DNA of 64,000 bases from Candidatus Omnitrophota bacterium (GTDB lineage: Bacteria > Omnitrophota > Gorgyraeia > Zapsychrales > JANLHA01), in assembly GCA_022711395.1 (NCBI GenBank), contig JAKLFA010000004.1:134361-198360 (forward strand). The letters are read 5' to 3'. A model generated the notes under the pieces. It saw only the letters and a list, made by a program, of their open reading frames with translations. It did not search any database and was not told the origin of the DNA. Shown here in pieces: positions 1 through 64,000 of the stretch (positions are counted from its first letter, which is position 1; each line of letters begins with the position of its first letter). The position numbers and the translations under genes are program-made.

Positions 1-2134
1 CCTTAAAATCCGTGTTCAAACGATGCCCCCCATGAAAGGGGTCCTTCAAGAAATGTTCAACGCTTTGAATGATCTCCTGAACATCATCCCGGTTCGCCAC
101 ATCCTGCATGAGCGCGAAGACCTGACCGGTCAAGGTCATCCGGACATTCCCCTGGTGTTTTCCTTCAACCTTCCGACCCTGATTGTCATAATACCCATTA
201 AACCAGTGATACGTCTTCCCGCCGTCCTCAACGGAGATCTTTTCCTGTTTGCGGATCTGTTCGGCCAGCCACTGTCCCTTGCGCCGAAGGTCTGCGATCA
301 CCTTCCTGACATCGACATCCACGGCCTCACCGCTAACAACAGGCTCAACAGCCTGGCAGTATTTCTCAAATAGCAGGCTGCGCTTATCGTGGACATTGTC
401 ATAATCACACTTCTCATCAGCAAGCGTGTCCAAAAGGATCAAACACTCTTTGAACAGCCGGATATGCTTTAACCCTTTGGAATAAAGATGCTCAAGGAAA
501 TCCGCGATCGAGATCAGATTGCCGGCATAAAACGCGCTGAAGGCGACACTCTCCCCGCGCTCAAAAGCCATATCCAGGCCGTCGTTCCAGTCGGCGCTTT
601 CCAGGCGGATCATGTTGTGCTCGCCGACATTGAAGAATTGCGTGAGCGTTTGGACCAGGACATGTTCAAGCAGGCTTCCCTGATAAACAAACCCCTTCTG
701 ATCCAGCAGTTTCGCTCCCTTCACCGATGCCCAGTCCTTATCCTTACGCCGCGTGCGTGAAAGCTGCATATCCCGAAAATACGGCTGCATCTGCCAAATG
801 ATCTCTTCATCGCCGGTCTGGTCAATGTATAAACGCATCGTCAGCCAGGGCCAGGCTCCGTGGTCCATCCAGACCCGCGTGATCGCGTTACGGTCCGCTA
901 AGAATTCTCCGGGCGCGTTGCCGATGATCGTGGCGTTACTGCCGTCAATGCGCACGCCGGCGAAATTATTGATCAAGGTCGAACGCACGGCGTCAGGCTC
1001 GATCAGGATCAAGGAAAGAAGGTCCTGCCAGAGGTCGCGCCATCCCTTGCCTCCCTTTCCATAATCATGATCAGGCAAAAACGAACATCCGAAGATCCGC
1101 CGCAGCACCGGCTGCAGGCTGACCCAGCGCATCCAGGAATCGAATTTTTCATCTCCGGTCATGAAACGGATCGCGCCGGACTTTTCTTCCCAGAATCGTT
1201 TATTATCCGCAAGCGCTCCGGCCACTTTTTCCTGGGTATTGTATGTTCTAAAAATTTCATTGATGCGGCCATCCTCTTCCGAAATCCCGACCATCAGAAT
1301 ATAAACCCTTTCATCCCCGGCCGGGATCGTGGCCTGCCCAAAAGCGATCGCCCCCGCCACTTCCTGCCCGTCCATCTGTCCGGCAAGATGCTGCCGCGGA
1401 ACAGTCCCTTCCACCACCGCCTGCGGCCAGTCCAAGGTCCCGCCTTCTCCCAAGAACTCTTCCACCGTCGGAAAACTTCCCTCAGGCAGCGTCCCATCCG
1501 CACAGGACCCCAGCACAAAATACTTCGTCCGGATCTCCTTGTGTCCTTCTTCATTAAACGCCATCGTGGGCGAAATGATCATGCCTTCCGGACATTGCTC
1601 GACCCGGTGCAATAACGACGTCACGTGTTCATGGTCATGCTTATTGACCAGCGACCGCCCAAAGACGGGAATGCAGCCTGTGGCGGTCACCGTCAAGGGA
1701 ACTTCCGAACGGTTCCTGACCGTCACCTGCATGATCTCGACGTTATCTCCATTGACCGGGATAAAGCTGAGCGCCTCCAATTCCACACCCAACCGTTCGC
1801 TGCGATTGACCAAGATGTGCCAAAGCTGGCCGACCCTGACCTCAGAAAGGTCATCGCCCTCGCGGTCCGTTAATGAAAAAATGTCCCCTTCTTCCGTCCG
1901 GATAAAAAAATTCCGGACCGGATTTCTCAGGTCTTCACGAGAGACCGGCTTGGTCAGATAATGGAACTTGTCCAGTTTGATATCACCGCTTAAAAAGGGC
2001 GTGATGGAAGATTTCAGTCCAGTGGCTTCGGGGGCGCATAACGGCGCGTAGATCCGTTTGACGTGGGCGGCTTTTTTTGACTTAAAGGTGATCCCGTCTT
2101 CCAAAAAATCGATCGCTATATGTTCTGGGGGCAT
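1..2134 (-). CDS. GH94-type glycoside phosphorylase-like protein (3' part missing)
   Basis: The reading frame is open from an ATG at 2134, preceded by a GAGGAG Shine-Dalgarno, to the left edge, giving 711 codons with no stop. It reads like the GH94/GH36-type family (cellobiose or chitobiose phosphorylases and cyclic-glucan-synthase relatives). The N-terminal half is a beta-rich sandwich-type region (SSITPFLSGDIKLDKF near residue 45). A helical barrel follows with WMDHGAWPWLTM and the signature ADWNDGLD; the Asp of WND, about residue 518, sits where GH94 has its catalytic acid. No signal peptide is visible, so a cytoplasmic role in phosphorolysis of beta-linked gluco- or glucosamino-disaccharides is the family expectation. 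Substrate cannot be told. The remainder lies outside the window. Confidence 0.72.
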   Translation of the reverse strand, partial: MPPEHIAIDFLEDGITFKSKKAAHVKRIYAPLCAPEATGLKSSITPFLSGDIKLDKFHYLTKPVSREDLRNPVRNFFIRTEEGDIFSLTDREGDDLSEVRVGQLWHILVNRSERLGVELEALSFIPVNGDNVEIMQVTVRNRSEVPLTVTATGCIPVFGRSLVNKHDHEHVTSLLHRVEQCPEGMIISPTMAFNEEGHKEIRTKYFVLGSCADGTLPEGSFPTVEEFLGEGGTLDWPQAVVEGTVPRQHLAGQMDGQEVAGAIAFGQATIPAGDERVYILMVGISEEDGRINEIFRTYNTQEKVAGALADNKRFWEEKSGAIRFMTGDEKFDSWMRWVSLQPVLRRIFGCSFLPDHDYGKGGKGWRDLWQDLLSLILIEPDAVRSTLINNFAGVRIDGSNATIIGNAPGEFLADRNAITRVWMDHGAWPWLTMRLYIDQTGDEEIIWQMQPYFRDMQLSRTRRKDKDWASVKGAKLLDQKGFVYQGSLLEHVLVQTLTQFFNVGEHNMIRLESADWNDGLDMAFERGESVAFSAFYAGNLISIADFLEHLYSKGLKHIRLFKECLILLDTLADEKCDYDNVHDKRSLLFEKYCQAVEPVVSGEAVDVDVRKVIADLRRKGQWLAEQIRKQEKISVEDGGKTYHWFNGYYDNQGRKVEGKHQGNVRMTLTGQVFALMQDVANRDDVQEIIQSVEHFLKDPFHGGHRLNTDFK

Positions 2135-2202
2135 TCTTCTCTCCTCGTTGAGTGCGCTAAAGCTCCGTTATTTTAAGATAAAATAAAGATATATACAAAT
2201 AC

Positions 2203-2577
2203 TTATTGGGGCTCCCCTTTTTCAGGCCTTCCCTGAACATAGCCAAGGTTTTTTTGGCCTTCTTCATAGCTCACCACGCTCATCTTTTTGATCGAAAAAG
2301 CAGTCCCTCCCCGCCTTTGATAATAGACCCGCACCCGGTCACCGACCTTCAGCCGTTCAAGCCGCTTGGGATGGACAAAAAAACGCACCGTATCAATGGA
2401 GTGTTCATCTTTAATATAAATCCATGAATCGTCGATGCGCACCACCTCGCCGGTCATATCATGGATCCGTCCTTCAAAATGCAGCGATGCGTTCTGCGCG
2501 GGAGCCGCCCTCTCAAAACACAGGATCCCCGCCATCACGATCAAGGATATTCCCTTTTTAAAGGCACTCCGTCTCAT
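2203..2577 (-). CDS. small exported protein, OB-like, unknown function
   Basis: This is a 124-residue protein with a basic N-terminus and a hydrophobic stretch (residues 10-22) ending near AAPAQN, a plausible Sec signal peptide. The mature part (GRIHDMTGEVVRIDDSWIYI, then VGDRVRVYYQRRGG) alternates like a small beta-barrel. The pattern of modifying a parameter, showing its value and stating R-V-Y-Y resembles periplasmic OB-fold/YgiW-like proteins, but I do not recognise a named family. It lies 7 bp downstream of the alpha/beta hydrolase on the same strand and is probably co-transcribed with it. Real gene: likely, from context and signal peptide. Function: unknown. Confidence 0.6.
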   Translation of the reverse strand: MRRSAFKKGISLIVMAGILCFERAAPAQNASLHFEGRIHDMTGEVVRIDDSWIYIKDEHSIDTVRFFVHPKRLERLKVGDRVRVYYQRRGGTAFSIKKMSVVSYEEGQKNLGYVQGRPEKGEPQ

Positions 2578-2584
2578 AAACCGG

Positions 2585-3367
2585 TTATTCCAGGAATTGT
2601 TTTAAACTTTGGGCCAGGCCAAGACTGTTTTCCTCGATCGGAAAGTGGCCGGCGGACTGAAGGACTTCTAGGCGACTGTCAGGAAGGGTCTTTTGAATAC
2701 GAAGGATCGAACGTTTTACAAAACCATTGGTCTGCTCACCCATGATCAAAAGTGTCTTAAGATCAAGGTCTTTCATGCGCTCATAGTGATCGGATTTCTT
2801 GGCGTATTCCCAGAACATCCGGACATATTTTAACGATGACTTAGGGTCGACCATTTGAAACGCCTTAAAAAAATCCTCACGATACAAAAAATCCCTCAAC
2901 AACAAGTAGCGTTTCACCAAACGGATCCCCAGCGGATGATTCACTCCAAATTCAAACAACCTTCGCCCGAAACGGTTGGAAAGAAGCGGCATCAAAAAGA
3001 TCGGAAAATCCGCGTAGGTCTCGACCAAAATGAGTTTTTTGATCCGCTCCTGACGGCGCAGGGCATAATCAAGCGCGACAACCCCTCCCATACAAAAGCC
3101 AAGCAGCGTGACCGCCTGAATGCGGAGCTGGTCCAAAAGCTTTTCAATTCCATCAGACAAAGCTTCAAAGGACGGATCTGTCGGTTCTGAACGGCCGAAC
3201 CCCGGAAAATCGACCGTAATGCACTGATATCGGTCCGTAAGATATGGCATGAGGTTCTGTTTAAAACCGGACATGTTCCCGTTCCAGCCATGCAGGTATA
3301 GGATCGACTCTCCTGCGCCGTGAACCTCATAATAGCATTGATTATCCTGAAGAGGAAAATAAGGCAT
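2585..3367 (-). CDS. alpha/beta hydrolase with a Cys nucleophile elbow
   Basis: This 260-residue alpha/beta-hydrolase-fold protein has an oxyanion-hole HGWNG at residues 26-30, a GFGRS turn after strand 4, a nucleophile elbow GFCMGG with Cys92 where most family members have Ser, and a C-terminal His241 in GHFPIEEN. The usual acid after strand 7 would be in or near GEQTNG (210-215), where Glu211 is the best candidate. Cys at the elbow is known from dienelactone hydrolase, but the sequence otherwise resembles small esterase/lyase-type hydrolases, so the substrate is open. The start has a good ribosome site (AGAAAGG). The protein appears cytoplasmic, and the gene leads a probable two-gene unit with the downstream exported protein. 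Confidence 0.82.
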   Translation of the reverse strand: MPYFPLQDNQCYYEVHGAGESILYLHGWNGNMSGFKQNLMPYLTDRYQCITVDFPGFGRSEPTDPSFEALSDGIEKLLDQLRIQAVTLLGFCMGGVVALDYALRRQERIKKLILVETYADFPIFLMPLLSNRFGRRLFEFGVNHPLGIRLVKRYLLLRDFLYREDFFKAFQMVDPKSSLKYVRMFWEYAKKSDHYERMKDLDLKTLLIMGEQTNGFVKRSILRIQKTLPDSRLEVLQSAGHFPIEENSLGLAQSLKQFLE

Positions 3368-3473
3368 TGGACCCTTTCTCTAAAACTCTAAAAACGCAGA
3401 ATGACAGAATTGCAATAATTTTAACATATTCATAATATTTATCTCAATATTCTTTATAAAAACTGCTCTTAAT

Positions 3474-3502
3474 AAAAAAGCCCAAAGGAATGACCTTTGG
3501 GC
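3474..3502 (-). terminator. Rho-independent terminator
   Basis: Arms GCCCAAAGG and CCTTTGGGC around a five-base loop are followed, in the minus direction, by six T. It sits 20 bp past the stop of the AhpD-like gene and ends that transcript. Confidence 0.85.
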
Positions 3503-3522
3503 TGTTTAAAAAACACACGCCT

Positions 3523-4053
3523 TTATAAATTCGGCGGTTTTGGAAAATCCACCGGAGTTTCAGCCGTATGATTAAAAAGGTTGGTGAAAATATTAATACT
3601 GACATGCGCCACGACTTCGACCAAAGCCGCCGTATCATATCCAGCCTTGTAAAAACCCTCGACATCCTTGGCATCCACATAGCCGTTCTTCTCGACAATG
3701 ATCTTGGTCAAGGCCGCCAAAGCCTGCAGTTTCGGATCACTGAGTTTAACTTGACGGGCCGCGACGGTTTCATCTTGACTTAACCCAGACATCTTGGCGA
3801 TCGCCGTATGCGCAGCCAAACAATAATCACAGGAATTGATCTGACCGACCACAAGCGCAATGACTTCCGCTTCCTTATTGTTCAGAACCCCCTGGGAGAG
3901 GGCCTTTTTGAAGTCAAAAAGCGCCTGCAGCGATGCTGGTGAATGCGCCAACGCCGCATAAATATTCGGAACGCGCCCGAGTTTTTTCTTAATGTCCTCA
4001 AGGATAGGTTTTGCGCCGCCTGAATTTTCCACTGATAAAAGTTGTATAGCCAT
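3523..4053 (-). CDS. AhpD-like carboxymuconolactone decarboxylase family protein
   Basis: This is a 176-residue all-helical protein of the CMD/AhpD fold. The conserved CXXC with the following His is visible as NSCDYCLAAH (Cys75, Cys78, His82), the redox and proton-relay site of AhpD-type peroxidase-related enzymes. LGRVPN near residue 25 and the AALTKIIVEKNG region are also family-typical. The role expected is thiol-dependent peroxide reduction or a related redox reaction in the cytoplasm; the exact electron donor is not apparent. The gene is a single unit: AAGGGGA Shine-Dalgarno before the ATG at 4053, clear terminator after it. Its neighbours (superoxide-reductase-like protein, RNR) do not fix its function. 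Confidence 0.85.
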   Translation of the reverse strand: MAIQLLSVENSGGAKPILEDIKKKLGRVPNIYAALAHSPASLQALFDFKKALSQGVLNNKEAEVIALVVGQINSCDYCLAAHTAIAKMSGLSQDETVAARQVKLSDPKLQALAALTKIIVEKNGYVDAKDVEGFYKAGYDTAALVEVVAHVSINIFTNLFNHTAETPVDFPKPPNL

Positions 4054-4132
4054 AAATCATTCCCCTTTTTTAAAATAGCGAATTTAGGCTTTTGTCGCTA
4101 AAAACAGGCCAAAACTTACGTTTATTATCAAA

Positions 4133-4162
4133 AAAGGCAGGGCGCTGTAAGACCCTGCCTTT
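4133..4162 (-). terminator. Rho-independent terminator
   Basis: A perfect 10-bp stem AAAGGCAGGG / CCCTGCCTTT with a ten-base loop is followed on the minus strand by a T run (A run at 4130-4135 on plus). It ends the MazG-like transcript 30 bp past its stop. Confidence 0.85.
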
Positions 4163-4191
4163 AGAATCCGCATTCATTTACAGTGAACGCG

Positions 4192-4506
4192 TTACCGTTC
4201 GTCGCCATCCCCCCTGATTGTTCCTTCTTCAAGGCGCTTGGCAAGCTTGGCGATATTCTGTTCTCCGATCTCATTAAGGTCCAGCCCCAGCTCATGGGCG
4301 CAAACAGCCAAATAATACAAGGTGTCGCCGATCTCCTTAAAGGCGCGGCGCCTGACCTCTTCAAGACCAAAATCCCCTCGCAGGTGTTTTTTCATGCATT
4401 CAGCCATTTCCCCGGCCTCACCCGCCACGCCCAAAAACGCGTGGAGCAATTTCTGTTCACCTATCCATGTTCTCAAACATTTTTTCTGATATTCCGCTAA
4501 CTCCAT
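4192..4506 (-). CDS. MazG-like nucleotide pyrophosphohydrolase
   Basis: This is a 104-residue helical protein with the two acidic metal-binding motifs of the all-alpha NTP pyrophosphatase fold: GEAGEMAE, followed about 25 residues later by EIGDTLYYL. Single-domain members hydrolyse (d)NTPs to monophosphates and are usually house-cleaning enzymes. I chose the ATG at 4506 because it is preceded by GAGGAAGG and begins directly with the family-typical MELAEYQKKC. An upstream ATG at 4548 would add 14 unconserved residues. The preceding gene ends at 4552 in the minus orientation, only 45 bp upstream, so the two may be one transcript ending at the terminator at 4133-4162. Confidence 0.85.
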   Translation of the reverse strand: MELAEYQKKCLRTWIGEQKLLHAFLGVAGEAGEMAECMKKHLRGDFGLEEVRRRAFKEIGDTLYYLAVCAHELGLDLNEIGEQNIAKLAKRLEEGTIRGDGDER

Positions 4507-4551
4507 GGAACCGTTTCCTTCCTCATTGAACATTCCTGAATTTAACAAATA

Positions 4552-4896
4552 CTACGGAACAATATAGCTCGCACCAAGCTCGCCGCCTTTATTGCAGAAC
4601 GCAATGAATTCCACGGTGTCGCCTGCGTTGAGCCCCTCAATGATCGTTTCATAGATCAGGCCGGCCTCATCATCCTGGCCCTCCAGTTCCTGCTCCTCGA
4701 TCGTTTCGCCATTGACCTTCATCACGATCTTGAAAATATAATGGTTCGCAGGATCAGAAACCGTATGAGAGACCGTGGCGGTCAGAGCGCCGGCCTCTTT
4801 ATCGAACTCGATCTCGACCGCCTGCGGCGGGTGGGCGAATGAACTCGCCGTCATGGCCAATATCGCAAAAACCGCAATAACCAGGATCCTGAACAT
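4552..4896 (-). CDS. exported superoxide-reductase-like (desulfoferrodoxin-fold) protein
   Basis: This 114-residue protein has a clear signal peptide (about residues 1-21, cut after SSFA). The mature part resembles the C-terminal domain of desulfoferrodoxin/superoxide reductase: His44 and His52-Tyr-Ile (SHTVSDPANHYIFKI) match the ligand region, and FCNKGG (Cys101-Asn102) matches the CNxHG motif. The final His ligand of true superoxide reductases is replaced by Gly, and the spacing between the first two His is longer by two. The fold assignment is therefore reasonable, but catalytic activity is doubtful: it could be a degenerate SOR, a metal-binding protein or a SoxZ-like Ig domain. An AGGAGG ribosome site precedes the start. 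Confidence 0.6.
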   Translation of the reverse strand: MFRILVIAVFAILAMTASSFAHPPQAVEIEFDKEAGALTATVSHTVSDPANHYIFKIVMKVNGETIEEQELEGQDDEAGLIYETIIEGLNAGDTVEFIAFCNKGGELGASYIVP

Positions 4897-4978
4897 AACC
4901 CCCTCCTTTTTAGGATAAGGAGGCTATTGTATCAAGGGCTTCTCAACTTGTCCAATCCTGTCCCTTCGCCGCGCGGGA

Positions 4979-6022
4979 TCAAAAATCCCATGTGCCCTTC
5001 ATGGAGCTGGACTGGGTATAGTTGGTGACCGTTGATTCAAAAAAATTGGTCCGTTCACTGTTGTTATCCGCCAGCGCCTCCAGGTATTTATATGGATTAT
5101 TCACCACATCCGGATAAAGCGCGTCCAAACCCAGCCGCTTGAGCCGCTCGTTCGCCAGCCATTTGGTGTATTGATCGGTCGTGACCGGAGTGATCCCTCC
5201 CGCATCGCTTCCGATAATATGGTTGGTCCAGGAGATCTCCTGTTCCACCGCGCTTTTGAACATGCTGCGGATGAGCTCCGCGTTGAACATCTCCGGGAAT
5301 TCTTTGCGGATCTCCTTTAAGATGTTGGCGAACAGGACCACGTGCGACAGCTCATCCCGGCGGATATAATTGATCATGCGGCCGGTGGCCGTCATCTTGG
5401 ACGCGTAGACCAGCGTGTCAAAAAAAGCGAAGCCGTTATAGAAATAAAGGCTTTCCAGAAGATAATTGCCGATCAGGGCCCGAAAAAAATTCTCGTCGCT
5501 CGGATCATCCTGAAAATCCTGATAGATCTGGCCGATATATTGGTTTCGTTCGAGCAGGGTCTTGTCATCCCTCCAAAAATAATAGATCTCCTCGCGCTCC
5601 TTGGCGTCCACCACGGTCTCAAGGATCGTGCCGTAACTTTGGGAATGGATCGCCTCCTGGTAGGACTGGATCGCCAGGATCAAGTTGACCTCAGGGGATG
5701 TAATGTAATCCGAAAAATTCGGCAGATTGACCGTCTGCAGGCTGTCTAAAAAGGTCAAGAATGAAATGATCCCCTTATAAGCCCTTTGCTCACCGGGGTT
5801 GAGCTGTTTATACATGATCGCGTCATCTCCCAGGCCGCCCACCTTTTCCGGCACCCAAAAATTGCCGATCATGACCTGATACATCGAACGGGCCCACTGG
5901 TATTTGACCGAGGTCAAATTAAAAAGCCCGGTCGTGTCCCCCTTAATGATCCTTCTATTCTCGAGGGAATCATCTCCCCCGGCGTTAAAAATAAGATTGC
6001 GTTTAAGGTTTTGTGCTTCCAT
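4979..6022 (-). CDS. nrdB: class I ribonucleotide reductase beta subunit (R2)
   Basis: This 347-residue R2 protein houses the di-metal centre and radical that start ribonucleotide reduction. Metal ligands are visible in order: Asp93 (FLDSLQ), Glu123 and His126 (EAIHSQSY), Glu190 (LLESLYFYNGF), Glu224 and His227 (RDELSH). Tyr130 occupies the position of the radical tyrosine of E. coli R2, which favours a tyrosyl-radical (class Ia/Ib-like) enzyme over the Tyr-less class Ic. The C-terminus is short and ends in TWDF, the tail that binds R1. It starts 19 bp after nrdA with an AAAGGAG site, so the two are co-expressed under the NrdR box upstream of nrdA. Confidence 0.96.
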   Translation of the reverse strand: MEAQNLKRNLIFNAGGDDSLENRRIIKGDTTGLFNLTSVKYQWARSMYQVMIGNFWVPEKVGGLGDDAIMYKQLNPGEQRAYKGIISFLTFLDSLQTVNLPNFSDYITSPEVNLILAIQSYQEAIHSQSYGTILETVVDAKEREEIYYFWRDDKTLLERNQYIGQIYQDFQDDPSDENFFRALIGNYLLESLYFYNGFAFFDTLVYASKMTATGRMINYIRRDELSHVVLFANILKEIRKEFPEMFNAELIRSMFKSAVEQEISWTNHIIGSDAGGITPVTTDQYTKWLANERLKRLGLDALYPDVVNNPYKYLEALADNNSERTNFFESTVTNYTQSSSMKGTWDF

Positions 6023-6041
6023 CGCGCACTCCTTTCATGAT

Positions 6042-8672
6042 TTAACCGCTGCAGCTCTCGCAGGTCGTCTCCACATCCCCGCTCAGGCTGCGAAGGTAAT
6101 ACACTGTTTTGATCTTAGACTGCCAGGCCTTCAAATAATAACTATACAGCTGCTGGGGGGAAGTCTCCGACGGATTGATCATCCATTCAAACGAGACCGA
6201 CTGGTCCACCCATTTGTAAATGACCGCGATCATATCGATCACGTCATTCATGTCCATATGGATATATTCCTTGTAATACCAGAAATTCTCGGATGAAAGG
6301 CTGGGGGCGACGGTGACGATCGGGGCGATCGCGTTGGTCTCCACAAAGAACTTCTTGTAGACCGGTAGAAGTCCGGCGGTGGTCCCGACCACGCCCGAAG
6401 TGGACGTGTTGGGAGCGGGAGCCAGATGATAACTAAAACGCAATCCCTCCTTTTTGATCCGCTGGATCAGGGCCGTCCACTCGTTCGGCATGCGGGACTC
6501 GTTGCGGTACCAATCCTCATCCCGGCCGAAAAGGATCCCCTTTTGCCATTCGCTGCCCTCAAAAAGCTCATAGGCCCCGCGCTCCTCGGCCAAACGGTTG
6601 GACTCACGCAGCGCCGCGAAAGCATACTGCTCAAAAAGCTCATCCACCCTTTCCCTCGCCTCCAGGGAATCATAGTTCAGCTTGTGGCAGGCCAAATATT
6701 CCGCCAGCCCCATGAACCCCAGCCCGACGCTGCGGTATTTTTTCGATGTCAGCTCCGCCTCACGGATCGGATAGAAATTCAGCGTGATCACATTGTCCAG
6801 AACGCGCATCGCGACCGGAAAGACCTCATCGATGTCTTTTCTCGTGAAGACCCTGGCGATATTGATCGATGCCAGGTTGCAGACAACGGTCTCACCCGGA
6901 GAATATTTGATATGGACCGTGCCATCCTCAAAGGTCTCTTCCATGAATTTCGACTCCGAGGTGTTCTGGCAGATCTCCGTGCACAACTGGGTCGAATAAA
7001 TATTCCCCGCGTGTTTATTGGGGTTGACGGCGTTGACCGTGTCGCGGAAAAACACGTAGGGCATGCCGGTCTCAACGACCGTTTTTAAAAATTTTTTCAT
7101 CAGCTCCTTGGCTTTGAGCGATTCACGGAACGAAAGCTTGTCATTGCGCTCACATTCTTCATAAAAACGTTCGAACTCTTCTCCGAAGAGATCTTCCATG
7201 CGCTTTCCGGTCACCTGGTGGACTTCATGGGGGTCGAACAGTGTCCAGTCCGCGTTGGCCTCCACGCGTTTCATGAACACATCCGGCACCGAAACCGCCG
7301 GAAAGACATCAAAGGCCTTGGAACGGATATCCCCGGTCTCAACCTGAAGGTTGAGATAATCATTGATATCACGGTGCCACATATCCAGCGTCGGAGATAT
7401 AGCCCCCAGCCGCGCCCCGAGCTGGTTGACCGCGCAGGCCGTGTCATTGATGACCCGGACCCAGGGAATGACCCCGCCCGAGGCTCCGATCTCACCCCGG
7501 ATCGCCGCCCCCCTTGAACGGATATGCCCCAGATAGACACCGACACCGCCGCCGAACTTGGAGATCTGCGCCATGTTCTCAATATTGTGATAGATCGACC
7601 GCAGATCATCGGCAACGTTCAATTTAAAGCAGCTGGAAAGCTGATGATAATTGGTGCGGGCGTTCAAAAGGGTCGGAGTGGGCAGTGACAATTTTTGCGT
7701 GGATGTGACATCATAGATGCGCTTGGCGATCTCAAGTCGCCTTCCCTTCTCCTCGGGAATGGCCAAAAACAGCGCGACCGCCATATACATTTCCTGCGGA
7801 AGTTCCCGGACTTCCTTATTGGGATTCAAGAGATATCTCCGGTCAAACGATAATACCGTCGAGTAAATATAAGAGAAATCCCTCTTACGGTCAATATGCC
7901 TGCCCGCCTCCAGGACCTCATCGTCCGTGTAATAGTCGTAAAACTTTTTATAATACAAGCCCCTGCGGATATAGTCATCAAAATGCGTCTTAAACATCTG
8001 CGGCGTGTAGATCGAATCAAAGAGCATCTGCCGGTTACGGCAGGCCTGCTTGTAAAGGTCCATGATATAAAGACGGGCGGCAACGGTCTGCCAGTGGATA
8101 TTTTCCGTGGTGATCAGGTCCAAACAGACCCGCCTCAGGTTCTTAAGGATCTGACCGGTTTCTATACCGTCGGATAGCGTGTTCTTGAATACCTCATACG
8201 CCTGCTCAAAGCTGCAGGATGCCTGCAAGCCTTCCACCGCGTAAGCAAAAACTTTTCTGATCTTTCGAATATCAAAGACCTGCTGTTTACCATCGCGCTT
8301 TTTGACCCTTAAAAGATTCTTTTCAAGCTTGGCCAATTCCTCTAAACGTTTCTGTGCCCGCATCTGAGCGTGTTCAGCGCGGTAGAGAATATAGGTCCGG
8401 GCGATCTCATAAAACCCCGACTCCACCAGTTTGCGTTCAACAACATCCTGGATGTTTTCCACAGTGGGCAACCGCACGCCGTCACCGTATCTTACGCTCA
8501 ACTCCTCCAAAACAAGCCCCAGAACGGATTCCGGGACCTGCAAAGAGATCTCCGCGCCGTGATCGCCCTGCTGGCGGGTGGCCTCGGTCGCCTTTTGAAT
8601 CGCCGTGCGGATCCGCTCCGCATCAAATTCCACGCATTCTCCGTTACGCTTAATGATCGTTTTTAAATCCAT
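6042..8672 (-). CDS. nrdA: class I ribonucleotide reductase alpha subunit (R1)
   Basis: This is an 876-residue R1 catalytic subunit. Two ATP-cone segments lie in tandem at the N-terminus (IIKRNGECVEFDAERIRTA and KKRDGKQQVFDIRKI), which suggests overall dATP/ATP activity control. The catalytic core has SSCFKLNV, FGGGVGVYLG, QLCTEICQNT and PAPNTSTSGVVG, and the C-terminus ends CESCSG, the redox-active Cys pair that accepts electrons from thioredoxin or glutaredoxin. I prefer the ATG at 8672, seven bases after AAAGGAG. A start at 8693 would translate through that ribosome site. It forms an operon with nrdB and is probably repressed by NrdR through the box at 8720-8735. Confidence 0.96.
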   Translation of the reverse strand: MDLKTIIKRNGECVEFDAERIRTAIQKATEATRQQGDHGAEISLQVPESVLGLVLEELSVRYGDGVRLPTVENIQDVVERKLVESGFYEIARTYILYRAEHAQMRAQKRLEELAKLEKNLLRVKKRDGKQQVFDIRKIRKVFAYAVEGLQASCSFEQAYEVFKNTLSDGIETGQILKNLRRVCLDLITTENIHWQTVAARLYIMDLYKQACRNRQMLFDSIYTPQMFKTHFDDYIRRGLYYKKFYDYYTDDEVLEAGRHIDRKRDFSYIYSTVLSFDRRYLLNPNKEVRELPQEMYMAVALFLAIPEEKGRRLEIAKRIYDVTSTQKLSLPTPTLLNARTNYHQLSSCFKLNVADDLRSIYHNIENMAQISKFGGGVGVYLGHIRSRGAAIRGEIGASGGVIPWVRVINDTACAVNQLGARLGAISPTLDMWHRDINDYLNLQVETGDIRSKAFDVFPAVSVPDVFMKRVEANADWTLFDPHEVHQVTGKRMEDLFGEEFERFYEECERNDKLSFRESLKAKELMKKFLKTVVETGMPYVFFRDTVNAVNPNKHAGNIYSTQLCTEICQNTSESKFMEETFEDGTVHIKYSPGETVVCNLASINIARVFTRKDIDEVFPVAMRVLDNVITLNFYPIREAELTSKKYRSVGLGFMGLAEYLACHKLNYDSLEARERVDELFEQYAFAALRESNRLAEERGAYELFEGSEWQKGILFGRDEDWYRNESRMPNEWTALIQRIKKEGLRFSYHLAPAPNTSTSGVVGTTAGLLPVYKKFFVETNAIAPIVTVAPSLSSENFWYYKEYIHMDMNDVIDMIAVIYKWVDQSVSFEWMINPSETSPQQLYSYYLKAWQSKIKTVYYLRSLSGDVETTCESCSG

Positions 8673-8719
8673 ATCCCGTCTCCTTTGGTGCACACATCTA
8701 GTATGTTAGAAAATTATAT

Positions 8720-8735
8720 ACACTATATATTGTAT
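8720..8735 (-). promoter_or_regulatory. NrdR box upstream of nrdA
   Basis: The 16-mer ATACAATATATAGTGT on the minus strand differs at one position from the NrdR consensus ACACWATATATWGTGT. It lies 48 bp upstream of the nrdA start. NrdR boxes usually come in pairs; a much weaker candidate partner, ACACATCTAGTATGTT, lies at 8692-8707, with centres 28 bp apart. This strongly suggests NrdR repression of nrdAB by dATP-bound NrdR. Confidence 0.85.
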
Positions 8736-8751
8736 TTCAAGCGAAAAGATA

Positions 8752-8777
8752 ATATTTTTAGGTATCCCTAAAAATAT
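8752..8777. promoter_or_regulatory. perfect 11-bp palindrome, possible operator
   Basis: Arms ATATTTTTAGG and CCTAAAAATAT are perfect with a four-base centre. It lies in the divergent region between nrdA and the plus-strand gene at 8869, outside the NrdR box. The TTTAGG..CCTAAA core is loosely like DtxR-family operators, but no regulator is identified. It could also form an RNA hairpin, though no transcript through it is evident. Confidence 0.4.
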
Positions 8778-8868
8778 GGACATGTCATTTCTTTTTATTT
8801 TTGATAAAAGATTTTAGATCGTGACGTGGTGTGGTATGGTAATATAAAAATCCGGAAGGAACCTGACA

Positions 8869-9384
8869 ATGCAAAACCTGTCTTTAACACAACTTGAATC
8901 AACCCTGCTTCTGATAACCGCTCCGCTTTGCCTTCTTCTAATAATCCTTCTCATCAAGAACAATCGCTTACAAAAAGCCCTCTCCGCGGAAAAAAACAAA
9001 CGGGTCATCCCCTCCCTGTGTTTTGCCTATGACCTTTATGCCCCGGCGCTTTACTTAAAAAACACTTCCGCGAATTTTATCTGTGATATTGTGATCGAAC
9101 CATTTGAACTCGATGCGGATGTGGGATTTCGCAAGCGCCTGCGCATTGAACTTCCAGCCATCGCCCGGCTGAGCGCTGATGAACCGCTTCCACTGAACCC
9201 CCAGATCACCGACAGCCAGGGGCCCCTGCATCCCAAACAGATACAAGCCGTCATTCCAATTCTCAAAACATCTGATTTTGAACTTCGGGCCCACTGTAAA
9301 AATTCCGAAGGAACCCCATTTTTTCTTACGCTGAAAAACTCCAAAGGCGGGATGGAACTGGTCCGCGCGATCGCGGAAAATTGA
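8869..9384 (+). CDS. membrane-anchored protein of unknown function
   Basis: This 171-residue protein has one N-terminal membrane segment (residues 12-28, LLLITAPLCLLLIILLI) followed by a soluble domain of mixed strands (CFAYDLYAPALYLKN, DIVIEPFELDADVGF, AIARLSADEPLPLNPQ). The downstream part resembles a small beta-sandwich facing the cytoplasm or periplasm; topology is not certain. I do not recognise a family. An AAGGAA ribosome site precedes the ATG. It is divergent from nrdA and convergent with the DUF2179 gene, so it is a single-gene unit. The frame holds no rare breaks and is clearly coding. Confidence 0.65.
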   Translation: MQNLSLTQLESTLLLITAPLCLLLIILLIKNNRLQKALSAEKNKRVIPSLCFAYDLYAPALYLKNTSANFICDIVIEPFELDADVGFRKRLRIELPAIARLSADEPLPLNPQITDSQGPLHPKQIQAVIPILKTSDFELRAHCKNSEGTPFFLTLKNSKGGMELVRAIAEN

Positions 9385-9386
9385 GA

Positions 9387-9405
9387 GGCGGCGGCCCGCC
9401 CCTTA
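9387..9405 (+). terminator. possible weak bidirectional terminator
   Basis: A GGCGG-CGGC-CCGCC hairpin starts two bases past the plus-strand stop and is followed by CCTTATTT. It lies between two convergent genes. The T run is poor, so this is a tentative call. Confidence 0.3.
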
Positions 9406-9939
9406 TTTAAAGATGCCTTCATTGACGGATTTCACATCTTCCACCGTGTAAAAGGCTTTAGGATTGAACTGCTTCACGATATCTATCACGCGCCGGATCT
9501 CGCTGCGTTTAACGATCGTGTAGATCAGATTGACTTTCCCGTTGATGCCCTGTCCGTCGACGACCGTGACCCCATAGCCCTGCTCACGCAGAAAAGCGAC
9601 CAGCTCTGAGGCCTCTTTACGCGTGATGATACGAAGGACCTGATAACCTATCGCGATCTTCTCTTCAATGATCATCCCCAGAAACGTCCCCCCGGAAAAT
9701 CCGGCCGCGTAGGCCAGGTAACAGAAGACATTGGTCAGGTTCAAAAAGATCTGCTGAATGGCCAGCAGCCAGATCAGGACCTGAAAAAAACCGATGATCG
9801 GCGCCAGGACCTTCTGCCCACGGGATAACAGCATGATGCGTATCGTATCCATCGACATGTCGGTCAAGCGGCCCACAAAGATCAGAAGCGGCAGGACCAC
9901 CCATTGAAAAATCTCTGTATGAAAAAAACCTTCGTTCAT
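9403..9939 (-). CDS. UPF0316-type membrane protein (DUF5698-DUF2179)
   Basis: This is a 178-residue protein. Three membrane segments cover roughly the first 95 residues (WVVLPLLIFVGRLTDMSMDTI, IIGFFQVLIWLLAIQQIF, FCYLAYAAGFSGGTFLGM). A cytoplasmic C-terminal DUF2179 domain follows (GYQVLRIITRKEASELVAFL, then YTIVKRSEIRRVIDIV). Members of this UPF0316/YitT-related group are uncharacterised; a ligand-sensing role has been guessed from the ferredoxin-like C-terminal domain. I place the start at 9939, six bases after AAAAAGG. Upstream ATG codons at 9945 and 9990 lie on or before that site. The gene is alone on its strand, bounded by terminator structures on both sides. Confidence 0.85.
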   Translation of the reverse strand: MNEGFFHTEIFQWVVLPLLIFVGRLTDMSMDTIRIMLLSRGQKVLAPIIGFFQVLIWLLAIQQIFLNLTNVFCYLAYAAGFSGGTFLGMIIEEKIAIGYQVLRIITRKEASELVAFLREQGYGVTVVDGQGINGKVNLIYTIVKRSEIRRVIDIVKQFNPKAFYTVEDVKSVNEGIFK

Positions 9940-9956
9940 CGCCATCCTTTTTATAA

Positions 9957-9987
9957 GAAAACAACGGACACTTCCCAAAGTGTCCGT
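9957..9987 (-). terminator. Rho-independent terminator
   Basis: A perfect 10-bp stem ACGGACACTT / AAGTGTCCGT with loop CCCA is followed in the minus direction by TGTTTTCTTAT. It lies 27 bp past the stop of the FGE-like gene and ends its transcript before the DUF2179 gene. Confidence 0.85.
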
Positions 9988-10013
9988 CACGTTTATTTCA
10001 CGTTTTACTTTTT

Positions 10014-11672
10014 TTACGGTGTCCGGCCCAGACGGCCACCAAATGCAAACTGTCGAGTTGTGAGGGTAAGTGCGGCTCTATCACGACTAGAGATTGCAAG
10101 ACTAGAAGACGCAGACACCGCGCTGCCCCCGCGAAAACCACTGCCTGTCGCACCGGTCACTCCGCGCAATGAAATTCCATCAATCCCGGGCCAGTCTGTA
10201 TTGGTGGCGTTACCTTCATAGCTTATAATTGTTGTCAATATCCCATCTCCGTGAGTCCCCGTAAAAGATCGCCCAGTACTGTTTCCCAAACTCACAACTC
10301 GCTCTTCAGTATTACCACTCAATTCCATGATACCATAATACCCAACTGATCCCGTTATGCGTGTTGTGCTGGAAGTCGCTGCAAACCCAACCCGAAGAGG
10401 CCCACTCACACCTGAACCATACGTTGACAACCCACCCCCAGTCGTTGTCGCGACTTCACTGGCCTGTCCAGCATTTGAAATACCTGTTACCTGTATAATG
10501 TACGTGGTGCCCCAGGCATATTCCCCATACACAGGAGCCGTGGGACCGCGCGCAGCCCGTTCGAATTCCAATTCTGTGATCGGCCTTAAGCCTGCCCAAT
10601 CCGCGTAAGCCGCAAGGTCCATCCAACTCAGATAATTCATAGCGATCCACTCGCCATCATTGGATTCATTTCCCGTCCCATCCCCATCCGCATCCGCGTA
10701 AACCACGACCGGGTTGCTCGTATGGATCGTTGCTGGACAACGTATGTAGTTACGATAACTCGGCGTTGAACCGCCGCTCATCACATATCTGTTCGTTACT
10801 GACGTAACTCCTACGGACAAATCCGTCCCGGTGCGAGTGTTCTGCTGAACGCGGGTCAGCGTATTTAAAAAATCCCGGTATTGGCCCTGGCTCAGCTCAT
10901 ATTTCATAATATAGAACGCTTTATATCCCGTTGGAAAACTTGCGTTATTCACGGCACCGTTATCATCCGTATCGATCCCTCCATCCCCGTCGATCCCGAT
11001 CCCGTAACCGGTCGTATCCAGCTGGATGTCGTCATTGGCGTTTGTGTCAACCCAGATATTATTCGTTAAACTGTTGGTGATCTGGACCGCGCTGTTATTA
11101 GAATCATGGAACGCGTATGCGGATTCACTCGTTTCGTTGCCGTCGCCGATCCAAAAGTCGCCGTTCGGTATGTAAACCATCTCGATCCCGTAGACCCGGA
11201 TCTGGATCTGGTCTGTATCACCGGCAGTCATGGGGCTGGTGGCATAATCAACTGTCAAACGCACATTCGTGGCTGTTGTCGTGCCCGTCCCATTGCTTGC
11301 CCGATAAATGAACGCCCCCACCTTATCCGATGGGACAACAATGGTCAGATCTTCATTGCTTCCGGTGGACGTATCTGACGGATCGGTTCCCGCGGTATTT
11401 AACATCGCATGAACCCCTATCCAGGCGGATGAGCAAGCCGCTCCCTGACAGGCCTTCATAAAGACCCAGGCCGCATCCCAGCTTTCGTCTGTCCGCCAAG
11501 AGTTCTCCCAGCTGATATCGAACTCCACGACAACCGTATTATCTGTTTGATTGCGGTCCTCTAAAGAAACATTGGTAATGGAAAGACTGTTCGCCAAGGC
11601 CGCTGATGGGAAAACCCCCAAGCCAAGGCAGAGGAACACCCATAGAAGGAAGACCTTATAAACTTTTGCCAT
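10014..11672 (-). CDS. secreted formylglycine-generating-enzyme-like (SUMF1 / C-type-lectin-fold) protein
   Basis: This 552-residue exported protein has a signal peptide at residues 1-27 (ending SAALAN). An N-terminal Ser/Thr/Asn-rich beta region (to about 165) is followed by an FGE-sulfatase domain: IEMVYIPNGDFWIGD, then MKYELSQGQYRDFL, MNYLSWMDLAAYADW, LRPITELEFERAARG, ELSGNTEE and a terminal GFRGGS...FGGRLGRTP. An Asp-rich insert near 200-240 (DTNANDDIQLD, DGDGGIDTDDNG) looks calcium-binding. No conserved Cys pair of true FGEs is seen, so sulfatase activation is unlikely. A carbohydrate- or protein-binding surface role is more plausible. The C-terminal end resembles variable regions of retroelement targets. 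A good terminator follows. Confidence 0.8.
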   Translation of the reverse strand: MAKVYKVFLLWVFLCLGLGVFPSAALANSLSITNVSLEDRNQTDNTVVVEFDISWENSWRTDESWDAAWVFMKACQGAACSSAWIGVHAMLNTAGTDPSDTSTGSNEDLTIVVPSDKVGAFIYRASNGTGTTTATNVRLTVDYATSPMTAGDTDQIQIRVYGIEMVYIPNGDFWIGDGNETSESAYAFHDSNNSAVQITNSLTNNIWVDTNANDDIQLDTTGYGIGIDGDGGIDTDDNGAVNNASFPTGYKAFYIMKYELSQGQYRDFLNTLTRVQQNTRTGTDLSVGVTSVTNRYVMSGGSTPSYRNYIRCPATIHTSNPVVVYADADGDGTGNESNDGEWIAMNYLSWMDLAAYADWAGLRPITELEFERAARGPTAPVYGEYAWGTTYIIQVTGISNAGQASEVATTTGGGLSTYGSGVSGPLRVGFAATSSTTRITGSVGYYGIMELSGNTEERVVSLGNSTGRSFTGTHGDGILTTIISYEGNATNTDWPGIDGISLRGVTGATGSGFRGGSAVSASSSLAISSRDRAALTLTTRQFAFGGRLGRTP

Positions 11673-11750
11673 GTGAGCACTCCCTAAAGATCATACTACG
11701 GATTCTAGTATAAGTATAAAATACTCTAGGCGAAAGTCAAAATGAAAGAC

Positions 11751-11810
11751 AAAAAGATAGGGGAGAGTGCCCTCATTGCCAATCACACAATTAGGGCGCT
11801 GTCCCCTATC
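11751..11810 (-). terminator. long hairpin terminator / REP-like inverted repeat downstream of hcp
   Basis: Eighteen-base arms at 11756-11773 and 11793-11810 pair with two mismatches, and the 19-base centre contains a further ATTG/CAAT pairing. Reading the minus strand, it is followed by CTTTTTGTCTTTC. It stands just past hcp, so it probably ends that operon. Its length and AGGGG..CCCCT ends are also like dispersed palindromic elements. Confidence 0.6.
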
Positions 11811-11828
11811 TACCATTATTCCCTGTTT

Positions 11829-13469
11829 TTAGCGTCCCGCCATCATGGCCGCCACATCCTGCTTGGGCTCTGTGATCGGCTTGATGTCAAAGTTCTCGAC
11901 CAGCACCTTGGCAATGTTCGGTGAAACGAACGCCGGCAAGGTCGGGCCCAACCGGATCCCTTTAACACCCAAATACAAGAGCGCCAAAAGAACGCAGACC
12001 GCTTTCTGTTCATACCAGGCGATATCAAAGGACAACGGCAATTTATTGATATCATCCAGGCCGAAAACTTCCTTGAGTTTGAGAGCGATCACCGCCAGCG
12101 AATAGGAATCATTGCACTGACCGGCGTCCAGAACGCGCGGGATCCCGTCAATGTCTCCTAACGGCAATTTGTTATAACGGTATTTGGCGCAACCCGCGGT
12201 TAAGATCACCGCATCTTTGGGAAGCTCTTGCGCCACATCCGTAAAATACTTTCTCGAATTGAACCGCCCGTCACACCCGGCCATGACCACAAAGCGCTTG
12301 ATCTTTCCTGCCTTGACCGCGCCCACGACCTTGTCGGCCACCGCCATGACCTGATTATGCGCGAAGCCCCCCACGATCTCGCCCGTTTCGATCTCCTTAG
12401 GCGCAGGGCATGTTTTGGCGAGCTTGATCACCGCGGAAAAATCCTTCATCCCGCCTTCCGGACGGGGACCGATATGCTTCAAGCCCGGATATCCTGCCAT
12501 GCCGGTCGTAAACATCCTGTTCTTATAGGAATCCTTGACCGGGATAATACAGTTGGTGGTCATCAGGATCGGACCGTTAAAAGTCTCAAAATCCTTGTCC
12601 TGCTGCCACCAGGACCCGCCGTAATTCCCGACAAAGTGTTTATATTTTTTAAAGTTCGGATAATAATGGGCCGGCAGCATCTCGCTGTGCGTGTAAACGT
12701 CGACGCCGGTCCCCTCCGTTTGTTTCAAAAGGTCTTCCATATCACGCAGGTCATGACCGGAGATCAGGATCCCCGGATTTTTCCCGACGCCAAGCTTGAC
12801 CTTGGTCACTTCCGGATGACCATAACGTGATGTGTTTGCCTCATCTAAAAGAGCCATGGTTTTCACCGAAACTTCTCCGGCCTTCATGACCAGCGCGACC
12901 AGCGCGTTAGCGTCCAGGGCTTTGTCGATCGCCGCCAAAGCTTCGGCCGTAAATTGGAAAATTTCATCATTATGAAAACCCAGCTCATGGGCATGGTCCG
13001 CGTAAGCGCCAATCCCCTTCAATCCATAGAGAAGCAAGGCCTTTAACGACCGGAGGTCCTCATTTGAGTCATACGATAACGGACTGACCTCTTTGGATTT
13101 AACGACCATGGCCTCTTTATCGTTCTCTTTCCAGGTGGCGCATTCAGGAACGACCACACCGGCCAAGGGTCCCGCCTTGACCTTCAGTTCATCACGAAGG
13201 ACAAAGCCCTTACGGATAAGCTCGACGATGCGGTCCTCATCAAAGTTGGCGTTGGTGATGGTGGCGAACAATCCCTGGACCAAAAAGATCCCGTATTTGC
13301 GGTCGATCAGCTGTTTGCTTTGCTCAACATAAAACGACATCCCCCTCAGAACAAAGACCAAAAGGTCCATCAGGTCTGAGGCGCGATCGCTCTTGCCGCA
13401 GATCCCTCGTGAACCGCTGCATCCGACATTTTTTGCCGCTTCCTGGCATTGAAAACAGAACATACTCAT
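11829..13469 (-). CDS. hcp: hybrid cluster protein (hydroxylamine reductase)
   Basis: This is a 546-residue Hcp. The N-terminal cluster motif is Cys5-X2-Cys8-X8-Cys17-X6-Cys24, the short spacing typical of anaerobes with a [4Fe-4S] cluster rather than the wider [2Fe-2S] version of enterics. The hybrid-cluster region follows with [53 protein letters not shown] and [11 protein letters not shown]. The family reduces NO (and hydroxylamine in vitro) in the cytoplasm and protects against nitrosative stress. AAGGAGG precedes the ATG. It is the third gene after an Rrf2 regulator and a ferredoxin, so the ferredoxin is its likely electron donor and the regulator probably senses NO or cluster status. 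Confidence 0.96.
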
Positions 13470-13486
13470 AACACTCCTCCTTGGTT

Positions 13487-14200
13487 TTAAATGATCTCTC
13501 CCCGAATGGAGATCACATAATCTTTTAATATGACATTCTTTCCCGAATTGCGGATCGCCTCCTCAATATAGGAGACCGTGCCGCCGCAACATGGAACTTC
13601 CATATGAACGGTCGTGACCGAACGTATATTATTCTCTTTCAGGATATCCGTCAACTTCTCTATATATGCGTCCCTGGAATTATCCAGCTTGGGGCAGAAA
13701 ATGACCAGGACCTTGTTCTTTAAAAAACGCTCATGGAAATTCGGATAGCTGAACGGCACGCAATCCGCCGCCACCACAAGGTCCGCGTTCTGAAAATACG
13801 GCGCGCTCGGATTTAATAGATGCAGCTGGACCGGCCATTGCCGGAGAGCGGAACCGCCTGAAACCGAAACCGTCGGCTGGGTGGATTGCCGGTTCCACTG
13901 CTGCATCATCGATCCCGGGCATCCTCCACCGCCATGATGATGGACTTCCTTTTTCGACTGGGCCGCGTTCATATTTTTTTGCGCTTCCGCCTCATCAAAA
14001 GCATCCGCTTCCCGCACCTCAATGGTCAAGGCTCCCGTTGGGCATTTGCCCACACACATCCCCATCCCATCACAAAGCGATTCCTTCACAAGCTTGGCTT
14101 TTCCATTGATGATCTTTAAGGCCCCTTCCGGGCAATCCGTGATGCAGTCCCCGCACCCGGTGCATTTGTCCTCATCGATCCTGATAATATTGCGTTTCAT
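13487..14200 (-). CDS. ferredoxin-like 4Fe-4S protein associated with Hcp
   Basis: This is a 237-residue protein. A bacterial-ferredoxin domain comes first: [11 protein letters not shown] (Cys13, 16, 19, 23), then [11 protein letters not shown] (Cys43, 49, 53), where the middle Cys of the second motif is Met46, as in the widespread CDGxGxC variant. A His/Gly linker with one Cys (HHHGGGGC, near residue 111) leads to a C-terminal domain of about 120 residues with PCCGGT near residue 205. Proteins of this layout commonly sit beside hcp and are thought to deliver electrons to it. The gene overlaps the Rrf2 stop by 4 bp and is followed by hcp after 17 bp, so all three are translated from one message. 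Confidence 0.88.
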
Positions 14201-14613
14201 ACGCTCACTCCTATCTGTTGAAGCAGGCCGCCTACGGTCATTGCCTTGAATTCCTGCTGAACTAACGACTCAATGCGCATAATGTTATGCCTTAGAACAC
14301 AATTCGCGCGGTTGGCGCAGATTTGAGAACGGAACATGCACTCCGACAGCTGGATCGGCCCCTGATAAATCCCCATTACATCCGCAATAACGATCTCCTC
14401 CGCGGGGCGTGCCAATCGAAAACCGCCGATCCCGCCTTCCTTGGACTGCACAAATCCATCTTTGACCAGCTGCTGCAGGATCTTGCGCAGGTATTCATAA
14501 GGAATGTTCAAATCCTTTGAAAGTTCCCTTGCGGAGCGGCATTGTTCGGGCGTTTTGGCCAATTCCAATAAGGCCCTGATAGCGTAATCACTGTTTTTGG
14601 TCAGCAACCTCAT
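14197..14613 (-). CDS. Rrf2-family Fe-S transcriptional regulator
   Basis: This is a 138-residue winged-helix regulator: NSDYAIRALLELA, SARELSKDLNIPYEYLRKILQQL (recognition helix) and GGIGGFRLARP (wing). Cys92, Cys99 and Cys105 form C-X6-C-X5-C, close to the IscR spacing C-X5-C-X5-C, so an Fe-S cluster is expected. It heads the ferredoxin-hcp operon, so NsrR-like NO sensing is likely. I chose the ATG at 14613, five bases after AAGGAG; a GTG at 14619 overlaps that site. Its own promoter carries a perfect palindrome over the -10, which points to autoregulation. Confidence 0.93.
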   Translation of the reverse strand: MRLLTKNSDYAIRALLELAKTPEQCRSARELSKDLNIPYEYLRKILQQLVKDGFVQSKEGGIGGFRLARPAEEIVIADVMGIYQGPIQLSECMFRSQICANRANCVLRHNIMRIESLVQQEFKAMTVGGLLQQIGVSV

Positions 14614-14622
14614 GCCCACTCC

Positions 14623-14662
14623 TTAATTGAGACTATTTTAGTCTCAATTAAATTTTTGTCAA
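14623..14662 (-). promoter_or_regulatory. promoter and IscR-like operator of the Rrf2-ferredoxin-hcp operon
   Basis: A -35 TTGACA (14662-14657), 16-bp spacer and -10 TAAAAT (14640-14635) read on the minus strand. A perfect palindrome with 11-bp arms (TTAATTGAGAC / GTCTCAATTAA, 14623-14651) and a 7-bp centre covers the -10. Its core GACTATTTTAGTC fits the IscR type-1 half-sites GACTRWWWYAGTC exactly. It also reaches the ribosome site of the regulator gene. Confidence 0.85.
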
Positions 14663-14700
14663 ATGTTTTTTTAAAATAAGGAAAAATAAAGGACAGCGGC

Positions 14701-16131
14701 CTATTTGATCTGCGCGGGCCACATCGTTACGGGAGTCACAAGCTGATCGGTGATGCGCAGCCATTCCACAAGCAATCTGCGCAGCTGCATATCATGGGAA
14801 ACTTTCGTGAAACGGTTATTATCCAGGACATTCACGGCTGAAATATAATCATTGAGGGTGATCTTACCGAAAGAATAGTTCTCCGCCTCATCCTTAACGA
14901 TCGACCGGGCCAGCTCGATCTTTTCAGACGCGATCCGAACAAGTTCTTCCTCACGCCTGATCTGATGAGTCAGGTTTTTGATCAGTGTATAAAGACGGTA
15001 GCGCGTATTATCCGTGACCAGCCCCTGCCTCTTCTCATTGATCAAGGCCACCTCATGTTCTGCCCTGTCGACCTGGTCCGGAAAAGGCCACTCCATCGAG
15101 ATCCCGGCAAAAATGAGCTCTTCTTCGTTCTTGATCTCCGCGTCCTCCCCCTGGACCGTGTAACCGAACAGGAGGTTGATCGATGGGATCAGATCATTCG
15201 CCTCCCGTTCGACCTGCAAGCCGCTTTTTCGCTCAAGCAGGTCCAGAACTTTCCAGGTGCGGCTGCTATCCTGAAAGACCGCGTAATCTTTTTCGAACGA
15301 AACAGAAATGTCCGAAAACAGCACCGGATCTTTGGGAACAAGAGCGTCGTTACCCTTATAACGGATCGCCTTGATGATCAGGTTTTCGGCGTCATCGTAT
15401 TCCTGCTGGGCCTCGACGAGCTGTTCTTTTTTTGCCAGAACCTGCAAAGAGATCTTATTGACATCCACCGCGCGGGCGATGTGCTGTTTTTGGCGCTCCT
15501 GCATGCTGTCCAACAACTTGAGATTTTCCGCGTAGGAGGACTTTGCGATAGACAGGTTCTCAAAGGCCTGATACCAGTTGTAATACACGACCAATGTGCT
15601 GGCCAGGTAATCTTCATACGCCTCGACGACCTGATGCCGCGCCACATCCACTTCAAGCCCGATGATCTTATCCAACAGACGGTTCGATCTCCCGAAGGCG
15701 TTCTGCCCGATGGGCTGGGAGATCTGCGCGGTGAATTCCGAAGCGCTGTCACTGGAGGAAAACCGCGTTGTATTGTCATATCCGGCGGAGACCTCGGTCC
15801 CGGTATAAGGAAACAGCTTGCTTAAAGAAATTTCGGCGTCAGGCTCATTGCGGTCAACGGAAAGATAGGCGTTATGCTGCATCTTAACGGAGGCGACCAG
15901 GTCCCTGGCCGGCATCCTTAACCCCTTCTCATACTGAAGTTTCAGTTCATCGATCAGGATCTCCTCAAAGACAGCATCATTAGCCAGCGCGAGACTTACG
16001 AATTCCTCGATGGAAAGGGTGCGCTGAGTAAGTTCACTGACCTGTGAAACATCCCCCCTCACGTTCACAACCACGGCGAATAAAAAAGCCGCCAGGACCC
16101 CTGCCCCCCGAAAAAAATTTTGTTCCCTCAT
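14701..16131 (-). CDS. TolC-family outer-membrane efflux protein
   Basis: This is a 476-residue protein with a signal peptide (residues 6-26, LAAFLFAVVVNVRG) followed by the repeating long-helix pattern of TolC channels (LSIEEFVSLALAND at the N-terminus, KHIARAVDVNKISLQVLAKKEQL coiled-coil, and IAKSSYAENLKLLDSM). It would form the outer-membrane duct of the pump encoded just upstream. The ATG at 16131 overlaps the RND stop as ATGA, which makes the two translationally coupled; an upstream in-frame ATG at 16185 would extend into the RND gene and is not preferred. Sequence similarity within this family is low, so the substrate is unknown. Confidence 0.88.
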   Translation of the reverse strand: MREQNFFRGAGVLAAFLFAVVVNVRGDVSQVSELTQRTLSIEEFVSLALANDAVFEEILIDELKLQYEKGLRMPARDLVASVKMQHNAYLSVDRNEPDAEISLSKLFPYTGTEVSAGYDNTTRFSSSDSASEFTAQISQPIGQNAFGRSNRLLDKIIGLEVDVARHQVVEAYEDYLASTLVVYYNWYQAFENLSIAKSSYAENLKLLDSMQERQKQHIARAVDVNKISLQVLAKKEQLVEAQQEYDDAENLIIKAIRYKGNDALVPKDPVLFSDISVSFEKDYAVFQDSSRTWKVLDLLERKSGLQVEREANDLIPSINLLFGYTVQGEDAEIKNEEELIFAGISMEWPFPDQVDRAEHEVALINEKRQGLVTDNTRYRLYTLIKNLTHQIRREEELVRIASEKIELARSIVKDEAENYSFGKITLNDYISAVNVLDNNRFTKVSHDMQLRRLLVEWLRITDQLVTPVTMWPAQIK

Positions 16132-19100
16132 CTTCCCGCCTTTCCTGCCTGATAACGCCAGCTTATGTTCGCGCTGTAAACACACGGAATAAGGACCAGC
16201 GTGATCAACGTGCCAAAGCTCAGGCCCCAGCTCAAGGCCAGCATCATGTCCGCCAGCATCTCATCATACCCCCCCAGCCCGTATGCCGTCGGCAAAACAC
16301 CGACCACGGTCGTTAATGTCGTTAAAAAGACCGCTCGCAGACGCGTGCTGGCGATCGCGGCGACCTGTTGTTTCATCTCTTCTTCGGGCCGCGACAGGTC
16401 AAATTCATCCTCCAGCTTAAACAGCATGATGATCGCGTCGTTGACCACAACACCCGCCAACCCCAAAGCGCCTACACAAGCGTAAAATCCGTACAGCATC
16501 TTTCCATGAAGCAAAAATGCCAAAATGATCCCCACCATGCCAAAGGGGATGGTCAGCATCACGATGAACGGCTTGGTCAAAGAATTAAACAAGACCGCTA
16601 AAATGATATAGATCAAAAAAAGGACCATGATGATCGCGTTTTGAAAATCCTTTCCTGATTCGCGGGTATCCTCGATCTCCCCGGTAAAAGAAAGCTGAGT
16701 GCTGGGATACTGGGCTAAAAGTTTGGGAAAGACCTTTTTCTCGTAATGATCGGCGATATCGAGCGGGGTCTTTCCAGCCCCCTTCTTGATATTGGCAAGG
16801 ATCGTGGTGGTCCGCTTAAGGTCACGCCGGGCGATCGCGTTCGGGGCCTCTGTCTTCTCCACCTCGACAACATTCCGCAGAGGAACCAGATAATCACGGT
16901 TGTTCTCAACCGGTAGATCAAGGACCTGCTCAATATCGGACTTGGCCCCATCCACTGTCGAAAACCTCACGCGCACGTCCTCATCCCCGTTTGAAAATTC
17001 ATACAAAATGCTTCCCTCCAAAGCCGCCCGGAAGGTCGAGGCGACATCCGCAGAGCTGATCGAAAGCCGCATCAGCTTTTCATCATTCAACGTGATCCGG
17101 TACTCCGGGACCCGGTATCCCTCATCCAGCTCAACGCTGATCAAGGCAGGATCCCGTTGCATATCCTCAAAGATCTTCTGGGCGACATCATGCCGTATCT
17201 CATCGCTGTTCTGCTGAACAACCAGCTCAATGGAACTGCCGGAATCCTGCCCCCAGCGGCTTTTTGAGAATTCGATCTTTTGGAAATCTTTGATCCCGTC
17301 GATCTTGGATTTAAACTCACTGATCAGCTGATCAGCGCTTTTTTTCCGCTTCTTCTTAGGAAGGATCTCGATCTCCGTGCGGAATTTATTCTCTTCAACC
17401 GCCCCTCCCCGCCGGCTGCGCGCGACTTCAGTCCGGAAACCCACGACCTCCTTACCGATATAAGGAATGATCTCATCCTCCACCGTCCGGGCCATGTGCG
17501 CCGTCTCATAGCGCGTGGTCCCAGGCGAAGCCTCCCCGCTGATCACGATCTCGCGTGTTTCATCGACCGGAAACATCACGAATTTCATTTTTCCTGTCAC
17601 AACAAACCAGGAAAAGACCAACAAGACGGCAAAAAATCCGAACACGAACCACCGCCAGGGAATGATCTTTTCCAAGATCCGCCTATAACGGTCTTCGACC
17701 CGGTCAAACCAATGCTCAATGCGGTTGCCTTGCCCTTCTTTTTGAGCCATCGCAAGGCCCGGCAGCTTCAAAAGCATATGCCCCGGGAGGATAAAAATGG
17801 ATTCGAACAGACTCGATCCCAGCATCAAAAAAATGATCGGCGGCATAAAGGCCGCGAAACGGCCGAAACGGCCCTCAAAAAAGAACAATGGGATAAATGC
17901 CACGCACGTGGTTGTGATGCTGGCCAAAATCGGCAGAAAAACATAAGCCGTTCCCTCGACCACAGCCTGCCTGAGAGGCTTTCCGGCATGAGACAGGCGC
18001 GTGACGTTCTCAGCCACGACAATGGCGTCATCGACGATCATCCCCATGACGATGATCACTGCCGCCAACGTCGTTCCGTTAATGGTGTGTCCCATCATGG
18101 CGGCCATGATCATCGTCGCGCAAAAAGAGAACGGGATCCCCGCGGCGACCCAGACTCCCGAAGCCCGGTCCAGAAAAACAAAAAGCGAGATCAGGATCAG
18201 AATAAAACCAAAGACCCCATTGGTCCCGATCAAATTCAGACGGTTGCGCAGGTCAATCGATTCATCATCCAGTTTGACGATCTCGATCTGTGTGCCACCA
18301 AGGACATGGGTCCGGAAATCCCCCACGACCCGATTGACGGCATTCAGCGCCTCCAAGATCCCGACCGAACTGTTCTTAACCACGTTGAGCATAACGGCCT
18401 CATAGCCGTTGACCTTGAAGATCATCTCATTTTTTTCATAAGAAGATTCCACATCGGCGACCTGCCCCAGCCGGATGACCTGGCCTTCAAAGCCCCCCTG
18501 CACGATCAGATCTCTCAATTTCTCGGGGGTGTCTAATTCTGAAAGCAGCGTGACCTTCGGTTCTCTGTCGGTCTCCAGCGTGCCGGCCGGCTTTCGGATA
18601 TGGTTGGCCTTGACCTCATTCATGACCTTGTTAAAAGGAATATCGTAATGGAGCAGGTCCGGCGGACGGACGCGGACCTGAAGCTCTTCTTGAAGATAAC
18701 CGCTCTTTTCAATACTGTAGACCTCACGCAAATTCAGAAGCTGGTTTTCCAGCGCGAAGGCATACTCCTGCAACTGTCGGCGGGCCTCCACGTCCAGAAT
18801 CTCCGTCCCCTTATGGATTAAAGCGATGTCCACGATCGCCCGTTTGGAAGTTTTAAAAACACGGACCGTGGGGTCATCAATGACCTCGATCGGAAGATCA
18901 ACGTCCAAGACCGCGTTGCGGATCTCGGTGACGGCCTCATCGATCTTAGGATAATTGGGCTCCAGCTCAACCGTGACACTAGACTGCCCAACGCTGGAAG
19001 TGCTGGAGATACGAAAGACCCCGTCCAGCCCCCTGACCTCCTCTTCAATGGGCTTTGTCACAAAATACTCAACATCTTCCGCGGGAGCGCCGGGATATCG

Positions 19101-19253
19101 GACAGAGATCCGCACCGTATCAAACGTGATCGCCGGCATGTCTTCCTTGCCGGTGTTCTGCCAGGCAATGACCGAACCAATAAAAACAGCGGCTACGATC
19201 AGGTTTGCCAACAAGTGCCGATGCGCGAAATAATCAATGACCTTTTGCCACAT
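16128..19253 (-). CDS. RND-superfamily efflux transporter (AcrB/HAE-type)
   Basis: This is a 1041-residue inner-membrane permease with the RND layout: a membrane helix at residues 12-30, a large periplasmic loop (RYPGAPAEDVEYFVTKPIEE), six helices, a second helix near 540, a second loop, and six more helices. The TM4 proton-relay pair Asp408-Asp409 (GMIVDDAIVVAEN) aligns with Asp407/408 of AcrB, so it is probably proton-driven. It lies immediately upstream of, and coupled to, the TolC gene. No periplasmic adaptor gene (HlyD/AcrA type) is found in the operon; two unknown membrane proteins precede it instead. Drug or lipid export cannot be decided from sequence. Confidence 0.95.
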   Translation of the reverse strand: MWQKVIDYFAHRHLLANLIVAAVFIGSVIAWQNTGKEDMPAITFDTVRISVRYPGAPAEDVEYFVTKPIEEEVRGLDGVFRISSTSSVGQSSVTVELEPNYPKIDEAVTEIRNAVLDVDLPIEVIDDPTVRVFKTSKRAIVDIALIHKGTEILDVEARRQLQEYAFALENQLLNLREVYSIEKSGYLQEELQVRVRPPDLLHYDIPFNKVMNEVKANHIRKPAGTLETDREPKVTLLSELDTPEKLRDLIVQGGFEGQVIRLGQVADVESSYEKNEMIFKVNGYEAVMLNVVKNSSVGILEALNAVNRVVGDFRTHVLGGTQIEIVKLDDESIDLRNRLNLIGTNGVFGFILILISLFVFLDRASGVWVAAGIPFSFCATMIMAAMMGHTINGTTLAAVIIVMGMIVDDAIVVAENVTRLSHAGKPLRQAVVEGTAYVFLPILASITTTCVAFIPLFFFEGRFGRFAAFMPPIIFLMLGSSLFESIFILPGHMLLKLPGLAMAQKEGQGNRIEHWFDRVEDRYRRILEKIIPWRWFVFGFFAVLLVFSWFVVTGKMKFVMFPVDETREIVISGEASPGTTRYETAHMARTVEDEIIPYIGKEVVGFRTEVARSRRGGAVEENKFRTEIEILPKKKRKKSADQLISEFKSKIDGIKDFQKIEFSKSRWGQDSGSSIELVVQQNSDEIRHDVAQKIFEDMQRDPALISVELDEGYRVPEYRITLNDEKLMRLSISSADVASTFRAALEGSILYEFSNGDEDVRVRFSTVDGAKSDIEQVLDLPVENNRDYLVPLRNVVEVEKTEAPNAIARRDLKRTTTILANIKKGAGKTPLDIADHYEKKVFPKLLAQYPSTQLSFTGEIEDTRESGKDFQNAIIMVLFLIYIILAVLFNSLTKPFIVMLTIPFGMVGIILAFLLHGKMLYGFYACVGALGLAGVVVNDAIIMLFKLEDEFDLSRPEEEMKQQVAAIASTRLRAVFLTTLTTVVGVLPTAYGLGGYDEMLADMMLALSWGLSFGTLITLVLIPCVYSANISWRYQAGKAGR

Positions 19254-19290
19254 AAAAAATGATCTTTCCAGGTCGCCCTTTTTGCTTGCT

Positions 19291-19992
19291 TTACAGGATC
19301 TTTTCGCCCTTTAAGACCTCGGGGATCGCTGAAGCGTCTATGCGTATCCCGCCGTCATGCTCGATCTTTAGCGTATAAAGAATCCCCGGAACGAATTTCA
19401 TTCCCGGGGCCTCGATCTGAGCGTTCTTGATCCCCTTTTTGACCGCCTTATCAGAAAGAAGCGCGTAATCCCAAAACTCCTGCCAAACGGCCTCTTCAAA
19501 ATCGTTTTTCCCGCCTTCGATCTTATATCCCTGAGGCACCGAGTTAACGGGAGTGATCACATATTCCTGGGTCTGCGCTCCATCCAGGATGAAGGCCTTC
19601 CAGAACAGATACAAACTTTTCCCCCTGAACTCATCGCCGGAGGCGATCAGCCTGTCCTCAAAACGGACCACCAAAGACTGGAACTGAATGATGTTGCCCG
19701 CGAACGTGAAATATTTCGGGTTCAACGGCCTCCCCTGCGCGTCATACTCCAAAAATTTGATCGTTGTCATATGCTGGCTCGTCACCGGATTAAAAGACGT
19801 GTCCGTCACCAGCACTTCGGCGATCCGCGAATCCGCCTGAAAACGCGCCAGCATTTGCCTGAGGATCTCCTTCTCCCGCACATGCCGTTCGTAGAATTGA
19901 TGGCCATAAAACCCCGCCCCGCCCAGGAGTGCGGTCACAAGCATAATTTTCAAAACTGAGGTTGCCGGCCAGCCGGTCTTTTGTGTTTTCAT
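19291..19992 (-). CDS. membrane-anchored periplasmic protein of RND operon, unknown
   Basis: This is a 233-residue protein with one N-terminal membrane segment (residues 14-29, LKIMLVTALLGGAGFY) and a periplasmic domain. Features include a short charged helix after the anchor (RHVREKEILRQMLARFQADS), VLVTDTSFNPVTSQHMTTIKFLEYD, a FEDRLIASGDEFRGKSLYLFWKAFI stretch, and a C-terminal beta part. It is not recognisable as a membrane fusion protein: no lipoyl or long hairpin region is seen. Its place directly before the RND gene (37 bp) and after the zinc-ribbon protein gene suggests a pump accessory. Function is inferred from position only. Confidence 0.7.
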   Translation of the reverse strand: MKTQKTGWPATSVLKIMLVTALLGGAGFYGHQFYERHVREKEILRQMLARFQADSRIAEVLVTDTSFNPVTSQHMTTIKFLEYDAQGRPLNPKYFTFAGNIIQFQSLVVRFEDRLIASGDEFRGKSLYLFWKAFILDGAQTQEYVITPVNSVPQGYKIEGGKNDFEEAVWQEFWDYALLSDKAVKKGIKNAQIEAPGMKFVPGILYTLKIEHDGGIRIDASAIPEVLKGEKIL

Positions 19993-20006
19993 GTTTTGGC
20001 CCCTTT

Positions 20007-20708
20007 TTAGAACCTCTCCACTTCCCCCTGGACCGGTTGGTCCGCGATGCCGAGGTATCGCTCGATCTGCTGCTCAATAAAAAGCGCGTGTTCCTGCGCG
20101 GAAAGCCCATCGATCAGCTTTCGGTCTTTCTGATCATACGTTTTCATGCGGACGTCATATGTTTCAGAATAAGAATCGTCACCGCGATGGACCTTCCGTT
20201 TTGTATAAAGCTGTGCGATCTCCGTTGCCGTAATTTGAACGTCCTTCGCAACCGGCAGCGGAACGTGCCGGATACCAATAGCGCCTCGCTTCACTTCAAT
20301 GATCGTCCGGTTCAGATAGCCGCACAGAACATAATAGGTCAGCCCGATCCCGACCAGGGCGTGCAAGGACGCGAAAAGCGCCATAAACCACTGGTGCTGA
20401 TAGAACGCGATCGAATACCACATGATCAAAAATCCATCCCAGAACAGGCAGAAGAACGTGAGGAACAAAAACTGCGGGCCGAACCAGCGGCGTGTGATTA
20501 CCAGCGCCCCCTGATCATAACGGACCGCAAAACCCTTCGGAAGCGCGATATCCGTCCTCTCCTGGACCCGGGGCGCCGACGACACTTCGGAAAGCTGGTC
20601 CTGGCAATTGAAGATCTCGCCGCATTCCCCGCATTTGGCGATCCCGCGTTGAATATCGATATCTTTAGGATCGATCGTGAACCGGCACTTCTGACATTTC
20701 ACCCTCAT
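20007..20708 (-). CDS. zinc-ribbon membrane protein, unknown
   Basis: This 233-residue protein starts with a zinc-ribbon of the MJ0042/DUF3426 type: Cys5-X2-Cys8 and Cys26-X2-Cys29 (KCQKCRFTIDPKDI, then RGIAKCGECGE). A linker and two close membrane segments (FLFLTFFCLFWDGFLIMWY, MALFASLHALVGIGLTYYV; about 105-165) follow. The end is a cytoplasmic C-terminal domain rich in charged residues (RTIIEVKRGAIGIRHVPLP). The pattern resembles PH-like membrane proteins of unknown role. It is the first gene of the pump operon: 14 bp separate it from the next gene. AAAGGA precedes the start. Confidence 0.72.
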   Translation of the reverse strand: MRVKCQKCRFTIDPKDIDIQRGIAKCGECGEIFNCQDQLSEVSSAPRVQERTDIALPKGFAVRYDQGALVITRRWFGPQFLFLTFFCLFWDGFLIMWYSIAFYQHQWFMALFASLHALVGIGLTYYVLCGYLNRTIIEVKRGAIGIRHVPLPVAKDVQITATEIAQLYTKRKVHRGDDSYSETYDVRMKTYDQKDRKLIDGLSAQEHALFIEQQIERYLGIADQPVQGEVERF

Positions 20709-20857
20709 AACGGAATCCTTTCAAACCCGGGTTCTGAGAAGGATGTATGTGCTTTATTATAAGCGCAACCATTAAAAAAACAAAATCCTATAACAACAAA
20801 ATCACCCGCTTTTTTTCTAACAATTCCTGCGACTTGCCTTGAAAGAGCGTCCTGTTT

Positions 20858-22894
20858 ATGATACAAATAAACAGTCTTACAATTCAACTGAAAGGCTACG
20901 CTTCACTCAAGCACCTTATGGCCCCTCCCTCTTCATTCTCAAAACAAAGCTTCGCCCTCCTGCACAGCATGATGGTCGCTGTGATCTTCGGCTTCTTCCT
21001 GGAACCGAATATTGTCGGGGCGCATTTCCAGATGTCGTTCTGGAAGTCACCGCTGGGGATTCTGACCGCCGCGTTCTTTGTTTTCCTGCGGGTTATCTTC
21101 TTCAGCGGGATGTACGCCTCCATGCTTGAGATCGCCAGTGGCGAAAAAGACCTCCTAACGCTCAAACAGATCTGGAAAAACGCCAACCGTTACTGGTTCC
21201 TTTACAGCCTGCTGGCCCTGGTCCCTGTGGCGGTGCATTTCGTTTTTTTTGCGCTGATGCGCCATATCGATATCCCGATTTTATTCGTCGGCATCCTGTT
21301 CGACGGGATCGTGCTTTACGCGTTCGCTCTGATTGTGATCACGAAAAAATACCTTCAGCCAATGAAGATCAAAAAACAACCCGAGCGCCTGAGCACGTCA
21401 TCCGCCTGCCTGATCTGCGCAGTGGTCTTCTCGGCCCTGGCTTTAGCGTACGCTTCAAACTCGATCCCGCTCGCCCCTTTCGGGTTCGGAAGGCTGAAAT
21501 CGATCATTTACAATTCCTGTTTTTTCGGGATCAAATACCTCCACTTTTTCCTTTTTCTGTATTTCTGTGTCATCATTTTTGACCGCTATCCCGAGATCAA
21601 AAAAAGCCTCTCTTCAAAAAAAGAGATCATCCTGATCGCCCAGCCGGCCGAAGGCCTGTTCTTTTCGCTCACATCGCTTTTAATGCGCCTCTCAACACCG
21701 GTCTTCGTTCTCCTCAGGGCCATGACCCCTGAGCGCTACAAGGTCAAAGTTTTCAACCAGGTGATCTGGCATGACCGCTATTACGGGCCTGATAAACTGG
21801 TCGGCATCACCTCGTTCACCTCGAATGTTGCCGAGGCTTACCGGATCGCGAAAAAATTCAGGGAACACGGGTCCAAGGTCGTCATGGGCGGCGCTCACGC
21901 CATGTTCTTGCCGGAAGAGGCCCTGGAATTCTGCGATAGCGTGGTCATTGGGGACGCCGAACCTGTCTGGCACCAGATCCTGGAGGATTATGAGAACAAC
22001 TGCCTCAAAAGGATCTATATCGGCGAGCAAACCGCCGCCTATCATCAGGCATCCCATCAGCAGCTCATGAAATTAGAACCCGGGGTCATCGCGCAATATG
22101 TGGAGACTGGCCGGGGATGTAAATTCCATTGCGATTTCTGCACGATCCCCGCGATCTGCGGAAGACAGATCCGCCAAAAACCCCTGGCAGAGATCCTGGA
22201 GATCCTTCATAAGATCAAAGGCCACGTGCCGGCGTTCTCGTTCAGGGACAACAATCTTTACGCTAATCCCCGCTATGCCAAAGAACTTTTCCGGGCGATC
22301 AAACCTCTGAAAATGAAATGGTGCTGCTCCTGCAGCCTTGACATCGCCCGGGATGATGAAGCCCTGCGCCTCGCCAAGGAATCAGGCTGCATCGTCATGC
22401 TCATTGGCTATGAGATCTCCAGCGAATCCGCTGAAAAAGAAAAGGCGGGTAAATACAGCATGGCGGACGATTACCTGACCTTAACGCGCAAGATCAAAAA
22501 GATCGGCATCGATGTGAAGGCCCATTTTATTTTCGGATTTGACGGCGACACGTTCCACAGCCTCAAACGTCTGTGGAAATTCTGCGCGCAGCTTTTTCCG
22601 ACATTCACGATCATCACGCTCCTGACGCCCTTGCCGGGCTCAAAGTTCTTCAAGGACGTGATCCGGGAAAAACGCATGCTCAACCTCAACTGGAGCCGCT
22701 ATACCCTGACCCATCTGGTCTTTCAGCCCAAGAACATCAACCTTCACGTCTATAACGCGCTTTACCCGGCCATCTATTTGATGTTCTTGGCCACATCATC
22801 CCAGGGGCTGGCCCTGCTGGTTTTGTTCTTTTTTGTCTGGAAGAAAGTTATTGTAGACGGCGGTAAACTACTGTTGTCATCAGCGCGGCTTTGA
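20858..22894 (+). CDS. membrane-domain/B12-binding/radical SAM fusion, copy 1
   Basis: This is a 678-residue protein. The first 270 residues are a polytopic membrane domain (about six helices, e.g. FFLEPNIVGAHFQMSFW, SLLALVPVAVHFVFFALM, FFGIKYLHFFLFLYFCVIIF). A B12-binding-like domain follows (KLVGITSFTSNVAEAY, VVMGGAHAMFLPEEAL). Then comes a radical SAM core with Cys421, Cys425, Cys428 (GCKFHCDFC) and an FGFDGDT strand. This is a class-B methyltransferase/ring-former layout joined to a membrane region, so a lipid-like substrate is plausible. Starts at 20858 or 20918 (the latter matches where homology to copy 2 begins) lack a strong ribosome site. The 3' end overlaps the convergent small membrane protein by 47 nt. 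Confidence 0.85.
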   Translation: MIQINSLTIQLKGYASLKHLMAPPSSFSKQSFALLHSMMVAVIFGFFLEPNIVGAHFQMSFWKSPLGILTAAFFVFLRVIFFSGMYASMLEIASGEKDLLTLKQIWKNANRYWFLYSLLALVPVAVHFVFFALMRHIDIPILFVGILFDGIVLYAFALIVITKKYLQPMKIKKQPERLSTSSACLICAVVFSALALAYASNSIPLAPFGFGRLKSIIYNSCFFGIKYLHFFLFLYFCVIIFDRYPEIKKSLSSKKEIILIAQPAEGLFFSLTSLLMRLSTPVFVLLRAMTPERYKVKVFNQVIWHDRYYGPDKLVGITSFTSNVAEAYRIAKKFREHGSKVVMGGAHAMFLPEEALEFCDSVVIGDAEPVWHQILEDYENNCLKRIYIGEQTAAYHQASHQQLMKLEPGVIAQYVETGRGCKFHCDFCTIPAICGRQIRQKPLAEILEILHKIKGHVPAFSFRDNNLYANPRYAKELFRAIKPLKMKWCCSCSLDIARDDEALRLAKESGCIVMLIGYEISSESAEKEKAGKYSMADDYLTLTRKIKKIGIDVKAHFIFGFDGDTFHSLKRLWKFCAQLFPTFTIITLLTPLPGSKFFKDVIREKRMLNLNWSRYTLTHLVFQPKNINLHVYNALYPAIYLMFLATSSQGLALLVLFFFVWKKVIVDGGKLLLSSARL

Positions 22895-23462
22895 TCAGCT
22901 CATAGTAGCACAGCATGACAAGCGCGGCCTTCCATGAAAAAGCGACCGTCCAGATCGCCATGACAACCACAAGAAACACGAGGACGGAATATCGTTTGAC
23001 CCGGTCAAAGCAGTAGATCTTGTCCACCAAAGACGCGATCTTGTATTTCTTGGAATACTGTTCCGAAAGCTGGAACAGCGTAATGCCGGAAAGGATGTCA
23101 ACGGGGACATAATCCCGGCGGATCAGGCGTTCGCTCACCGCCACCACGGCCGCGGCCTTGACCTTTTGAGAATGGAGCCAGAAATACAAAATGAACGGCA
23201 CCGCAAGAATGGGCCAAAGGCTCTTTGAAAGGATAACGGCCGCAACACTGACCAGGGCGAAGGCAAAAATGACCCTCTGCCGCAGGAGAGCGCTCCGGAT
23301 ATCCTGATACGCCCGAGCGGTCCCCTCCTCAGCGGAAACTTGAGCTGATACCGCCGGCTGAGCAATAAGGAACTCGAACCATCGGCAGACCTCAGCATCG
23401 TATTTGATGGAGTTGACGATCGCCTCAAAACTGCTGACATGTTCTTGATGGGATACGGTCAT
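22848..23462 (-). CDS. small membrane protein convergent with radical SAM fusion, copy 1
   Basis: This is a 204-residue protein. A soluble N-terminus (SSFEAIVNSIKYDAEVCRWFEF) of about 65 residues, mostly helical, is followed by two membrane segments (ALVSVAAVILSKSLWPILAVPFILYFWL, 75-105). A charged loop (SERLIRRDYVPVDILSG) comes next, and two more segments (VLVFLVVVMAIWTVAFSW, ALVMLCYYELIKAALM) end in VYRRLQ. I do not recognise a family. A close paralogue, starting at the same codon and ending VYRRLQ too, is encoded at 25543-26157 in the same relation to the second radical SAM fusion. No clear Shine-Dalgarno. The constant pairing suggests a partner of the fusion protein. Confidence 0.75.
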   Translation of the reverse strand: MTVSHQEHVSSFEAIVNSIKYDAEVCRWFEFLIAQPAVSAQVSAEEGTARAYQDIRSALLRQRVIFAFALVSVAAVILSKSLWPILAVPFILYFWLHSQKVKAAAVVAVSERLIRRDYVPVDILSGITLFQLSEQYSKKYKIASLVDKIYCFDRVKRYSVLVFLVVVMAIWTVAFSWKAALVMLCYYELIKAALMTTVVYRRLQ

Positions 23463-23615
23463 AGCGATTTGTATCGTAACACAAACTCGCTCCTTGTAAA
23501 ATTGAAAAATAAAACACCTAAACAGGCCGGAAAATGTTTACAATATTTTACGGCGATCGACAATACAAACACGTGTTGTGGATCAAGACCAGAAAGGCCC
23601 GCGCGGCGCGCACAC

Positions 23616-25589
23616 ATGGCCCGATCATCTTCATTATCAAAACAGACCTGCTCCATCCTGCACAGCATGATGATCCCGGTGATCATCAGCTTCTTTCTGG
23701 AGCCGAATGTCATTGGCTCCTATTTCCAAATGTCGTTCTGGACATCGCCGTTCGGGGCGCTCACGGCCGCGCTCTTTATCACATTGCGCGTCCTGTTCTT
23801 CAGCGGGATCTACGCCTCCATGGTTGAGATCGCCAGCGGCGAAAAGGATTTGCTGGCTGTTGAGGATGTCTGGGACAACTCCAGAGCATACTGGTGGATC
23901 TATGGAGCGCTGGCCATGGTTCCGGTCGCTGTGCATTTTCTGATCTTCGCGATCCGCCGGCAGATGGATATCCCGATCGCGCTGGTCGGCGCCCTTTTTG
24001 ACCCGATCGTCCTTTATATTTTTGCCCGAGCCGTGATCACAAAAAAATATCTGCGCCCCATGAAGATTTCCGAACAGCCAAAACGCATAAAGGCAGAGGC
24101 CCTGTTTTTGATCTGCGCGGCAGTCCTTGCCTCCGCATTCCTGGCGGTTGCTTCAAACCTGGTCCCGGCATTGACCGAAGGCCCGGAACAGCTGCGGACG
24201 ATCATTTACAACGCCTTGTTCTTCGGCATCAAATACCTGCATTTCTTTCTTTTTCTGAGTTTGTGCCTTGTCCTGCTTGACCGTTACCCGCAGATCAAAA
24301 AACAGCTCTTATCAAAAAAAGAAGTTGTCCTGGTCACACCGCCCGCCGGAGGCCTGCTTTTTTCCATCTCATCGCTTTTGTCACGCCCCCCTACGCCGGT
24401 CTTTATCCTGCTCAAGGCCCTGACCCCGGAGCGATTCAAGGTAAAAATTTATGACCAGGTCGTCTGGCATGACCGCTATTACGGACCGGATAAATTAGTC
24501 GGGATCACCTCCTGCACATCCAATGCCGCTGAAAGTTACCGGATCGCCAAACAATTCCGGGCCCGCGGCTCAAAGGTGGTCATGGGCGGAGCGCACGCAA
24601 TGTTTTTGGTGGAAGAGGCTTTGAAATTCTGCGACAGCGTGATCATCGGAGATGCTGAGCCTGTTTGGAAACAGGTTCTGGAAGATTTTGAAAATAACCG
24701 TCTGCAAAAGATCTATATCGGTGAACAGAACGAGGATTACCACCGCTTTTCTCACCGGGAGCTCCTGAAGCTGGACCCCAGGCTCATCGCCCATTTTGTC
24801 GAGACCGGGCGGGGATGCAAATTCTACTGTGACTTCTGCGCCGTCCCCGCGATCTGCAGCCGCCGTCCACGTCACAAACCCTTGCCGGAGGTCATCGAAA
24901 TGCTCCAGCGGATCAAGGGCCATGTCCCGACCGTGTCGTTCATCGATAACAACATCTACGCCGAGCCGAACTACGCCAAAGAGCTTTTCCGGCAGATGAA
25001 ACCCCTGAACATCAAATGGACCTGCTCCTGCAGCATCGATATCGCCCGTGATGAGGAAGCCTTACGCCTGGCCAAAGAGTCCGGCTGTGTCTTGATGATC
25101 ATCGGGTATGAGATCTCAGACGAATCCGCGGAAAAAGACAAAGGCGGGAAATACAGCATGGCCGATGACTATCTGGCGTTGACCCGAAAGATCAAGGAGG
25201 CCGGCATCAGCGTCAAAGGGCAATTCATTTTCGGGTTTGACGGCGACACATTTCAAAGCCTCGCTCAGCTCTGGACGTTCTGCCTTCGGCTTTTTCCCAC
25301 GTTCACCATATTGGCCTTCTTAACGCCTTTTCCGGGATCGAAATTTTTCAAGGACATGCTCCGCAACGGCCGTATGCTCAACCTCAACTGGAGCCGCTAC
25401 ACCCTGGCGAACCTGGTCTTTAAGCCCCGCAATATCAACCCCGTGATCTATAACGCATTCTTTCCGTTCATCTTTGCCGCGTTCCTGGCATCTTCATCGC
25501 ACGGAATGATCTTTTTACTGCTTTTGATATTCGGGAAGACAATTATTGAAGACGGCGGTAGACGGCTGTTGTCATTAGCGCGGCCTTGA
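23616..25589 (+). CDS. membrane-domain/B12-binding/radical SAM fusion, copy 2
   Basis: This is a 657-residue paralogue of the 20858 protein in every domain: membrane part (FFLEPNVIGSYFQMSFW), B12-like part (KLVGITSCTSNAAESY, MGGAHAMFLVEEAL), and radical SAM core with Cys401, Cys405, Cys408 (GCKFYCDFC) and FGFDGDT. I chose the ATG at 23616 because similarity to copy 1 begins there; the frame is open back to 23439, but that stretch would overlap the start of the opposite gene and has no counterpart. No ribosome site is evident. Copy 2 differs from copy 1 by many substitutions, so the duplication is old and both copies have been kept intact. Confidence 0.85.
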   Translation: MARSSSLSKQTCSILHSMMIPVIISFFLEPNVIGSYFQMSFWTSPFGALTAALFITLRVLFFSGIYASMVEIASGEKDLLAVEDVWDNSRAYWWIYGALAMVPVAVHFLIFAIRRQMDIPIALVGALFDPIVLYIFARAVITKKYLRPMKISEQPKRIKAEALFLICAAVLASAFLAVASNLVPALTEGPEQLRTIIYNALFFGIKYLHFFLFLSLCLVLLDRYPQIKKQLLSKKEVVLVTPPAGGLLFSISSLLSRPPTPVFILLKALTPERFKVKIYDQVVWHDRYYGPDKLVGITSCTSNAAESYRIAKQFRARGSKVVMGGAHAMFLVEEALKFCDSVIIGDAEPVWKQVLEDFENNRLQKIYIGEQNEDYHRFSHRELLKLDPRLIAHFVETGRGCKFYCDFCAVPAICSRRPRHKPLPEVIEMLQRIKGHVPTVSFIDNNIYAEPNYAKELFRQMKPLNIKWTCSCSIDIARDEEALRLAKESGCVLMIIGYEISDESAEKDKGGKYSMADDYLALTRKIKEAGISVKGQFIFGFDGDTFQSLAQLWTFCLRLFPTFTILAFLTPFPGSKFFKDMLRNGRMLNLNWSRYTLANLVFKPRNINPVIYNAFFPFIFAAFLASSSHGMIFLLLLIFGKTIIEDGGRRLLSLARP

Positions 25590-26157
25590 TCAGCTCGTAA
25601 TAACACACCAGGGCTAGAACGATCTTCCAGGAAAAGGCCCCCACCCAGATCACAAAGCTCAGCACAAAAAAGATAAATATCGCGTAACGCTTAACCCGGT
25701 CAAAACAATAGATCTTGTCGACCAACGACGCGATCCCGTATTTTTGGGAATATTCCTCCGCCAGGTGATAAAGCGAGATTTTGGAAAGGATCTTAACGGG
25801 AGCATAATCCCGGCGGATCAAAATCTCACTAAGGGAAAGCACGGCCTTGTTTTTGATGTCTTGAGAACGGAACCAGAAAAACAAAATGAGCGGCACGGCC
25901 AAAAAAGGCCACCAGGTCTTAAAAACAGCGACCGCCACGGCGCTGAGCACGGCAAGCGCGAAAAGGGTTCTTTGTTTAACGGTCGAAGCCTCAATATCAC
26001 GATACGCCCGCCCCATCCGATCACCGGAAGAAATCTCCTGCCTGACCGCCGGATGGGTCACAAGAAATTCAAACCAGCGGCAGACCTCAGCGTCATGCTT
26101 GATGGAATTGATGATCGCCTCAAAACTGCTCACCTGTTCTTGAAAAAATTCGGTCAT
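25543..26157 (-). CDS. small membrane protein convergent with radical SAM fusion, copy 2
   Basis: This is a 204-residue paralogue of the protein at 22848-23462: the same length, the same SSFEAIINSIKHDAEVCRWFEF start, two pairs of membrane segments and the same VYRRLQ end. Unlike copy 1 it has an AGGAT ribosome site 5 bp before the ATG and follows the nitroreductase gene by 25 bp on the same strand, so it may be read as the last gene of the DUF1846 operon. Its 3' end overlaps the radical SAM fusion gene by exactly 47 nt, as in copy 1. No function is known to me. Confidence 0.78.
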   Translation of the reverse strand: MTEFFQEQVSSFEAIINSIKHDAEVCRWFEFLVTHPAVRQEISSGDRMGRAYRDIEASTVKQRTLFALAVLSAVAVAVFKTWWPFLAVPLILFFWFRSQDIKNKAVLSLSEILIRRDYAPVKILSKISLYHLAEEYSQKYGIASLVDKIYCFDRVKRYAIFIFFVLSFVIWVGAFSWKIVLALVCYYELIKAALMTTAVYRRLQ

Positions 26158-26182
26158 GCCATTTCGATCCTGCGTTTGGTTT

Positions 26183-26725
26183 TCAGCGGACTTCGCTCAT
26201 ATCACCGATGCCGTGACGGCTCTTTTCCCGCAAGCCTTCTTCCGCCGAATATCCCAGGCTGATCACAAGGTCCACCTTCACATGCCACGGCAAGCCCAAA
26301 ACCTTCTTCACCGCCCGTTCGTTGAACCACCCGATCCAGCAGGTCCCCAAACCTTCCTCCGTCGCCTGCAGGATAAAATGCTCTCCCGCAATGCCGAGAT
26401 CGATCAGGTTATACTGCACCCCCCTGACCTGGCCGCCCATCCGTGCCGCGTATTTCGAACGCTCACGGATCAAAAAGACCAGGACCGGGGCCTCCCGGGC
26501 AAAGGCGTTCATCTGGAATATCCCGGAGAACGCGGCGCGCGCGGCCTTTTCTTTTAAGGCGGGATCTTGCACGGCAACAAAACGCCACGGCTGTGAATTA
26601 CAGGCCGACGGCGCAAGCCGCGCGGCTTCCAAACAGCGCTCGATCTGCCCCCGGTCAACGGGCCGATCCAAATACTTTCGGCAGCTCTGCCGCCTTGAAA
26701 CCAGCTCTAAAAAACCCATCTTCAT
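26183..26725 (-). CDS. nitroreductase-family FMN oxidoreductase
   Basis: This is a 180-residue nitroreductase-fold protein with the FMN-binding SRRQSCRKY near the N-terminus, the loop LAPSACNSQPWRF, and the central GIAGEHFILQATEEGLGTCWIGWF motif, ending in SLGYSAE. Family members reduce nitro groups, quinones or flavins with NAD(P)H; some are dehalogenases or ring-forming enzymes. Two ATGs (26725, 26719) lie close after GAAAGG; the longer frame back to 26824 would run into the PurF-like gene and is rejected. It starts 7 bp after the PurF-like stop, so it is in the same operon. The substrate is not predictable. Confidence 0.88.
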   Translation of the reverse strand: MKMGFLELVSRRQSCRKYLDRPVDRGQIERCLEAARLAPSACNSQPWRFVAVQDPALKEKAARAAFSGIFQMNAFAREAPVLVFLIRERSKYAARMGGQVRGVQYNLIDLGIAGEHFILQATEEGLGTCWIGWFNERAVKKVLGLPWHVKVDLVISLGYSAEEGLREKSRHGIGDMSEVR

Positions 26726-26732
26726 AAACCTT

Positions 26733-28148
26733 TCAGGCGCATTTGGTCTTGCCAGGACACTGGCCATTCCAGCAATACAGACAAAGCTTTTCACGGGGAA
26801 GCCCGATCGCCTCCACCATGTCATCGATCCTCTGGTAACGCAGCGTCGTCACATCCAGGTCCTTTTCGATATACTGGACCATCCGCTTATATTTTTCCGA
26901 ATCCGGGTCCAGATATTCAGAGACATCCTCAATATCCTTACCCTCAAGCGCCCTGATGGCCTTACGCGCGGCCAACTCATCGACGCTGCGCGTTGAAAGA
27001 CAGAATTTGCAAGGAAACATCAACGGCGGGCAGGCCAGCCGGACATGGATCTCTTTCGCGCCGGCATCCCAAAGCTTGTTGACCGTGAAATTCTTAAGCT
27101 GAGTCCCGCGCACGATCGAATCATCACAGACCACGATCTTGTTTCCCTTAATGATCTCTCGGATCGGGATCAGCTTCATTGTGGCGATAAGATTGCGTGT
27201 CTCCTGACTGGGCGGCGTATAACTTCGTCCATAGCCGGGGGTGTATTTGACGAGCGGCCGGCGATACGGCTTGCCGCATTCCATCGCGTAACCGATCGCA
27301 TGGGCCGTCCCGGAATCAGGAACTCCGGCGACAAGATCCACATCAATATCCTGATCATGTTTGGCCAAGGCCCTTCCGCTGCGTTCACGGGACAGCTCCA
27401 CGTTGACCCCTTCATAGACAGAAGCTGGAAAGCCTGTATAAACCCACAAGAACGAACAGATCTGACTGCTGTCCGTTCCCTTCCGCTTGATATCCATGCC
27501 TTGCTTGTTCAAAAGCACGATCTCGCCGGGCTTAAGGAATTTTACGATCTTAAATCCTAAGTTCGGCAACGCGTTGCTTTCAGCAGAGACCGCCCATTCC
27601 TCCCCTTTATTCCCGATCACCAGGGGCGTGTAACCAAACCTGTCCCGCGCCGCATAAATGCCGTCCTTATTTAAAAGAAGCAGCGAACACGAGCCTTCGA
27701 TCTGAGAGAACATCTTCTCGATCCCGTCAACGATATCATCACCCTGTGTGATCAGCTTTCCAACCAGTTCCGTGACATTGACACCGCCATGACTGACCTC
27801 ACTGAATGAAAGACCTCTATCAAAAAGCCTTTGCTTCAATTCATTTTTGTTCTCAACAAGCCCTGAGGTGACCAGGCAGAACGGGCCAAGCCTGGAGTTC
27901 AAATAGACCGGTTGTTCATCAGAATCGCTGATAACGCCTATTCCATAGGGCCCTTCCATGCGTTTGTGATCATCATAGAACTTGGACTTGAACTGTGTCT
28001 GGCTGATATTGTGGATCTGCCGGTCAAAGCTTTCTCCCAGCACCGCCATCCCGCCGTATTCTGTCCCCAAATGTGAATGATAGTCGACCCCGTAAAACAA
28101 CACGCTGGAACAATTCTTTTTCGATACTGCTCCAAAAACTCCGCTCAT
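26733..28148 (-). CDS. PurF-like amidophosphoribosyltransferase family protein with Ser at the nucleophile position
   Basis: This is a 471-residue two-domain protein: an Ntn-type glutamine amidotransferase domain, then a phosphoribosyltransferase domain with the PRPP loop IVVCDDSIVRGTQ. In PurF the residue after the initiator Met is the catalytic Cys (MCGIFG). Here the start is MSGVFG, so the nucleophile position is Ser2; the following RLGPFCLVTSG and ARDRFGYTPL regions are otherwise conserved. The Cys groups CPPLMFPCKFC and CLYCWNGQC in the C-terminus could hold an Fe-S cluster as in Bacillus PurF. It could use ammonia, be an autoprocessed Ser-Ntn enzyme, or do another reaction. It is operonic with DUF1846. 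Confidence 0.85.
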   Translation of the reverse strand: MSGVFGAVSKKNCSSVLFYGVDYHSHLGTEYGGMAVLGESFDRQIHNISQTQFKSKFYDDHKRMEGPYGIGVISDSDEQPVYLNSRLGPFCLVTSGLVENKNELKQRLFDRGLSFSEVSHGGVNVTELVGKLITQGDDIVDGIEKMFSQIEGSCSLLLLNKDGIYAARDRFGYTPLVIGNKGEEWAVSAESNALPNLGFKIVKFLKPGEIVLLNKQGMDIKRKGTDSSQICSFLWVYTGFPASVYEGVNVELSRERSGRALAKHDQDIDVDLVAGVPDSGTAHAIGYAMECGKPYRRPLVKYTPGYGRSYTPPSQETRNLIATMKLIPIREIIKGNKIVVCDDSIVRGTQLKNFTVNKLWDAGAKEIHVRLACPPLMFPCKFCLSTRSVDELAARKAIRALEGKDIEDVSEYLDPDSEKYKRMVQYIEKDLDVTTLRYQRIDDMVEAIGLPREKLCLYCWNGQCPGKTKCA

Positions 28149-28186
28149 GATGTCGTTTCCTCACTTTAGGTGAAAAGTTTGATGTG

Positions 28187-29704
28187 TCACGCGTCAAAAA
28201 AACTTCCCATGGACAAATTCGGATCGGTCGTCAGATTGATCCCCAACCGCTTTAAACCCGCCTCATCCCCGGGCGTTGGAATATGGGTCATGTGAACCTC
28301 ACAGCCCCTCAGCTCCTTAAGCATTTCCAAAGCCGCCTGAGCTGTCGCGTTGGTCGTGGCGCTGATCGTAAGAGCGACCAGCGTTTCATCAAGATCCATG
28401 CTCGCTGTTTTTGCGCCCAGGATATCCTCTTTCAAAAGCCTGACCGATTCAATGATGTTGGGAGACAGCAAGTGCAGCTTATCCGGAATGCCCGCCAGAT
28501 GCTTCACCGCGTTCAGAACAAGGCTTGAGACCGCGTGCATCAATGGAGAGTTTTTTCCTTTAATGATCGTCCCGTCGGCAAGTTCGATCGCCGCTCCGCA
28601 AAAGACCCCTTTATTCCCCTTGCCTGTATCCCGGGCCTCCTGCGCCGCCTCCCTGGAAGGGATCACGACCCGGCGATCCTCCGCGGCAACGCCCAGCTCC
28701 TTCATGATCAACTCCGCCCGCTGGACCGTGTCCTTCTCGGCCAACCCCATAAGATACTCGCACCCGTAGCGAAAATACCTGCGGATCGCCTCCTGCTGCG
28801 CGGCTTCCTGAACGGCCTGGTCATCCACGATCCCGAAACCGGCACAGTTAACGCCCATATCCGTAGGCGAACGGTACATCGCGGCGCCGCCGGTGATCTT
28901 TTCAAGGATCCTGCGCAACACCGGGAACACTTCCACGTCACGGTTATAATTGATCGCCGTCTCACCGTAGGCCTCCAGATGGAACGGATCGATCATGTTA
29001 AAATCCTTGATATCCGCCGTAGCAGATTCATAAACAACGTTGACCGGATGTTTCAAAGGGATGTTCCAGATGGGGAATGTCTCAAACTTCGCGTAACCGG
29101 ACCTGATGCCTTTGCGGTGATCATGATAAAGCTGCGAAAGACAGGTCGCCAGCTTGCCGCTGCCGGGACCGGGACCGGTTACGATGATCAGTTTTTTTTC
29201 CGTCTCAATATACTCATTGGCCCCATAACCTTCATCACTGACGATCGTATCAACATCGATCGGATAGCCTTTCGTGAACTTATGCGTGTAAACCTTGATC
29301 CCGAGCCGTTCCAGCTTGTTCTTGAAGATCCTGGCGGAAGGCTGGTTCTCAAAGCGGGTGATGACGACAGCCCGGATGTTCAGGCCCCAGTCCTTCACAT
29401 CACCGATCAGCTTTAAAGCATCAGCGTCGTAGGTGATCCCGAAATCAGCGCGGATCTTGCGCCGTTCGATATCCCCGGCGTAAATGCACAGAATGATATC
29501 TGCCTGGTCTTTCAGCTTCTGCAGAAGCTTCATTTTGACGTTCGGGTCAAACCCGGGAAGGACCCGGGCGGCGTGATAATCAAAAAGGATCTTTCCCCCA
29601 AATTCCAAATACAGTTTGTTATCAAATTTTTTCAGGCGTTCGAGGATCGCCTCCGTTTGTTCCGTCAAATATTTCTCGTTGTCAAACCCAGCACGTTTAA
29701 CCAC
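28187..29704 (-). CDS. DUF1846 (UPF0371) family protein
   Basis: This is a 505-residue protein of the DUF1846 family, recognisable from the opening GFDNEKYLTEQTEAILERL, the central KLIIVTGPGPGSGKLATCLS (P-loop-like, but used in this family without known ATPase role) and the conserved FPIWNIPLKHPVNVVYESAT and LVALTISATTNATA regions. The biochemical function is unknown; structures exist for homologues from Gram-positive bacteria. It is the first gene of a minus-strand unit with the PurF-like protein (38 bp apart), nitroreductase and probably a small membrane protein. The company of an apparent PRPP-using enzyme hints at a nucleotide or sugar-phosphate substrate. Confidence 0.92.
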   Translation of the reverse strand: MVKRAGFDNEKYLTEQTEAILERLKKFDNKLYLEFGGKILFDYHAARVLPGFDPNVKMKLLQKLKDQADIILCIYAGDIERRKIRADFGITYDADALKLIGDVKDWGLNIRAVVITRFENQPSARIFKNKLERLGIKVYTHKFTKGYPIDVDTIVSDEGYGANEYIETEKKLIIVTGPGPGSGKLATCLSQLYHDHRKGIRSGYAKFETFPIWNIPLKHPVNVVYESATADIKDFNMIDPFHLEAYGETAINYNRDVEVFPVLRRILEKITGGAAMYRSPTDMGVNCAGFGIVDDQAVQEAAQQEAIRRYFRYGCEYLMGLAEKDTVQRAELIMKELGVAAEDRRVVIPSREAAQEARDTGKGNKGVFCGAAIELADGTIIKGKNSPLMHAVSSLVLNAVKHLAGIPDKLHLLSPNIIESVRLLKEDILGAKTASMDLDETLVALTISATTNATAQAALEMLKELRGCEVHMTHIPTPGDEAGLKRLGINLTTDPNLSMGSFFDA

Positions 29705-29792
29705 GCTTTACCCCCCATATCTGATTTGATATTAAAGAACAGTATACACACCCCCCCAGCCCCACCCCCATAAAACGCCTTTAAACGGTCAT

Positions 29793-30395
29793 CTAACAGC
29801 CCTCCACAGTGACCTTAAGGTCCTTAATGATCCCATCGCTTAAGCGGTAAACCCATCCGTGGACCGCGATATTCTGGCCGGATTTCCAGGCGTTCTGAAG
29901 GATCGTGGTGTGACGGATATTATTGACCTGCTCGATGATGTTATACTCACACAACAGGTCCAATCTGGCGCGTTCATTCGGACAGGCGTCGATCTCTTTT
30001 TTATAGATCCTGTAGACGTCCTTGATATGGCGAAGCCAGTTGTCGATCAGCCCGTGTTCCTTTTTATCCATCGCCGCCTTGATCCCCCCGCAGTCATAAT
30101 GCCCGCAAACGATCACATGCTCGACCTTCAAAATATCCACGGCAAACTGCAATACCGAAAGGCAGTTTAAATCCGTATGGACCACGACATTGGCGATATT
30201 GCGGTGGACAAAGATCTCGCCGGGCAAAAGGCCAACGATCTGATTGGCCGGCACCCGGCTGTCCGAACAGCCGATCCAGAGGTATTTGGGGTTCTGCTGA
30301 TGTGACAGGCTGGAGAAAAAATCCGGGTTCTCGGATGTGACCCCCTCAGCCCATTTGCGGTTATTATCAAAAAGGATCTTGATCGAAGATTTCAT
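29793..30395 (-). CDS. can: beta-class carbonic anhydrase
   Basis: This is a 200-residue protein interconverting CO2 and bicarbonate in the cytoplasm. Zinc ligands are visible: Cys43 with the Asp45-Arg47 dyad in CSDSR, then His99 and Cys102 in GHYDCGG. The downstream LIDNWLRHI and NVRHTTIL-like region (VNNIRHTTIL) are typical of plant/bacterial-type beta-CAs. The ATG at 30395 follows AAAGGA; a start at 30422 adds nine residues across that site. It is a single gene between the DUF1846 unit and the divergent TMTC-like gene. Bicarbonate supply for carboxylations is the general role. Confidence 0.95.
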   Translation of the reverse strand: MKSSIKILFDNNRKWAEGVTSENPDFFSSLSHQQNPKYLWIGCSDSRVPANQIVGLLPGEIFVHRNIANVVVHTDLNCLSVLQFAVDILKVEHVIVCGHYDCGGIKAAMDKKEHGLIDNWLRHIKDVYRIYKKEIDACPNERARLDLLCEYNIIEQVNNIRHTTILQNAWKSGQNIAVHGWVYRLSDGIIKDLKVTVEGC

Positions 30396-30529
30396 GAACG
30401 GTCCTTTCAGGAAGAAAAACAAAGATATTATATATTAGAATTTTTAAATAAGAAACAAGTTCTCTTTAAAGGTTATATATTCAATATGGTTTGTTATAAT
30501 ATAAAAAACCTCCGAACAAAGGCCGTTTT

Positions 30530-32239
30530 ATGACATCGCTCAAAAACCATTGGATCATCGCGCTGCTGCTCATCCTTGCCGCCACGCTCATAAGTTTTTT
30601 GCCGTCCTTGTTCAATGATTTCGTGAATTATGACGACCCGGTCCTTATCTTTGAAAATGCCCTCATCCGGGAAGGATCTTTTTCAAACGCGGTCAACATA
30701 TTCAAAACACAGCTTTCCGGAAACCATAGCAGATTCAATCCGCTGGTCTTCATCTCCTACATGAGCACCTTGCGTTTCTTCGGGCCAAACCCGTTCTGGT
30801 TCCACGCCACGAGCCTTCTGTTCCATCTGGGCTGCGTAGCAGCGGCCTTCTGGCTGACCATGCTTTTAACGCAAAGCCTGCCAGTAAGCGTCATGACCTC
30901 TCTGCTGTTCGGGATCCATCCCATCCATGTGGAACCCGTCGCCTGGATCTCTTCCCTGATGCATGTCATGTACAGCCTCTTTTATCTTTTGAGCCTGATC
31001 CTTTTTCTAAAAGCGATCCGCTCTGAACGCGCGAACCCGCTGCTATTATTTGCCTCTTTTATCAGTTTTGTGATCTGCGGATGCTGTTTTTCCGCCGGAG
31101 CAGCCACTCTGCCGGCCATCCTCCTCTTATTATGCGTATGGCAGGACAGCTCTCTGCAAAAAAAACGTCTGGCCCTTCTGCTGCCGTTCTTTGCCCTGTC
31201 CCTGTTCTGGGCATGGATCACGGTCTTCGCGGCCAAGAATTCTCACATCATCACAAACCCGTATTTTAACACCAGCACGTATTCCTTAAATGAACGGATT
31301 CATCTTTCAAGTTTGAGCATTTTTTATTACCTGCGCCAGCTCATCGCCCCGCTGAATTTCACCATCGTCTATCCTGAAGGGTATTATTCCCATCCGTTCA
31401 ACGCTCTTTACACGGTCTTTCTTGCTGTCGGCATCTTAGCCCTTCTTATGTTCTATAAGCGCAGGCCCGTCCAGACAAGACCGGTCTTTTTCGGGGCCCT
31501 GTTTTTCCTGATCACGATCCTTCCTTTTTTAAAGATCTACTCCACGACAAGCTCGCTGACCAACGACCGTTATTGTTATCTGGCCTGCTACGGCATATTT
31601 TTCATCCTGGCATTATGGGCCAACCTCTTGCTCGAAAAACGCGTCCCCTTGATCAGAACAGTTTCTGCCATTGCCGCAGTCTATCTGCTCATCATCACAT
31701 GGAGCGCTTGCCGAAACTGGAAAAACAGCGCTACCCTTTGGAGCAATCAGATCACGGCCTATCCAAAGGCGTATCCGGCTTACGTAGGCCGGGCGGATTT
31801 TTATTTAAGCCAAGGCCGATACCAGAACGCGCTGGATGACCTTGATCGCGCTCTTCAGCTTAAACCCGACTATATCGAAGCCTTGAACCTCAAAGGCACA
31901 ACGCTCCTTCTTTCAGGCTCACCGCAAACCGCCATTGAATCTTATACCAAGGTCCTGATGGTCGATCCTGCGAACACCGCCGCGCTCAATAACCGCGCCG
32001 CGGCCTATCTCAATCTTGGAATGTATAAAAACGCCCAGGACGACCTGGATAAATCCATAAATCTTGATGCCCGGCAGATCGATCCATACTATAATCGGAG
32101 TATCGCGTTGATCGGGCAAGGGCGGTATCAGCCGGCGTTGGATGATATTGAGTTCATCCTCAACGCCGACCCCGGGCATGAACTTGCCAGGTCTCAATAT
32201 CAAACCCTCAAAAAAGTGATGGGCTCCCATGAACCATAA
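30530..32239 (+). CDS. TMTC-like membrane glycosyltransferase (GT-C) with TPR domain
   Basis: This is a 569-residue protein. Residues 1-400 form about ten membrane segments with the GT-C signature after helix 1 (NYDDPVLI, Asp35-Asp36) and the TMTC-type loop HPIHVEPVAWIS. Residues 415-560 are four or five TPR repeats (RADFYLSQGRYQNALDDLDRALQLKP, AAAYLNLGMYKNAQDDL). This is the architecture of TMTC O-mannosyltransferases, which use a polyprenyl-phosphate mannose donor. The adjacent gene, overlapping by 11 bp, is a GT2 that makes such donors, which fits. The acceptor is unknown. A TATAAT (30495-30500) lies upstream with no good -35. Confidence 0.85.
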   Translation: MTSLKNHWIIALLLILAATLISFLPSLFNDFVNYDDPVLIFENALIREGSFSNAVNIFKTQLSGNHSRFNPLVFISYMSTLRFFGPNPFWFHATSLLFHLGCVAAAFWLTMLLTQSLPVSVMTSLLFGIHPIHVEPVAWISSLMHVMYSLFYLLSLILFLKAIRSERANPLLLFASFISFVICGCCFSAGAATLPAILLLLCVWQDSSLQKKRLALLLPFFALSLFWAWITVFAAKNSHIITNPYFNTSTYSLNERIHLSSLSIFYYLRQLIAPLNFTIVYPEGYYSHPFNALYTVFLAVGILALLMFYKRRPVQTRPVFFGALFFLITILPFLKIYSTTSSLTNDRYCYLACYGIFFILALWANLLLEKRVPLIRTVSAIAAVYLLIITWSACRNWKNSATLWSNQITAYPKAYPAYVGRADFYLSQGRYQNALDDLDRALQLKPDYIEALNLKGTTLLLSGSPQTAIESYTKVLMVDPANTAALNNRAAAYLNLGMYKNAQDDLDKSINLDARQIDPYYNRSIALIGQGRYQPALDDIEFILNADPGHELARSQYQTLKKVMGSHEP

Positions 32240-33221
32240 TACTTCCGATCAAAACACGCAGCCGGGGCTGGATATCTCGATCATCGTTCCAGTCTATAAC
32301 GAAGAAGAGAATATCGCCGATCTGCTCCAAGAAACTTTACCGCATCTTTCGGCGTCCGGCCTTTCTTATGAGGTCATCCTGATCAACGACGGAAGTAAGG
32401 ACGGGACCTGGCTGGAGATCCAGAAAGCCGCGAATAACGATCCTTGCGTTAAAGGAGTCTCCCTTTCCCGGAACTTCGGCCACCAGCACGCCCTGTTCTG
32501 CGGCCTGCATTTCGCGGGCGGCAGGGCCATGATCTGCATGGACGGGGACCTTCAGCATCCGCCGTCCATGATCCCCAAAATGCTCCACGCCTGGAAAGAA
32601 GGCGCCAAGGTCGTTACGACCACCCGCATCAGCAACGCGAAGACATCCTGGCTTAAAAAGACTTCATCCAGATATTACTACAAGCTCTTCACGTTTCTCT
32701 CCGGGGTCCCCTTGCACGAAGGGACTTCTGATTTCTGCCTAATCGACCGCCAGGCCTTTGAAGCCTTCAAGGACTTCAAGGACGCCAACCTTTTCCTGCG
32801 AGGGATCGTCCACTGGGTCGGCTTTCCATCGGCCTCTTTGGCCTACCAGGAAGGCGAACGCAAAAAAGGCAAAAGCAAATACAGCCTCTTAAAAATGCTG
32901 CACTTAGGCCTTACCGGGATCATTTCCTTCTCGACCGTTCCCCTTAAGCTCGGGATCTGGGCGGGGCTGCTTATGAGCGCGTTCTCCTTTTTTGAGCTCG
33001 TTTACATCCTGACGCGCTATCTGCAGGGGGCCACGGTCCCAGGATGGGCCTCGACCGTCGGTGTGGTGTCCTTGCTGTTCGGCATTCTTTTTATTCTGCT
33101 TGGATGCATCGGGATCTACCTGGCGGATATCCACAACTGCCTGAAGAACCGACCGCCCTTCATCGTTGAAAAAATCGTGAATATACGAACGGGCGATGAA
33201 CGAAAAGATGACAGATATTAA
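32229..33221 (+). CDS. GT2 polyprenyl-phosphate glycosyltransferase (DPM1/GtrB/ArnC type)
   Basis: This is a 330-residue protein. The GT-A domain has DISIIVPVYNEEENI, NDGSKDGT and MDGDLQHPP (the metal-binding DxD-type motif), plus HEGTSDFCLIDRQ in the acceptor region. Two C-terminal membrane segments (LGIWAGLLMSAFSFFELVYIL, VVSLLFGILFILLGCIGIYL) anchor it. Such enzymes transfer a hexose from a sugar nucleotide to undecaprenyl phosphate. Overlap with the TMTC-like gene by 11 bp indicates one transcript, so it probably supplies that enzyme with its donor. It converges with the minus-strand glycan operon by a 4-bp overlap of stop regions. Confidence 0.92.
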   Translation: MNHNTSDQNTQPGLDISIIVPVYNEEENIADLLQETLPHLSASGLSYEVILINDGSKDGTWLEIQKAANNDPCVKGVSLSRNFGHQHALFCGLHFAGGRAMICMDGDLQHPPSMIPKMLHAWKEGAKVVTTTRISNAKTSWLKKTSSRYYYKLFTFLSGVPLHEGTSDFCLIDRQAFEAFKDFKDANLFLRGIVHWVGFPSASLAYQEGERKKGKSKYSLLKMLHLGLTGIISFSTVPLKLGIWAGLLMSAFSFFELVYILTRYLQGATVPGWASTVGVVSLLFGILFILLGCIGIYLADIHNCLKNRPPFIVEKIVNIRTGDERKDDRY

Positions 33222-33769
33222 GATCGGTCTTGATCTTTGGGAAGGTCGAACTCACTGCCCCTGCCGAGCAGGAATTCTTTAAGCGCCAGAACACTCCGCG
33301 CCGCGAAGATCATAAAACGCCCCTGAAGATAATACCGCCCACCTTTCAGAACGATCTGACGGTTGTTCAGAAGGCGCCCCAACCGGTTCTCAAGGATGAC
33401 GCCCGCGTTGTAGCACTTCAGGATCTGCTCGAGCGAAAGGCCGCCGGGCGATTCGTGCAATTCCCGGACCAGACGGATCCGGCGCGCGGTCTCACCAAGA
33501 TTAATGAAATGCATATAACAATAAGCGAGCGCGGCATACGTCATCAGATGCAAAAGACCATAGCCCGCCGCGTCGATCAGTGCCAAAGAAGCTCCGGCGC
33601 TGTGAAAATACAGATACTCCTGAAATACCAGAACGCACAGGCCAGCGCAAAAGCTCACGATCACCGTTTTAAGCAGGCTCTGCTTAAACACAAGCCGGGA
33701 AAGAAGGATCTGGATGATCACCATTTCCGCAAAGACCCAGACCGGAAGGACCGCCTGCATAAACGCCAT
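33218..33769 (-). CDS. membrane protein with winged-helix-like C-terminus, unknown
   Basis: This is a 183-residue protein. Four membrane segments fill about residues 8-90 (AVLPVWVFAEMVIIQILL, TVIVSFCAGLCVLVFQEYLYF, LALIDAAGYGLLHLMTYAALAYCYM). A cytoplasmic domain of about 90 residues follows that looks winged-helix (LEQILKCYNAGVILENRLGRLLNNRQIVLKGGRYYLQG). The same layout is seen in the next gene, although the two sequences are not close. I do not know a function. It is the last gene of the long minus-strand operon, 4 bp after its neighbour. Confidence 0.65.
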   Translation of the reverse strand: MAFMQAVLPVWVFAEMVIIQILLSRLVFKQSLLKTVIVSFCAGLCVLVFQEYLYFHSAGASLALIDAAGYGLLHLMTYAALAYCYMHFINLGETARRIRLVRELHESPGGLSLEQILKCYNAGVILENRLGRLLNNRQIVLKGGRYYLQGRFMIFAARSVLALKEFLLGRGSEFDLPKDQDRS

Positions 33770-33772
33770 TCT

Positions 33773-34282
33773 TTATCCCCCCTTATGTTTCTTGCCTAAA
33801 AGCCAGCGGTAAAAACAGAACAAGCGCGCGACTGCCTTTCCTTTGGGAGTCAGACGGTATAGGCCGTTATCGAGCTCCGCCAAACCGCCCTTCAGCAGAT
33901 CATTGATCCGCGGCAGGACCAAGCGTTCATTATTCATATCGCGGATAAAACACTCTTGTGTTAAACCTTCCGGGCCGGCCCGATCAACATCGAGCACCAT
34001 CACCAAAGACGGACTATCGACCTCGATCCCCGAATACGTGACAATATAAGCAAGCATGACCGCAACATACGCAGCTATGATCTGGAAATATTCCCCGAAG
34101 CCTTCCATCCCGATCCATATTTTACCCCAGACAAACGCTCCGAGGATCCCAATGGCCAGCACAGACAAAAATATGAACATCAGCGTCTTGGAATGGTTCC
34201 GCGGGAGGCGGATCTTCCAGACGCAGACATGAACGCAGAAAGCGGCCAGCAGCAGCACAAGCGTGTAAACAAAAACAGCCAT
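33773..34282 (-). CDS. membrane protein with winged-helix-like C-terminus, unknown
   Basis: This is a 169-residue protein. Three membrane segments lie in residues 3-92 (VYTLVLLLAAFCVHVCVW, LMFIFLSVLAIGILGAFVW, YFQIIAAYVAVMLAYIVTYS), then a soluble domain with a winged-helix-like pattern (EECFIRDMNNERLVLPRINDLLKGGLAELDNGLYRLTPKGKAV is its core span, residues 120-165). The TPKG turn is common in MarR/PadR-type wings. Possibly a membrane-bound sensor or a scaffold. It lies between the TIM-barrel gene (13 bp upstream) and the other membrane protein. Confidence 0.65.
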   Translation of the reverse strand: MAVFVYTLVLLLAAFCVHVCVWKIRLPRNHSKTLMFIFLSVLAIGILGAFVWGKIWIGMEGFGEYFQIIAAYVAVMLAYIVTYSGIEVDSPSLVMVLDVDRAGPEGLTQECFIRDMNNERLVLPRINDLLKGGLAELDNGLYRLTPKGKAVARLFCFYRWLLGKKHKGG

Positions 34283-34295
34283 CCCTTTTCCCCCG

Positions 34296-34973
34296 TTAAG
34301 ACCGTTTCCAATCCTGAGCGAACGCGTTCAACGCCTTAAATTCCTCCAATGTCTGAAGGCTCAGTCTCGCTTCAGAGACCACCATCCCCCGATATCCAAC
34401 ACCTGCCAGAAGATCCAGCACGTGACGGTTATGCTCGGGGGCATGATGGATATGCGTGTGCCATTGTTCTGACCCGAACGTATAGCCCGTCAGATGGATA
34501 TGGGACGCCTCCCGCATGACCGAGATGAACGCCTCTTCAAAAAACCCGGCCGCCTCCATCTGCACATGCTCGATATCCAGGCAGCGGCCGAAAGAATATC
34601 TCCTCATGAACTTCACCGGCTCATGCACGCCGGGAGTATTTTCGATACATATCCTGGCCTTAAGCCCGCTCAGACTCTCAATGATCCGGGGCCATTCATC
34701 GTCCCAGTAAATATCATGAAAAACAATGACCTCAGCGTTCACAGCGGCCGCAAGGGCCTTTAATCCTTCAAGGGAAAGACCGTCGGTCGGAGCGTGCAGG
34801 GCGTAACGTAAAGAAAATTTCCGGCAGGTCTCAATGACTGCGCAAACATCTTTCAAGATGCCTTCCGATAAATAAAGTTCGACGGCCTCAAGCCCGGCCT
34901 TTTCAATATCAGCAAGAACTCCTTCTTGCGGAGCGCACTTGGCCGCGATCACAATATCCTGTTTTGAACTCAT
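34296..34973 (-). CDS. TIM-barrel sugar-phosphate isomerase/epimerase-like protein
   Basis: This is a 225-residue protein of the xylose-isomerase-like/AP-endonuclease-2 TIM-barrel family: strands and ligands ALHAPTDG, EVIVFHDIYW, ICIENTPG (Glu of the metal site), LDIEHVQMEA and HIHLTGYTFGSEQWHTHIH, which is His-rich. Members convert sugars or sugar phosphates with a divalent metal. In this operon it would act on an intermediate of the glycan made by the SIS isomerase, kinase and radical SAM enzymes. It follows the B12 radical SAM gene by 4 bp. No substrate can be assigned. Confidence 0.82.
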   Translation of the reverse strand: MSSKQDIVIAAKCAPQEGVLADIEKAGLEAVELYLSEGILKDVCAVIETCRKFSLRYALHAPTDGLSLEGLKALAAAVNAEVIVFHDIYWDDEWPRIIESLSGLKARICIENTPGVHEPVKFMRRYSFGRCLDIEHVQMEAAGFFEEAFISVMREASHIHLTGYTFGSEQWHTHIHHAPEHNRHVLDLLAGVGYRGMVVSEARLSLQTLEEFKALNAFAQDWKRS

Positions 34974-34977
34974 AGAC

Positions 34978-36477
34978 TTACCGCGTTTCGAATAATGTTA
35001 AAAGACTGTAGATGAACACCTTAATGAACAGCGCCGCCACTTTCAAAGCGAAGCTGATCAGGTAAAACCATTCGGCCGGCTTCAAGTACCACTTCGGCGG
35101 CAGCGCCAGCCATCCGGCCGGCCCGACGCGTTCTTTCAGGATCTTAAAAATGCTTTTCGGGCGGAACGAATAGAACAGGTTGTATTTCAAAATATCGCAG
35201 CGCAAAGCCAGTTCGCTGGCCCCTAACGGGACATACGCCAACGGCGCCTCCCGAAACGGGGACTCCACCAGCGTGCCGCAGGCGTTCAGATTTTCCCAAT
35301 CCTTTCCGGGGTTCAAACGCCCTTCCTCGACGGCTGTTTGATAAAGCCTCGTGCCCGGATAAGGAGTCGCGTTGTTGAACCGGACATAATCCAGGTCCAT
35401 CTCTTTGGCCAGCCTGTAAGCGGCCGCCCTCTCTTTACGCGTCTCGGTCGGAAGCCCAAGAATGAATGTCCCCGATATCTTAAACCCGAACTTTTTGGCC
35501 AGGGCGACCCCCCGTTTGATATCTTCGACGGTCTCACCCTTATTGATCAGCTTCATCAGGCGTTCAGAAGCGGTCTCGATCCCGAAATTGATCACCCGAA
35601 AACCCGATTCCCGCATGGCCGCAAGCATCTCTTCATCCACCGCGTCTCCGCGCGCCTGGCAGTCAAACAAGGCTTTTTTATGAAGGCCGCGCCTTCGGAT
35701 CTCGCGGCAAAGGTCCATGACCCTCTGCTTGTTGGTAGAAAAGGCGTCATCCAGAAACGTCACGTAATTACGGTGATATTTGTTCACGATATCATCCAGC
35801 GTCTCGGTCACGATCTCCGCCGGAAAAAAACGGTACTTTCGTCCCGATATGCTGCGCTGAGAACAGAACGAGCAATCATACGGGCATCCGCGTGAACTGG
35901 TGATGAACCCCAGCTCGTAAGCCGATGAATGCTGTTCGAAAAGAAAATACGGGAACTTGGAAAGTTTGGTGACATCCGGCAAAGGCGCGGGCGGGTTATG
36001 AACGAACCCTCCGTTGCGGCGGAACGACAGCCCCTTGATATCTGAAAAATCCTGACCGTTTTTCAGGCGGTCATAAAGGACGGGGATCGTCTCTTCCGCC
36101 TCCCCGCGTATGGCGACATCGACATTGGGATTCTGAAGGGCTTCCTCGGGAACAACGGTCGGATGGATACCGCCGAACAGCACTTTGCTGTCAGGAAACT
36201 TCTCCTTGATGACGGATGCGATCTCCTGCCCGCGCTTGATGCTGGCCGTCATGCATGAAACCCCGAAGATGTAGGGCTTCTCCATGTCCTTGACATACTC
36301 TTCCAGCAGATCATCGCACGGACCGACGACCTCTTCGTCCAAGATCCTGACCTTTTTGCCGGCATCCATCAAAGCGCCTGCGAGCCAGCCGATGCCGATC
36401 GGAACGCTCAAGGGCACATAACGGGAGAACCCCCCGAGTTTTTTCAAACGGTTATAGCTTGGGCTGATAAACAGCAT
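34978..36477 (-). CDS. B12-binding radical SAM protein
   Basis: This is a 499-residue protein with a cobalamin-binding-type N-terminus (VPLSVPIGIGWLAGALMDAG, FGGIHPTVVPEEAL) and a radical SAM core with Cys198, Cys202, Cys205 (SRGCPYDCSFC). Later strands include GIETASERLMKLINKG and FILGLPTETRKER, and a hydrophobic C-terminal end suggests membrane attachment (ALKVAALFIKVFIYSLLTLF). This layout is that of class B radical SAM methyltransferases and related enzymes (BchE, HpnP/HpnJ type). Neighbours suggest a sugar or lipid carrier as substrate. It lies 27 bp after the SPASM gene on the same strand. Confidence 0.9.
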   Translation of the reverse strand: MLFISPSYNRLKKLGGFSRYVPLSVPIGIGWLAGALMDAGKKVRILDEEVVGPCDDLLEEYVKDMEKPYIFGVSCMTASIKRGQEIASVIKEKFPDSKVLFGGIHPTVVPEEALQNPNVDVAIRGEAEETIPVLYDRLKNGQDFSDIKGLSFRRNGGFVHNPPAPLPDVTKLSKFPYFLFEQHSSAYELGFITSSRGCPYDCSFCSQRSISGRKYRFFPAEIVTETLDDIVNKYHRNYVTFLDDAFSTNKQRVMDLCREIRRRGLHKKALFDCQARGDAVDEEMLAAMRESGFRVINFGIETASERLMKLINKGETVEDIKRGVALAKKFGFKISGTFILGLPTETRKERAAAYRLAKEMDLDYVRFNNATPYPGTRLYQTAVEEGRLNPGKDWENLNACGTLVESPFREAPLAYVPLGASELALRCDILKYNLFYSFRPKSIFKILKERVGPAGWLALPPKWYLKPAEWFYLISFALKVAALFIKVFIYSLLTLFETR

Positions 36478-36504
36478 AAGTCCCCTTTGTCTGTTTCTTG
36501 CGTT

Positions 36505-37620
36505 TTAAATGAAATTCACATGCATCGGCATATCGCCCGACGGGCTTTCCGGGACGCGTCCCTGCGTCTTAAGCTCCCAGAGATACTCGTTCACCTTATG
36601 CTGAAGGCACAGCGCCCCGCACATGGTCCGGGCGTCGAAACGGTCAGAAGCGATCTCGTTGATGACCTCCCAATAGCGCTCGCTCTGCCAGATCTCTTTG
36701 AAAGAACGTTCCGCGATGTTGCCGATGTGATATTTTTTATATTTATTGTTAAAAAGCATGCCGCACGGGGCGACCAGCCCGGAACCGGAAAGCTGGATAA
36801 TGAACGGCGGGCCGTAACAGTGCCGATAGACACGCTTGCCGCCGCTTAGGATCTTGGACCACTTGGCCTTGACCAGATAATCCCCCGAGGACAGCTCTTC
36901 AGCTTTTTTCAAAAGGCTGGTCAGGTCAAAATATTTGCTGTAATCGACCCCCAGGGAGCCTTCTTCATCGTCGCTGCAGTGTTTGATCACAAGATAATCC
37001 ACACCCAGTTCCCTGCCGAGCTCCGCCAGCGGCATGATCTGGTCAGCGAAATCCGGTAAAAGGACCATCTGAAGGCCCAGCGTGACTTGCAGATTCTTTC
37101 TTTTTTTGATCTCAACACATCGTCTGATCGTCTGACAGACCTTGTCAAAATTCTCTTCTCTGCATCCCATGATCTTGGCATACCGGCTTCGTTCTCCGGC
37201 GGACATATTGAACCGCAAATATGTCAGGGCAGGCAGCAGGTCTTCCAGCTCATCATCTTTTAAAAGATAGCCGTTGGTGCCCAGGGCCATATCCAGGCCG
37301 TTCTTCTTGCCCCTTAAAAGCGCGTCCTTCAGATAAGGAGAGCACGTACTTTCACCGTCGCTGACAAAGCTGATGGCCTTGACCCCGATCTGAGCGGCGT
37401 CATCCAGAAAACGGAAGATCACGTCTTTGGTCATCTTCTTTTCATCGTTGGCCTGCAACTGTCCGTAACAGTAAACGCAGCGGTAGGTGCAGCGGCGGGT
37501 CAGGGCGCAATCGATGGTGATCGGCGCGACGCGCTCCCCTCGTAACCAGGCATCCACGCGGTCCTTGTGCCAGGCCAGTTTGTGCCCGTCCAGGATGATC
37601 TTGGGATCCGGCTCGTTCAT
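36505..37620 (-). CDS. radical SAM/SPASM enzyme, paralogue B
   Basis: This is a 371-residue radical SAM enzyme: CX3CX2C at Cys44, Cys48, Cys51 (RCTYRCVYC), then the SAM-binding strand FVSDGESTCSP (a departure from the usual GGEP). A C-terminal SPASM/twitch region has HCYGPP, APCGML and MCGALC Cys motifs for auxiliary clusters. It ends VNEYLWEL...MHVNFI. Paralogue A (38411-39478) ends in the same VNKYLWEL...THVNFI. It is coupled with the GT2 upstream as TGATG. The enzymes probably act on a sugar or a small peptide; the operon favours a nucleotide sugar or lipid-linked sugar. Specific reaction unknown. Confidence 0.88.
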   Translation of the reverse strand: MNEPDPKIILDGHKLAWHKDRVDAWLRGERVAPITIDCALTRRCTYRCVYCYGQLQANDEKKMTKDVIFRFLDDAAQIGVKAISFVSDGESTCSPYLKDALLRGKKNGLDMALGTNGYLLKDDELEDLLPALTYLRFNMSAGERSRYAKIMGCREENFDKVCQTIRRCVEIKKRKNLQVTLGLQMVLLPDFADQIMPLAELGRELGVDYLVIKHCSDDEEGSLGVDYSKYFDLTSLLKKAEELSSGDYLVKAKWSKILSGGKRVYRHCYGPPFIIQLSGSGLVAPCGMLFNNKYKKYHIGNIAERSFKEIWQSERYWEVINEIASDRFDARTMCGALCLQHKVNEYLWELKTQGRVPESPSGDMPMHVNFI

Positions 37621-38387
37621 CAGGGTCTGGCTCCTTTTCGGATCGCGGTCTGCGTTTCGCGTGAAAAACGCCCGTCCTCTTTTTCCTGCTTGGTGAAATA
37701 CTGATCGCGCACGAGACGGACATAGCCTTTAACGACTTTCAGAAATGACGGGAATGACACCGCGCTCGACCGGCCGCTCTCTCTTAAGCCCAGCCGGTAA
37801 GGGACCTCCGCGAACAGGTATCCTTTTTTCACCGTTCGGATCAGAATGTCCGTCTGAAAAAAGAACCCGCTGTTGCGCGAAGAGATCTCCTTAAGGACCG
37901 CCTTGCGGTAAAGGATCGTCCCGTTAGTGTAGTTGAAATTCACCAAAAAGGTCGTGTTGATGATGAAGCGGTAAACGAAAGAAAGAAGGTTGCGCAGCCA
38001 CGGCCTCGCTTCACGGTTGAAGATGAACGGGATCACGATATCCACATGCTCAAGCAATTTGAAATACCGGAAGATCTCTGCCGGATCATTTTCATTATCC
38101 CCAGGCAGCATCACGACGGCTTCCGCGCAGGAGGCGTCCACCCCGTCCCAGAACGAGGCGCCGATGCCACGCGGTGTTTCATGGCAGACCATGCGGATGC
38201 GGGAATCCCTCTGCATGAACGAACGGACACGCTTCTCGGTCTCATCCGTGCTTCCGTCATTGATCACAATGACCTCTCCGTTGATCCCGAAATGGTCCAA
38301 TCCTTTCAACGTATCAGAAAGGGCGTGTTCAATATTGTCCTGCTCATTAAGGGCCGGCATGACGACCGACAGATCTCTTTGCTCCAT
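37620..38387 (-). CDS. GT2 family glycosyltransferase
   Basis: This is a 255-residue GT-A enzyme with DLSVVMPALNEQDNI, INDGSTDETEK and a MLPGDNENDP motif at the DxD position. The later part holds hydrophobic stretches (LRNLLSFVYRFIINTTFLVNF) but no separate C-terminal anchor. It resembles DPM1-type transferases that glycosylate polyprenyl phosphate. The ATG at 38387 follows AGGATGG; the frame reaches 38453, but the extra residues overlap the SPASM gene. The stop overlaps the next start as TGATG. Between two related SPASM enzymes, it probably transfers the sugar they modify. Confidence 0.88.
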   Translation of the reverse strand: MEQRDLSVVMPALNEQDNIEHALSDTLKGLDHFGINGEVIVINDGSTDETEKRVRSFMQRDSRIRMVCHETPRGIGASFWDGVDASCAEAVVMLPGDNENDPAEIFRYFKLLEHVDIVIPFIFNREARPWLRNLLSFVYRFIINTTFLVNFNYTNGTILYRKAVLKEISSRNSGFFFQTDILIRTVKKGYLFAEVPYRLGLRESGRSSAVSFPSFLKVVKGYVRLVRDQYFTKQEKEDGRFSRETQTAIRKGARP

Positions 38388-38410
38388 AAACCATCCTGTT
38401 TTTAGACTGC

Positions 38411-39478
38411 TCAAATGAAATTCACATGCGTTGGCGGATTTCTTAGCTCCCAAAGGTATTTATTCACTTCATCCATACGGCAGTTCACGCGGCAGGTCGA
38501 GACATCCAAAGCCTCCTCCACCCACTTAAGCGATTTTTTGCGTTTCTCGCCTTCCCATATCTCCTGAAATGTCTGCTCATAGATATTGCCGTAAAGGAAC
38601 TGTTCATCACCCAAATAGACACTGCAGCCCCACACATTGCCTTCAGCGTCGATATAGGACCAGAACGGCAGGCCCAAACAGCGGTCATAATGCTTCTCCG
38701 CCTCATCCCATTTTTTCATGGTGCGGATCCGGAAGATCACATTGAACTTCTCAGAATTCAGAACCTGCAGGTCTTTTTCCAGATATTCATAATCGCTGTA
38801 GCGGATCCCGCTGTACTTGTGCGTCTTGCTTTTGGGGTGCTGCGAGTAAGGCTTAACCACCAGATAATCCAGCCCCATATCTTTAGCCAGCCGCGCCAGA
38901 GCGACCGCCTCATGGGCGTTGTCCGGTAAAAGCAGAAGCTGCAACCCCAGCGTGCAGCGATAACCATGGCGGCGGCGCAGATCAACGGCATAGGCAAGGT
39001 TTTTCATCAGATGATCATAATCATCCTCACGGCACTGATGGATCTTGGCATACGTTTCTTTGGTCGCGCCGTTAACGCTGACCTTGATCCATTCGGTCAC
39101 TCCCAAAATTTGATCTGCGATCTGCGGTTTCATCAAAGTGCCGTTGGTGGTCACCGCCACATCAATGCCGCTCTGTTTCGTGTGAGAAATGATCTCGCCG
39201 ATATCTTTATGAAGGAACGGTTCTCCTTCTCCGGCATACATGATGCTTTTAACGCCCAGCCGCCCGAATTCCGTAAGACGCTCCTTCAAAAGGGCCGTCT
39301 CTAAAAATTTCGGCCGGTATTCCATAAAATCCAATCCGCAGTACGTGCAGCGATGGTTGCAGGACCCGGCGGGGCTGACCTCCATGTAGATCGGATAAAC
39401 GGTCTTTCCTTGAAGCCAGGCATGAACGCAGGGCACATGATAGATCAATTTATGGCTGTCGATCCGGTATTTATCCAT
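38411..39478 (-). CDS. radical SAM/SPASM enzyme, paralogue A
   Basis: This is a 355-residue radical SAM enzyme: Cys40, Cys44, Cys47 (SCNHRCTYC), SAM strand YAGEGEPFLH, and a SPASM-type C-terminus with CLGLPF, VWGCSV, and STCRVNC. It ends VNKYLWELRNPPTHVNFI, nearly the tail of paralogue B. Residues LGLQLLLLPDNAHEAVALARLAKDMGLDYLV also match B, so the two are homologous across their length though divergent. It overlaps the SIS isomerase gene by 8 bp. A role in forming or modifying a sugar, or in attaching it to a peptide, is inference from the operon. Confidence 0.88.
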   Translation of the reverse strand: MDKYRIDSHKLIYHVPCVHAWLQGKTVYPIYMEVSPAGSCNHRCTYCGLDFMEYRPKFLETALLKERLTEFGRLGVKSIMYAGEGEPFLHKDIGEIISHTKQSGIDVAVTTNGTLMKPQIADQILGVTEWIKVSVNGATKETYAKIHQCREDDYDHLMKNLAYAVDLRRRHGYRCTLGLQLLLLPDNAHEAVALARLAKDMGLDYLVVKPYSQHPKSKTHKYSGIRYSDYEYLEKDLQVLNSEKFNVIFRIRTMKKWDEAEKHYDRCLGLPFWSYIDAEGNVWGCSVYLGDEQFLYGNIYEQTFQEIWEGEKRKKSLKWVEEALDVSTCRVNCRMDEVNKYLWELRNPPTHVNFI

Positions 39479-40040
39479 TGCTTTTCTGCTCCTGCATCAG
39501 GCAGTCCACCAAATGATGGCAGATCGAAAGATGCACGATCTCCACATGGCCGTAGCGGAAAGACGGCACGTAAAAATTCACGTCGCCCATCGCCCGCAAA
39601 GGATTATCGGCAGCAAACCCGGAAAGGGTGATCACTCCCATCCTGTTTTTACGGGCGGCCGCCGCCCCCCGTAAAATATTTTCAGACTTTCCGGAACTGC
39701 TGATGGCGATCAAAACATCTCCGGGCCGGCCGGAAACCTCGATCGATTTCTCATAGACCGCGCCGTATCCGTAATCATTGGACATGCACGTCAGAAGCGA
39801 TTCATCCGTCAGCGTCACCGCCGCGATCCCTAAGCTGCGGATAAAATCCGTCATCACGTGGCTGGTGATCGCGGCGCTCCCGCCGTTACCGATCAGGATG
39901 ACCTGCCCGCGCCGGTCTTTGAGCGGCTTGAGCATCAAAAGCGCTCTTCCGGCGGCTTCCTCAAAATCCAAGGCCCCTGATCGTTGGTCGCTGGCCGTGA
40001 TCTGTTCATACAACTCTGTCAAATTCTGGAATGGTTTCAT
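39471..40040 (-). CDS. GmhA-like SIS-domain phosphosugar isomerase
   Basis: This is a 189-residue SIS-domain protein with the phosphosugar-binding GNGGSAAITSH (51-61), SSSGKSENI and a C-terminal YGHVEIVHLSICHHLVD carrying His and Glu residues comparable to the zinc/active site of sedoheptulose-7-phosphate isomerase (GmhA). It would turn sedoheptulose 7-phosphate into a heptose 7-phosphate, the first step of the ADP- or GDP-heptose pathways. The next enzyme (HldE-like) overlaps by 4 bp, which supports a heptose or related sugar. Other SIS substrates remain possible. Confidence 0.85.
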   Translation of the reverse strand: MKPFQNLTELYEQITASDQRSGALDFEEAAGRALLMLKPLKDRRGQVILIGNGGSAAITSHVMTDFIRSLGIAAVTLTDESLLTCMSNDYGYGAVYEKSIEVSGRPGDVLIAISSSGKSENILRGAAAARKNRMGVITLSGFAADNPLRAMGDVNFYVPSFRYGHVEIVHLSICHHLVDCLMQEQKSNG

Positions 40041-41572
40041 TTGAGTAGTGTCCCTATGTATTTAAGTAATGGCCCCGGCTCAACCGAGGAACGGTTCCCG
40101 ACGATCAAAACCTTTAATGCTCCAACCGCATTTCCAATGACCCCCACGATCTCCATCGGCGTTTTTTGAAAAACGCACGGTGAAGTGATCGAAAAGAACG
40201 CGTCACCCGCGCCGATACGGTCTACGACCTCTTTCGAAAAGACCGGGACCTGAAAAAAACCTTCCTTTTTGGAATACGCCAGGGACCCGCGATGCCCACG
40301 GGTAATGACCGCCCTCTGGCACTTCATTCGCTGTGCGATCTGCTTGACGAGCTGTTCAATGTTGGCGGTCTGGTCATGACAGGCCAGGCGCAACTCCGGC
40401 TCATCAATACAGATATAATCCGCCCGGGGGAATTTCGAGACCAGGTTGAACCCGATATTGGAACTGTTGGTCTGGACGTTCAAGGCCAGATACGGGGCGG
40501 TTTCACAGATCTTATCGACGATCTTCGGCGTTAAGAACCCGTGGCCGAAATCCGTGACCAGGACCATGTCAAAATTCTTGGCATTGCGTTCCAAATATTC
40601 GCAGACCTTATTCTCGACCGACACCGGCAGCTGCGCGAGATTGTCCAGATAACAGATCTCAAAAAGCTTGGTCAAAAAACTTTCGTCCACAAAACGGCGT
40701 TTAATGACCGTCGGGGCGTCCTTGCGGGAATAAATCTGGGTCTTGACGTTCGGCTTTAACCTTTCGGAAATGAACCCCTTGAAATCCGGCCCCGTCCCCA
40801 GGCAGCTTAAGACCGTGACCTGATCGCAAAAACCGGCCACATGGTTCGCGGCCGCCAGAACACCGCCGGCGAACTGTTCATCGCGCACAAAACGCATCGC
40901 AATGATGTTGTCCTTGGCGGTCTTCCCCATGCCGAAACAATAATGATACTCATCGACGATGATATCGCCAATCACCAGGACCTTCACGTTTTTGATCTTC
41001 TGGACATGACCGGTGATCGTTTCGGCTGAATAGCGCTTTTTCAAATCCTGCAAAAAGCTCCTCGCTTCCTGCGAATACGGCGCGAGGACCTTATTGATCA
41101 ACGCGGTCGAGCTGAACGTCGCCTCATCCGTAAAAACAAGCTTTCCTCCAACAGCCTTGATCGCCGTCTCCTCATCATAGATCTTTCCTGTCACATCCTC
41201 TTCCCTGGCCGCGTATTCCTTGCCCTTCACATAAAGGTCCGGCTTCAACTGCTTGATCGTTTCCACGGCCGTCGGCCATTCGTTGACGGCAACATAATCC
41301 ACGCAGGCAAGCGCCGCGATGCTTTCAGCCCTTAACCCGTGCGTGAAGATCGGCCGCCCGGGCCCGCGGTTGACATGTTCATCCTTGGTGACCGTCACGA
41401 CCAGGACATCCGCCAGGCGCTTGGCCGCCTCAAAATGCTTTAAATGTCCGGGATGAAGAAGGTCGAACACGCCATGACAATGCGCGACCCGTTTGCCTTT
41501 CTTCTTCAGGGATTCGACCGTTCTGGCAAGATCGGCGACCGCTTTGATTTTATCCGCAGGTTTTTGTGTCAT
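40037..41572 (-). CDS. HldE-like bifunctional enzyme with swapped domains (nucleotidyltransferase-kinase)
   Basis: This is a 511-residue protein. The N-terminal half is a cytidylyltransferase-fold domain (GVFDLLHPGHLKHF with the HxGH motif, residues about 37-50, and KPDLYVKGKEY). The C-terminal half is a PfkB sugar kinase (VLVIGDIIVDEY near 195, VLVTDFGHGF, and the catalytic GAGDAFF near 467). E. coli HldE has the kinase first. The chemistry expected is phosphorylation and nucleotidyl transfer on a heptose phosphate, giving an activated NDP-sugar. It sits between the SDR epimerase and SIS genes with 4-bp overlaps on both sides. Confidence 0.9.
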   Translation of the reverse strand: MTQKPADKIKAVADLARTVESLKKKGKRVAHCHGVFDLLHPGHLKHFEAAKRLADVLVVTVTKDEHVNRGPGRPIFTHGLRAESIAALACVDYVAVNEWPTAVETIKQLKPDLYVKGKEYAAREEDVTGKIYDEETAIKAVGGKLVFTDEATFSSTALINKVLAPYSQEARSFLQDLKKRYSAETITGHVQKIKNVKVLVIGDIIVDEYHYCFGMGKTAKDNIIAMRFVRDEQFAGGVLAAANHVAGFCDQVTVLSCLGTGPDFKGFISERLKPNVKTQIYSRKDAPTVIKRRFVDESFLTKLFEICYLDNLAQLPVSVENKVCEYLERNAKNFDMVLVTDFGHGFLTPKIVDKICETAPYLALNVQTNSSNIGFNLVSKFPRADYICIDEPELRLACHDQTANIEQLVKQIAQRMKCQRAVITRGHRGSLAYSKKEGFFQVPVFSKEVVDRIGAGDAFFSITSPCVFQKTPMEIVGVIGNAVGALKVLIVGNRSSVEPGPLLKYIGTLLK

Positions 41573-42576
41573 GAGCAGCCTTTCTCCTTTAAGAATTTAA
41601 ACCAGTCCCGGGTGGCTTCCGCTATATTTTCAGGCGTCCAGACCGGAGCGTTTCTCCAATAATCAATATGCTCGACGATCTCTTTGACCCCGTCCTCAAA
41701 CGCGACTTCCGGCTCCCAATCCAGAGTTTTTCTGATCTTCGTGATATCCGCCCAGGTGCAGTCCGGTTCCCCCGGCCTTTTGGGGATAAAGATTTTTTCT
41801 CCGCCCAAAAGCTCAATGAGCCGATTAACGCTCTGCGGCCTGCCGGTCCCCACATTAAAGATCTCGCCATCAGCATCCGAAAACCCCGCTTTTACGAACG
41901 CCCGGGCCACATCCGTGACAAAAATAAAATCGCGCCTCTGCTGACCGTCGCCTACGACCGTAAAAGGCCTGCCCGCCAGTTTCTGCGCCAAAAAGACGCC
42001 GAACACCGCCCCGTATGTGCCGGAAGTGCGGGAACGCGGCCCGTAGACATTAAAGAGCCGCAACGATACCGCCTTCATCCCGTAGACCTTGCGCCAGTGG
42101 ACAACAAGCTGTTCTCCCAGATATTTCGTCAACGCGTAAGGATACTGTGGATCAATAGCGGATGTTTCTTTAGTGGGCAGCTCCGTCGCGATCCCGTAGC
42201 AGGAGGACGAAGCGCTGTAAACCACCTTCCCCACCTTTGCCGCCCGGCAAGCCTCAAGCACCGACAAAGTGCCTGTCACGTTCGAATGAAAATACGCCTG
42301 AGGATGAACGATCGATGGAACAATGTCCGCCAGCGCTGCAAGATGAAAGACGGTATCAACCCCTTCAAAATGTTTCTGGACCCGATCCAGCGCCGCAATA
42401 TCCGCTTCAACAACCTCAAGGCGTGGATCCCCCTGCAGATGGGAGAGGTTCTCTCTGCGGCCGGTGGAAAAATTATCGATCACCCTCACCCTGCATCCGC
42501 AAGCCAGCAGGGCGTCCACCAAATGACTGCCGATAAAACCCGCCCCTCCTGTGACCAACACGCATCGTTCGCTCAT
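41569..42576 (-). CDS. NAD-dependent extended-SDR sugar-nucleotide epimerase/dehydratase
   Basis: This is a 335-residue SDR with the Rossmann motif VTGGAGFIGSHL at the start, VIDNFSTGRRENLSHL, the Ser of YSASSSCYG, the catalytic YPYALTKYLG (Tyr-X3-Lys) and VYGPRSRTSG. It is nearer to UDP-glucose 4-epimerase/WbpP types than to HldD. In this operon it would act on a nucleotide sugar made by the HldE-like enzyme. The stop overlaps the HldE-like start by 4 bp. Epimerase versus dehydratase cannot be decided. Confidence 0.92.
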   Translation of the reverse strand: MSERCVLVTGGAGFIGSHLVDALLACGCRVRVIDNFSTGRRENLSHLQGDPRLEVVEADIAALDRVQKHFEGVDTVFHLAALADIVPSIVHPQAYFHSNVTGTLSVLEACRAAKVGKVVYSASSSCYGIATELPTKETSAIDPQYPYALTKYLGEQLVVHWRKVYGMKAVSLRLFNVYGPRSRTSGTYGAVFGVFLAQKLAGRPFTVVGDGQQRRDFIFVTDVARAFVKAGFSDADGEIFNVGTGRPQSVNRLIELLGGEKIFIPKRPGEPDCTWADITKIRKTLDWEPEVAFEDGVKEIVEHIDYWRNAPVWTPENIAEATRDWFKFLKEKGCS

Positions 42577-42617
42577 GCAGAATCCTTTTTAAATTTGACA
42601 AGCGCTCAGCAAACGCT

Positions 42618-44525
42618 TTATCGCATGTTCAAAAATCCTTTTACAGCCCCCTCATATTCAGGCGGAAGCTTCCCCTGCTTATGAAGCTCGATCAATATCC
42701 TTGCCCTCTGGACCATCAGGCGCCGCCGCTCGATCGCGAACCCGCCCAAAAAAATGTAGCCTTTTTGGTCCCCCACTTCCATCTCATAGAGCACCTTATC
42801 ATCATCTCCAACGGGAAAATCATAAAATCCAGTCGCGAAATAATCTTTATAGAACCCCACCCATACTGTTTTAAAAAGATCCAGGCCAGCCAGCCCTTCA
42901 AAGGCCTTCACTCCCTCATTAATACTGAAATGCCCGTAAACCATCACATCCAGCGGACTGTTCACGAACCCGATCTCATGAAAATACAGCGCCTGCACCA
43001 TCAGATACGGCGCTCCGACCAAAAAGCCGCTGAACTCTTCATCGATCTTCTGCGCAAGTTTCATCATGAGCTTCAGCTCATTGCGGTATTCCAGGCTCCC
43101 TTCGAATTCATTCTGGCTCACATCCGGCGAATTGCGATAAAGCAGCCCGTGTGAACAAAAAAATGAGAACAGGATCGCCGCGGTCAAAAGGCCCGCGATA
43201 GTTTTGCGGAACCGCTCACGCGGTAAAAATATTATTGCCGCCGCCGTGATCAAAAACGGCGCGATCAACAATTTATATCGATGGATCATGACCAAAAAAT
43301 TCGCATACAGCCCAAACCACGCCGCTGACATCGATAACATCAACAAAACCAGAAAATGTTCTCTCAAAAACGCCTGTATCAAAGCGGGCTCCTTCCAGCG
43401 TTTACGCAACCAGAAAATCACGCGAAACAAAAACACCGCGGCCGCCGCACAAAACACCTTAAAGATCACAAGCCCCTGGATATTCCTGACTCCGATCAAA
43501 AGCTGGGTGACATTGGTTGTATTGGTCTGAGGCCCCACCGCCTGCGTCCGGACCATGGCCATAAGCCCGGCGAAGGCCGCCATGCCCAGGCCGCAAAGCA
43601 CGATTCTCCTGCGGCTAAGCCGCTCTGGCCTGATGCAGAAAAGCATCACGCAGCCGAAGCAGATCGTGGCGCAGGTTATGATCCCTGTCGCTTTCACAAA
43701 AAAAGCCGCCACAGCCATCAATGCCGCCCAAACCAGCTTTTCGCGGACCAGACAGTAGATCGCCAGGATCGAAAAAAGCGTTGACGCCATTTCCATATTG
43801 ATATTTTCCGCCATGGACTGAAACAGCGGCAACGCGACCATGGATAACGCGATCAGCAAAGATTTCTCGCGGTCAAAGACCTCTGACAGGATCTTACGGA
43901 ATATCACAACGACCGCCGAACCCATCAGGAAGGTCAGCGAATGGACCGCCGCCAGAAAAGCCTTGGCTGTCGGCGTGACCATGATCAAAAACGCCAAAAA
44001 AGACGGGTAGATCGAAAGCGGGTATTGTTTATACCCTCCCGCCCCCAATGTCTTTTGATTGAACAAAAATTCAATGTGATCGAAATTGTGCCTCACGATC
44101 CACATGACATCCGTGAAAATCCCGCCAAGCGCGTCTCCATAGGGCGGATACCACAACGTTTCCGGGCGTGTCAAGAACAGATAAATAAAGACCGCCGTCC
44201 CCAGCCCCCAGCCCCTGTCCCTCTTCAAGAACCTCCAGCAGAACATAAGCAAAGCGCCTCCGGCAGCCAAAGAACTCAACGGCCCAAGAAGGCGATTGTC
44301 CGCAACCCCTAAATAAAAATCCCGGCTCTGATTGGAAGAAATGCCCAGCCCTTTGTTAAGAACGGAATAGATCCCGTTGTCGTAAAGATCCCCGACCCAT
44401 CGCGGGCCTTGATATTTGATCAGAAAAAAAAGACAGACCAAGAGCAGAAAACCGCTCCAAAAAACAATATTCCCTGGCTTGAACCGGCGAGCTAAAGGAG
44501 CTTCTTTTAAGAAACTTGTCGGCAT
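42618..44525 (-). CDS. GT-C-like polytopic membrane glycosyltransferase
   Basis: This is a 635-residue protein with about eleven membrane segments in the first 470 residues (IVFWSGFLLLVCLFFLI, WGLGTAVFIYLFL, SIYPSFLAFLIMV, ...). A periplasmic loop after helix 1 is acidic (RWVGDLYDNG). A soluble C-terminal domain of about 150 residues follows, with FLVGAPYLMVQALYF and PVGDDDKVLYEMEVGD. The layout matches GT-C enzymes that use polyprenyl-phosphate sugars, but no exact family is recognised. It is the first gene of the glycan operon, with a good promoter 73-101 bp upstream, and the epimerase gene starts 41 bp after it. Confidence 0.75.
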   Translation of the reverse strand: MPTSFLKEAPLARRFKPGNIVFWSGFLLLVCLFFLIKYQGPRWVGDLYDNGIYSVLNKGLGISSNQSRDFYLGVADNRLLGPLSSLAAGGALLMFCWRFLKRDRGWGLGTAVFIYLFLTRPETLWYPPYGDALGGIFTDVMWIVRHNFDHIEFLFNQKTLGAGGYKQYPLSIYPSFLAFLIMVTPTAKAFLAAVHSLTFLMGSAVVVIFRKILSEVFDREKSLLIALSMVALPLFQSMAENINMEMASTLFSILAIYCLVREKLVWAALMAVAAFFVKATGIITCATICFGCVMLFCIRPERLSRRRIVLCGLGMAAFAGLMAMVRTQAVGPQTNTTNVTQLLIGVRNIQGLVIFKVFCAAAAVFLFRVIFWLRKRWKEPALIQAFLREHFLVLLMLSMSAAWFGLYANFLVMIHRYKLLIAPFLITAAAIIFLPRERFRKTIAGLLTAAILFSFFCSHGLLYRNSPDVSQNEFEGSLEYRNELKLMMKLAQKIDEEFSGFLVGAPYLMVQALYFHEIGFVNSPLDVMVYGHFSINEGVKAFEGLAGLDLFKTVWVGFYKDYFATGFYDFPVGDDDKVLYEMEVGDQKGYIFLGGFAIERRRLMVQRARILIELHKQGKLPPEYEGAVKGFLNMR

Positions 44526-44597
44526 TTATATTGATATTTCTATTAATAAAAAAATTAGTGATTAAAAGAATCTTCTACTGTCTAGAAGGCGAGTTGT

Positions 44598-44626
44598 ATT
44601 ATATACATACTATTTTATATAATCAA
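44598..44626 (-). promoter_or_regulatory. sigma70-type promoter of the glycan operon
   Basis: On the minus strand, TTGATT (44626-44621), a 17-bp spacer and TATAAT (44603-44598) lie 73 bp before the GT-C start codon. The region between is AT-rich and holds a short CTTCT/AGAAG hairpin. No other promoter of this quality is seen within the 11-kb operon. Confidence 0.65.
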
Positions 44627-44644
44627 GATTGGGAAAGGAAAAGT

Positions 44645-46207
44645 CTAAACGCGATCATCTTCTCTGATCACTTCCTCGCTGGGGAAATCTTCGCGGCCGC
44701 CGAACGCCCAGAACGGGGCCTTCAGAACAATATCTTTATTATACGATCCATTAAAGGAATGGTCACAGGAGGTCAACTCAACGAACTTTCTTGTCTTCGC
44801 GTTTCGGGCCTGGGAATAGAACCAGGCGGCCTGGGACCGCAGAACGACCTGGTCCTGGTCTCCGGTCACGATATAGAGCTCACCCTGATAATCATTCACG
44901 CTCTCTTCCAGGACCTTCTTATCTGCGTCATATGACGGCGCGATCAAAAGGATCTTCTTGATCGATTCATATTGTGAAGCGATCGAGGCGATCGCGCTTC
45001 CGCCGGAGGAATAACCGATAAGATAAACGTCAGGGTTCGGATTGCCGCAGATCTCTTTCGCGTTCTCAAGGATATAATCCATGAACAGGCGGACAAAAAA
45101 ATCATTGAACTCATAAAAATTCACCGACGGGTCATAAAGGCCGTTGCATCTGACCACGGCCCCCAGCTTTTCATGCCGCAAGGACGTCGCGATGGCCTGA
45201 TAGGGAATCGCGCTGCCGCCCATCTCTTCTTTAGCGGCCGGATAGATGCCGATGATCACTTTAGATTTCAGCGAATGGACCCCAAAATGGACATTGTATG
45301 TCTTTCCTGAATACTCCTGATGCTGCGTGACCGTGCGGAAAATATGGGAATCCTTCACGGAATCCAGATTGACCGTCCAAGAATCCGGCCGGGGGATACT
45401 GGACGTCTGCGGCGTCCTCAGGTTGTAGATCGAAAACACATAGGACAGCTTATGGCTCAGCTCGCTGAGCATGAACCCTTCGTCATAAATGCTGAAGCCG
45501 GCCAGATACGCGTTAAAATCAATGGTCTTGGAGGCATTCTTCTGGAATTGAAGATTGCCGAATTTGGTGAACAGAAACTGGTCCTCATCGTCGCTGTAAT
45601 ACGGGACCAGGTTGTATTTCAGCTGCGGGTGATCGCTTTCGGAATTCCACCGTTCAACAAAATTAAGGAACTTCTGATTGCCCTCCTCCTCGCTCTGAAG
45701 CAAATCGCAGGAGTTCTCCGAGAAGGTCAAAAGATAACCGGGAAAATGGATGATCGCTTTCGCGTTCTCGGACATGAGAAAATTATAGATATGTTCCAGG
45801 GCCTCCAGTTTATGCCAGACATACTGAAAAGTATAGACGGACATGATCAGATCAAAGGGTTTGATATCCAGCACATAATCAAAGATCCCCTTTTTAATAA
45901 AATTCTTCCTGGGAATATACATCTTCTTGTAGGCGTTGATCCCCAGGCCGAAAAATTCGAACTTCCTGCTCAAGCCCTTTTTGGCGATCTCGTTCTTCAA
46001 CTGGTCTAGCGCGAAACCATCCCCGCAGCCGACATCCAGGACCCGGATCATTGATCCTTTGGACTCATAAAGCTTCAAACATTCATCGACGATATTAGTG
46101 TCCAGGATATGGTTGTATCCGCACTGGCCATCCAGCGGCCGATGATAGGTCCTGGTCTTGGAATATTCAAAGATCAGTTTTTCCAGCGCTTTTTCTGTTT
46201 TCGGCAT
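44645..46207 (-). CDS. SAM methyltransferase / alpha/beta hydrolase fusion
   Basis: This is a 520-residue two-domain protein. The N-terminal domain (about 1-215) is a class I SAM methyltransferase: IRVLDVGCGDGFALDQL is motif I, with FDLIMSVYTFQYVWHKLEA after it. The C-terminal domain (about 290-510) is an alpha/beta hydrolase: nucleophile elbow GYSSGGSA, acid in VTGDQDQV and His in SCDHSFNG. The combination of a methyl donor and an esterase-type domain is unusual; a methyl ester or sugar ester could be its business. It lies before the glycan operon but is separated by that operon's promoter. No family is recognised for the fusion. Confidence 0.78.
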   Translation of the reverse strand: MPKTEKALEKLIFEYSKTRTYHRPLDGQCGYNHILDTNIVDECLKLYESKGSMIRVLDVGCGDGFALDQLKNEIAKKGLSRKFEFFGLGINAYKKMYIPRKNFIKKGIFDYVLDIKPFDLIMSVYTFQYVWHKLEALEHIYNFLMSENAKAIIHFPGYLLTFSENSCDLLQSEEEGNQKFLNFVERWNSESDHPQLKYNLVPYYSDDEDQFLFTKFGNLQFQKNASKTIDFNAYLAGFSIYDEGFMLSELSHKLSYVFSIYNLRTPQTSSIPRPDSWTVNLDSVKDSHIFRTVTQHQEYSGKTYNVHFGVHSLKSKVIIGIYPAAKEEMGGSAIPYQAIATSLRHEKLGAVVRCNGLYDPSVNFYEFNDFFVRLFMDYILENAKEICGNPNPDVYLIGYSSGGSAIASIASQYESIKKILLIAPSYDADKKVLEESVNDYQGELYIVTGDQDQVVLRSQAAWFYSQARNAKTRKFVELTSCDHSFNGSYNKDIVLKAPFWAFGGREDFPSEEVIREDDRV

Positions 46208-46250
46208 AATTCCCCGCTCTCAACGTCCCAAAAACTCTTAAATCTCATGA

Positions 46251-46286
46251 AACAGGGGCAACCTTTATGAAAAAGCTGCCCCTGTT
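46251..46286 (-). terminator. hairpin downstream of the Met/Cys/His-rich protein gene
   Basis: A perfect 10-bp stem AACAGGGGCA / TGCCCCTGTT encloses 16 bases. It lies 24 bp past the minus-strand stop at 46310. The minus-strand T run is poor (TTTCATGAGATTT), so strength is uncertain. Confidence 0.5.
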
Positions 46287-46309
46287 CATTTTCTTATATA
46301 TTACCGGCC

Positions 46310-46819
46310 CTATTCCTCAGCACCCTTTTCCGGCTTCACTCCTTTTTCCATCTCCATCTCATGGTCCATCTCATGGCCCATTTCCATCCCCTTTTCTTTT
46401 TTCATCTTCGCGCACATCGGGCACATTTTTCCTTCTTCGCAATGCGGGCACTTTCCCATCATCCCGGGCTTGTCTTTTTTCAGCTCTTCCCATTTTTTCA
46501 GCTGTTCTTCCGTCAACGCCGCTTTCATCTTGGCCTGAACTTCTTTATGAAGCGCGTCCATCGCGGCCCGTTTTTCTTCTTTGATCTGGCGCTTTCTCTC
46601 CACTTTTTCCTGCATGATCTGTTTCACCTGCTCCTGCTGCTCAGGGGTCAACGCCAGGTCCGCGGCCATCTTCTCGATCTTTTCAGACACGATTTTTTCC
46701 ATGTCCATTTCCATGCCCGCTTCAGGGCCGTCCCCCATCCCGCACTTGCCGCAATTCGCCTGAGCGTTTCCGGCAACGGCTAAAAAAACCGCTAAGGCTA
46801 TCCATAAAATTCTTTTCAT
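46310..46819 (-). CDS. periplasmic Spy/LTXXQ-like, Met/His/Cys-rich metal-binding protein
   Basis: This is a 169-residue protein with a signal peptide (MKRILWIALAVFLAVAGNAQA, residues 1-21). Mature CGKCGMGDG is followed by a helical segment LALTPEQQEQVKQIMQEKVE, the LTXXQ motif of Spy/CpxP proteins, repeated as ALTEEQLKKWEELK. The C-terminal third is Met-, His-, Cys- and Lys/Glu-rich (CPHCEEGKMCPMCAKMKK, then MEMGHEMDHEME). Likely a periplasmic chaperone or Cu/Zn-binding protein. AAGGAGG precedes the ATG at 46819; the upstream ATG at 46840 lies before that site. Single-gene unit. Confidence 0.82.
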   Translation of the reverse strand: MKRILWIALAVFLAVAGNAQANCGKCGMGDGPEAGMEMDMEKIVSEKIEKMAADLALTPEQQEQVKQIMQEKVERKRQIKEEKRAAMDALHKEVQAKMKAALTEEQLKKWEELKKDKPGMMGKCPHCEEGKMCPMCAKMKKEKGMEMGHEMDHEMEMEKGVKPEKGAEE

Positions 46820-46956
46820 ATCACCCTCCTTGCTAATCATGTTAACTTCACACCCGACTTAAAACACCTTTAACCCACTCAACACTATGACCATAGATCA
46901 TCATGGTTTCTTTGTCAATGATGACATGCCCGCGAAAGAGCAGAAAGAACCCCTAG

Positions 46957-47370
46957 TTATTTTACCATCCATATTCCATCGGCGAGCTGGACCTTATATC
47001 CCGCCTGGGCCTTCTCCTGCTGGACCTGGGCAAAGACTTTTTCGATCACATCCAGCTGGGATGCGATACCGTTCTGCTCAGCGATGGCTTGATAGATAGC
47101 CCTGCGGTCGGCGTTCTCTCCCTTGACGATCTCGGCGGCCTTTTCGTCAGGGCTAAGCAGCTCAACGTAGCCCCGGTTATTCTCGCCGACCACGCCCTTG
47201 GCCTTATAGGCCTCAAGCTGATCGAACCTGGCCTTACGGCTCAAAAGCGCCTGTTCAACAGCCGGGGTCATCTGTTTTAAATTATATTCGGCCGCGTAAA
47301 CGTTCGGCGAACAAAAACAGAACGCGCAAAGCGCAGAACACGCCATGATGGCCCATAACGCCCTTTTCAT
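46957..47370 (-). CDS. ydbL: YdbL-like DUF1318 periplasmic protein
   Basis: This is a 137-residue protein with a signal peptide (ACSALCAFCFCSPNVYA, cut near residue 26) and the DUF1318 pattern: MTPAVEQALLSRKARFDQL, KGVVGENNRGYVELL, NADRRAIYQAIAEQNG, GIWMVK. In E. coli ydbL follows ydbH and ynbE; the YdbH-YnbE pair transports phospholipids between membranes, and YdbL is a chaperone-like partner. The same order is found here with 4-bp overlaps on both joins, which settles the identity better than sequence alone. Confidence 0.9.
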   Translation of the reverse strand: MKRALWAIMACSALCAFCFCSPNVYAAEYNLKQMTPAVEQALLSRKARFDQLEAYKAKGVVGENNRGYVELLSPDEKAAEIVKGENADRRAIYQAIAEQNGIASQLDVIEKVFAQVQQEKAQAGYKVQLADGIWMVK

Positions 47371-47588
47371 CTTTTTTCTCCTTTGATCGGAAGCTCTTCA
47401 GCCTTGCCGCTGACAAAATCTTCAATGTTGACGGCCGTGTCCTTCAGACCCTTCACGTCGATAGTAATATGCGCGTTGATCGTGATCGGACGGTTAGGGT
47501 CCCCCACCGCCTTCACCGTGCAGCCGGCCGCGGCAAAAACACACAACAGGACAACACTCTTTGAAATAATGGTCTTCACGTTTTTCAC
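47367..47588 (-). CDS. ynbE: YnbE-like outer-membrane lipoprotein
   Basis: This is a 73-residue lipoprotein: a signal peptide with lipobox AAAGC (Cys23), then TVKAVGDPNRPITINAHITIDVKGL. The PITINAHITIDV segment is the YnbE signature that adds a beta-strand to the end of YdbH. It is encoded between the YdbH-like and YdbL genes with 4-bp overlaps on both sides, so all three are made together. Short but well supported. Confidence 0.9.
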   Translation of the reverse strand: MKNVKTIISKSVVLLCVFAAAGCTVKAVGDPNRPITINAHITIDVKGLKDTAVNIEDFVSGKAEELPIKGEKR

Positions 47589-48571
47589 CTCAACCGGATG
47601 GTTATATCAGGGTTCAACTTCAAGTTCAACTGCCGGCTGTCAAGATTCAGCTTTACAGAGACGCTTTCTTCATCAAGATTATGGACCGTTCCATGAAAAT
47701 TATCAAGATGAATAAAATCTATGCTTTCCAAAGCCTTTGAAAAAGGCAGAAAGGCCAAATTCCCGCCCACGTCTCCCATTAAATATTTAAATAACGTCCG
47801 CTCCATTTCGCTTGATGGAGACTGAAGCTCGACCTGCAGGTTTTCGATCCGCTGAACAGTCCCCGCGTATTGGGCCCGGCCCTCGGCCACTCCCCTCCAC
47901 TTGCCGCTGACCGCTTTGATCATGCCGGTATCAACAGCCCCAAAATCAAGCCGGACCTCGATCCTCTCTTTCGGGAAAAAATGATAACTTCCTTCCGCCT
48001 TGATCCGTCCATGATAAGCCCGGGCCAAAAGGCGGTCAAAAAAAACGGCCTCTGCCGTCATTCTCACATCCGAAAAAAGATCGGAGATCTCATAATCTTT
48101 GTATCTCACGCCATCCGCTGCAATGGACCCGGCCGCCAGCTTTTCTTTTGAACAAAGCGAAAGGGCGATATCCCCTTCAAGCCCGGAGATCTTCAAGCCT
48201 TCACTTTCCATGCCGGCGCCCTGAACGAACACGTTGCCGCCCGCCCCCGAGAGCAGGCGAACGGCATCGGACACAACGACCGCCTCTGCGTAAACCTCAT
48301 AAACGGCCTTCTCTTTCCTCAGCGTGAAACGGACCTGCCGGATAACAGCCCCCTTGACGGAAGGACTGAGCAGGTAGGACAAACCGCTCAGGCGCATGCC
48401 CGGAGGCAATTTAGCGTTGAGCAGGCGTTCGATCCGTCCAGACATGAAATCCCGGCGGGAAACAGCCAGCGAAAAGGCCATAAAAAAAATCATGGAGATA
48501 TAAAGCGCCCTCCCCGCAAAAATAAAGATCGGCCTTAATATCTTCAAACAAAAAAATATCCGGTTCTTCAT
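47585..48571 (-). CDS. ydbH: short YdbH-like AsmA/TamB-type protein
   Basis: This is a 328-residue protein with one N-terminal membrane anchor (LRPIFIFAGRALYISMIFFMAFSLAV, residues 9-34) followed by a long series of alternating strands (RLSGLSYLLSPSVKGAVIRQV, VFVQGAGMESEGLKISGL, DFGAVDTGMIKAVSGKW), ending SVKLNLDSRQLNLKLNPDITIRL. This is the repeated beta-groove pattern of AsmA-like lipid-transfer proteins. E. coli YdbH is about 880 residues, so this version is much shorter. Identity as YdbH rests mainly on its neighbours YnbE and YdbL. I use the ATG at 48571 (GGAG near), not 48634. Confidence 0.72.
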   Translation of the reverse strand: MKNRIFFCLKILRPIFIFAGRALYISMIFFMAFSLAVSRRDFMSGRIERLLNAKLPPGMRLSGLSYLLSPSVKGAVIRQVRFTLRKEKAVYEVYAEAVVVSDAVRLLSGAGGNVFVQGAGMESEGLKISGLEGDIALSLCSKEKLAAGSIAADGVRYKDYEISDLFSDVRMTAEAVFFDRLLARAYHGRIKAEGSYHFFPKERIEVRLDFGAVDTGMIKAVSGKWRGVAEGRAQYAGTVQRIENLQVELQSPSSEMERTLFKYLMGDVGGNLAFLPFSKALESIDFIHLDNFHGTVHNLDEESVSVKLNLDSRQLNLKLNPDITIRLR

Positions 48572-48815
48572 GCTCCATTCCTTCTCGTATGCACATAAAA
48601 TGCGTAAAACAGACGCAAAGATTATAACACGCACAAATTTCTTGCGGTTGATAAGCCTGATTTTTTATTATCAAGCAGCAGTTCTTGCTTTTTATCGTGC
48701 GCCCACAAAAAACTCAGAATTCTAGATATCCTTTTGACTTTATGCTATATTAACTGACAATTCCAAGCTTCCTAACAGCATCTAACTTTTCTCTTATATT
48801 TTAATGGTGAGTGGT

Positions 48816-50354
48816 ATGGGTTACAAAAAACCTGTGAGTCTTTCGTGTATCCTGCTGAGCCTTTGGACAGCGGCCTGCCTGGCCGCCCCGGCTAAAAAAA
48901 CTCTTTTTAACGACGTGGTCAACAAGGCGCGCGCTTTAGCTGAAGAACCGTTCGAGAACACGGGTGAGGCTTTCCCCGAGGAACTCAGAACGATCGGTTA
49001 TGATGAATGGCGTTCCCTTCGTTTTAAACCGGCCAAAAGCCTCTGGCCCAATGAACCGTTCAGCATTCAATTCTTCCATCCCGGATTTATCTATCATAAT
49101 CCCGTGAACATTAATTATGTGGAAAAGAACACCGCGGTGCGGATCCCCTTCTCACCGGATCTTTTTGATTACAGCCAGAGCGGCCGCAGCGACCTTGCGC
49201 CAGGTGACATCGGCTTTGCGGGATTCCGCGTCCATTATCCCTTGAACACGCCAACCTACGCTGACGAGATCATTGCTTTTCTAGGGGCGAGCTATTTCCG
49301 GGCACTGGGCAAAAATATGGCCTACGGCATGTCCGCCCGCGGGCTTGCGGTCAACACGGCAGAGCCTTCGGGAGAAGAGTTCCCGTATTTCCGCGAATTC
49401 TGGGTCGTTCATCCCGCTTTGAAAGCCCAGGAGATCACGGTCTATGCCCTGCTTGACAGCAGAAGCCTGACAGGAGCTTACACTTTTTTAATACGCCCGG
49501 GTGAAGAAACAACCGTTGACATCAAAGCCGTTCTCTTTTTCAGGGAGCGGGTCCATAAGCTGGGACTGGCGCCTTTGACGTCAATGTTCTTTCATGGTGA
49601 AAACACAACATCTAAGATCGAACATGATTTCAGGCCCGAGGTCCATGACTCTGACGGCCTTCTCATTCAGGAGTCGTCCGGTGAATGGACATGGCATCCC
49701 CTTGTCAACCCGGAGACCTTGCTCATCAACGGGTTCGGCGGAGGCCAGCCCTTGGGCTTCGGCCTTCTTCAACGTGATACCGATTTTGACCATTATCAGG
49801 ACCTGGAAGCCCGTTACGATAACCGCCCCAGCGTCTGGGTCATTCCGGGCAATGACTGGAACCCCGGCCGCCTGGAACTTCTTCAAATCCCGACCGCGAA
49901 TGAATATAACGACAACATCGGGGCCTACTGGGTCGTCGAGCGTCCATTTGAAGCTGGAGAATCCTTTGAATTCAACTACACCCTTTTATGGCACACAGGA
50001 AACCAGAAACGCTCAGGACTTGCATCGGTGGACTCAACCCGTCTGGCGAAAAAAACAGACGACATCACGTTCGTTATTGATTTTTTGCCGGGGCTCTCTC
50101 AGGAAATGATACCGGCCGATGATATCTCTGCCGATATCCAGGTCCTCAACGACTACACAGTCTCCTTCAGCCAGATCATAAAAAATGACATCACCGGCGG
50201 ATGGCGCCTTGTCATCCATGTCAACCTTGAGCAGCAGCAATGGCTTTTGGATAAAGTGATCCCCAACCGTAAACCCGTAGTGGAACTTCGAGCCTTTCTT
50301 AAAAACGGCAACACACGGATCTCCGAGACCTGGAGCTACTCCTACCTCCCCTGA
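48816..50354 (+). CDS. opgG: glucan biosynthesis protein OpgG (MdoG)
   Basis: This is a 512-residue exported protein: signal peptide MGYKKPVSLSCILLSLWTA, ending CLAAPA; mature KTLFNDVVNKARALAEEPFE. Family motifs are visible as YDEWRSLRFKPAKSLW, PFSIQFFHPGFIYHNPV, FLGASYFRALG, REFWVVHPA and INGFGGGQPLGFGLLQRDTDFDHYQD. OpgG acts in the periplasm on osmoregulated beta-glucans; the related OpgD is a glucanase. Two starts are close: ATG 48816 (with GGTGAG) or ATG 48804. It is followed after 19 bp by opgH. The pair makes periplasmic beta-1,2/1,6 glucans in Gammaproteobacteria. Confidence 0.95.
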   Translation: MGYKKPVSLSCILLSLWTAACLAAPAKKTLFNDVVNKARALAEEPFENTGEAFPEELRTIGYDEWRSLRFKPAKSLWPNEPFSIQFFHPGFIYHNPVNINYVEKNTAVRIPFSPDLFDYSQSGRSDLAPGDIGFAGFRVHYPLNTPTYADEIIAFLGASYFRALGKNMAYGMSARGLAVNTAEPSGEEFPYFREFWVVHPALKAQEITVYALLDSRSLTGAYTFLIRPGEETTVDIKAVLFFRERVHKLGLAPLTSMFFHGENTTSKIEHDFRPEVHDSDGLLIQESSGEWTWHPLVNPETLLINGFGGGQPLGFGLLQRDTDFDHYQDLEARYDNRPSVWVIPGNDWNPGRLELLQIPTANEYNDNIGAYWVVERPFEAGESFEFNYTLLWHTGNQKRSGLASVDSTRLAKKTDDITFVIDFLPGLSQEMIPADDISADIQVLNDYTVSFSQIIKNDITGGWRLVIHVNLEQQQWLLDKVIPNRKPVVELRAFLKNGNTRISETWSYSYLP

Positions 50355-50373
50355 AGCAACATCCAAAAATCCG

Positions 50374-52515
50374 ATGCGTACCATGAAAACACAAATACAT
50401 AGTCAAACAAATCTGCCCCCGGGCCAGCACCTGGCCCTGATCAAAGAACGTGTCATCTTATACCTGCGCCTTCTCGGCCTTGAAGAAAACACCGTAAGCG
50501 GATTAACAGAAACGGTCCTGCAGAGGCTCATTGGAAAATTAAAACCCGGTGAACAAAAAAAATGGCCGGCCCTGGCCCTCGAAGAGACGGTTGCGGTCCT
50601 CAAAGCCCAAAAAATAAACCCTGACCCGCGCTATCACGAACTTTTTACCGAAGCCTACCGCCCGGCTCCCAACCGGACACCGATGGGCTATCATGAATTC
50701 GATCCCAAAAAGACGTTCTGGCAAAGCGAACAATACGCTTCCCTTTTAAGGACCCGCCGGATATTCTTTTTCAGCCTGGTGATCTTTTCAACCATTGCCG
50801 GATCGATGACGATCACGAAGATCCTCAGCCCTCACGGCCTGGGTCCGCTGAAATGGACGATCATCGCCATCTTCACTTTTCTATTTGGATGGATCGCGAT
50901 CAATTTCTGGACGATCATTTTCGGGTTCTTTATTTCTTTGAGGGAACACAAAGCCATGATCGATGTCCCCGCGAGTCCCCGTCCGATCGCCCCAGAAACG
51001 CGGATCGCCCTGATCATGCCTGTGCATAATGAAGAAGTCCCCCGTATTTTTGCCGCATTGCGGGCGATGTATGACACGATCCGGGACGCGGGGGTCCTGA
51101 AACATTTTGATATCTATGTGCTGAGCGATTCCACCAGTAAAGCCCACGGCATCGCAGAAGAGATCTATTGGGCCAGGCTTTGCCAGGAGGTCAACGGTTT
51201 CGGCAAGATCTTTTACCGCCGCAGAAAGCTCCGTCTTCATAAAAAAAGCGGGAATGTCAGCGATTTCTGCCGGAGATGGGGATGGCAGTACAAATATATG
51301 ATCACGCTGGATGCCGACAGCCTGATCGATGGGAACATCCTGATCCGGATGGTCAATACCATGGAACGCCACCCTGACATCGGCATCCTGCAGACGCCGC
51401 CCATGGCCATGAACCAGACAAGCTTGATCGCCCGGCTGCAGCAGTTCGCCAGCCATGTCTATGGACCGCTTTTTTTCGCGGGACTGCGGTTCTGGCAGCT
51501 GGATGAATCCGGCTTTTGGGGACATAATGCCATTATTCGTATGGAACCGTTCATCAAATATTGCGCCCTGCCCCGGCTATCCGGCAGGCCGCCTTTCGGA
51601 GGCGAGATCCTGAGCCACGATTTCGTGGAAGCCGCGCTGATGCGCCGGGCCGGATGGGGTGTATGGCTGGCCCATGAACTGGAACACAGCTATGAGGAAC
51701 TTCCTCCTAACCTGCTGGAAGAACTTTCGCGCGACAAACGCTGGTGCCAGGGCAACCTTCAGCACTTGCGCCTTTTGTTCATGGCCGGGATCAAGCTAGG
51801 GCACAGGATCCTCTTCCTGCAGGGGAACCTTTTTTATTTCTCCTCATTGATGTGGCTTTCGCTTTTAATGCTCATGACCGCCAACGGGATCGTGACCTTT
51901 TTTCAAAAGACTGTTTATTTCACGGCGGAGCGAAGCCTGTTCCCATCATGGACCGTGGAATACCGAACATGGTCGGGCCTGCTGTTTACGGCGACCGCGG
52001 TCTTTCTTTTTACGCCGAAAATATTAAGCCTCATCCTGATCTCCCTGGATGACAAAAAAAGCGAACAATTCGGAGGCCCATGGCGCCTGGGGATCAGCAT
52101 TATCCTGGAAACGGTCTTCTCCACCCTGTTGGCGCCTCTGCGGATGATCTTTCACAGCTGGTATATTTTTCTGAACCTCACCAACCAAAAATTGATGTGG
52201 AACAGCCAGATGCGGCTTTCAAGAAAGACCTCGCTGCGTGAAGCCTGCCGGGCGCACTGGCCCGCCACGCTCCTGGCCCTTCTCTGGGCCGGGATCGCCT
52301 ATGGGGTCAACCAAACTTTGTTCTGGTGGATATCGGTGATCGTCACGCCGCTCATCTTCAGCATTCCGATCTCGATCTTCTACAGCTACTCATCGGTAGG
52401 AATTTTCTTCCGCGATATCGGGCTGTTTCTGGTCCCGACCGAAACCAGGCCATCCAAGGTCCTTCAGCGATATCAACAATTGCTCGACGCGCAAGCCGGA
52501 AAATTACGGCAATAA
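50374..52515 (+). CDS. opgH: OpgH (MdoH) glucan glucosyltransferase
   Basis: This is a 713-residue GT2/GT84 inner-membrane enzyme with membrane segments at about 125-195, then a cytoplasmic GT-A domain (IALIMPVHNEEVPR, LSDSTSK, TLDADSLIDG) with the terminal RDKRWCQGNLQH (QxxRW-equivalent). About five C-terminal membrane segments follow. It makes linear beta-1,2-glucan from UDP-glucose and passes it through the membrane, with OpgG acting next. E. coli OpgH has 847 residues; here the N-terminal cytoplasmic extension is shorter. No strong ribosome site; ATGs at 50374 and 50383 are both possible. Same transcript as opgG. Confidence 0.95.
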   Translation: MRTMKTQIHSQTNLPPGQHLALIKERVILYLRLLGLEENTVSGLTETVLQRLIGKLKPGEQKKWPALALEETVAVLKAQKINPDPRYHELFTEAYRPAPNRTPMGYHEFDPKKTFWQSEQYASLLRTRRIFFFSLVIFSTIAGSMTITKILSPHGLGPLKWTIIAIFTFLFGWIAINFWTIIFGFFISLREHKAMIDVPASPRPIAPETRIALIMPVHNEEVPRIFAALRAMYDTIRDAGVLKHFDIYVLSDSTSKAHGIAEEIYWARLCQEVNGFGKIFYRRRKLRLHKKSGNVSDFCRRWGWQYKYMITLDADSLIDGNILIRMVNTMERHPDIGILQTPPMAMNQTSLIARLQQFASHVYGPLFFAGLRFWQLDESGFWGHNAIIRMEPFIKYCALPRLSGRPPFGGEILSHDFVEAALMRRAGWGVWLAHELEHSYEELPPNLLEELSRDKRWCQGNLQHLRLLFMAGIKLGHRILFLQGNLFYFSSLMWLSLLMLMTANGIVTFFQKTVYFTAERSLFPSWTVEYRTWSGLLFTATAVFLFTPKILSLILISLDDKKSEQFGGPWRLGISIILETVFSTLLAPLRMIFHSWYIFLNLTNQKLMWNSQMRLSRKTSLREACRAHWPATLLALLWAGIAYGVNQTLFWWISVIVTPLIFSIPISIFYSYSSVGIFFRDIGLFLVPTETRPSKVLQRYQQLLDAQAGKLRQ

Positions 52516-52539
52516 TTCACGTCCGCATTTCACCAAAAC

Positions 52540-52570
52540 AAAAAAGGCAGCCCGATTTCATCGAACTGCC
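52540..52570 (-). terminator. Rho-independent terminator
   Basis: GGCAG / CTGCC arms with a CGAT/ATCG inner pairing are followed in the minus direction by TTTTTTG. It ends the minus gene at 52593 and lies between the convergent opgH and that gene. Confidence 0.7.
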
Positions 52571-52592
52571 CGTTACAAAACGAATCAAATCT

Positions 52593-53177
52593 CTATTGAT
52601 CAGCAAAGACGCGAGCGTTTCCTGCGGGATCATAACGCTTTTCAGCATCCGCGCAGGCTTTCATCAAAGAAGCGGCGCATGGGAAACCCTGTTCCTGAGC
52701 AAATGCCGCCATCTCTTCCTCAAATGATAACGTCGGGCTTGCCGTCGCGGAAAAAGCCGCTTTAAGCTGCGCCTGCAGCATCTCTTCCACCATCGGCTTG
52801 AGCCGGGCAAGACAAATATTCTGGTACTGCGGTTCTGATAACAGCGCTGATGCCTTTATCGGCAAAAGCGACCCCGGCTCTAGAATAAAGTTCTTGAAAA
52901 AAAACCCGAAACATCCGACAACGATGAATACCGCCATGACCTTAAAAAGCTCCCCGCCTTCCAGCCCTTCATTCTTTATAGGCTCAGCCGGTCGCGGCTT
53001 CTGATATTGGCTGCTGTTTGAAAACTGGGCCTGATACTGCTCAGAGAGAGATTTTGGTTTTTGTGGAACGGGGTCTTGCGCGGCGGAAGGTTCCCGCTCC
53101 GATGGTTTTCCCAGTGATAAAACAATAAAGATGATCCCCAAAAAAATGATCGCGGCGATCGCGAGAGCCAATCCCAT
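52593..53177 (-). CDS. two-segment membrane protein, unknown
   Basis: This is a 194-residue protein: an N-terminal membrane segment (LALAIAAIIFLGIIFIVLSL), a Pro/Gln/Ser-rich linker (REPSAAQDPVPQKPKSLSEQ), a second membrane segment (LFKVMAVFIVVGCFGFFF, about 84-101) and a C-terminal helical region (LARLKPMVEEMLQAQLKAAF). It has three Cys (ICLARL, PCAAS, ACADAEKRY). I do not recognise a family. The start at 53177 has AGGAG 8 bp before it; 53195 lies in front of that site. It is not obviously part of an operon. Confidence 0.6.
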   Translation of the reverse strand: MGLALAIAAIIFLGIIFIVLSLGKPSEREPSAAQDPVPQKPKSLSEQYQAQFSNSSQYQKPRPAEPIKNEGLEGGELFKVMAVFIVVGCFGFFFKNFILEPGSLLPIKASALLSEPQYQNICLARLKPMVEEMLQAQLKAAFSATASPTLSFEEEMAAFAQEQGFPCAASLMKACADAEKRYDPAGNARVFADQ

Positions 53178-53226
53178 CTTCACGCTCCTTATCAATAGGC
53201 TTACGGCGCCTTTTTATAATTTGAAT

Positions 53227-53460
53227 ATGAAAATTATAACACACTGGAAAAAGAGAGGACAGAAAAGACTGTTAATAAAGCACGACCTTACCCGCCAGAA
53301 ATTAGGATCGGGCACGATAACCTTCTTTCTGAAGGCCATACCCCAACATTTTCACAATGTCTTTTTCATCTTCAACAATGAGAATGAAATATTTTATTTT
53401 GAAACAAAACAAGATGCCGGGATCCAGGACGATTTATTGTGCCCATCACGATTTATTTAA
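53227..53460 (+). CDS. small basic ORF of doubtful coding value
   Basis: This is a 77-codon frame (MKIITHWKKRGQKR start, basic first half, FFIFNNENEIFYFE) in the gap between two minus genes. It has TATAAT just upstream (53213-53218) but no Shine-Dalgarno, and its end overlaps the prepilin stop. It could be a real small protein or chance. No family is recognised. Confidence 0.25.
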   Translation: MKIITHWKKRGQKRLLIKHDLTRQKLGSGTITFFLKAIPQHFHNVFFIFNNENEIFYFETKQDAGIQDDLLCPSRFI

Positions 53461-53902
53461 TACTTTCAAATACCCCGCTGCCATATCGAACTATCTTCCC
53501 ATAACCAACGACCATTCCGATGGAACTCCCCGTATCACCGTTATCCAGAGAATTCCTGAATGCTTCAACAAAATAATAATCCGTTGAAAGGTTGGAACTT
53601 GCCACATAATAAAAATGAGCATTGGGAGAAAGGCCGGGATCTTCGATGGCAAGAGTGTTTTGTCCATCAATCTCTACGTTCAGTTTGCACGGCGAGTAAT
53701 CCCCATTATTCATAAGAGCGCACTGCTCCATCGCTCGTCGAAGCGCTGCGAGATTCCCAAACGCCTCAGCCGCATAAGAAAATTGAATCATCTTAAAAAG
53801 TTTCGGGAGAGCCGGGCTGGCCAAGATACCAACAATAACTATAACAATAACCAGCTCAAGCAAAGTAAACCCTCCGCGCCTAAGACCCTTAACACGCATC
53901 AT
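53453..53902 (-). CDS. type IV pilin-like / pseudopilin protein
   Basis: This is a 149-residue prepilin with a type III signal: basic leader RVKGLRRGG then the cleavage site G|FTLLELVIVIVIVGILA with Glu at +5. A hydrophobic helix to about residue 40 and a globular part follow, with two Cys (EQCALMNNGDYSPCKL) that could be disulfide-bonded. It belongs to the broad family of pilins and general-secretion pseudopilins. No assembly genes are near. The ATG at 53902 follows GAGAAGGGG; the frame extends to 53974 but the extra part has no such signal. Confidence 0.82.
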   Translation of the reverse strand: MMRVKGLRRGGFTLLELVIVIVIVGILASPALPKLFKMIQFSYAAEAFGNLAALRRAMEQCALMNNGDYSPCKLNVEIDGQNTLAIEDPGLSPNAHFYYVASSNLSTDYYFVEAFRNSLDNGDTGSSIGMVVGYGKIVRYGSGVFESIK

Positions 53903-54009
53903 CCGCAGGTCCCCTTCTCTCATATCACACCAATACAAGCAGCTGCTTTTTTCATAAGGATTTACACATTGCACAACTGTTTTGCTGTCCGCAAACTCTA
54001 AGGTTCTTT

Positions 54010-54612
54010 TTATTTAGATTTATTCAAAAGGCTGAAAAGAAAAAAACCCACCACACCAAAAAACAAAAATTGCGGCCAATCCGTCCGGCCACCGCCATGC
54101 GCCTGCCGTGTCTCCGTGCCATCTTTATTCTGCGAGACCTTCTTCTTCGCATCGGCATGCCCTTCTCCTGCAGCCTCACGCCACCATCGCAATGCCTCAG
54201 CCCTGTTTTTTTCAACCCCTTCCCCACGATAATAACACATGCCGAGTGCATATTGGGCGTCACCGTATCCCTGTTCCGCGGATTTGCGATACCATTTTAC
54301 GGCTTCCGCCCGGTCATGTGCCAGGCCCAACGATTTCCCTTTCCCATAAAAATGAGCCTTCCCGAGGTTGAACTGCCCTGCGGCCTCTCCCTGTTCCGCG
54401 GCGATGATATATTGCGGGATAACCCGTTTTTGATATCGTCCGGACGCCCATCCCACCAGAAAAAAGAGCGCGAATGTGATACCAAAAAATATCGCTGCCA
54501 GCTTAAATTTGTTTTGAGTAAGAAACACCATCGACGCTGAAAAAAACGGAATAATAACCGCCAGGTAATACCAATGAGCGTCGCTTATATATTCAATAAA
54601 CACGTCAAGCAT
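54010..54612 (-). CDS. Sel1-repeat membrane protein
   Basis: This is a 200-residue protein with two N-terminal membrane segments (YYLAVIIPFFSASMVFL, AAIFFGITFALFFLVGW). Three Sel1-like repeats follow (AAEQGEAAGQFNLGKAHFYGKG, SAEQGYGDAQYALGMCYYRG, AAGEGHADAKKKV), then a basic stretch and a C-terminal membrane helix (FLFFGVVGFFLFSLL). Sel1 repeats form helical scaffolds for protein contacts. AAAGGA precedes the ATG at 54612. It is the gene after the ssrA terminators on the same strand, but is probably transcribed on its own. Confidence 0.8.
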   Translation of the reverse strand: MLDVFIEYISDAHWYYLAVIIPFFSASMVFLTQNKFKLAAIFFGITFALFFLVGWASGRYQKRVIPQYIIAAEQGEAAGQFNLGKAHFYGKGKSLGLAHDRAEAVKWYRKSAEQGYGDAQYALGMCYYRGEGVEKNRAEALRWWREAAGEGHADAKKKVSQNKDGTETRQAHGGGRTDWPQFLFFGVVGFFLFSLLNKSK

Positions 54613-54679
54613 GCCTGTTCCTTTCTGCAAAATATTATAACCATAATCTCCTCCGATGACAGGTCAAATAAGCGAAACT

Positions 54680-54704
54680 CTCTTCCCATCCGGGTTAAGA
54701 GGTT
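54680..54704. repeat. 25-bp copy of the ssrA terminator stem-loop
   Basis: CTCTTCCCATCCGGGTTAAG plus AGGTT is identical to 54876-54900. It keeps the CTCTT/AAGAG stem and the same loop, though its flanking T run is poorer. It may be a second, weaker terminator or a relic of a duplication. Confidence 0.6.
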
Positions 54705-54758
54705 CTATTGCAAGGTTTTTTGCATGTGGCGCTGGAACGCTTTTTATCCTGATCCACC

Positions 54759-54782
54759 AATTTCGTCGACGCCGACGAAATT
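54759..54782. other. perfect 10-bp palindrome between the two terminator copies
   Basis: Arms AATTTCGTCG and CGACGAAATT flank ACGC. It lies in the 307-bp spacer between the ssrA 3' end and the Sel1 gene. No gene, tRNA or integrase is seen in this spacer. Role unknown; a binding site or the end of a lost element is possible. Confidence 0.4.
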
Positions 54783-54869
54783 CATGGAATAGATCGTGCC
54801 GCCCATCGAATGATCTGTTCTGGCTCGATCGGAGCCTCGCCAGGCCCCATTGAACTCTCCTAGAAAAAC

Positions 54870-54904
54870 AAAAACCTCTTCCCATCCGGGTTAAGAGGTT
54901 TTTT
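54870..54904 (-). terminator. Rho-independent terminator of ssrA
   Basis: An 8-bp stem AACCTCTT / AAGAGGTT with a 12-base loop is followed by a T run on both strands. It begins 16 bp past the tmRNA 3' end. The loop sequence is shared with the copy at 54680-54704. Confidence 0.8.
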
Positions 54905-54919
54905 CGCTTTGGAAGAAAA

Positions 54920-55310
54920 TGGTGGAGGTGCCGGGAGTTGAACCCGGGTGTTTGTATCATCCAGAATAGGTCACTACGCGCGTAGTACGTTTTTGATCTT
55001 GCCTGCCAGGCATCAACGCACAAATCCCTGACAGGCCAGCCTCTCAAGTTTCGCGTCGCACACCGAGGCGGTGTGCCAGCTATCCCGCTAAGGTCCTTTG
55101 ATCGAGCCGCGGGCCTTCCCGAGCAAAGGGCTTAGTTTATAGTGTTAAACTAAGGCTGGTGTGCCTTCGAAGATCGGATTAACGATTTCGTTGGCTTGAG
55201 CGATTACGTCTTCGCCATTTGTGTTTTGCCTGGATGATTAACGAGGCCAACCAGACATCCTCGGCACGCGACCTAGACCGTCACAATACAAGTCGAGACC
55301 GTTCACCCCC
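54920..55310 (-). ncRNA. ssrA: transfer-messenger RNA (tmRNA)
   Basis: This is a 391-nt tmRNA. The 5' end GGGGGTGAACGGTCTCGACT is the family opening. It pairs as acceptor stem (GGGGGUG) with CACCUCC just before the encoded ACCA end; the T arm reads CCGGGTTCAACTCCCGG. The tag is best read in the frame NTNGEDVIAQ..., ending TPALV and a TAA (55147-55145) in the helix that follows (CTTAGTTTA/TAAACTAAG), as in other tmRNAs. Tags usually end ALAA, so PALV is unusual. The start of the tag is inferred from the frame, and the resume codon could not be fixed. smpB lies upstream on the same strand. Confidence 0.93.
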
Positions 55311-55326
55311 ATATCATGGAATGCGT

Positions 55327-55516
55327 CGCATGACACAGGACACACGACACAGGAACAACAAATAACTGACGATCTGATAAAGAACAAAAATACAAGTAAA
55401 TTCAGTATAACCCATTACGCATCTGATTTCAAATTTTCAAAATCCGACTAAACCCTGCAATCTGTGTTTCCTCTTGCCACCCGCCCGTCTTGTGTCCTGC
55501 GTCCTGTGTCGTGCGC
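55327..55516. repeat. long imperfect inverted repeat between smpB and ssrA
   Basis: The arm near 55327-55355 (CGCATGACACAGGACACACG...) and the reverse complement of 55487-55516 agree at about 25 of 29 positions, around a 130-bp AT-rich centre. It fills the smpB-ssrA spacer. It could be a miniature palindromic element or a structured processing signal in the transcript. No transposase is near. Confidence 0.55.
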
Positions 55517-55521
55517 CTTTT

Positions 55522-55974
55522 CTACCCTCTCCGCTTTTTCAAAATCCTTTTTAAGCCCATATCCGTCTCGCGTTTCTTGATGTCCGCGCGCTTATCATAC
55601 CGTTTCTTCCCTTGCCCGAAAACGATCTCCACCTTCACCAGTCCACGGGCCGTAAAATAGATCTTCGTGGGGACCAATGTTAAATTGCGCTCACGCATCT
55701 TCGTGTCGATCTTCAGGATCTCGCGTTTATGCAAAAGCAGCTTGCGCGGCCGCTCCGGCTCCTCGTTCAAATAGCTCGCCTGTTTATACGGATTAATATG
55801 CAGGTTATGCAGATAGGCCTGCCCCTCTTCAATACGCACATGGCTTCCCTTAAAATCCGCCTGGCCGTCCCGCAACGACTTGACCTCCCCGCCGGTCAAC
55901 GAGATCCCCGCCTCCCATTTATCCGTCAGGAGAAAATTCTGATATGCCTTTTTATTCGTCGCGATGATCTTCAT
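55522..55974 (-). CDS. smpB: SsrA-binding protein SmpB
   Basis: This is a 150-residue protein that binds the tRNA-like part of tmRNA and brings it to stalled ribosomes. Family signatures: NKKAYQNFLLTDKWEAGISLTGGEVKSLRDG, HNLHINPYKQAS, LLHKREI, LVPTKIYFTARGLVKVEI, GKKRYDKR and the basic C-terminal tail DIKKRETDMGLKRILKKRRG. It follows the AEC transporter gene by only 4 bp and precedes ssrA on the same strand with the inverted repeat between them. The pair of smpB and ssrA in one locus is common and supports both calls. Confidence 0.97.
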   Translation of the reverse strand: MKIIATNKKAYQNFLLTDKWEAGISLTGGEVKSLRDGQADFKGSHVRIEEGQAYLHNLHINPYKQASYLNEEPERPRKLLLHKREILKIDTKMRERNLTLVPTKIYFTARGLVKVEIVFGQGKKRYDKRADIKKRETDMGLKRILKKRRG

Positions 55975-55978
55975 AGCC

Positions 55979-56929
55979 TTAACCCTTCACAAACGAATAC
56001 ACCGCCAGAAACAGCGGGATCGTGAAAATACTGACCAGATGCGTCACCAGGATCCCCTGGTTGATAAAATCACTTTCCACATCGAACATCCTCCCCAGCA
56101 CCGAAAGAGAAGTCGCCGTCGGAACGCAGAATTCCAGCAGAATAAAATACCCGAGCAGAAAATCAATCTCGACAAAATACAGGACACCCAGCGCGCAGGC
56201 CGGCAAAACGACGACCTTCGCGATCACGACCCAGAAAATATCAGTGTTTCGCACCTTGTGTGTTTCGATCCGGGCGAGCGTCCCGCCGACAACGATCAAG
56301 GCGATGGGAAGCACGCAGTCACCGAACATCTTGACCGGCTTCATCAGGATCTCAGGCACAAAAGCGTTTAATCCCAAAAGCACAAAAACAACCGACGAAA
56401 GTGTCGTAATAAAGGGCGGCGTCAAGATCCGCTTGACCGGATGTCGACCGTCTTTCTCTCCGGCCACCAGCCACGCGCCCAAAGACCAGGTGCTCGCGTC
56501 AAACCCCATCAAAAACAAAAATAAATAGATCATCAGCGTCTGCTGCGCCTGCCCTTCAAAAAGGGCCGCGATCATCATGAGCGGAATATATCCTCCGTTG
56601 GGAAAAGCGGCCACTGCCAGAAAATGATCACGTTTTTCACAGCCGCGGTTCAACAAAAGCACAAGCCATCCGATCAAAAATCCGGCTATGACCACGCCAA
56701 AACAGATCAGCGGGAAGATCCACCAGTTCGGAAAGGCCTTGGCGTCAAACCGGGTCGTGATCTGGTGAAAGATCAGGGCAGGAAGCAGAACCTTGATCAA
56801 AAGCTCATTCAAGCGATCTAAAGACTTATCATCCAGGATCCCTTTTTTGATCACAAAGAATCCAACCCCTCCCATCAAAAGGACCTGCAGGGTCGCCAAA
56901 CATGTTGTGATAAAAGTATTTAAAAACAT
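55979..56929 (-). CDS. AEC-family (auxin efflux carrier) transporter
   Basis: This is a 316-residue protein with ten membrane segments and the inverted-topology pattern of the AEC family: CLATLQVLLMGGVGFFVIKKGILDD, LLPALIFHQI, then AFPNGGYIPLMMIAALF (the family's N-P-type turn), and LPIALIVVGGTLARI late. It resembles malonate/malate/organic-acid carriers of prokaryotes. The start at 56929 fits the family N-terminus; 56956 is an alternative, and neither has a good ribosome site. It overlaps no other gene; smpB follows after 4 bp, so smpB is probably co-expressed with it. Confidence 0.9.
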   Translation of the reverse strand: MFLNTFITTCLATLQVLLMGGVGFFVIKKGILDDKSLDRLNELLIKVLLPALIFHQITTRFDAKAFPNWWIFPLICFGVVIAGFLIGWLVLLLNRGCEKRDHFLAVAAFPNGGYIPLMMIAALFEGQAQQTLMIYLFLFLMGFDASTWSLGAWLVAGEKDGRHPVKRILTPPFITTLSSVVFVLLGLNAFVPEILMKPVKMFGDCVLPIALIVVGGTLARIETHKVRNTDIFWVVIAKVVVLPACALGVLYFVEIDFLLGYFILLEFCVPTATSLSVLGRMFDVESDFINQGILVTHLVSIFTIPLFLAVYSFVKG

Positions 56930-57016
56930 AGCAGGGAGATTATACCAGCGGGACACCTGTTGGGCAACCGAAACCTTGAAGGCATTTCAAGACAAGAGCC
57001 CTGTTTGCGGCTACTG

Positions 57017-58834
57017 TTATTCCATGATAAAAGTGAGGATCGCGGGCGCGATCTTTTTTGCCGGCCGGTCATCGGCGCTTTTGGCCGCGCGAACGATACG
57101 CGCCAACCCCTCGCCTTTATATCCTAACCCCAAAAGCACAACACCTTCTTCATGCAGGTCAATGTAGCTCGGAGCCGCCTCCAAATAGTTCGCTAAACTA
57201 TTTCTGTCTTTTTTAAAAACCAACGACTTTAAATAACTGATATCCTCTTCTGAAACCGTTTCCGCCCGAAGCCGGTCCTGAAAAGGCGCTTCCCCTTCGT
57301 TCAATACGATGCTGCCCTTCCTGGTGAAAACAACAAATGATCCATCCAGAAACACCAGTTCCCATTCAGATGATGCGTTCAAATAATCCAGCAGCCTATA
57401 GGAAGACCTCATGGATGCATCTAACAGAACAACCCTACAATTAAATAACCGGCTCAAGACCGGCATGTTGCGGACAGGGTCATTCAGAGCCTGTTGGTAA
57501 AGCGAAAACAATTCCTGGTTAATCAGCCGCCCGTCAATGAACGGCCTCAGCCGCGGATAGCTCTTCCACATCACGCTCCCGCCCAAAACGTCCGTGGTCA
57601 GAACAACACCCTCCATCCCCCGTGCTTCCAGAAAATCGATGGCTTCGGAAGGGTCGTGGGGATTGATATCCAGAGTGATCGCCCGTTTAAAAGATCCCTC
57701 AAAAAATACCCGCTCATTGACTTTATTAAAGATTTGAACAGCACAAACAGCGGCCAAAACACAGCCGATCAACGCGTCAACATGTCTCCGCTGCTGAAAA
57801 TTTGACCACTTTTGGACAAAACCTGCTTCAAGCGCGCTTTTGGCTATTATAAACGCGCAGACAATAACAAAAAACCCGCTTCCCCTCCGTGCGTAAAGAT
57901 AGAACATCAATCCCGCGGCAAATACGATCATGCTACTTTGGCGGTTTCTGGGGCATACCGCGATCGATGCGATTGTCAGAAAAAACAACAAATAAAACCA
58001 CCACCCCCAGATAGAAAGCAAATACACCGGAGGAGCCATTTCCACGATAAAACTGCCGAACTGATAAAAATTCATGAAACGAGGAAGAAGAAAAACCTTA
58101 TAAGGATAAACCATTCCATCAAGCCCATAGGGGTTGACTAAAAACGATACCAAAAAGAGCATCCACGTTATAAACAAAATTTTTGTTTTCTGCAAAACAG
58201 CCCGCGCTTGCGAATCAGGGCCATGAGAAATCTTGAGGTCCGCATACGTTGCGGCATGCGCTAAAAAAAACGCGAAGAACAGCGTGTTTCCATAAACAAA
58301 GCCTCCCAAATGGAGGTTGGACCATAACATGGATAAGGCGGGCAACAAGAACAATACCTTGCGTTCCCCGTTCCGTTCAAAATGGAACAAGACCGCCAGA
58401 AACGCCGCGATAAAGACAAAGTTAAAAAGCAACGGTCTTACATGGTCGTATCCAACCAATCCAAAGGACATGAGATACAGGATGAGAGCCAGAACAGAGC
58501 CAGGAATTCTGCGGTAACCGAAAAAAAAGAAAAGCAGGCAAGGGCCCATCAAAAGGATCGCTTTTACCCATTTTAATAAAGCAAATCCGCCCATCTGAAA
58601 CAGTTGATAATAAATAAAACTTCCCAGCCAATGCATGACCGTCCAGGGGACCCGCGATTCTTCAGATGCGGAAAAAACATCCTCCCGCGGCACGGATTTG
58701 TTTTCGCTGATCCATCTGCCGGTGCTCAAATGCCATCCCGCGTCTTCAACGATCCGGACCGGCTTATAAAACATAAAAAACAGACAGCAGAAAACAAGAA
58801 CAAAAAGAATGAACGGCAAATATTTTCTTATCAT
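57017..58834 (-). CDS. large polytopic membrane protein, GT-C-like
   Basis: This is a 605-residue protein with about ten to eleven membrane segments in the first 400 residues. The periplasmic loop after helix 1 has VEDAGWHLSTGRWISEN and PREDVFS, a pattern shared by many uncharacterised GT-C-like proteins (Asp in DAGWH at the expected catalytic place). The C-terminal part (about 420-600) is soluble: VVLTTDVLGGSVMWKSYPRLRPFIDGRL and VLLDASMRSSYRLL. Likely transfers a sugar from a lipid-linked donor, or is a related acceptor-handling protein. The start at 58834 follows GAGA-rich sequence; 58861 is the longer choice. Confidence 0.7.
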   Translation of the reverse strand: MIRKYLPFILFVLVFCCLFFMFYKPVRIVEDAGWHLSTGRWISENKSVPREDVFSASEESRVPWTVMHWLGSFIYYQLFQMGGFALLKWVKAILLMGPCLLFFFFGYRRIPGSVLALILYLMSFGLVGYDHVRPLLFNFVFIAAFLAVLFHFERNGERKVLFLLPALSMLWSNLHLGGFVYGNTLFFAFFLAHAATYADLKISHGPDSQARAVLQKTKILFITWMLFLVSFLVNPYGLDGMVYPYKVFLLPRFMNFYQFGSFIVEMAPPVYLLSIWGWWFYLLFFLTIASIAVCPRNRQSSMIVFAAGLMFYLYARRGSGFFVIVCAFIIAKSALEAGFVQKWSNFQQRRHVDALIGCVLAAVCAVQIFNKVNERVFFEGSFKRAITLDINPHDPSEAIDFLEARGMEGVVLTTDVLGGSVMWKSYPRLRPFIDGRLINQELFSLYQQALNDPVRNMPVLSRLFNCRVVLLDASMRSSYRLLDYLNASSEWELVFLDGSFVVFTRKGSIVLNEGEAPFQDRLRAETVSEEDISYLKSLVFKKDRNSLANYLEAAPSYIDLHEEGVVLLGLGYKGEGLARIVRAAKSADDRPAKKIAPAILTFIME

Positions 58835-58955
58835 GGCTTCTCGTGACCTCTGTGCCCGCACCTTACCGGAAAACCTTCCTTTTACGCGGCACTTTCACGA
58901 TACAATATTGTTGTGTATTTAGCAACGCGTTTCAAATCTTTTCCTGTTCAAGAGG

Positions 58956-58984
58956 TTGACAATATATATCTTTATCTATATACT
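58956..58984 (+). promoter_or_regulatory. sigma70-type promoter for the tRNA-Leu / aceEF-lpd region
   Basis: TTGACA (58956-58961), a 17-bp spacer and TATACT (58979-58984) form an almost ideal promoter. It lies in the 332-bp gap between the GT-C-like gene and the tRNA. Transcription would start near 58991, just before a GGCGC-AAC-GCGCC hairpin with TTTT (59002-59018). Confidence 0.8.
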
Positions 58985-59070
58985 TGAGGACGTGAATTTT
59001 CGGCGCAACGCGCCTTTTGGTCTTTGAACAGATTTTCGATTTTAATTGGTTGTTTCTAGAAAAATTTGCC

Positions 59071-59129
59071 GGGATGGTGTTTCGCTGTCTACCTTTAAGA
59101 CTCTCGATAAGACAGCGATCCGCCATCCC
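59071..59129 (+). ncRNA. structured leader RNA candidate upstream of tRNA-Leu
   Basis: A 7-bp stem GGGATGG/CCATCCC (59071-59077, 59123-59129) encloses an internal loop and an 8-bp stem CGCTGTCT/AGACAGCG (59083-59090, 59110-59117) with a 19-base loop. The 5' side, GCCGGGATGG, repeats the first ten bases of the tRNA at 59167, so the 3' arm can pair with the tRNA instead. No known RNA family is recognised. No ORF of quality lies here. Confidence 0.45.
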
Positions 59130-59166
59130 AAGCAGTTACATTTGGTTTTTCCTTTAGAAAGACTGC

Positions 59167-59252
59167 GCCGGGATGGCGAAATTGGTAGACGCGCACGTTT
59201 CAGGGGCGTGTGGCCTTCGGCCATGTGGGTTCGACCCCCACTCCCGGCACCA
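59167..59252 (+). tRNA. tRNA-Leu (anticodon CAG)
   Basis: This is an 86-nt class II tRNA with acceptor GCCGGGA pairing to TCCCGGC, an encoded 3' CCA, D arm AATTGGTAGAC, anticodon stem-loop CACGT-TTCAGGG-GCGTG (anticodon CAG at 59201-59203), long variable arm GTGGCCTTCGGCCAT and T arm GTGGGTTCGACCCCCAC. It reads CUG codons. It lies 85 bp before aceE, probably on the same primary transcript. Confidence 0.97.
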
Positions 59253-59337
59253 ACTTTTATTTTCTGCTATTTTTTTAGTTTTTTGTCATTTTTCAGCCTT
59301 TTCCCCGACTACTGAGTATTAAATTTAAGGAGGCGCC

Positions 59338-62028
<2,691 letters not shown>

Positions 62029-62038
62029 AGGAAACCCT

Positions 62039-63331
62039 ATGATCGATTTCAAACTTCCGGAAGTTGGCGAAAATATCTCATCAGGCCAGGCCGTTAAGAT
62101 CTGTGTCCAAAAAGGGGCCGTTGTTAAAAAAGACCAGACCCTCTTGGAACTGGAGACTGAGAAGGCCACCATCGAAGTCCCTTCTCCAGCGGATGGAACG
62201 ATCGCCGAGATCCTGATCAAAGAAGGCGATACGGTCAAGATCGGACAGGTGATCATAAAGATCGACGACGGAGCTCAGCCGTCGGAAACTCCGGTCCAAG
62301 AACCAACCCTTCAAAAGCCAAAGGCGCAAGACAGCGCCGCGGAAAGACCCGTGTCATCAGCACAGGATTTTAAGGCCGCACAGCCGGCCCAACCCGTTCA
62401 AACAAACACCGTGGCAGGACAGATCGATACGGTCGAAGCTAACGTCCCGGCCTCTCCTACGGTCCGGCGCTTTGCCCGCGAGCTTGGCGTTCAGATCTCC
62501 AAAGTCAAGGGAACCGGCCCGGAAGGATTGATCACCAAAGAGGACGTCAAGGCCTACACCAAACAGCTTTTAGCTTCCCTTCAATCCGGATCGGCCTCAG
62601 GATCGTTCGCCGCAAGCGAGCCTTTGCCAGATTTTCTAAAATGGGGCGCTGTTGAGCGAAAGCCCATGAGCAATATCCGCAAGAAAACAGCCTCGCACCT
62701 TTCGCATGCCTGGACCGCGATCCCGCATGTCACCCAGTTCGGCGAAGCGGACATCACGGAACTGGAAGAGCTCCGTAAAAAATATTCCACGCCGGATAAC
62801 AAACTGACCATCACGCCCTTCATCATGCGCGTGGTGGCCGCGGCCCTTAAGCAATTCCCTCAATTCAACGCCAGCGTCGATGCCGTTAACTCAGAGATCG
62901 TTTATAAAAAATATTTTCACATCGGCGTTGCCGTGGATACCGATAACGGGCTTCTGGTCCCGGTGATCCGCGATGTAGACCAAAAAAGCATCACCCAGCT
63001 TTCCAAAGAACTCACAGCCGCCGCTCAAAAGGCCCGCGATAAGAAACTTGGGCTGGACGATATGAAAGGCGGATGCTTCACGATCACGAACCTCGGCAGT
63101 TTGGGGGCAAGTTATTTTACGCCCATCGTCAATTGGCCGGAAGTCGCGATCCTGGGTGTTTGCCGCGCTTCGATGAAAACGGATTTCCGTGACGGGGCCT
63201 GCCATCCGAGGCTGATGCTGCCTTTATCGTTATCATATGACCACCGGCTGATTGACGGCGCGGACGGGGCGCGTTTCATGAAATGGATCTGTGATGCCAT
63301 CGAACAACCATTCTTACTGGAATTGAACTAG
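62039..63331 (+). CDS. aceF: dihydrolipoamide acetyltransferase (PDH E2)
   Basis: This is a 430-residue E2 with one N-terminal lipoyl domain (lipoylated Lys42 in ETEKATIEVPSP), a Gln/Pro/Ala-rich linker (80-135), a peripheral-subunit-binding domain (ASPTVRRFARELGVQISKVKGTGPEGLITKEDVKAY, residues 140-175) and the catalytic domain ending in SYDHRLIDGADG (His402, Asp406). E. coli AceF has three lipoyl domains; one is common elsewhere. Starts 10 bp after aceE. The product transfers acetyl to CoA. Confidence 0.96.
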   Translation: MIDFKLPEVGENISSGQAVKICVQKGAVVKKDQTLLELETEKATIEVPSPADGTIAEILIKEGDTVKIGQVIIKIDDGAQPSETPVQEPTLQKPKAQDSAAERPVSSAQDFKAAQPAQPVQTNTVAGQIDTVEANVPASPTVRRFARELGVQISKVKGTGPEGLITKEDVKAYTKQLLASLQSGSASGSFAASEPLPDFLKWGAVERKPMSNIRKKTASHLSHAWTAIPHVTQFGEADITELEELRKKYSTPDNKLTITPFIMRVVAAALKQFPQFNASVDAVNSEIVYKKYFHIGVAVDTDNGLLVPVIRDVDQKSITQLSKELTAAAQKARDKKLGLDDMKGGCFTITNLGSLGASYFTPIVNWPEVAILGVCRASMKTDFRDGACHPRLMLPLSLSYDHRLIDGADGARFMKWICDAIEQPFLLELN

Positions 63332-63493
63332 AAAATAACAAACAACAAATTCCAAATTACAGGCAATAAACAAAAAACACTACACAACAGAAAACATCAG
63401 AGCCTCGCTATATAAATCTTGTTATTTGTATTTTGTGAATTGTTTGTTCATTGGGTTTTGGACATTGTAATTTTTAAATTCTAAAGGATTTCT
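63332..63493. other. AT-rich spacer with weak inverted symmetry
   Basis: The 162-bp gap between aceF and lpd is built of repeated words such as AACAAACAACAAATTCC and ends in AATTTTTAAATTC. The two halves are similar in reverse complement (AAATTCCAAATTACA against AATTTAAAAATTACA), but pairing is imperfect. No gene is seen. It may be a degenerate palindromic element; lpd has its own AAAGGA ribosome site after it. Confidence 0.35.
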
Positions 63494-64000
63494 ATGAAAA
63501 AACAACTTATCGTCATTGGTGCAGGTCCCGGCGGATACGTGGCTGCTTTTACGGCCGCTGACCTTGGATTAAATGTCATCCTCATCGATGACGGACAAAA
63601 TCCCGGCGGGGTCTGCCTCTACCGTGGCTGCATCCCTTCCAAAGCTCTTTTGCATGTCGCCAGGATCATCCAGGAATCCCGTGAAGCCAAAGATCTGGGG
63701 ATCGAATTCAGTGAGCCCAGGATCGACCTTGACCGCGTCCGGCAGTTCAAGGACAGCGTTGTCGCAAAGCTCACCGGAGGATTGGGGCAGCTGGCCAAAC
63801 AACGCAAGATCGAATTTATCCAGGGACGCGCCAAATTTTTAAGTTCAAACTCTATTGAAATTCAAAAAGCAGACGGGAGCAAAGAAACGTTTGAATTCGA
63901 TAACGCGATCCTGGCCACCGGATCGCTGCCGATCACATTGCCGTTCGCTCCACGCTCAGAACGCGTTCTCGACTCGACCTCCGCTTTAGAATTAAAGGAC
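63494..64000 (+). CDS. lpd: dihydrolipoamide dehydrogenase (PDH E3), 5' part
   Basis: The first 169 codons are present; the window ends inside the gene. The FAD-binding IVIGAGPGGYVAAF (6-19) and redox disulfide GGVCLYRGCIPSKALL (Cys41, Cys46) identify it. Family enzymes reoxidise the lipoyl groups of E2 with NAD. GGVCLYRGC differs slightly from the common GGTCLNVGC. AAAGGA is 8 bp before the ATG. Third gene of the pyruvate dehydrogenase set. Confidence 0.95.
   Translation, partial: MKKQLIVIGAGPGGYVAAFTAADLGLNVILIDDGQNPGGVCLYRGCIPSKALLHVARIIQESREAKDLGIEFSEPRIDLDRVRQFKDSVVAKLTGGLGQLAKQRKIEFIQGRAKFLSSNSIEIQKADGSKETFEFDNAILATGSLPITLPFAPRSERVLDSTSALELKD

Follow-up and report, generated by a model that had tools for sequence, protein, structure and literature searches.

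A tandemly duplicated two-gene module in Omnitrophota pairs a B12-type radical SAM protein, fused to an N-terminal membrane domain, with a small membrane protein

Two diverged copies of a two-gene module lie side by side in the genome of a Candidatus Omnitrophota bacterium, each encoding a radical SAM protein of the B12-type class that carries a polytopic membrane domain at its N-terminus and, on the opposite strand, a small membrane protein, here named S. While the enzyme class is known, its integral-membrane form, the apparently unclassified fold of the membrane domain and the co-inherited small partner are new with respect to the protein-family, structure and literature collections that we searched. 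The locus covers positions 20858-26157 of the 64,000-nucleotide stretch of contig JAKLFA010000004.1 that was analysed as a whole (hereafter, the window). Its four ORFs, 20858-22894 (+), 22848-23462 (-), 23439-25589 (+) and 25543-26157 (-), are all open and complete, and their plus-minus-plus-minus order amounts to two adjacent tail-to-tail gene pairs with the following features:

20918..22894, plus strand: radical SAM subunit, copy A (PF04055 and a weak PF02310 match; ORF open from 20858, likely start at 20918)
20918..21637, plus strand: N-terminal six-TM domain, copy A (six hydrophobic peaks, positive-inside loops; AlphaFold)
21638..22087, plus strand: B12-binding-type Rossmann domain, copy A (PF02310; approximate boundaries)
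22103..22579, plus strand: radical SAM core, copy A (invariant CX3CX2C at 22118-22141)
22733..22861, plus strand: C-terminal hydrophobic helical hairpin, copy A
22848..23462, minus strand: small partner protein S, copy A (204 aa, two hydrophobic hairpins)
22848..22894: tail-to-tail overlap, copy A (47 bp)
23463..23615: divergent intergenic stretch between S copy A and radical SAM copy B, as deduced from a start at 23616
23616..25589, plus strand: radical SAM subunit, copy B (ORF open from 23439, likely start at 23616)
23616..24335, plus strand: N-terminal six-TM domain, copy B
25543..26157, minus strand: small partner protein S, copy B (204 aa)
25543..25589: tail-to-tail overlap, copy B (47 bp)

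DNA homology between the copies begins exactly at 20918 and 23616, and none was detected between the 5' extensions of the ORFs upstream of these positions. The radical SAM genes therefore probably start there, with codons that open MAPPSS and MARSSS, and not at the first ATG. From these points homology runs unbroken (20918-23462 against 23616-26157, 71.5% identity over 2562 bp) and ends at the start codons of the S genes. At the protein level, the radical SAM paralogs are 67% identical over 657 residues and the S paralogs 62% over 204, in line with the first-pass annotation, which had described two intact convergent modules in tandem and held that both are selected. Third codon positions are 54-55% identical between A and B and second positions 82-86%, with dN/dS ∼0.19 for the radical SAM genes and ∼0.25 for S, so that all four genes are held under purifying selection; as dS is near 1 or above, the duplication is old.

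Each radical SAM subunit comprises, in this order, the six-TM domain, a B12-type Rossmann domain, the radical SAM core and the hydrophobic C-terminal hairpin. The membrane domain is indeed polytopic, as had been noticed at first reading, but measures about 240 residues instead of the ∼270 then estimated; its six TM helices follow a positive-inside pattern that places both ends in the cytosol, and AlphaFold models it with a pLDDT of 93.6 and a pTM of 0.90. A Pfam search with 45 members gave no convincing family. DUF624 (PF04854) was considered and rejected, as it stayed below its cut-off, matching one of the 45 members (E=0.0044) and none of 54 relatives, carriers included. Nor did the fold match any entry in the PDB or viral libraries (best E 0.14 and 0.26; TM-scores up to ∼0.36-0.37). 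Across these Pfam and PDB fold searches the domain thus belongs to no known family, and in particular to no well-known family with soluble substrates, an outcome that would have spoken against the original reading.

The catalytic half is easier to place. PF04055 scores above the Pfam cut-off, which makes it a member of the radical SAM superfamily, and the cysteines of its CX3CX2C motif (C401, C405 and C408) are invariant in a 43-row alignment. PF02310 matches 25 of 25 members at E≤1 (best 2e-11; the window copies fall just below the cut-off) and, together with fold matches to TsrM, MgmA (9ccb) and CysS, identifies the Rossmann domain as B12-binding-type. The top fold match is AprD4, with a TM-score of up to 0.65 over its chain; all four chains share 14-17% identity with the catalytic half and lack the length to cover the membrane domain. 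Among NCBIfam models, the HpnJ, BchE, TIGR04013 and TIGR04072 group has the same order of Rossmann domain and radical SAM core and is among the best matches, but at ∼50-88 bits against cut-offs of 251-578 and with the six-TM domain and S uncovered. We accordingly rejected an identity with HpnJ (TIGR03471; 88 bits against 577.6) or with the TIGR04072 lipid B12-radical SAM family (65 and 50 bits against 360). To our knowledge, radical SAM enzymes of the B12-type class are soluble or peripheral proteins, and our literature search, from which subscription papers mostly fell out, found none that combines a polytopic membrane domain with a co-inherited membrane partner. Of the remaining radical SAM frames in the genome, 11 reach the family profile, each with no or one hydrophobic segment, so that the fusion, rightly called unusual for its class by the first-pass annotation, is exceptional in this genome too.

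In the partner, S, two long hydrophobic stretches most plausibly form a pair of hairpins. Two conserved stretches are assigned to the cytosolic side, D-x(4)-RWF close to the N-terminus and TLYQIxExYSxKYxIPSLVDxI in the segment that separates the hairpins. Profile searches related it to no known family and no solved homolog; a UbiA match of one member at 2.6e-4 was taken as TM-driven chance. As S folds poorly in the structure model, no interface was predicted for it.

Models of the membrane domain and of S, built separately, match exactly the same 13 of 285 Omnitrophota genomes, a co-occurrence for which we claim no p-value, since both models contain rows from some of the 13 carriers and genomes are not independent. 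In complete frames the membrane domain always comes with the radical SAM half. Short pieces that depart from this lie at contig ends or in one broken copy (G279:C43:14949-17659), where a stop-broken membrane domain lies beside a stop-free S, through decay or sequencing error. We collected 45 full-length copies from the window and named contigs. S is convergent and adjacent in 32 of them, with a gap of -53 to +111 nt, fused in a single S-N-radical SAM frame in two (L085/L027), upstream on the same strand in one (L072) and divergent within an array in another. Nine copies have no adjacent S: four sit in arrays with one common S, three (L047, L062 and L069) have contig ends nearby, with an S fragment at the L069 edge, and two (L086 and L063) come from genomes that apparently carry S elsewhere (G033 and, judging by contig layout, G254). 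In the truncated L077, S lies downstream on the same strand. The pairing, which the first-pass annotation had singled out for checking, is therefore near-obligate, and the fusion does not occur mostly without the small protein. Genes that work together are commonly found in one operon; here, it is the tail-to-tail, often overlapping order that is conserved. The two single-frame fusions (847 and 865 aa) are located ∼3 kb apart in G033:C17, downstream of a UbiA prenyltransferase.

Fusion in one frame and the mostly convergent pairing show that S and the radical SAM subunit form one functional unit. Within it, S may contact the membrane domain, as is weakly suggested by its pairwise distances, which correlate better with those of the membrane domain (partial r 0.59) than with those of the catalytic half (0.36).

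All carriers fall into a single supported clade (SH-aLRT 96), including three rows without the N domain whose contigs begin inside the gene. Apart from L082 (Elusimicrobia), all contigs of the clade are labelled Omnitrophota, and the family is nearly confined to that phylum. The nearest relatives of the catalytic half, an Omnitrophota/Woesearchaeota clade (L088-L099, L113, L091), share the hydrophobic C-terminal region but have a soluble N-terminus where the carriers have the membrane domain, and their loci showed no S gene. The broader outgroup has no hydrophobic C-terminus, and the lineage thus acquired its membrane attachment in steps. The two paralogs of the window pair are mutual nearest relatives, as are those of L064, of L080 and of the L085 fusions; L051 carries a run of three copies. 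Tandem duplication has thus occurred independently several times. The outgroup (L101, L104-L110, L112, L114, L116-L118, L121) likewise occurs in tandem, as runs of two to five diverged paralogs of the B12-type radical SAM class, in Planctomycetes, Clostridia, Gastranaerophilales and others.

As to function, we see roughly an even chance that each module encodes a two-subunit, membrane-embedded B12-fold radical SAM enzyme for C-H chemistry on lipids, in the simplest case methyl transfer. The catalytic subunit would cross the membrane six times, hold its Rossmann and radical SAM domains at the cytosolic face and re-enter the membrane through its C-terminal helical hairpin. S would be its dedicated partner, anchored by two hydrophobic hairpins, exposing its conserved motifs to the cytosol and making contact mainly with the membrane domain. 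Together, the two proteins would bring a lipid within the membrane up to the [4Fe-4S]/SAM site, where C-H chemistry would take place, most simply the transfer of a methyl group from methylcobalamin to an unactivated carbon, and the diverged copies A and B may serve different positions or substrates.

Four points count against this explanation: no conserved neighbourhood names a pathway, a B12-type fold may lack both cobalamin and methyl transfer, S is poorly folded in the model, and the membrane domain may serve as an anchor. Regarding cobalamin, a cobalamin riboswitch occurs in all 13 carriers and a B12-binding_2 (MetH-type) protein in 10, so that B12 handling by the carriers permits, but does not prove, the use of cobalamin by the enzyme. 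No riboswitch was seen near the module. Regarding the neighbourhood, what recurs around the module is the module itself, mixed response regulators and a few common neighbours. A PurF-like gene adjoins it in the window (26183-29704), L060, L068 and L100, and a DUF1846 gene is also found in the window, L060 and L068, which suggests that the module occupies an old chromosomal position. Elsewhere in the window (34978-42576, minus strand) lies a sugar/heptose cluster of glycosyltransferase-like, GmhA-, HldE- and GalE-like genes that holds three radical SAM genes, one B12-type with a C-terminal TM segment and two SPASM-like, nearest to a tungsten-cofactor maturase model.

That the module probably acts on a membrane lipid is best argued from the stepwise gain of membrane attachment by its lineage. 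The substrate may be a phospholipid or fatty-acyl lipid, or one of undecaprenyl type. A narrower version, which we put forward tentatively, has acyl chains methylated (or cross-linked) at C-H positions inside the bilayer by an enzyme with the unclassified membrane fold, an obligate S and paralogs tuned to different positions.

An enzyme that works on a protein or a soluble substrate can likewise be held at the membrane by such a domain, and the B12-type radical SAM class does include peptide-, tRNA- and protein-modifying enzymes. We nevertheless judge it rather unlikely that the domain is mainly an anchor and the substrate a protein, peptide or soluble metabolite: six TM segments, a hairpin at the C-terminus and a multi-TM partner inherited along with them exceed the needs of an anchor, and neither a precursor-peptide ORF nor a recurrent partner besides S was seen among ORFs of at least 80 aa.

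Action on an isoprenoid quinone or other polyprenyl lipid is a still less likely alternative. Its appeal comes from single loci, since the fused copies of G033 lie beside the UbiA prenyltransferase (G033:C17:1249-1995) and a gene that, judged from its reading alone, resembles UbiE/MenG, and in G002 a squalene/phytoene synthase lies ∼5 kb from a tandem pair, but these neighbours do not recur. SQS_PSY is found in only three of the 13 carriers, and because the other 10, including this genome, are without it, a shared squalene- or carotenoid-type (phytoene-derived) substrate is disfavoured; likewise, a universal quinone link is weakened by carrier G018, in whose 96% complete genome UbiA was not matched. 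From the original proposal of a lipid, quinone or polyprenyl substrate, a lipid remains the likeliest part, and among polyprenyl lipids undecaprenyl phosphate may be the substrate.

Equally improbable, in our estimate, is a lipid enzyme that does not methylate, but forms C-C bonds or closes rings as in Tes, Mss and Grs. A B12-type fold need not bind cobalamin or transfer methyl groups, as AprD4, the top fold match, and Tes illustrate. The tetraether synthase Tes and the membrane-spanning lipid synthase Mss, radical SAM enzymes that act on lipid chains, offer a works-like analogy to the module, but Tes is found neither among the profile matches to solved structures (E≤1) nor among the listed fold matches, which, as far as these searches reach, speaks against a homology to Tes beyond the common radical SAM core. 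We know of no six-TM domain or S partner in Tes. In favour of such chemistry in the phylum, 15 of 267 Omnitrophota MAGs are reported to contain Mss homologs (PMC11868695).

Under the preferred reading, a membrane-embedded enzyme for lipid C-H chemistry, the module would, if lipids are indeed modified, tie the modification of lipids at mid-chain positions in uncultured anaerobes to a definite pair of genes. The natural S-N-radical SAM fusion would be suited to expression and structure determination. More generally, some uncultured Omnitrophota appear, from their genomes, to have built a normally soluble radical enzyme into the membrane and to inherit it together with a small membrane partner.
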